Assembly (NCBI GenBank): GCA_945878925.1
Contig: CAMDXE010000009.1
Span: 1-32,770 of the forward strand
Length of the DNA: 32,770 bases
Source: Chitinophaga pinensis
GTDB taxonomy: Bacteria; Bacteroidota; Bacteroidia; NS11-12g; UBA9320
Direction: 5' to 3'
Positions 1-32,770 of this stretch are shown here, piece by piece. Position 1 is the stretch's first letter; each line of letters opens with the position of its first letter. The translations under genes were made by a program, and so were the position numbers. The notes below the pieces were generated by a model. It had not been told where the DNA came from. It was given only the letters and a program-made list of their open reading frames with translations, and ran no database searches.

Positions 1-252
1 TAACTGCTTGAATTTTAGATGATATTTTTCAATAGCATCTCCATTGTTATCGCATTTTCCCTTTTTAACACCTTAACTAAGGCCTATTCTTAGGTGAAAT
101 TTATTTTTGCCATTTTCAGTATTTCTAGTATTAACCTTCGCTTTGTTGAACAAATTTGAAAATTAAATATATAAGCAAGGTAGCGCCAATCCATAGAAAA
201 TTTGACCTACATATATATATATGTATACGTTAGGTTAAATTTTAAACTAAAT

Positions 253-1722
253 TTAGTCTATCCGAATTGCAAAAGCCTCTTTGCGGCCGTCAGGCAAAAT
301 CCCATCAATTAAGGTTGATCCCTTTTTGTCTTTTAGCATTAAACTAATTTCTTTTGCTGTGTAAACAGGCTGCTTGTCGATGGCAGTAATAATAAATCCC
401 TTTGGGATGGACTTAAGCATAAATGGCCCCTTGCTTAATTTTGTGATTCTAACTCCATTTTGTATTTTTAATTTTGCCTTATCCGTATTTGTAATATTTT
501 CGAAAGTAGCGCCGTGCAAGCTTATGGTTTCTTGCAGCGTTTCGGATTCAAATCCTATTTTTCCATCTTTAGACCTTAGCGTTACTTCAACAATTTTTAA
601 ACTGTTATTTCGCTTTAGGGTTAAATTAACCTTCTGCCCTGGATAATATAAACTGACTTGCGCTTGCAATTGAGAGGATGAATTTACATCTACATTGTTT
701 ATTTTTAAGAGTACATCGCCTTTCTTTACACCTGCTTTATCGGCCGCGCTTCCTAATACCACTTCGGGAACAAAAACGCCTTTAATTTCATTCAAGCCTT
801 CTTGCTTGGCTAGTTCGGCTGTGATGTCTTGAATTCTCACTCCAAGTATAGCCCGCTTAACTTCCCCATATTTTTTGATATCATCTAATACCTTTTTTAC
901 AATGTTTACCGGAATGGCAAATGAATATCCTGCATAGCTTCCTGTTTCGGAGGCAATAGCCGTATTTATTCCAATGAGCTCTCCATTCATGTTCACTAAA
1001 GCGCCCCCACTATTTCCTGGATTTACCGCCGCATCGGTTTGAATGAAATTTTCGATGGCATATTCTGTTTTCTGTCGCAATAGATTAATGTCTCTGCCTT
1101 TAGCGCTCACAATACCGGCTGTAACGGTTGAAGTTAGACTTAAAGGATTTCCTACAGCAATAACCCATTCGCCAATTCGAAGATTATCGGAATTGCCAAA
1201 TTGCAAAAAATGCAACCCACTCTCTTCTATTTTCAATAATGCTAAGTCGGTTTCGGGATCGGCTCCCACAAGCTCGGCTATATAAGTTCGTTTATCGTCG
1301 AGCCCTACCTCAATTTTACTTGCACTTTGGATAACATGATTGTTGGTTACCAAAAACCCGTCAGGGGTTAAAATTACCCCCGAACCGGATGCTTGCTGCG
1401 GCCCATGTGGAATTATTTTATTATTAAAAAATTCGAAAGGATCGAAAAATTGTTGATCTGGCATTGCATTTTGATTGGAATGTTCAGAATTGTAAGTGGT
1501 TTTGATATGTACAACAGAATGTATGGCCTTGTCGGCTACATCCACAAAGTTTGTGGCCGGGGCTGATGTAGCCAGTTTACCAGTGGTCAGATACGCTTTT
1601 TGGATTTCGGAAAGGGTTGAATTCGGCTTGCTTGTCAAAAATTTACTAAGTGCCAAAGATGTTAGCCCGCCTAATAATGCAATCACAAATACAGATACGC
1701 TTAATTTTAATTTATTTTTCAT
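253..1722 (-). CDS. HtrA/DegP-family trypsin-like serine protease with PDZ domains
   Basis: N-terminal membrane/signal segment; GSGVILTPDGFLVTNNHV (His), DPETDLALLKI (Asp), TDAAVNPGNSGGALVN (Ser) catalytic triad; C-terminal PDZ motifs. Confidence 0.95.
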   Translation of the reverse strand: MKNKLKLSVSVFVIALLGGLTSLALSKFLTSKPNSTLSEIQKAYLTTGKLATSAPATNFVDVADKAIHSVVHIKTTYNSEHSNQNAMPDQQFFDPFEFFNNKIIPHGPQQASGSGVILTPDGFLVTNNHVIQSASKIEVGLDDKRTYIAELVGADPETDLALLKIEESGLHFLQFGNSDNLRIGEWVIAVGNPLSLTSTVTAGIVSAKGRDINLLRQKTEYAIENFIQTDAAVNPGNSGGALVNMNGELIGINTAIASETGSYAGYSFAIPVNIVKKVLDDIKKYGEVKRAILGVRIQDITAELAKQEGLNEIKGVFVPEVVLGSAADKAGVKKGDVLLKINNVDVNSSSQLQAQVSLYYPGQKVNLTLKRNNSLKIVEVTLRSKDGKIGFESETLQETISLHGATFENITNTDKAKLKIQNGVRITKLSKGPFMLKSIPKGFIITAIDKQPVYTAKEISLMLKDKKGSTLIDGILPDGRKEAFAIRID

Positions 1723-1860
1723 ATAGTTCTTTTTAAAGTATTCATCCTTACATGCCGCATTTTAAATTAATGACAAAAAAAATACACTAAATACGACAAT
1801 GAGGATGGGGTTATACACAATTTGAAAACGAAATTATTTATTTTATGATATATCTTCTTC

Positions 1861-1868
1861 TATCTTTG
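1861..1868 (+). promoter_or_regulatory. Bacteroidetes-type -7 element TATCTTTG upstream of the sigma factor gene
   Basis: Match to TAnnTTTG, 28 nt before ATG at 1897. Confidence 0.6.
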
Positions 1869-1896
1869 TCGATAAATAAATAAAAAACATCTATAA

Positions 1897-2451
1897 ATGT
1901 TCGGAATAGAATTGAAATCCGATAATTTCTTAGTTAATGAAATTAAAAAGGGTAACGAAAAGGCCTTGTTAACCCTACACAAACAAAATTTTAATGCCGT
2001 TAAGAAATTTGTTCTTAACAATAACGGCACACCAGAAGAAGTACAGGAGGTAATGAACGAAACCCTTATTACGGTTTGGTTAACTGTTGCAAAAGCTGAT
2101 TATTTGCTAAATGTCAAGCTCTCCGATTTTATACTCTCGACAGCCAAAAACCAATGGCATAAACAAATAAAAAGAAAAACCAGATTTAAAGTAGTGGATG
2201 TAAATCCATCAGAATTGCAAAAGCAAACGGATTCAATTTCTTTAAAGTATGATCTAAATGTTGTTAAAAATTTATTGAACAGTTTGGATGTTTCGAGTCA
2301 AAAAATATTAATGAACTATTATTTTGATGGACTTGACCTAACTATAATGGCCAACGAATTGGGTTTGGATACGGTTGAAGACGTAAAAGCTAAAAAATAC
2401 CAGTGCTTAAAAAAACTGGAAACCTTGGTAAAAGAATATCATGAAAATTGA
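1897..2451 (+). CDS. RNA polymerase sigma-70 family (ECF-like) sigma factor
   Basis: Region 2-like N-terminus (VLNNNGTPEEVQEVMNETLITVWL) and region 4-like C-terminus (SSQKILMNYYFDGLDLTIMANELGL). Confidence 0.75.
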   Translation: MFGIELKSDNFLVNEIKKGNEKALLTLHKQNFNAVKKFVLNNNGTPEEVQEVMNETLITVWLTVAKADYLLNVKLSDFILSTAKNQWHKQIKRKTRFKVVDVNPSELQKQTDSISLKYDLNVVKNLLNSLDVSSQKILMNYYFDGLDLTIMANELGLDTVEDVKAKKYQCLKKLETLVKEYHEN

Positions 2452-3496
2452 GATAGACCGCGTTCATTTGATTGACAAATTCTTAAGGGGTGAACTGGTG
2501 GGCGCTTCGCTTGATGCATTTAAAAACAAACTGCGATCCGACCAACTGTTGGCCGACGAGGTAAGTTCACAAAGGGCCATTATCGAAGGCATTAAATTGG
2601 CTCGAAGGGAGCAATTGCTCTTGGTATTGAACGGAGGAAAATTGGCAAACAACGATACCGAGTTAAGCCCAAAGGCCGAACCAAAGGTTGAACCAAAGCC
2701 TGAACCCATCCAAACAAGTCATACATCAGCAGTAGTATTCGAAAAAATAGAGGTAAATGACAGTCAATTTATTTCGGAAACTTTGCCCGACGAACCAACA
2801 ACTTCAACCCTCGAAGCGTTTGAATACAAAACAAAACACAACCTCAACAATTGGTATTTTGCGGCCGCCGCTATCCTTTTGGCCGTATTTATATATTATT
2901 ACATTTTTGGATACTATATTCCACATCAGCAAATATTGCAAGCAAACAAAGATTCAATTATAGCAACTGCCGACAATAATAGCGCAGAACTAACCAATGC
3001 TGAAGCGCAACAAAAGCCTTTGGTGCAAAATAACAGAAACGATTCGACGCTAAAAGACAGTTCTTTTCAAAGGACAGATTCCTTAAAAAACACCGACAGC
3101 TTAAGCACTAAAAACGATAAGTTAATGAAAGAGACGAGGTATGCTATTTTATCCTTCGAGACGCTAAATTCAGGAGTTCAGGATAATGCATTGAGCTCTC
3201 CCAACCAAAATTCAGAGGCTGCCAATCATTCGAAACTATTCAAAAAAACAGAGAACTCCTCTATTAGGGTTGAAAAATGGCATTCAGCCTCAAATTTCAA
3301 GGGTTATAAATTCAAAAATAATACCTTGCAAGTATTTGATATACCTGTAGACGAATCCTTAAATCTAAAATATTTAGACAAAGGTTTATTTCTTAAGAAA
3401 AACGGGATTTATTATAAAATTAACCCGACAGGGCAATTTGAGCAATTTCAAAAAGAAACCAAATCGGAACTTATAAAAACTTTAGACTCACTTTGA
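2441..3496 (+). CDS. Single-pass membrane protein, candidate anti-sigma factor/sigma partner
   Basis: Overlaps the sigma gene by 11 nt; cytoplasmic N-terminus IDKFLRGELVGASLDAFKNKLRSDQLLADEVSSQRAIIEGI; single TM helix WYFAAAAILLAVFIYYYIFGYY; periplasmic C-terminus. Confidence 0.6.
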   Translation: MKIEIDRVHLIDKFLRGELVGASLDAFKNKLRSDQLLADEVSSQRAIIEGIKLARREQLLLVLNGGKLANNDTELSPKAEPKVEPKPEPIQTSHTSAVVFEKIEVNDSQFISETLPDEPTTSTLEAFEYKTKHNLNNWYFAAAAILLAVFIYYYIFGYYIPHQQILQANKDSIIATADNNSAELTNAEAQQKPLVQNNRNDSTLKDSSFQRTDSLKNTDSLSTKNDKLMKETRYAILSFETLNSGVQDNALSSPNQNSEAANHSKLFKKTENSSIRVEKWHSASNFKGYKFKNNTLQVFDIPVDESLNLKYLDKGLFLKKNGIYYKINPTGQFEQFQKETKSELIKTLDSL

Positions 3497-4302
3497 TGAC
3501 AAATTTTTGGAAATACCACGGAACCGGAAACGATTTTATCCTTATCAATAATTTTGATAAGAAATTATCTCACTCGCCAGAATTGGCTATAAACCTATGC
3601 GACCGGCATTTTGGCATTGGAAGTGATGGCCTGATAATAATTGAAAAAGCGGAAGATGCAGATTTTAAAATGATTTTTTACAACCCCGATGGCAGCCAGA
3701 GTTTTTGTGGAAACGGAAGCCGATGTGCTGTAAGGTTTGCAAAGGATCAGAAATTGATACAAAATAAAACTACTAATTTTAGCGCAATTGACGGGTACCA
3801 TCATGCTAGCATTGAGGAAGATGAAATCAATTTGCAGATGAATACTCCCTTGATTTCAAATATTCGACTTTCTGAAAATAAATTACCCATACACAATCAA
3901 GTGGTAATCAACACAGGGTCGCCTCACCTTGTATTGTTTGTTGACGACAAACTCAATATCATTGAAATAGATGTAAAACATTTTGGATCCAAAATTCGCT
4001 ATAACTCAACGTTTAAGAAGGATGGCATTAATGTAAACTTTGTGGGTATTGAAGCCACCAATGTAATCGATATCCGAACTTATGAGCGTGGCGTAGAAGA
4101 TGAAACCTTAAGTTGCGGAACAGGTGTAACCGCTGCGGCTATTGCTTATCATCATTTATATACTAAGTCAATCGGCTCCCAGTCTATTGAGGTAAACGCT
4201 ATTGGGGGGCAATTACACATTAAATTTGATTTTAGAAATAACGAATATTCAAATGTTCAATTATGTGGCCCGGCCGAATTGGTTTACCAAGGCTCGGTTT
4301 AG
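3496..4302 (+). CDS. dapF: Diaminopimelate epimerase (ORF track starts one codon earlier at TTG 3493)
   Basis: KYHGTGNDFILI, NPDGSQSFCGNGSRCAVRFA, ERGVEDETLSCGTGVTAAA catalytic Cys motifs. Confidence 0.95.
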   Translation: MTNFWKYHGTGNDFILINNFDKKLSHSPELAINLCDRHFGIGSDGLIIIEKAEDADFKMIFYNPDGSQSFCGNGSRCAVRFAKDQKLIQNKTTNFSAIDGYHHASIEEDEINLQMNTPLISNIRLSENKLPIHNQVVINTGSPHLVLFVDDKLNIIEIDVKHFGSKIRYNSTFKKDGINVNFVGIEATNVIDIRTYERGVEDETLSCGTGVTAAAIAYHHLYTKSIGSQSIEVNAIGGQLHIKFDFRNNEYSNVQLCGPAELVYQGSV

Positions 4303-4344
4303 GCTTAAGATCAACCTGATTTTTTGAATAAATTAAACTCGTTT

Positions 4345-5634
4345 CTAAAAATATTTAGCAAGCAAGCCATCAATTGCCTTAGCTTTTAAAAGCATTTCGC
4401 GATATTCTTCATCTGCATCCGAATCAATAGTAATGGCACCTCCGGCATAATAAGCGATTTTATGGAGCGTCGAATCATAAAACATGCTTCGTATCAATAC
4501 ATTAAAATCCATATTTCCCTGGGGGTCAATATAGCCTAGTGCCCCCGAAAACCATTCCCTATTTGAATGTTCATAAAAATCAATCCAATTCATGGCGGCA
4601 ATTTTTGGTGCACCTGTCATGCTGCCCATAGGAAACGTTGCCCGAATGGCATCTTTCCATGTATAAGCTGTATCTAATTTTGATATAATGGTTGACACCA
4701 TTTGATGAACATGACTGTAGCTATAAATGCCGAATAATTCCTCAACTTTAACCGTGCCTGCTTTTGCCACACGAGCCATGTCGTTTCTAACTAAATCTAC
4801 AATCATTACATTTTCGGCGCGATCTTTTTGACTGTTTTCAAGCTCATGCTTAATTTGAGTATCGTCTTCCAAATGTTTTCCGCGAGCGCGCGTTCCTTTA
4901 ATGGGCTGAGAAACCATGGTATCTCCATTTTTAGCCAAATATCGCTCGGGGCTTGCGCTCAAAACATAGCGATTATCTAAGGCAAAGTAGGCCGAAAATG
5001 GGGATGGCGAAATGCCAATGAGTTCATCATACAAACGATAAGGATTGGCTAATTCAAATTTTTCATACAAAAATCGCGAGCATAATTTTAGCTCATATAC
5101 ATTGCCATTTCTGATTTGTTCCTTAATTTTTTGAATGGTTGCATAATGATCGGTTTCGTTAAAATCGGCTATTAATGGTGAATTTTTGGTGACCGTATTT
5201 TTTTGATTCATGTCCATTTCAAAACGTTCGATGCTATCGAATACGTCTTTGGTATTGGCCCCATGCATTGTAAGTTTATCATCCCATGTTATGGTAATAA
5301 CCATTTCGGGAACAAAGAATCCAGCATCAGGCCAATTGAAACATGAATGCTTTGTGGACGACAATTTTTCAATCTCGTTTTTTAAATTATAACCCAAAAC
5401 GCCAAACAACCAACCCTCACTTTGATGCCATGCCGAGTAAATCGATTTTAAATTTTCGCCTTCCTTGGGTTCAATAATTTTGCCTCCCCAACCAATAATT
5501 AATTTATAAAGTCCCTTTTGGCATTGCGGCTGAATATCGCAACTGTCTAAAATTGCACAAGGATTGAATTGAGAAGCGTATGCTTTTGCCTTAAGCGAAA
5601 AATCTGAATAGTTATGTAAATCAACTGAATTCAA
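4345..5634 (-). CDS. pabB: Chorismate-binding enzyme, aminodeoxychorismate synthase component I-like
   Basis: C-terminal chorismate-binding motifs QPIKGTRARG, DLVRNDMARV, FPMGSMTGAPK, YAGGAITIDSD; start codon uncertain (TTG). Confidence 0.8.
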   Translation of the reverse strand: MNSVDLHNYSDFSLKAKAYASQFNPCAILDSCDIQPQCQKGLYKLIIGWGGKIIEPKEGENLKSIYSAWHQSEGWLFGVLGYNLKNEIEKLSSTKHSCFNWPDAGFFVPEMVITITWDDKLTMHGANTKDVFDSIERFEMDMNQKNTVTKNSPLIADFNETDHYATIQKIKEQIRNGNVYELKLCSRFLYEKFELANPYRLYDELIGISPSPFSAYFALDNRYVLSASPERYLAKNGDTMVSQPIKGTRARGKHLEDDTQIKHELENSQKDRAENVMIVDLVRNDMARVAKAGTVKVEELFGIYSYSHVHQMVSTIISKLDTAYTWKDAIRATFPMGSMTGAPKIAAMNWIDFYEHSNREWFSGALGYIDPQGNMDFNVLIRSMFYDSTLHKIAYYAGGAITIDSDADEEYREMLLKAKAIDGLLAKYF

Positions 5635-5685
5635 AATTAAATCATAAAAGGCTTTTGTTTATTTATTAGGCCCTATCTCCTAGGG

Positions 5686-6585
5686 TTACCAAACAGGATT
5701 TTTATAATGTCCGTTTTTTGAAAAATCTGAAAACACCGACATCACCGTTTCTTTATCCTCTTTATACGTTACTCCGTACCATTGATCTTTCGAATTCATA
5801 ACTTTTAATTTTACTTGACCACTGTTAATTAATTCATCAACAAGTATAGGGATAAAAAACTCGGCTTTGGGGTCAATCTGTTTTTGCCCTAAAAATTGCC
5901 TAAAACAATTTTTTAAATGGGGGAATACGGAATGATCGAAGCCCCAAAAATTCATAGAAACTACCGAATCGTTTGGCAAAGGATGCTGCTCGTTTCCATC
6001 ATTATAATATATCGCAGCGGCTTCTTTTTTTATTTTGGTGCGTTCCTTTATTTCCTTCAACAATCCATCCTCTGTTTGGCAAACGCCTCGACTTACGTAT
6101 CCATTTTCGGATAAGGTTTTATCTAATGAATACCCCACCATGCCATAACTTGAATCGGAAACGGAGGTCGTTAAAAAATCATAAATCTGAATAAAGGCAT
6201 CTTTGCCATAATAGTCATCGGCATTAATTACTGCGAAAGGTTCTTTAACCACTGATTCGCAAACCAAAATTGCATGCCCAGTACCCCAAGGCTTTTCACG
6301 AAAGGGAACTGCCATATCGAGCCCCTCAATTTCGGTGTCAAATTCTTGAAAAACATGATGCACTTCGACAGCCTTTTTTACTTTATCGCTAATTTTTGAT
6401 TTAAAATCGGTTTCGAAACTTTTGCGAATCACAAAAACTATTTTTTTGAAGCCTGCATCCATCGCATCGCGCAAAGAATAATCGATGATGGTTTCGCCCG
6501 AGGGCCCTAATTGATCGAGTTGTTTTAAACCACCATAACGACTTCCCATTCCTGCGGCTAATATGACTAATGATGGATTGTTCAT
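5686..6585 (-). CDS. Sugar-phosphate nucleotidyltransferase family protein
   Basis: N-terminal LVILAAGMGSRYGGLKQLDQLGPSGETIIDYSLRDA nucleotidyltransferase motif; VINADDYYG. Confidence 0.85.
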   Translation of the reverse strand: MNNPSLVILAAGMGSRYGGLKQLDQLGPSGETIIDYSLRDAMDAGFKKIVFVIRKSFETDFKSKISDKVKKAVEVHHVFQEFDTEIEGLDMAVPFREKPWGTGHAILVCESVVKEPFAVINADDYYGKDAFIQIYDFLTTSVSDSSYGMVGYSLDKTLSENGYVSRGVCQTEDGLLKEIKERTKIKKEAAAIYYNDGNEQHPLPNDSVVSMNFWGFDHSVFPHLKNCFRQFLGQKQIDPKAEFFIPILVDELINSGQVKLKVMNSKDQWYGVTYKEDKETVMSVFSDFSKNGHYKNPVW

Positions 6586-6806
6586 TTCTTAATTAATCCG
6601 CGAGTTAACACTTTTTTAAGCAAAACTGCAACATAATTATAGATATTCATTGTGAAATTCATACAAAAATTGCGTTAACTCCCAACAAATCACACGCTAA
6701 AGATTTTTTCATTTTTCAGGATACTTCTTTAATGTAAGCGTACTAATTTTATTATTATTGCACTGCTTTTAAAATAATTAATAATAATAAATAGAATATT
6801 CCCACT

Positions 6807-8213
6807 ATGACCAATTTAAGAACCCTTTTATTACTTTGCCTCTTCGCCATAATATCAAATTCGTTTGCACAAACTGCCGGCAAAACTCAAGCGGCCGTTT
6901 TTTTTGAATCGGCAAAATTTGATTTAAGTGATTCATCAAAAATTTACTTAAAATCACTAACCGATACCTTAAAAGCCAAATTAAAACTTCAGATTTCCAT
7001 TTCGGGAAACACCGATGATGTTGGCGACAGTTTATTTAATGTTAAATTGTCGGAAAACAGGAGCCGGGAAGTTAGACGGTTTTTTATTGAAAATGGATTG
7101 GATTCGACCAAACTAAAAATTGGATACAATGGCGAAAATAAACCCATGGCCGACAATGCTTCGGATATGGGAAAACAAAAAAACCGCCGAGTAGATATTG
7201 CTATTAAATGGGAAATTCCAAAACCTCCCGAACCCAAAGGAGATGTAAAAGAACTATTGATGCTCTTGGCCAATCCTGTTACTACCCACTGTGTTTCAGG
7301 CAAGCGCGATACTGTGTTGGTTACCGAAAGAGGAACCAAATTAGTGATTTTGGCGCATGCCTTTGGCGACGATAAAGTATGCAAAGAAGAATGCATAACT
7401 ATTGAATTTAAAGATGCCCTTGGAAAAGCCGATATGATTTTTGATAACCTAACTACAGTTTCCAATGGTCAATTGCTTGAAAGTGGAGGCATGGCTTATA
7501 TCAATGCTAAATGTGGCAAGAAAAATTTAAGGGTAAAAACACCCAATTCTATGTTTTTGGTTTTGCCAACCGACACCTTAAGAGAAAATATGAAAGTATT
7601 TTTCGGGCTGCGCAATGCCGAAATTGATCCTATGAATTGGAACCAGTCTAAAAAAGACAAGATTTGGAATGTGGATGATGATTTTCATAAACAATTGCAC
7701 GACCAAATGCTAGCCGATGCCTTGAAAAACAGAAAAAAAGGGTGCTTGGGAATTGGAGGCACAAGTAAGAAAAAAATTGCAGAACAAGTAAAAGTAAGAG
7801 GCGATGAATTGCATGCCCAAATGAATGAAGAAATTGCCAAGAAAATTTTTGATAATGACTTGAATTATATTGCTTCGGTAAGCAAATTGGGTTGGGTAAA
7901 TTGTGATCGATTTTACAATCAAAATTCAACGAATTATATAGTAAACACGCCTGCCAATAATACAACGGCCTCCTTTATGGCGCTTAAAAGCGTAAATTCA
8001 TTGGTCAATGGATTCGCCAAAGACAAGAAATTTCAGTTTACTATTCCTTTAGGATTATCATACAAATTTGTTGCCTTGCGCTATGAAGACAGCAAACCCT
8101 CGCTTGCTACTATGGAAGGCAATACCGACGAACCCTCCAATCCTGTTACATACAAACCGTATGAAAATGTAAATGATTTAAAGGAGGCCATCAAAGCCTA
8201 CTTTGCACGGTAA
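6807..8213 (+). CDS. Secreted protein with N-terminal OmpA-like peptidoglycan-binding domain and uncharacterised C-terminal region
   Basis: Signal peptide ending SFAQ; OmpA-like motif ISISGNTDDVGDSLFNVKLSENRSREVRRFFIENGL...NRRVDIAI. Confidence 0.8.
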   Translation: MTNLRTLLLLCLFAIISNSFAQTAGKTQAAVFFESAKFDLSDSSKIYLKSLTDTLKAKLKLQISISGNTDDVGDSLFNVKLSENRSREVRRFFIENGLDSTKLKIGYNGENKPMADNASDMGKQKNRRVDIAIKWEIPKPPEPKGDVKELLMLLANPVTTHCVSGKRDTVLVTERGTKLVILAHAFGDDKVCKEECITIEFKDALGKADMIFDNLTTVSNGQLLESGGMAYINAKCGKKNLRVKTPNSMFLVLPTDTLRENMKVFFGLRNAEIDPMNWNQSKKDKIWNVDDDFHKQLHDQMLADALKNRKKGCLGIGGTSKKKIAEQVKVRGDELHAQMNEEIAKKIFDNDLNYIASVSKLGWVNCDRFYNQNSTNYIVNTPANNTTASFMALKSVNSLVNGFAKDKKFQFTIPLGLSYKFVALRYEDSKPSLATMEGNTDEPSNPVTYKPYENVNDLKEAIKAYFAR

Positions 8214-8227
8214 ATACATCGTTTTTA

Positions 8228-8920
8228 TTAATAAATAAATTTTAAAAATTCCTTCATAAGTATTTCCATACCAACCGTGGCCTTTGCGCGAATGTGAACG
8301 ACATTAGATTTAAAGGGAAAATCAGGAATGTTTGGATCGATATAATAAACCGGAATTTTGGGTCTAGCATATTGAATTAAAGATGCCGCTGGATATACAA
8401 TCATAGATGTTCCAATAATTACCAAAATATCGGCTTGCGAAGTAATTTCGATGGCTCTTTCCATTTCGGGCACTTCTTCGCCAAACCAAACAATATGCGG
8501 CCTCAGTTGCGAGCCCTTTTCGCATTTATCGCCCAGGTTCAATTCTGTCCCTTTGATGGTATAAACCAGCTGCGAATGTGTGGTACTTCTGCTTTTGGTT
8601 AGTTCACCATGAAGATGTACTATCGTTTTCGATCCCGCTCTTTCATGCAAATCATCTACATTTTGGGTAAGGATGGTGGTTTGGTAAATATCCTGCAAGT
8701 TTGCCAAAGCGATATGGGCAGCATTGGGTTTTACTTCATTTAAATTGCGGCGGCGTTGGTTATAAAAATCCAAGACCAATGCCTTGTTTTTTGTCCATCC
8801 CTCGGGGCTTGCCACTTCCATTACATCATGGCCTTCCCATAATCCTCCGCTGTCTCTAAATGTGTTAATTCCACTTTCGGCACTTATGCCTGCTCCGGTT
8901 AAAACTACTAATTTTTGCAT
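8228..8920 (-). CDS. cobB: NAD-dependent protein deacylase, Sir2 family
   Basis: LTGAGISAESGINTFRDSGGLW, TQNVDDLHERAG, HLHGEL, FGEEVPEM, GTSMIVYPAASL. Confidence 0.92.
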   Translation of the reverse strand: MQKLVVLTGAGISAESGINTFRDSGGLWEGHDVMEVASPEGWTKNKALVLDFYNQRRRNLNEVKPNAAHIALANLQDIYQTTILTQNVDDLHERAGSKTIVHLHGELTKSRSTTHSQLVYTIKGTELNLGDKCEKGSQLRPHIVWFGEEVPEMERAIEITSQADILVIIGTSMIVYPAASLIQYARPKIPVYYIDPNIPDFPFKSNVVHIRAKATVGMEILMKEFLKFIY

Positions 8921-8949
8921 TTTCTTGGATTCAGATATTAGGATGATGC

Positions 8950-8957
8950 AAAGTTAT
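8950..8957 (-). promoter_or_regulatory. -7 element TAACTTTG (minus strand) for the Sir2 gene
   Basis: CAAAGTTA on + strand, about 30 nt upstream of the start codon. Confidence 0.5.
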
Positions 8958-9067
8958 ATTTTAATGATTTCCCTTTGTTTAATGAAATGCCAAAAAAGAC
9001 AGGCCTCTATTCGTACACTTTTTCTTAACATCCGAACATCTTGAACTCATAACTTCATAATTGCTAT

Positions 9068-9075
9068 TATTTTTG
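9068..9075 (+). promoter_or_regulatory. -7 element TATTTTTG immediately before the MATE gene
   Basis: TAnnTTTG match ending 4 nt before ATG 9080. Confidence 0.55.
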
Positions 9076-9079
9076 CAGC

Positions 9080-10438
9080 ATGCGTGAAGTCGGGAGTCAA
9101 AAGGACAGAATTAAGAAACTATTAATAACTGGATGGCCTATAATCGTTGGGCAAGTTGGTTTGGTACTTATGGGGGTGGCCGATACCGTAATGGTAGGCA
9201 AATTAGGTTATGTACCACTTGCTGCTGCTGGGCTTTCGGTGAGTATATTTTTTTTAATTTCTATTTTTGGTTTAGGTCTCATAACGGCCACATCGTCGTT
9301 GATTTCGGGTGAACGCGCTCGCAAAAATGAAAAAAATTTACCTTTATTTTTAAGGGACTCTGTCATTATTGGGCTCGTTGCCGCCCTTCTACTTTTTATT
9401 GTATTGTTGGGTATTATAGAATTATTGCCGCATTTCGATCAAAAACCTGAGGTGGTTGCCCAGGCCAAACCCTTTTTATTTTTATTGGCCGTATCTATTT
9501 TTCCTATGAATCTCTATATGTCGGGCAAAAATTTTTGTGACGGTTATTTTTTAACCCTTTGGCCCATGCTTATCACGTTTGGCGCATTGATCCTTAATAT
9601 ATTTTTAAACTGGGTTTTTATTTATGGTCACTTTGGTTTTCCGGCAATGGGCTTAGTAGGCGCTGGTTGGGCCACACTCATCGCGCGAATATTTATGGGT
9701 TTATTGGTATTTTGGGTTATTTTCAAATCTAAAACCATAGGATTTTCACTTGCTTCGGTATTTAAGTTTAATTTTAAAATCAACTTTTTTAAACCCATTT
9801 TAAAATTAGGAATTCCTTCGGGATTCCAATTTTTTTTTGAAGTGGCTGCTTTTTCGGGCGCTGCAATACTGGCAGGCGTTATTGGCGCCATTCCACAAGC
9901 TGCCCATCAAATAGCTATAAATGTGGCGAGTCTTACGTTTATGTTTGCAGTAGGCATTGCCGTTTCGGGAAGTATTTATGTGGCCGAAAACTATGCGCAT
10001 CACGATAAAAAAGGCGCCTATAAATATGGCATGTCGGCAATATGGCTTGTGATATTCATCGAGGTTATTTTCGCCTTATTTTTTATAGCCTTTCATCAAA
10101 TAATTCCTTCGTGGTATACCACCGAAAAAGAAGTACTCTTCATTGCCTCACGCCTCATTTTGATTGCCGCGGTTTTTCAGGTAGTGGATGGAATTCAAGC
10201 CGTATGCCTTGGAGTGCTTCGAGGACTACACGATACCCGTTTTCCATCTATGCTTACGTTTATTGCATATTGGATGATTGGAATTCCATTGTCGTGGTAT
10301 TTTGCCAAATACACCAGCATGGGTATATATGGCATTTGGTGGGCTCTAACCCTAAGTTTGTTCTTTATATCCATAAGCACCTTTTGGCGTTTTAAGGTAA
10401 AAACCAGATATCAAAAAAATAATGAGCCATCCATTTAA
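9080..10438 (+). CDS. MATE family efflux transporter (NorM-like)
   Basis: About 12 hydrophobic segments; GWPIIVGQVGLVLMGVADTVMVGKLGYVPLAAAGLS; LRGLHDTRFPSMLTFIAYWMIGIPL. Confidence 0.93.
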   Translation: MREVGSQKDRIKKLLITGWPIIVGQVGLVLMGVADTVMVGKLGYVPLAAAGLSVSIFFLISIFGLGLITATSSLISGERARKNEKNLPLFLRDSVIIGLVAALLLFIVLLGIIELLPHFDQKPEVVAQAKPFLFLLAVSIFPMNLYMSGKNFCDGYFLTLWPMLITFGALILNIFLNWVFIYGHFGFPAMGLVGAGWATLIARIFMGLLVFWVIFKSKTIGFSLASVFKFNFKINFFKPILKLGIPSGFQFFFEVAAFSGAAILAGVIGAIPQAAHQIAINVASLTFMFAVGIAVSGSIYVAENYAHHDKKGAYKYGMSAIWLVIFIEVIFALFFIAFHQIIPSWYTTEKEVLFIASRLILIAAVFQVVDGIQAVCLGVLRGLHDTRFPSMLTFIAYWMIGIPLSWYFAKYTSMGIYGIWWALTLSLFFISISTFWRFKVKTRYQKNNEPSI

Positions 10439-10488
10439 TCTTGCATATAAAACCACCTTTTATTCCTTTATCTTAAACAGAACTTAAC

Positions 10489-11232
10489 ATGTCGAAATGG
10501 ACCCCAACCCTCTTCCTGATTTTTTCATTCACGATTGGGTACAGTCAAAAATATATAAAGCCAATTATAGGAATAAATTACAGCAACCGATGGCTAAAAT
10601 CAAGCCTTGTGAACTTAGAGGACTCCTTAAATAGGCATGATAAGTTTAAAGGATTTGCTATGCTTGGCGTTCAATTTTTGTTCGAAAAAAAACCAGGAAG
10701 AGAATTTTATTTTGGCATAGATTTTTGTGATAATGGATTTAGTAGAACCCGTTTAAATTACCAATTTTTAGATACCGTGCATCCCGATTTAGGCCAAATT
10801 TTTGACCTTTCGCAAGGGGCCCAAAAAAACGCAGTATTTACCTATCATTTCAAATATTTAGAAATTCCAGTTGGATGTAATTTTCAATTCACTCCACGGC
10901 ATAAAATGAATCAATACACAGGGTGGTTTAATATTTCCCTGATTCCTCAATTTTTGATTAAACATGATCTTGGAATATTTTTAGAAGGCTTTAGTATAAA
11001 TGGCAAAAATAAGTTTAGCAATAAAACGAGTGCCTACACAGCAGCCAAAACCAATTGTGTTTTGCAAACCGGCAGCCGATTTGACATAAACCTTAAAGGA
11101 AATTTATGGGTTACCACTGATGCTTTATTCCGTGTTCATCTCCTAAATTCGGCCGAAAGCAGCCTTGAAACATTAAGGCTTTATAGCCTTAGCGCTATCC
11201 TTGGCATACGCTACGAAATTGGCGACTTTTAA
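10489..11232 (+). CDS. Predicted outer-membrane beta-barrel protein
   Basis: Signal peptide ending GYSQ; alternating amphipathic strands; C-terminal ILGIRYEIGDF. Confidence 0.5.
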   Translation: MSKWTPTLFLIFSFTIGYSQKYIKPIIGINYSNRWLKSSLVNLEDSLNRHDKFKGFAMLGVQFLFEKKPGREFYFGIDFCDNGFSRTRLNYQFLDTVHPDLGQIFDLSQGAQKNAVFTYHFKYLEIPVGCNFQFTPRHKMNQYTGWFNISLIPQFLIKHDLGIFLEGFSINGKNKFSNKTSAYTAAKTNCVLQTGSRFDINLKGNLWVTTDALFRVHLLNSAESSLETLRLYSLSAILGIRYEIGDF

Positions 11233-11249
11233 AAAAACAAGGGCGCCGT

Positions 11250-12863
11250 TTACTCCAAAATCATACATTCAACTCTTCTGTTCTCGGCTTGTCCTTCTTC
11301 GCTAGCGTTGTCGGCTATTGGTTTATCGGGCCCATAGCCCTTGCAAATAAACATGTTTGAACTTAGGCCTCTATGAACTAAGTATTTTTTAACGGCCTCC
11401 GCTCTGTTTTTTGATAAGCTTATATTTCGTTGACGGCTTCCTGTGTTGCTGGTATGGCCCGAAATCTCAATTTTTTTAATGCCATTATTTTCAATGACGT
11501 CAAAAAGCGAATCCAAAGCATCAAACGATTCGGGCAGCAGATCCCATTTATCGTTATCGAAAAATACATTGCGCAATACAAAGGTTTTTGGTGTTTCTTT
11601 TTCAACAACAACTGGCTCTTCGGGTTTTTCCTTTCTTCCCATATTACAAGGACATTCTTCGGGTTTTTGGATGGCATACAACTGAATATTGTCGAAAAAA
11701 TAATAGGCCTCCGCTACATTTCCTTTCAGATGTTGTTTTCGCATAGTGTCGGAATTTGTAAAACTTCCAAGCGTTAGATACGCTTCGTTTCCTTTGGCAA
11801 TATACGTACAGCTCAATTGCATCCATTTAGTTTTATAAGCCAAAATACTTCCTCCATGATGCTTGATAGATGGCTTTACATCTCCCTGAATTAACTTGTA
11901 TTCCATAGGAATTTCGTCACTAAATAAGGCTCCCAAAGCATTTACCCCATAAAAGCAATCTTCCTTTAGGCGTACAAACAGTTTCAAGCAATACATTTTT
12001 TGGGGTTCAAGGGTTTCTTTCAATTCGGTGCTCAAAAATTCAATATGAGCCCAATTATCGGTGTAAAATCGAGCTCCAACGATAGCCTCGCCATCCATGG
12101 TATTTAGTTTTTTAGAGTTAAAATAATCGGGGGTTCCGGCCGAGGCTTTCCAATGCTCAATATGATTTCCTATTTGGGCGCCACTGTTTCTTAATTTTCC
12201 ATCTTCGTTTTCAAAGCTTCCGTTTCTAACTAAGTTAAATTCTTCGTCAATTGGTTTTGATTCATCGTCGGCGAGCATCCAAGTGTCGGTGTTTCGATGG
12301 TCCATATCGAGGATGGTATCGTATGTTAAGTTACTCATCGAATCGCTGGCGAAATTAATACGGTAGCTATACGAAAATTTAGCAGTTGGAAACGGAGGTA
12401 TAAATTGCTTTTTTTCGAGCACGTCTTCTCCATTGTAATTTATGATAGAAAAACCATGTTCAAGGCGTATCACAAATGGCTTTAGGTATAAAACACTGTA
12501 TTTGGCAGGGGGGAAATTTTCGACCATCAGCAATTCCCCATCCTCATCATAATATTCCCAACGGCCTGCTTTGTTAGCTTGTATTCCTTTTACTTTATAA
12601 TTCCCCTTAATCCTCAACACCTCATTATTATCGAAATACTGCCACTCACCTGTAGGCAAATTTATTTGATACGTGCCTCCGGTAGATTTCGAATACTGAC
12701 TTATGAACGTTAACGCTCCTTTGCCTTTATATAATTTTATATCAAAACTAAAGGTATCGAGGGTTGCCGAATCGCTATCGCTCATGGTAGAATCGCCTTC
12801 CACCTGAGCCAGGCAGGAAAACGAAATGGAAAGGCTTAGAAAAAAGAGTAAACATTTTACCAT
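11250..12863 (-). CDS. OmpA-family outer-membrane protein with N-terminal MORN-like repeats
   Basis: Signal peptide; TGEWQYFDNNEVLRIKGNYK / AGRWEYYDEDGELLMVENF repeats; C-terminal OmpA domain IEISGHTSNTGSRQRNISLSKNRAEAVKKYLVHRG...NRRVECMI. Confidence 0.8.
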   Translation of the reverse strand: MVKCLLFFLSLSISFSCLAQVEGDSTMSDSDSATLDTFSFDIKLYKGKGALTFISQYSKSTGGTYQINLPTGEWQYFDNNEVLRIKGNYKVKGIQANKAGRWEYYDEDGELLMVENFPPAKYSVLYLKPFVIRLEHGFSIINYNGEDVLEKKQFIPPFPTAKFSYSYRINFASDSMSNLTYDTILDMDHRNTDTWMLADDESKPIDEEFNLVRNGSFENEDGKLRNSGAQIGNHIEHWKASAGTPDYFNSKKLNTMDGEAIVGARFYTDNWAHIEFLSTELKETLEPQKMYCLKLFVRLKEDCFYGVNALGALFSDEIPMEYKLIQGDVKPSIKHHGGSILAYKTKWMQLSCTYIAKGNEAYLTLGSFTNSDTMRKQHLKGNVAEAYYFFDNIQLYAIQKPEECPCNMGRKEKPEEPVVVEKETPKTFVLRNVFFDNDKWDLLPESFDALDSLFDVIENNGIKKIEISGHTSNTGSRQRNISLSKNRAEAVKKYLVHRGLSSNMFICKGYGPDKPIADNASEEGQAENRRVECMILE

Positions 12864-12950
12864 TACACAAACAACGGTTTTATTGAGCTAAAAGTATGAA
12901 TCTTAATAAGGATAGCTTATATTTTAACAAGCCGATTTATGGATAGGCAT

Positions 12951-13015
12951 TAACTAAAACATCTAAACTCTAAAATCTAAACTCTAATGTCTTAAATCCC
13001 AAATAACCTTACCTT
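12951..13015 (+). repeat. Imperfect direct repeat, copy 1
   Basis: TAACTAAAACATCTAAACTCTAAAATCTAAACTCTAATGTCTTAAATCCCAAATAACCTTACCTT aligns by eye with 13612-13677. Confidence 0.7.
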
Positions 13016-13061
13016 AAGACCAATCAACGAATTAAAGATATGAAGACCCAACATGACTTTG

Positions 13062-13349
13062 TCAATAGTTAAGCCATGAACCATGGATTATAGTTTTAAT
13101 AATAATTTTATTTTTTTCTGCTTTACAAGTGATAACCCAATCCTTAAAAAAAAGGCATTTTAATTTTCTACAGCTAAATTCAGGAAACTTGCATAAATGG
13201 AGAGATGGCACCGATTCGGCATGTAAAAAAATAAATTCATAAAATTTTTCTAAAAATCGTTTTCCGCTACCGCTTGTATTTTTATTTTCTACCCATTTGG
13301 CAATTGTGTTAAGTCAATTCATTGCCCGGCCCTTTATTTCTATTCGCAT
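13062..13349 (-). pseudogene. Putative type II TA toxin interrupted by an in-frame TGA at codon 12
   Basis: Hand translation: MRIEIKGRAMN*LNTIAKWVENKNTSGSGKRFLEKFYEFIFLHAESVPSLHLCKFPEFSCRKLKCLFFKDWVITCKAEKNKIIIKTIIHGSWLNY. ATG overlaps the antitoxin stop (TAATG). Not in the ORF track. Confidence 0.7.
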
Positions 13350-13576
13350 TATTTATCTGCCTCGAATTTATCTATTTCATCTTTTAAGATGAGGGTTTCG
13401 CTCAGTTCATCTTCATCTAATAAGTTATTTAATTCTTCAGATGTTATTTTTCGTGAGGATGAAAATGCGTAGTTATTTTCTGTTATTTCTTCGGTTTTAA
13501 ATCCTAATTCTTTTAGTAAGTCTATAGTAAGCTTGCCTTTACTGCTTTGTTCATCTATGTCAATTAAAAGTTTCAT
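13349..13576 (-). CDS. Putative antitoxin of a type II TA module
   Basis: 75 aa acidic protein; N-terminus resembles the antitoxin at 18726-18935 (IDIDEQSSKGKLTIDLLKELG vs VKIDDSTENGKLVLDFLEEIG). Confidence 0.65.
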   Translation of the reverse strand: MKLLIDIDEQSSKGKLTIDLLKELGFKTEEITENNYAFSSSRKITSEELNNLLDEDELSETLILKDEIDKFEADK

Positions 13577-13580
13577 AAAA

Positions 13581-13588
13581 CAAAAATA
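13581..13588 (-). promoter_or_regulatory. -7 element TATTTTTG (minus strand) directly upstream of the antitoxin ATG
   Basis: CAAAAATA on + strand, 4 nt from the start codon. Confidence 0.55.
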
Positions 13589-13611
13589 GGTTTATAAATT
13601 CGAATTAGTAT

Positions 13612-13677
13612 TTACTAAAAACCTCTAAACTCTAATATCTAAACACTAAAATCTTAAATCCCAAATTATCTTACCTT
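13612..13677 (+). repeat. Imperfect direct repeat, copy 2; contains part of the gatB promoter
   Basis: TTACTAAAAACCTCTAAACTCTAATATCTAAACACTAAAATCTTAAATCCCAAATTATCTTACCTT. Confidence 0.7.
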
Positions 13678-13679
13678 TG
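13672..13679 (+). promoter_or_regulatory. -7 element TACCTTTG for gatB
   Basis: TAnnTTTG match 10 nt before ATG 13690. Confidence 0.6.
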
Positions 13680-13689
13680 CCCCCAATAC

Positions 13690-15132
13690 ATGAATACCGA
13701 ATACGAAGTTGTCATAGGGCTCGAAATACACGCCCAATTGCTTACCAAGAGCAAAGCCTTTAGTGCCGACCGTGCCGAATATGGCAACCCTCCCAATACC
13801 AATACCAGTGCAATTAGTATAGGGCATCCGGGCACTTTGCCTAAACATAATAAAGAGGCCGTGGAAAAATCTATTAGAGTGGGCTTGGCCTTTGGCAGCC
13901 AAATTGAACGCTATAATAAATATTCGCGCAAAAACTATTTTTATGCCGATTTACCAAAAGGCTATCAGATTACTCAATTTGATACGCCTATTTGCATTGG
14001 CGGAAAGGTTACCCTTAAACTGAAAGACGGAAGCACCAAAGACATCAACCTTACCAGAGCGCACATGGAAGAAGATACCGGCAAAAGTATGCACGATATG
14101 GATGTTGAAAATTCACTAATTGATTACAACCGTGCCGGAACACCGCTTATCGAAATAGTTACCGAACCCGATATCAGAAGCGCCGAAGAAGCCTACTTAT
14201 TTCTTACCGAAGTGCGAAAAGTTTTGCGCTATTTGGATGTTTGCGATGGCAATATGGAAGAGGGCAGTTTGCGTTGCGATTGCAATATATCGATACGCCC
14301 TGTGGGAACCGAAAAATTGGGTGTGAAAGTAGAAGTGAAAAATATGAATTCGATGAGCAATGTTAAAAGGGCTATTGAATACGAAACCGAACGCCAGGTG
14401 GCCGCTATCCGAAATGGTGAAACCATTGTTTCGGAAACCCGCAGTTTCGACGCTCTAAAAAACAATACCTTTAGCATGCGCAGCAAGGAAATGGTGAACG
14501 ATTACCGTTACTTTCCAGAGCCCGATTTGCCCCCTTTGATAATTACCGATGCCATGATCGAACAAATTTTGAAAGGCATGCCTGCCCTGCCCGAAGAATT
14601 ATTTCAAAAATTTACATCGGTGTATGGGCTAAACCATTACGATGCCGGTGTATTGACTGAAAGCAAAGAAATTGCGGCTTATTTTGAGAACATTTGCAAG
14701 CATTGTTCGAATTATAAAGCTGCAGCCAATTGGACAATGGTTAACATCAAAGGGTATTTGAATGAAAATGCGTTGGACTTTACCGATATTTCATTGCCCC
14801 CAACAACAATGGCTCAGCTTATTGAACTTATCGATGGTGGAACTATAAGCCATACAAGTGCTCAAAAAATATTTAACGAGCTCATGCAAAACCACGAAGC
14901 CAATCCCTTAACCATTGCCGAAAAACTGAATTTAGTACAATCGTCAATAACGAGTGAAATAGAAGCGTGGGTAGCAGAAGCTTTGGCCAAATATCCAGCA
15001 AAAGTTACCGAATACAAATCGGGAAAAGTGGGATTATTAGGTTTGTTTATGGGCGAAGTTATGAAACTTTCGGGTGGCAAAGCCGACCCTAAATTAGCTA
15101 CGGAACTTGTAAAAAAAGCGCTTGAAAATTAA
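13690..15132 (+). CDS. gatB: Asp-tRNA(Asn)/Glu-tRNA(Gln) amidotransferase subunit B
   Basis: YEVVIGLEIHAQLLTKSKAFS; GHPGTLPKHN; NRAGTPLIEIVTEPDIRSAEEA; C-terminal YqeY-like tail. Confidence 0.97.
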   Translation: MNTEYEVVIGLEIHAQLLTKSKAFSADRAEYGNPPNTNTSAISIGHPGTLPKHNKEAVEKSIRVGLAFGSQIERYNKYSRKNYFYADLPKGYQITQFDTPICIGGKVTLKLKDGSTKDINLTRAHMEEDTGKSMHDMDVENSLIDYNRAGTPLIEIVTEPDIRSAEEAYLFLTEVRKVLRYLDVCDGNMEEGSLRCDCNISIRPVGTEKLGVKVEVKNMNSMSNVKRAIEYETERQVAAIRNGETIVSETRSFDALKNNTFSMRSKEMVNDYRYFPEPDLPPLIITDAMIEQILKGMPALPEELFQKFTSVYGLNHYDAGVLTESKEIAAYFENICKHCSNYKAAANWTMVNIKGYLNENALDFTDISLPPTTMAQLIELIDGGTISHTSAQKIFNELMQNHEANPLTIAEKLNLVQSSITSEIEAWVAEALAKYPAKVTEYKSGKVGLLGLFMGEVMKLSGGKADPKLATELVKKALEN

Positions 15133-15196
15133 GACTTTCAGTTTCTTTTAAAACCTAAAAAAAAGCATACAGCTAAAATTTATCAGGCATTCATTA

Positions 15197-16186
15197 CTAC
15201 TCGTAATCAACCATTTCCAATTGGCCTTGAGTATTATAGAATAACGAAAGCCGGTAAGTGGAATAATGATGCCGCCCTGCTATGCTTGAATTTGGGGCTC
15301 CAAATGTTTTCTCAATATCTTTTTGCTTGTCGCCCAGGCCATAAATTCCTAAAACACAGCCTCGGTAGGTTTGCCAAGTATACCCATCGCTGCGATGGCC
15401 TTTGCTCACCAATTTTAGCGACACAATGGAATCGTTTTTCAACGACAATCGAATGCCTACAGTAGGGCAAAAATATTCGCTAAAGTTTACCTTGTTGAAA
15501 TTATGACTATACCTCGCCTCAACGATCACACAGGTTTCGTTTATGTAGGCCTTTAATAATTCGGCTTTCTTCGCATTTATGCCTTCGCCTATTAGATTGT
15601 GGGTGATAGGATACATCGGAAATGGAACTATGCTTTGCAATTGCCATGAAGTATTGCCCAATAAACTCGTTATCAATGGAAAACTTTCGTTATCTAAAAT
15701 GCTTAAAATCCATTTTTGATCGGAGGTTGAAGCGGTTAATATTTTGGTATTCAACTCGGCTCCAGCAATGGGGAGCTTAAAATTTTGCACCTTGCTCGGC
15801 CCAAATTCAATTTCTTCATAATCAATAAATAGTTTAAATTTTTTGCCTGATTTTATGAGCCTAAATAGGTCTAAATCGACATATAAAAGCATACATTGTT
15901 TCGAAAAATTTGAATCTCTTGGTTCTTTTAATAGGGTTGGGTGGCTCTCTTTCGATTCGGTCCAAGTGCCCCATCTACTGTTTTCGGTACCCCATTTAAA
16001 ATGAAAGGAGGGTGTTTTATTTATTAGATCAAAAACAAAGGACGCTGTAAATGATTTGCCACCACTTTTCGAAATTTTATAATTAAACTTATCCCCTAAT
16101 GCCGGCCTATAATCGTTGTTGCCATAGGCGCACCTTACGAAAAGGACACATATAACAAGGATTAGTATTCGCGATAACGTTGCCAT
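15197..16186 (-). CDS. Hypothetical secreted protein/lipoprotein
   Basis: N-terminal signal sequence ILILVICVLFVRCAYG; no recognised domain. Confidence 0.55.
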   Translation of the reverse strand: MATLSRILILVICVLFVRCAYGNNDYRPALGDKFNYKISKSGGKSFTASFVFDLINKTPSFHFKWGTENSRWGTWTESKESHPTLLKEPRDSNFSKQCMLLYVDLDLFRLIKSGKKFKLFIDYEEIEFGPSKVQNFKLPIAGAELNTKILTASTSDQKWILSILDNESFPLITSLLGNTSWQLQSIVPFPMYPITHNLIGEGINAKKAELLKAYINETCVIVEARYSHNFNKVNFSEYFCPTVGIRLSLKNDSIVSLKLVSKGHRSDGYTWQTYRGCVLGIYGLGDKQKDIEKTFGAPNSSIAGRHHYSTYRLSLFYNTQGQLEMVDYE

Positions 16187-16567
16187 TATAAGTTGCGAAT
16201 TTAATAAATTGTTGGTTTATCGATGAATTATCAAACCTTAAAAAATTTAAAATAAACATCAACTCCCTTCCATTCTTCAAATTTTATTTCTATACCTGTA
16301 ATTGTTTTACAAAGCCATACAATGAATCACAAAAATAAAGGCCTAACTTAGGGTAAATCGTTGGACTTTTTTGTGCCCAAAATTAGGTTGGCAATTGCGA
16401 TAAACTGAAAACAGATATTTGTACTTCATTAATAATCAGGTAACGAACTGAATAGAATAAACGAATAAAAATAATTATCGATTTTCAACTTATTCAAGAA
16501 AAAAACAGTCCAAAAAAAATCTAAGTATTATTTCCCGCCTACCCTTTTATAATTAAATATAAAAATC

Positions 16568-16575
16568 TATTTTTG
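16568..16575 (+). promoter_or_regulatory. -7 element TATTTTTG for atpD
   Basis: TAnnTTTG match 27 nt before ATG 16603. Confidence 0.55.
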
Positions 16576-16599
16576 CGGCAAAATTCACAGAACCCTTAA

Positions 16600-18111
<1,512 letters not shown>

Positions 18112-18116
18112 GAAAA

Positions 18117-18347
18117 ATGTTTATCGAAATCATCACTCCAGACCAATCTTTATTTTCAGGCGAAGCTATTTCCGTTAAATTTCCTGGAACCGGCGGAAAA
18201 TTTGAAACCTTAAATAATCATGCCAATATTATTTCGAGCCTACAATCGGGCACTATAGTGGTAAATACTAAAGAAGGAAATAAAGAATTTGAAATTACAG
18301 GTGGTATCGTCGAATTTTTAAAAAATAAAATAATTGTTTTAGCCTAG
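18117..18347 (+). CDS. atpC: F0F1 ATP synthase subunit epsilon, short form lacking the C-terminal helical domain
   Basis: IITPDQSLFSGEAISVKFPGTGGKFETLNNHANIISSLQSG; 76 aa; directly follows atpD. Confidence 0.9.
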   Translation: MFIEIITPDQSLFSGEAISVKFPGTGGKFETLNNHANIISSLQSGTIVVNTKEGNKEFEITGGIVEFLKNKIIVLA

Positions 18348-18355
18348 CTAAATCC

Positions 18356-18388
18356 AACTTTTCCAAAGTTTGAAACTTTGGAAAAGTT
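18356..18388. repeat. Perfect 16-nt inverted repeat around a central G (strong hairpin)
   Basis: AACTTTTCCAAAGTTT G AAACTTTGGAAAAGTT followed by TT; just 3' of atpC. Confidence 0.85.
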
Positions 18389-18403
18389 TTACAAAAAATA
18401 AAT

Positions 18404-18438
18404 AAAAGCCTCTGGATTAAGTTTCAGGGGCTTTTTTA
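18404..18438 (+). terminator. Rho-independent terminator-like hairpin downstream of atpC
   Basis: AAAAGCCTCTG...CAGGGGCTTTTTT hairpin plus T-run; overlaps the stop codon of the convergent toxin gene. Confidence 0.7.
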
Positions 18439-18744
18439 TTTCTCTAATAATTGCTTCAATAATTCCGGATTTTTTCTGTTATCCCAAACTAACAGTATAT
18501 GAATTTCCTGATTTACGATCCGATAAAAAACAGAGTTTCTTTCAAAAACCAATTCATGAATATCTTGCAAACAAATACTTTTACCACTTAAGGGATGTTT
18601 GCAAAGAATTTTTACACCTTTTTCAATTTCACCGGCAAGAGCTACACTATAAATAGCATTACCATTTTGAATTAGATAAAATTCAAGAATACTATTTAGA
18701 CTTATTCTCGCTTTAGTAGTCCACCTTAAACTGAATGAAGCCAT
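18436..18744 (-). CDS. RelE/ParE-family toxin
   Basis: LRWTTKARISLNSILEFYLIQNG...GEIEKGVKILCKHPLSGKS...HELVFERNSVFYRIVNQEIHILLVWDNRKNPELL. Confidence 0.85.
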   Translation of the reverse strand: MASFSLRWTTKARISLNSILEFYLIQNGNAIYSVALAGEIEKGVKILCKHPLSGKSICLQDIHELVFERNSVFYRIVNQEIHILLVWDNRKNPELLKQLLEK

Positions 18745-18935
18745 TGCCTAATTTCCGAGAAGACATCTTCGTTTGATTTTAATTCTCCTTTTTTTGATTC
18801 TTCCAAACTTTTTAATAAAAACTCTTTAAGCGTTGGATCCATATCTTTATTTGTTCCCATACCGATCTCCTCCAAAAAATCTAAAACTAATTTACCGTTT
18901 TCGGTACTGTCATCAATTTTAACCGTATGAATCAT
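18726..18935 (-). CDS. Cognate antitoxin of the RelE/ParE toxin
   Basis: 69 aa, upstream of and overlapping the toxin by 19 nt; acidic C-terminus. Confidence 0.75.
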   Translation of the reverse strand: MIHTVKIDDSTENGKLVLDFLEEIGMGTNKDMDPTLKEFLLKSLEESKKGELKSNEDVFSEIRQWLHSV

Positions 18936-18939
18936 AAAA

Positions 18940-18947
18940 CAAATATA
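18940..18947 (-). promoter_or_regulatory. -7 element TATATTTG (minus strand) directly upstream of the antitoxin ATG
   Basis: CAAATATA on + strand, 4 nt from the start codon; CATAAAACAAA context shared with the 13576 locus. Confidence 0.55.
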
Positions 18948-19027
18948 CCATTTATAAAAAATTTACAAATAGGATTATCAAATAAAGTCTTGCCATTCCA
19001 AATACATTTACAACCTTTGAACTATCA

Positions 19028-20080
19028 ATGAAAAAATACCAAATTATCATTTACGGCTCCTACGGCTATACCGGAGAATTAATTGCAGAAGAAAGTTTAT
19101 CTAAAAATCTTACAGTTTTATTGGCAGGCAGAAATGAACAAAAACTCAAAAGTCAATCTAAAAAAACCGCTTACCCTTTCAAGGCTATTGACTTGAGCAA
19201 TCCTAAGGAATTAGTAGAATTATTAAAACTAGGAGAAGTTGTGATGAATGCTGCAGGTCCTTTTAAAAATACAGCAACTCAAATGATAAATGCGTGCATC
19301 GAAGCAGGCGTTCATTATCTAGACATCAATGGCGATGTTGACGTTTTTGAAAGCATAAAAACCTTTGACAAAAAAGCGCAATTGGCCAATATAATGCTAA
19401 TGCCCGGCATAGGGTTTGATGTAGTTCCCACCGATTGCTTGGCTGTTCACTTAAAAAATAAAATGCCTGACGCCACGCGTTTAAAAATTGCCTTTGCTAC
19501 CATTGGAAGTTCAGTTTCGCATGGGACGGCTACTACCGTAGCAAGCCGTTTGGGCGAAAAGGCTTTGGTTAGGATTGATGGAAAACTCACTCCTATTGCC
19601 TTAGGCAAAAATGGCTTGTGGGTTGATTTTGGTGAAAAACGTTTATTTACAATGAGCATTCCATGGGGCGACTTAAGTACTGCTTATGAAAGCACTGCTA
19701 TTCCAAATATTGAATCGTATATAGGCGTTAAACCAAAAGTTTATAGATTATTAAAATTTCAAGGACTCATTAATTGGATGTTGCGAACCCATGTAGTTAG
19801 AATGTTAATTCAGAGACGAATTGATAAGAAACCAGCTGGCCCCAACTTCGAACAACGAAAAAAATCCTATTGCTATGTGTGGGCCGAAGTAAGTAATGAG
19901 CGCGGCCAACGCCTTTCCATCCGAATTAAAACCCCCGAAGCCTACAACTTAACTGCCACTGCCAGTTTATTAATTGCGGGAAAAATATTGGGAGGCCAAT
20001 TCGCCACAGGGTTTCAAACCCCTGCAAAAATGTATGGCGAAAAATTGGTATTTGAAATTGAAGGGGTGAAGGAAATTTGA
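19028..20080 (+). CDS. Saccharopine dehydrogenase NADP-binding-family protein
   Basis: IIIYGSYGYTGELIAEESLSKNLTVLLAGRNEQKL Rossmann start; VMNAAGPFKNTATQMINACIEAGVHYLDINGD; MPGIGFDVVPTDCLA. Confidence 0.88.
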   Translation: MKKYQIIIYGSYGYTGELIAEESLSKNLTVLLAGRNEQKLKSQSKKTAYPFKAIDLSNPKELVELLKLGEVVMNAAGPFKNTATQMINACIEAGVHYLDINGDVDVFESIKTFDKKAQLANIMLMPGIGFDVVPTDCLAVHLKNKMPDATRLKIAFATIGSSVSHGTATTVASRLGEKALVRIDGKLTPIALGKNGLWVDFGEKRLFTMSIPWGDLSTAYESTAIPNIESYIGVKPKVYRLLKFQGLINWMLRTHVVRMLIQRRIDKKPAGPNFEQRKKSYCYVWAEVSNERGQRLSIRIKTPEAYNLTATASLLIAGKILGGQFATGFQTPAKMYGEKLVFEIEGVKEI

Positions 20081-20128
20081 CACTATTGGCATAAGAATAA
20101 AATATTTTTATCATAAAATTATTTTTCC

Positions 20129-20136
20129 TACTTTTG
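20129..20136 (+). promoter_or_regulatory. -7 element TACTTTTG for the HigB-HigA module
   Basis: TAnnTTTG match about 27 nt before the expected HigB N-terminus. Confidence 0.55.
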
Positions 20137-20162
20137 ACGTAAGTATTATTAAAATTGATACA

Positions 20163-20444
20163 AGGATAATTTCCTTTGGCTCCAAAGACACCAAATTAAT
20201 TTGGGAACAAGAAAGAGTTAAGGGGCTTTCAATAGATATTCAGGAAATAGGAAGAAGGAAATTAAGAATGTTAAATAACTCTCAAACTATTGCAGATTTA
20301 CAAATACCACCTTCTAATAGATTAGAAAAATTAAAAGGTGATTTGAAGGAATTTTATTCTATAAGAATTAATAATCAATGGCGAATAATTTTCAAATGGA
20401 ATAATGGAATTGCTTCAGAAGTAAAAATTATAGATTATCACTAA
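20163..20444 (+). pseudogene. higB: HigB-family toxin reading frame with no canonical start codon
   Basis: Hand translation: (R)IISFGSKDTKLIWEQERVKGLSIDIQEIGRRKLRMLNNSQTIADLQIPPSNRLEKLKGDLKEFYSIRINNQWRIIFKWNNGIASEVKIIDYH*. Frame open from 20070 with no ATG/GTG/TTG before 20268. Confidence 0.8.
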
Positions 20445-20455
20445 AAGTAAAAAAA

Positions 20456-20755
20456 ATGAAAACGCTAAAAAATATTCATCCAGGAGAAATATTAAATGAA
20501 GAATTTCTTATTCCCCTGTCTATAACCTCTTATAAGCTATCAAAAGATATTGGAATTCCTCAATCCCGGGTTTCTGAAATTATTAAAGGCAATAGGCGTG
20601 TAACGGCAGATACAGCTTTGCGTTTGTCAAAATACTTTGGCAATTCAGCAAAATTCTGGCTTGGCCTACAGGATGATTACGATATTGAAGAACAGCAGCA
20701 ATCTAAATTTAAAGATTTAGAGGCCATTATTCATTTTGATTATAATGCCGCTTAA
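20456..20755 (+). CDS. higA: HigA-family antitoxin (XRE HTH)
   Basis: NIHPGEILNEEFLIPLSITSYKLSKDIGIPQSRVSEIIKGNRRVTADTALRLSKYFGNSAKFWLGLQDDYDIE. Confidence 0.92.
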   Translation: MKTLKNIHPGEILNEEFLIPLSITSYKLSKDIGIPQSRVSEIIKGNRRVTADTALRLSKYFGNSAKFWLGLQDDYDIEEQQQSKFKDLEAIIHFDYNAA

Positions 20756-20771
20756 AAAGCTTTAACTAAGC

Positions 20772-20799
20772 AATTCCTAATTCGTAATTCCTAATTCAT
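20772..20799 (+). repeat. Two tandem copies of a 14-bp unit AATTCCTAATTC(G/A)T
   Basis: AATTCCTAATTCGT AATTCCTAATTCAT. Confidence 0.8.
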
Positions 20800-20840
20800 A
20801 AATCTTTCCCCCTACCCTATTTTTCAATCCTAAAAGTATC

Positions 20841-20848
20841 TACTTTTG
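20841..20848 (+). promoter_or_regulatory. -7 element TACTTTTG for uvrA
   Basis: TAnnTTTG match overlapping the TTG start used by the ORF track. Confidence 0.6.
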
Positions 20849-20863
20849 CAGATTCGTAAAAAA

Positions 20864-23782
20864 GTGGCAGACATTCAAAGGCAAAAAGGTGCAGAAAGCG
20901 AGAATCTTTCTATAAAAACAGATTTTCAAAACCAAATTTCACAAAATGTGATTGATTTAGAGCATCCATCAATTGATGTGATTGGGGCTCGCGAACACAA
21001 TCTAAAAAATATTACCCTTTCGTTTCCTCGTAATAGCCTTATTGTTTTTACAGGTTTAAGCGGCAGTGGAAAATCTTCCTTGGCCTTCGATACCATTTAT
21101 GCCGAAGGTCAGCGACGGTATATGGAAAGCTTTTCGGCTTATGCTCGTCAGTTTATTGGCGAAATGAAGCGGCCCGATGTCGATAAAATTGATGGCTTAA
21201 GTCCGGTTATAAGCATCGAGCAAAAAACAGTTAACAAAAACCCAAGGAGTACTGTTGGAACCATTACCGAGATATACGATTTTTTAAGGCTGCTTTTTGC
21301 CCGGGCTGGCGAAGCCTATTCCTACATATCGGGCGAAAAAATGGTTAAGTTTACCGAAGAGCAGATAATTGATACCATTTTAAATAAATTCACCTCAAAA
21401 CGAACTGTTTTTTTAGCCCCAATGGTAAAAGGCAGAAAAGGACATTACCGCGAACTGTTTGAGCAAATAATAAAGATGGGCTATAGCAAGGTGCGCATCG
21501 ACAATGTAATGTCCGAAATAAAACCTGCCATGCAATTGGATCGATACAAAATTCACGATATTGAAATTGTCATCGACCGCATCGAACCCGATAACGAAAA
21601 CAAAACCCGCATTACCGAGTCGGTCAGAACGGCACTAAAAGTAGGCAAAGGCGTGATGATGGTTTGGGATATTGAAGACAACAAAACCCACCATTTTAGT
21701 CGGTTTTTGATGGATTCGATAAGCGGCTTAAGCTATGCCGAACCGCAGCCCAATTCATTTTCATTCAATTCGCCTTATGGCGCCTGTTCGAAATGCGATG
21801 GCTTAGGTACAATATCGGATATCGAAATCGACGTTATTATTCCCGACAAACGCAAAAGCATTAATAAGGGAGGTATTTTACCCTTGGGCGAAATGCGCGA
21901 AAACTATACATTTAGTCAGCTTCGAGCCATAGCCAAAAAGTATAAATTTAGCCTGGCCGACCCTATTGAGAATATTTCGGAAGAGGCCTTAGATATAATA
22001 CTGCATGGCAGCGACGAAAAATTTGAAGTTGAATACACCTATAGCAGCGGAGCTAAGCAAACCTTTCAGTCGGTTTTTAAAGGCATATGCAACATGCTTA
22101 TAAATTCGTATAATGAAAAAGGAACCGATGCCATGGACGAATGGGCCGAAGAATACATGAGCATGATTTCGTGTCCTTTATGCCATGGAGCCCGCCTAAA
22201 TCAAGAAGCGCTGCATTTCAAAATAGGCGGCAAAAACATCTCCGATTTAAGCCGAATGAATATTGGCGAATTAAATGAGTGGCTTCTATCGGCCCATACC
22301 CAATTAAGCGAACGACAAATTATAATTGGTTCCGAAATTATTAAAGAAATATTGGCGCGTTTAAGTTTTCTATTGGGCGTAGGGTTGGAATATTTAAGCA
22401 TCGACAATCCCGCTCGAACTTTAAGCGGAGGCGAAGCACAGCGCATTCGCCTGGCCACACAAATTGGCTCTAAACTAGAAGAAGTTTTATACATTTTGGA
22501 CGAACCGAGCATAGGCTTACATCCAAGAGACAATGAAAAATTAATTGATTCGCTAAAAGCCTTACGTGAGGTTGGCAATACGGTACTGGTGGTTGAGCAC
22601 GACAAAGATATGATGATGCAAAGCGACTATATTGTAGATATTGGACCTAAAGCAGGAAAACACGGAGGGCAAATTGTTTTTGCGGGCACGGCTAAAGAGT
22701 TTATTCAATCCGATACCCTAACAGCAGGTTATATCAATGGGCATCTAAAAATAGATATTCCTAAAAAACGTCGGACAGGAAATGGCAAATTTTTGGAGCT
22801 AAGCGGCTGCAGTGGAAATAACTTAAAAAATGTGGATGTAAAAATTCCTTTAGGTTTATTTATAGGTATTACGGGCGTTTCGGGAAGCGGAAAATCATCG
22901 TTGATAAACGAAACCTTGCACCCAATTTTAGGGCATTACGTTTACAAATCGCATAAAAAACCACTGCCTTACACAACAGTAAAAGGGTTAGAGAATATTG
23001 ATAAGGTCATAAAAATAGATCAATCGCCCATTGGCCGAACACCCCGAAGCAACCCCGCTACCTATGTTGGTTTTTTTACAGATATTCGAAATCTGTACGC
23101 CGAGCTTCCCGAATCAAAAATAAGAGGGTATAAACCGGGGCGTTTTTCGTTTAATGTAAAAGGTGGCCGTTGCGAAACCTGCCAAGGTGGAGGAATGCGC
23201 GTTATTGAAATGAATTTTTTGCCCGATGTAGAAGTCCCTTGTGAAAGCTGTATGGCTAAACGCTATAACCGCGAAACTCTCGAAATTAGATACAAAGGAA
23301 AATCAATAAGCGATGTATTGAATATGGAAGTTGACGAAGCCGTTGATTTCTTTGAACTCATCCCTAGTATATACCGAAAAATTAAAGCCCTTCACGATTC
23401 GGGATTGGGCTATATTACCTTGGGGCAAAGCAGTACAACCATAAGCGGCGGTGAAGCACAGCGCGTAAAAATTGCAACCGAATTATCAAAAATTGGAACG
23501 GGCAGTACCATCTATATCCTTGACGAACCCACTACAGGATTGCACTTTGAAGACATTAAAAATCTGCTAGGCCTCTTAAACCAATTTGTAGAAAAAGGAA
23601 ATTCAGTTTTGGTTATCGAACACAATTTAGATGTTATTAAGGTTACCGATTATATTATCGACCTCGGGCCCGAAGGTGGAAAAGGAGGAGGACAGATTAT
23701 GGCCACTGGCACCCCTGAACAAATTGCAGCAAATATGAAGAGTTTAACTGGAAAATTTCTTGCCCAAGAATTAATTGCATAA
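20864..23782 (+). CDS. uvrA: Excinuclease ABC subunit A (GTG start proposed; ORF track starts at TTG 20846)
   Basis: Two ABC ATPase halves: FTGLSGSGKSSLAFDTIYAEGQRRYMESFSAYARQF, ARTLSGGEAQRIRLATQIGS, ITGVSGSGKSSLINETL, CETCQGGG, TISGGEAQRVKIATEL. Confidence 0.97.
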   Translation: MADIQRQKGAESENLSIKTDFQNQISQNVIDLEHPSIDVIGAREHNLKNITLSFPRNSLIVFTGLSGSGKSSLAFDTIYAEGQRRYMESFSAYARQFIGEMKRPDVDKIDGLSPVISIEQKTVNKNPRSTVGTITEIYDFLRLLFARAGEAYSYISGEKMVKFTEEQIIDTILNKFTSKRTVFLAPMVKGRKGHYRELFEQIIKMGYSKVRIDNVMSEIKPAMQLDRYKIHDIEIVIDRIEPDNENKTRITESVRTALKVGKGVMMVWDIEDNKTHHFSRFLMDSISGLSYAEPQPNSFSFNSPYGACSKCDGLGTISDIEIDVIIPDKRKSINKGGILPLGEMRENYTFSQLRAIAKKYKFSLADPIENISEEALDIILHGSDEKFEVEYTYSSGAKQTFQSVFKGICNMLINSYNEKGTDAMDEWAEEYMSMISCPLCHGARLNQEALHFKIGGKNISDLSRMNIGELNEWLLSAHTQLSERQIIIGSEIIKEILARLSFLLGVGLEYLSIDNPARTLSGGEAQRIRLATQIGSKLEEVLYILDEPSIGLHPRDNEKLIDSLKALREVGNTVLVVEHDKDMMMQSDYIVDIGPKAGKHGGQIVFAGTAKEFIQSDTLTAGYINGHLKIDIPKKRRTGNGKFLELSGCSGNNLKNVDVKIPLGLFIGITGVSGSGKSSLINETLHPILGHYVYKSHKKPLPYTTVKGLENIDKVIKIDQSPIGRTPRSNPATYVGFFTDIRNLYAELPESKIRGYKPGRFSFNVKGGRCETCQGGGMRVIEMNFLPDVEVPCESCMAKRYNRETLEIRYKGKSISDVLNMEVDEAVDFFELIPSIYRKIKALHDSGLGYITLGQSSTTISGGEAQRVKIATELSKIGTGSTIYILDEPTTGLHFEDIKNLLGLLNQFVEKGNSVLVIEHNLDVIKVTDYIIDLGPEGGKGGGQIMATGTPEQIAANMKSLTGKFLAQELIA

Positions 23783-23863
23783 ACTTTGCTTCCCTTAAAA
23801 TTATAAAATGAACGAATTGCTTTGAAGTATCAAATCTTTTAATCACTTTTGCCAAAAAAAAAC

Positions 23864-24394
23864 ATGAAATACACCTCGCTTTTTATTATTCTACTCTGCC
23901 TAAATGCCTTTGTATTTAATTCGTGTAAAGACGAAAAAATTGATCCCATAGAAAAAACAAATACCGAAAAATTAGCAGGAAACAATTGGCTATTGGTAAA
24001 AGCTACCTTCAACCCTCCACTTGTTACCACTATCGGAACTCAAAATCTAACCTTTTATAGTTTATTCGAAATCCCCTTAATTGATACCTGTCAAAAAGAC
24101 AATTTAATAATCTTTAATGCCGATGGAACTATGACCATTGACAATGGAAATTTGAAATGTGGAACCGAACCCCAAACGGCCAAAGATGGCAATTGGAAAT
24201 TTATAACCAACGAAACCCAAATAGAAATAACCAACTCGGCCTACTTTAGTTTAATTAGTGCCAACAAAGTTATTTTGGACAAGGTTGTTTTAAGCGATAC
24301 CGAAATGAAAGGCGAAACCGATTATATTTTTATTAATCCCATTACCCAAATCCAAACTACGTCGAAGCTTAATTTTACATTTTCAAAAAAATAG
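23864..24394 (+). CDS. Putative lipoprotein, lipocalin-like fold (ATG start proposed; ORF track uses TTG 23849)
   Basis: MKYTSLFIILLCLNAFVFNSCKD lipobox; NNWLLVKATF ... GNWKFITNETQIEI. Confidence 0.65.
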   Translation: MKYTSLFIILLCLNAFVFNSCKDEKIDPIEKTNTEKLAGNNWLLVKATFNPPLVTTIGTQNLTFYSLFEIPLIDTCQKDNLIIFNADGTMTIDNGNLKCGTEPQTAKDGNWKFITNETQIEITNSAYFSLISANKVILDKVVLSDTEMKGETDYIFINPITQIQTTSKLNFTFSKK

Positions 24395-24635
24395 GGCATT
24401 GAAGATTATAGAAAGGTTGGGGCTAATCTCAACCCTTAACTTTCTTTAGTTATAAATAGATGAATAACTTCGAATTTTAACTTTTAGTAGGAGATAATGA
24501 AAGTTGCCAAAATAAATGCAAACGCTCTATGACTTTTAGATAATTTGCTAATAAAATATACAATATGCGAAAGTTATTTTGAATATTTTATGAAGAGATT
24601 AAGGGAATTATTTATTTTTTAGCAACAATTCAGTT

Positions 24636-25061
24636 TCAATTAGTTTTTCCTTGATATGTTGATACTACCCTTTTATTTTCCATGTCTGCGCGCAGCAGGC
24701 TAATTAGTTCATTTTTGCTTTCTATTACTAAATCCTTCTCATTCAATAACATTTTGATACTTTCATCATTATGCTCTTTATTTAAAGCTTGTCCAACACC
24801 ATAGTCAGTTATATTGCCATAATTTGAATACACATTTCCATTTTGCGGCATTACCAGATAATGAACGCTAACGTGTAGCTCTTTGGCAATACTTGACAAA
24901 TGCTTGAAATAATCCTTCCTTTCACCATTCAAAATTTTGGATAATTCCCCCTGAGTTATTCCAATGGATGTGGAAAGACTTTCCAATTTTATTCCTTTCT
25001 GCGCAATTACATTTCGTATATTGTCAAGTATCCAGTCTTTATTTGGCTCTGTAACTGTCAT
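24636..25061 (-). CDS. XRE-family helix-turn-helix transcriptional regulator
   Basis: IRNVIAQKGIKLESLSTSIGITQGELSKILNGERKDYFKHLSSIAKELHVSVHYLV. Confidence 0.85.
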   Translation of the reverse strand: MTVTEPNKDWILDNIRNVIAQKGIKLESLSTSIGITQGELSKILNGERKDYFKHLSSIAKELHVSVHYLVMPQNGNVYSNYGNITDYGVGQALNKEHNDESIKMLLNEKDLVIESKNELISLLRADMENKRVVSTYQGKTN

Positions 25062-25093
25062 AGTTCAATTTTTTAATGTTTCCAAAAATAGCA

Positions 25094-25128
25094 AGAATAT
25101 TTAATATTCTATTCCACTTCATGGAATA
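25094..25128. promoter_or_regulatory. Two abutting palindromes in the divergent promoter region
   Basis: AGAATATT-T-AATATTCT (25094-25110) and TATTCCA-CTTCA-TGGAATA (25110-25128), both perfect. Confidence 0.6.
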
Positions 25129-25183
25129 ATGTATTCCTTTGAAAATTTGCGCTTTGATAAAACCTTTGAATAAAAAAATAATT

Positions 25184-27929
25184 ATGAAAGAATTTAACAT
25201 CCTCAAACCTCTAATCTTGCTTTTTGCTCTCTTTATTTCAATCAATTCAAACGCCCGAGGGCCGCGTAAAGATTTAAACGCTGATTTTAATGATGCTCAA
25301 AGAAAAGAAATGTGCGAACTACTCGATGCATGGCTCACCACATATTTAATAACTATGCATGGAAATGATTTTGCCAGAATGCATACAACCAATGATTATT
25401 TAAGATGGCATAGAGACCATTTTATTGATTTGGAAAGATTTATTTTAGAACAAGATCCAAATGGAACCAAAGGGTATGACCAATATGTACCATTTCCTAA
25501 ATGGGATCCATCTAAGGTAATTCCTTCTTATTTCAATGGATTTGACGCCAGCGGAGGTAATTATGATAATATTTCTTCTAAATGTGGAGGAGGCAGTGGT
25601 TGCAGAACAAGAGAGGATTATAAAAATACAAATCCCGGGTATAAGTTTAACCAAAGTGGATTTTTTACAACAAGCCCGAATATTAATATACCGCTGCCAA
25701 GCCGATATAGTCCTTCCGGTACTTTATGTTCTTTTATCGGTACAGATTCTAATTGGGGAGGAAGTTCTCGAACATTTGATTTTAGCGATATGGCTGATTT
25801 TAGCGATAATCAACAGTATTTATATCATAATAGAGGCCATGTTGCTTTTGATAGGGGGGGGTACAACGATTCAACGTTCACAAATGGGTACTTTAGGCCC
25901 GAACCGCGCAGCTGCCGTCTTTTTATTCTGGGCTTGGCATGCATGGATTGATGATATGTGGTGGAGCTGGGATGCCTGCCACAGGCAGAATAATGGAACA
26001 ACTATTATTGATGCTTATGACCTGGCCACTGGTATTACGATTCCCTCAGGAACTACAGTAACCTGGAATACGGCTGGTAATGTAAAAAAAATACAGGGTA
26101 AGGTAATCGTAGAACCCGGTGCAATCCTGGTAATTGAAAATGGACAAATTGTGGAGATGCTAGATGATTATTATACCGATCAAGCCTGTGGATTTGAAGT
26201 AAGGGCCGGCACCGGCGGACTCATGGGTGGCATTTTACTTATAAGAACCGGTGCTATACTAAGAGGTATCACATCTATGGGGCTTCATAAAACATCAGGC
26301 TTAGGAGCCAATAAAAGCACAGATAAGAATACAGGACTTGATATTTACCCTGATGCAAAAGTTTTTTACCTCTCACAATGGCCGGGAATTGTGGTAAAAG
26401 GTGATGCTACAAAGGATGCATTGAGTTCCATTCAGGGGATGGTAATGATTGATGGCAGTTCAGGTACTGTATTAATTCAAAATGCAAAAACCGCAATTAC
26501 TTCTGAAAATGGTGGCAGAATTACCTGTACGAAAGGAATTTTTAGGAATTGTTCTACGGCTATCGAACTTAAGCCTTATTTAAGTCCTTCCGATAATGAA
26601 GTAAGCGGTTCAAATTTTACCGAAACAACTTTTGAAGTAAATGATCATATTTCGCGATACTTTACAAACGATAATATGTATATGCATTACAATCATGATT
26701 TTCATGATGTAATCCTTGTAAAGATGACAAGAGTTAGAGGGGTAGATTTTGCCGGATGTAAATTTTTGAATAATGATTTACATATTTATGCCGTAGGCCA
26801 TAACAATACCCGGGGCACAGGCATCAAAAGTATTGAAAGCAGCTACGCCTTACATAAAAATGGTTTGGGTACGATGAACTCTCAAACCGGCTGTCCTGAA
26901 TTTGCAGGCTCAATTCAATGTGAGTTTCAAAACTTATCGTTTGGTATTGATGCTACGGTAGCCTCTGGCACTTCAGTCCGAAATGAAATCGGGATACAAC
27001 AAACAATATTTACCAATATACATGATGCAGTTTCAACAAATGCAATTGATAATTTAAAAATTTTTGGGTCCACATTCAGTTATGATATTGCAAATGCTAA
27101 GTTCCCACCAGGAGTTCCCGGCTCACACATGCATTTTATAAATACAAGCCAAAACCATCAAAATATAATTTTTGATAACACTTTAACAAGTAATGAACCT
27201 ACTGGAACTTTTGTTTCTATATTTTGCTCTTCCCTTACACATGAATTTTCCAAAGTTCAGAAAAATCATTTTTTTGGTACCTCAATAGCGCCATCAGATG
27301 CAATAGGTGTTGAAGTAAATGGAAATAACTTACAAACGGATATAAAATGCAATGATTTTTATCAACGCTTTAATGCTTGCATCTTGAATAGAGGAGTATT
27401 AAAAACCCAGGGTAGTTCCTTATTATCGGCAGGTAATCGTTTTATTACTGACGCTTACCCGGCCTGTACAATAGACCCTGAGCAACATTTGAAAAATGAT
27501 TTTGGCGCAGGTGCTTTCACCTATTTTTATAAGTCAGCGATTCTTAATGAAGAGCCAACATGTGCTACCTCAACAATTATTACAACTGATATTGGTCTGT
27601 TGGGTATTTCTCCAAATGATGTCAATCAGGAAAGTGCAAAACTTTGTGAGTTAAACTGCCTTGGCAGAGGTTTAAGTGTTCGTACACCGGAACAAAAATC
27701 CATGCTTAAAATTTATCCGAATCCTGCCAATACCAAATTTACTATCGAAGTACTAACCCCTGTTGGCACTCTTAAACTTTATGATGCCATTGGTAAATTG
27801 GTTTGGACCCAGTATATCGAATCCACCTTTACAGAAGTGGATGTATCCCAATATCCCAAAGGCATTTATCAGGTGGTGCTGGAACAAAAAGGGATAATTA
27901 ACACCGCTCAAAAATTGATAGTGAAATAA
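25184..27929 (+). pseudogene. T9SS-secreted tyrosinase-like (CuA/CuB) + beta-helix protein, split by a frameshift at an 8-G tract (track ORFs 25139-25951 and 25536-27929)
   Basis: CuA motif RWHRDHFIDLERFI; CuB HNRGHVAFDRGG | TTIQRSQMGTLGPNRAAAVFLFWAWHAWIDDMWW lies across two frames; C-terminal T9SS domain IYPNPANTKFTIEV...YDAIGKLVWTQ...YPKGIYQVVLEQ...QKLIVK. Confidence 0.8.
25854..25861 (+). repeat. Homopolymer run of 8 G at the frameshift point
   Basis: GATAGGGGGGGGTACAACG; removing one G joins the two frames. Confidence 0.9.
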
Positions 27930-28005
27930 TTAATAAATATAAACTTAAATTTGTGTAGAGTATGCAATTTTTAGCTTGCTCTGCACTTTATCATAAAAAA
28001 AACAA

Positions 28006-30983
28006 ATGCGGATACTCTTTTTATTGATATGTTTTTTTAGTTACAATCTTTTATCAGCCCAAGGTTGGGATTGGGGGATTGACGTGGCTCAAAAGAAAGG
28101 CTTACCTAGGATATTTAATCATCAGGTTGATAGCTTTGGTAACAGTTATTTAACTACAAATGGCAATGGCTCTAATGATATGGTCTTAAAATCAACTAAT
28201 GGTGATTCCGCTTCTTACATTAAATATGTCCGAAAACTTATAAAACTTAATAGGAAAGGCAAGAAAATATGGGATAAATCTTTACCACCTGGTAATTTTA
28301 TATTTTTATTAAACCGGGAAAATGAACTATACATCATTCTTGAGCAAACAAGAAGCTACTCTGATTTTAAATTTGCCAATAAAACTACCAAAAATCCAAT
28401 CTCTCCCAGTTTGTTAAATAAATATTATTTATTAAAATATGACAAAAATGGAAATGAAAAGGATTTAATTGAACTTTTTACCTTTCTTATCGCCTTTCAT
28501 TTCTGGATTGGTATCATATAAAGGGTAACCTGCTAATTTTAACTATTAACAGAAACCGAGACTCTAATGATTCCTTAATGTTTAAAAATACCACTATTCC
28601 ACCTAAATTTAATTACAGATATAGCGACCGGATAATTGCCTGCATTGATTTAAAAACTTCAAACCTAAATTGGTATAAATCCTATGCTTTTGATAAATAT
28701 GGCTCCATTGGGCAATATAACTGTTATTTAGATAACAATTATATCTATCTGAATGTTAATTCTATAACTAGCGATGGATATATTTCCCGCCCCCGATTGC
28801 TAAAACTGGATTATTCAGGCGATACTATTATTTCGAAAACCTTTACAGGTACTGTGCCTTCAAACAGAGGTTTACATGTTATTACAAAGAGTAAAAATAA
28901 TGATATACTGATACGGATTGGTATGACAGATACTACGTATCTCGATAATATACAATTCCCTGTAAAGAGGGGTTTGCATAAGTTTGCAATAGTTTGCATG
29001 GATAGTAATTTAAACTATAAATGGCATTGGATGCTTGATTGCGATAATTACGGCACTAATACTGATTTAGTGACGGACAATGATGGCAATATTTTTGTTT
29101 CTACACATTTATTTGATACTGCTTATTCAGGAAACTCCGTTTTTTATGCCGACTATATAAGCATTTTTCTGAACCCGATATTTAAATTAGATAAAAATGG
29201 CAAGTTGATTGAAATAATAAATATAGATGTAGATCAAACTTTGGGGTATGGATACTTAAACATGGATAAATACTCCAACCTATACCTTTATGGCTCCTAT
29301 GCAAATTTTAACAGCCAAATACCCAGAAGCAGCATCCAATTTGGTGATTTTAGATTTCAGGCTTCCTCCAGTACTCAAAATGCCGGGCTATTTTTAGCCA
29401 AATACAATTCCCATAAGCTCCAAATATCCAATAAATCCCTTTGGTGCCCAACGGATAGTTTGGCCGCAGATGCCGATACCATTTATAAATTTTTCAGGTG
29501 GGTGGTGGATGATACCTTAACTTTTTGGGGTAAAAAAATTAATCCAAAATATAATGAAACGGATAAACATAAAGTAACTCTTTTTGGCTATGAAAGGGAT
29601 AGCTGCATGAGTAGGAGAACTGATACATTTAAAGTGTACATACCCCCTGTGGCAAAATTGGATTATTTTGGCATTGCTTGCCGCTATAACCCGGCTATAT
29701 TTAAGGATAAAAGCATTATTGGCTTATTGCCCAATTTATCTTCAAACATTAAGGTAAACTATGGCGATGGGATAGATACGGCTATCAATTCATCCTTATT
29801 TCAATTAAATAATGTGCAAATAAAACACGCTTATATCGATACGGGAATTTTTAAAATTACCTACATCGTAAATTATAAAAATTGTTCGGATACGTTTGTT
29901 TCATCAATCAGAGTTATAGATGCTCCAAAACCTGGATTTGAACTTAGTGAATATAGTGGCTGTGCACCTTTAAGAGTAAAAGTGAAAAACACCTTTGTTG
30001 GTATGTGTGATAGGATATTATGGGAATATGATACCAGCCGGCTTGTGCAAGAAGATAGCTTGTATCAGAACAAAAAAATTGAATTTATTTTTGATAAACC
30101 AGGCAATTATTCCGTAAAGCAAAAGCTATTCGCCCCATCGGGTTGTGTAAGTGAAACCACAAAAACTATTTCAGTTTTAGATGGGTTTAGGGGGAAGGAT
30201 AGTTTGCTCATAAATTATGTAACTGTTAGTAATCAAGATGAGATTACCATAAATTGGAGGAAACTCAATAAAGCCAAAGAATATGAAATATCTGATGGCA
30301 CAAGGTCAAAATTTACAAGAGATACGAACCTTGTCGTTACTAATTATTATACATCCAAAAATAGCTACAGCTTTTCGGTTAGTGGTTTAGATACCTGCAG
30401 AAATTTAATAAAGAGTGATATTTCTAAAACCATTTTGCTAACTGGTTTTTCAGATACTTTTAATAAATTTTCGGTAATCAATTGGTCTCCTTATGAGAAA
30501 TGGCCAAATGGTGTTTCTGAATATTCTATTGAATATTTCAACAACCAATCCAATGTTTTTGAAAGCCTTAGTAATTCGTCATCTTTAAATTATACTGACA
30601 ACCATTTTTTAGAATTAGATAATTCTTTAATTGAAAAATGTTATCGAATAGTTGGTCATCAATCCTTGGGTTCAAATAAATCAGCAAGTAACATTCTTTG
30701 TTTAAAATATCAACCAACCATCTTTGTACCCAATTCATTTAGTCCTAATGGTGACGGGCTAAACGATAAATTTGAAATTGTTTCAATGGGTTTAACTGAA
30801 ATTAAAGTTGAGATTTATAATAGATGGGGTGTATTGCTTTTTGAAACAAATAATGAAAAGAATTACTGGGATGGGACTTATCAAAACACCTCGGTTCCCA
30901 TTGGAGGATACATCGTTTTAGTAAATGCAAAATCAAATCAAGGATCTTATCATTATTCTGGTTCAATTAATATTTTGAGGTAA
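28006..30983 (+). pseudogene. T9SS type B sorting-domain (CHU_C) surface protein with PKD-like region, split by a frameshift near 28473-28520
   Basis: Signal peptide MRILFLLICFFSYNLLSAQ in ORF 28006-28521; remainder in ORF 28578-30983; C-terminus FVPNSFSPNGDGLNDKFEIVSMGLTEIKVEIYNRWGVLLFETNN...YWDGTYQNTSVPIGGYIVLV. Confidence 0.75.
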
Positions 30984-31113
30984 GTTCATATTATTAGTTG
31001 AAAACACATCAACACCGCCATACAATTTGTAAGTTATCTTCTTTTCAATTTAATCCTTCACTAATAGCAAAAAGAGGATAAAATCCAGAACTACAAACAT
31101 TTTAAAAAACCCA

Positions 31114-31144
31114 TTTGAATTTTAGGATGCAATGATTATCTTTG
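31114..31144 (+). promoter_or_regulatory. Bacteroidetes-type promoter for rpsF-rpsR-rplI
   Basis: TTTG (31114-31117), 19-nt spacer, TATCTTTG (31137-31144). Confidence 0.7.
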
Positions 31145-31175
31145 CGGCCCTTAAAACAAAATAGATTCAAAAAAA

Positions 31176-31544
31176 ATGGAATTAAAAAATTATGAATCTG
31201 TAATCATACTAACGCCCGTATTGGCCGAAAAACAGATGCAAGAAGCCCTTGCCTCTTTTCGCCAATTGATTACAGAGCAAGGCGGCAACATTGTCCGCGA
31301 AGAAAACTGGGGATTAACAAAATTGGCTTATCCCATTGCTAAAAAGAGTACAGGTTTTTACCACATCTTCGAATTTAAAGCACCAGGCACTATTGTAGCC
31401 AAGCTCGAATTAGCGTTTCGACGCGACGAACAAGTACTACGTTATTTAACTATTGCCCTCGACAAACACGCCGTATTATACAACGAGCGTCGTAGCAAAG
31501 GCGAATTCAACAAACCAAAAGAAGTTAAGGAGGCCACCGTATGA
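31176..31544 (+). CDS. rpsF: 30S ribosomal protein bS6
   Basis: MELKNYESVIILTPVLAEKQMQEALASFRQLI...NWGLTKLAYPIAKKSTGFYHIFEF; operon context. Confidence 0.96.
   Translation: MELKNYESVIILTPVLAEKQMQEALASFRQLITEQGGNIVREENWGLTKLAYPIAKKSTGFYHIFEFKAPGTIVAKLELAFRRDEQVLRYLTIALDKHAVLYNERRSKGEFNKPKEVKEATV
31526..31533 (+). promoter_or_regulatory. Shine-Dalgarno sequence TAAGGAGG for rpsR
   Basis: 7 nt before ATG 31541. Confidence 0.75.
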
Positions 31545-31822
31545 GCAGAATAAAAAAATCATCCGCACAAGACGATAGTTTTATGTTTAATAACTCGCCT
31601 TTGCAGTTTAAGAAAAAATACTGCAGGTTCAAAAAAAGCGGGATTAAATATATAGATTATAAAAGTTCTGAATTTTTAATGAAATTCGTAAACGACCAAG
31701 GCAAACTTTTACCACGTCGACTTACAGGAACGTCCTTAAAATATCAACGCAAAGTGGCTGAAGCTGTAAAACGCGCCCGACATTTAGCAATTTTACCATT
31801 CATAGGCGATCAATTAAAATAG
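31541..31822 (+). CDS. rpsR: 30S ribosomal protein bS18
   Basis: KKYCRFKKSGIKYIDYKSSEFLMKFVNDQGKLLPRRLTGTSLKYQRKVAEAVKRARHLAILPF. Confidence 0.97.
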   Translation: MSRIKKSSAQDDSFMFNNSPLQFKKKYCRFKKSGIKYIDYKSSEFLMKFVNDQGKLLPRRLTGTSLKYQRKVAEAVKRARHLAILPFIGDQLK

Positions 31823-31826
31823 GAGG
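31821..31826 (+). promoter_or_regulatory. Shine-Dalgarno sequence AGGAGG for rplI
   Basis: 8 nt before ATG 31835. Confidence 0.75.
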
Positions 31827-31834
31827 AAAATAAA

Positions 31835-32278
31835 ATGAAGATTATTTTAAAAGAAGATATAAAAAACTTGGGACAAAAAGACGACGTTGTAGCTGTAAAA
31901 AATGGCTACGGACGTAATTTCTTAATTCCAACAGGAAAAGCTAGCCTAGCTACCGAATCGGCCCTTAAAATTTTGGCCGAAAACATCAAACAAAGCAAAT
32001 ACAAGCAAGAAAAAATTAAAATGCTTGCAACCGAAACAGCTGCCAAGTTAGATGGAACAACTATAAATATTATCACTAAAGCTGGATCGAATGGTAAAAT
32101 ATTTGGTTCGGTAACGACTATACAAATTGCTCAAGCCTTAAAAGACAAAGGATTTGACGTAGATAGACGCAAGATAGTGGTTGACGATATCAAATTTTTG
32201 GGTGAATATACCACGGTTATAAATTTACACCGCGAAATTTCAGTTAATGTAACCCTTAATGTTGCTCTAGAAGCTTAA
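31835..32278 (+). CDS. rplI: 50S ribosomal protein bL9
   Basis: MKIILKEDIKNLGQKDDVVAVKNGYGRNFLIPTGKASLAT. Confidence 0.97.
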   Translation: MKIILKEDIKNLGQKDDVVAVKNGYGRNFLIPTGKASLATESALKILAENIKQSKYKQEKIKMLATETAAKLDGTTINIITKAGSNGKIFGSVTTIQIAQALKDKGFDVDRRKIVVDDIKFLGEYTTVINLHREISVNVTLNVALEA

Positions 32279-32300
32279 AAAAATTTAAGACCATCACCAT

Positions 32301-32333
32301 AAAAAAACCGCTAAGCAATTGGCGGTTTTTTTT
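32301..32333 (+). terminator. Rho-independent terminator after rplI
   Basis: AAAAAAACCGC-loop-GCGGTTTTTTTT. Confidence 0.85.
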
Positions 32334-32502
32334 ATGCCTTTTTGGTAACGATTTGCAGGAATATTTGGTTGGGGGGCAACCTCTTAGCCTACTTTAAGCC
32401 CCCTCTAACTACAAAGCAGCCATCTAAATATACTTACTATTAGATGCTGTTGCTATAATGATACCTGCGTTAAAGTTTTCTTAGTTTGGCACCATTTCCT
32501 TT

Positions 32503-32622
32503 TTATATAGTATTTAGTATTTCTTGAATTTTGAGTTTCAAATCTGCTAAGTCAAATTTTATTATTTCCCATAAGATTTCAGAATCAATCCCAAAGTATT
32601 CATGAATCAAGATGTTTCTCAT
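32503..32622 (-). pseudogene. 5'-truncated HepT-like HEPN (DUF86) toxin fragment
   Basis: Hand translation: MRNILIHEYFGIDSEILWEIIKFDLADLKLKIQEILNTI*; RNILIHEY matches the HEPN RX4HXY motif; in-frame TAG 4 codons upstream of the ATG. Confidence 0.7.
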
Positions 32623-32770
32623 ACCAATAGTGTCCTAAACGTTTTTTATTCAGAGTCAAAGGTATTGGTTTTTCTGTGTTAACGGCATCCAGTTTGTTAT
32701 TTTCAAAAAAGAACCCCCTGTTTGATAAATTGGGGTGGTGGTTCAATGTGTTCTTCGAATGGCCTATCCA
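32600..32770 (-). other. Open reading frame entering from beyond the right edge; C-terminal fragment of an unidentified protein
   Basis: Hand translation: ...IGHSKNTLNHHPNLSNRGFFFENNKLDAVNTEKPIPLTLNKKRLGHYWYEKHLDS*; overlaps the HEPN fragment out of frame. Confidence 0.3.

Follow-up and report, generated by a model that had tools for sequence, protein, structure and literature searches.

The window, i.e. the whole 32,770-nucleotide stretch of DNA that was analysed, is the entire contig C9 of a draft environmental Bacteroidota genome (2.4 Mb in 203 contigs), and it contains a gene for a tyrosinase-like protein whose coding sequence is split between two reading frames at, or immediately beside, a tract of eight Gs. 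We give an even chance to the view that the split is a recent loss-of-function allele of a rare, dispensable accessory gene. In our best reading of the evidence this gene loss ranks first, an assembly error second, phase variation third and recoding last. As it stands, the locus is one more interrupted accessory gene, and the modest point of note is a rare family of T9SS-anchored tyrosinase-like proteins that is broken in every known copy.

The 5' part of the gene (frame A; 25184–25951, forward strand) was delimited by ORF reading, a PF00264 match and alignment with orthologues. It encodes a signal-peptide-like start, the CuA region (TMH..., HTTNDYLRWH) and the first two of the three CuB histidines (YHNRGH). 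Its likely start codon is the ATG at 25184, not the TTG at 25139 from which the first-pass annotation had the ORF begin, and its stop codon ends at 25951. According to the orthologue alignment, true homology extends up to ~25852 and the remainder of frame A is an out-of-frame tail. The 3' part (frame B; ~25857–27929, forward strand) supplies the last CuB histidine (FWAWHAWIDD), a long middle region that matches no Pfam family and a T9SS sorting tail (PF18962/TIGR04183), and shares 45% identity with one of the orthologues (G051, residues 15–684). The ATG at 25536, previously given as the beginning of this second ORF, is meaningless because upstream of 25857 that ORF reads the first half in the wrong frame. 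The more general description given in that annotation, with CuA and the first CuB histidines in one ORF and the rest of CuB and the sorting domain in the +1 frame, agrees with the ORFs and with the PF00264 and PF18962 matches. Frame B is free of stops for 690 codons and otherwise unblemished, which indicates that the lesion is recent; the third frame contains 46 stops over 25855–27929, which indicates that frame B is a coding frame that was kept by selection until recently.

The eight Gs occupy positions 25854–25861 and are the only G run of at least seven in the window (base check and run scan). Homology confines the frame switch to the 25 bases (25853–25877) between HVAFD, which ends at 25852, and SQMG, which begins at ~25878. 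A mutable tract lies inside this interval, and the earlier claim that the two frames meet at this tract is borne out to the extent that the site is at or next to it; because the eight Gs make up about one-third of the interval, the tract is the likely, if unproven, site of the switch.

The Pfam tyrosinase model (PF00264; cut-off 22.6 bits) scored 25.1 bits on the 5' half of the window gene, 41.3 bits on the G106 orthologue and 38.1 bits on the G051 orthologue. Six histidines, which we take from family knowledge to be the copper ligands (three in CuA and three in CuB), can be placed in all three copies (MHG, HTTNDYLRWH, YHNxGH and WHAW), the last of them being found in the other frame (frame B) in the window copy. 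The likeness to bacterial tyrosinases (type-3 copper proteins, PF00264; Streptomyces, Bacillus) thus consists of a PF00264 score that exceeds the cut-off for each of the three copies, of six histidines with the expected CuA and CuB spacings, and of FWxWHAWxDDxWW, which resembles the FWLHHAxxDxxW motif. However, the window protein is very divergent, has an extra long middle region and a T9SS tail, and is encoded in two frames. The best match of the tyrosinase-like protein to a solved structure had an E-value of 0.002, and an AlphaFold2 model, run on three sequences only, was uninformative (mean pLDDT of 33.9). The end of frame B matches PF18962 (Por_Secre_tail; 44.7 bits, E = 1.7e-11) and TIGR04183 (E = 3.1e-10), i.e. 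it carries the C-terminal sorting domain of T9SS type A cargo; the difference is that in the assembled window sequence this domain is not in the same frame as the signal peptide (judged by eye).

Two orthologues were found, both in the same order and in other genera: one on contig C16 of genome G051 (JAQSCZ010000016.1, 'MAG: bacterium isolate U-2019 MAG006') and one on contig C4 of genome G106 (CANFLS010000004.1, 'MAG: Flavobacteriales bacterium isolate Jr-11may16-137'). The CuB region of G106 lies in one frame, reading YHNRGHISFDINSFGSIAEQSQMGNLSSNRASAVYVFWLWHAWVDD, and that of G051 is likewise continuous. Since both orthologues read across the frame-switch point, the window sequence represents a single ancestral gene that has been split, as the first-pass annotation had proposed in describing one protein from signal peptide to T9SS domain; two separate proteins ending at the frame-switch site, which it had named as a refutation, were not found in the comparison. 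The alignment also showed that the G tract is absent at the corresponding site in both orthologues (2/2). Each orthologue has a lesion of its own: in G051, the N-terminal part with a signal-peptide-like stretch is frameshifted relative to the rest, which starts just before MHGDNF, and in G106 an in-frame TAA follows TNQSCDI. A lesion is thus found in all three known copies, each time at a different place, and the kind of lesion differs between G051 and G106. The gene is rare, being present in 3 of the 108 genomes of the order and in none of the six same-genus genomes searched. No further match was obtained in a sample of 395 genomes of the class, a pattern search from the two-row alignment returned the same two orthologues and none beyond, and no relatives were found in viral contigs or on plasmids. 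The assemblies behind the three copies are drafts or derive from metagenomes. The G051 contig has a coverage of 8 according to its name, and lesions there may likewise be errors.

The adjacent gene is affected as well. Downstream of the split gene lies a CHU_C-type T9SS gene (28006–30983, forward strand), the product of which ends with a CHU_C domain; in both genomes that carry an orthologue of the split gene it is a single ORF, and in the window it is divided into 28006–28521 and ~28480–30983. Its frame switch is apparently near T5 (28475–28479), where there is no long homopolymer. In both orthologous loci the conserved neighbours, an AraC-like regulator upstream and this T9SS protein (~1000 amino acids) downstream, are intact; in the window, no AraC-like gene was found directly upstream of the split gene.

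Under the gene-loss reading, a single, ancestrally intact gene, the product of which is a tyrosinase-like (type-3 copper) protein secreted and anchored by the T9SS, would have been interrupted by a recent one-nucleotide change in length at or beside the slippage-prone G8 tract. In the assembled sequence, translation ends 29 codons beyond the tract. A product that stops there lacks the T9SS sorting tail and the middle region as well as the last CuB histidine, and neither activity nor surface attachment is expected of it. We infer that the lesion arose by slippage, that it is present in the organism itself as well as in the assembly, and that the frame is not restored by any mechanism. A dispensable gene in the course of being lost would be expected to show independent lesions at unrelated places, and PMC3711429 lists frameshift sites that differ and are not conserved as a criterion for pseudogene clusters. 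Loss is further favoured by the rarity of the gene, by the finding that all three copies are broken while the genes flanking the two orthologues are intact, and by the frameshift in the adjacent T9SS gene of the window. What speaks against it is a guaA gene split at an A9 run in the same assembly, which makes a consensus error possible, the draft or metagenome origin of all three copies, and the clean frame B, which is also compatible with a switchable gene or with a sequence error in a gene that is intact.

It is possible, with a probability clearly below that of loss, that the count of eight Gs is wrong and that in the organism the tract has a length that keeps the frame and the protein is full-length. 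The clean frame B is in keeping with such an error, and guaA provides a precedent: this single-copy housekeeping gene (sole strong match in the genome; one frame in 11 of the 11 relatives with a full-length match) is interrupted at ~18060 of contig C17. Since de novo GMP synthesis cannot normally do without GMP synthetase, the guaA break is probably an artefact of the data. The assembly thus does contain indels at homopolymers, also where real loss is unlikely, and the breaks cluster at its longest runs. However, a 542 kb sample contains 13 A/T runs of nine and 83 A/T runs of eight that lie deep within ORFs and leave the frame intact, and assembly error needs several further errors to explain the neighbour break near T5 and both orthologue lesions. 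The genome has 10 G tracts of at least eight: that of the window, a second G8 tract (C12, 20417–20424) that interrupts another T9SS gene (its homologues in the genus mostly form long, undivided ORFs), three that are coding and in frame (C4, C62 and C130), and others that are intergenic or unclear. Two of the five clearly coding G8 tracts (C9 and C12) are thus broken versus ~1 of 97 A/T runs of 8–9 well inside ORFs (Fisher P = 0.006), a comparison of very small counts from a low-sensitivity screen that fits slippage in vivo and slippage in the data alike. The C12 split keeps alive slippage at G8 tracts, be it cellular or an artefact of sequencing or assembly.

The same tract led the first-pass annotation to propose a phase-variation candidate, in which slipped-strand mispairing at G8 would switch the gene so that it is full-length (on) in some cells and truncated (off) in others. 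We consider this unlikely. The tract is real as assembled, is intragenic and lies in a gene for a secreted protein, the C12 tract offers a second case, and G9–G12 tracts are present in same-genus genomes, several of them just upstream of genes for secreted or T9SS proteins. The switch itself is unsupported: the tract is missing from both orthologues, the lesions in these and in the neighbour are of other kinds and do not lie at long tracts, guaA is broken at A9, the coding G9–G12 tracts inspected in the relatives are in open frames, and two in-frame G8 tracts of the assembly lie in housekeeping-type genes. Slightly less probable still is a wider version, in which T9SS surface proteins of the genus would be controlled by G8–G12 tracts acting as contingency loci and the tyrosinase-like and C12 proteins would both have been caught in the off state. 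This would amount to poly-G phase variation in an uncultured lineage of the Bacteroidota, in which phase variation usually proceeds by DNA inversion. The poly-G contingency loci of Campylobacter, Helicobacter and Neisseria (e.g. PMC6321876, PMC2823697) are similar in that an intragenic G tract goes together with a change of frame in the gene for a surface protein, but the window gene differs in that the tract is not conserved, the orthologues are broken at unrelated places and the locus is known here from one assembled sequence. A search of one literature collection found no paper joining phase variation, T9SS and homopolymeric tracts, so switching by tract length, if true, would be new: it would suggest that T9SS cargo is subject to slipped-strand phase variation in environmental Bacteroidota. 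Ribosomal frameshifting or transcriptional slippage at G8, yielding some full-length protein, appears very improbable. A homopolymer does sit at the frame junction and frame B is stop-free, but the orthologues are without the tract and need no frame change there. Programmed frameshifting, for which a conserved site is the criterion (PMC3711429), was rejected since no conserved frameshift site exists among the homologues (2/2 orthologues read through).

The background of breaks was taken from codon-model frameshift screens that covered 542 kb of the assembly and returned mostly false positives at normal gene boundaries; they missed the window's own known breaks, and the background rate is therefore a lower bound. 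The guaA and C12 breaks survived screening, guaA being the one clear housekeeping break in the 542 kb. Apparent breaks in metH and in an aminotransferase gene were rejected after all frames had been read.

Several homopolymer and repeat features were also observed elsewhere in this genome and its genus. Runs of 9–11 G (or C) occur directly 5' of genes for T9SS or secreted proteins in same-genus sequences (loci L092, L094, L095, L099 and L102) and are possible promoter or leader tracts. A pair of orthologous genes from two same-genus species (L101, 2599–2607; L107, 2571–2580) has G9 and G10, respectively, at the same place, where adjacent As compensate (G9A4 versus G10A3) and both genes are in frame. 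Finally, a repeat of the CCTCAA/CCTCAG type is found in an otherwise intact class-III-like aminotransferase ORF on contig C21 of the assembly that contains the window (G000; L073, ~19340–19450).
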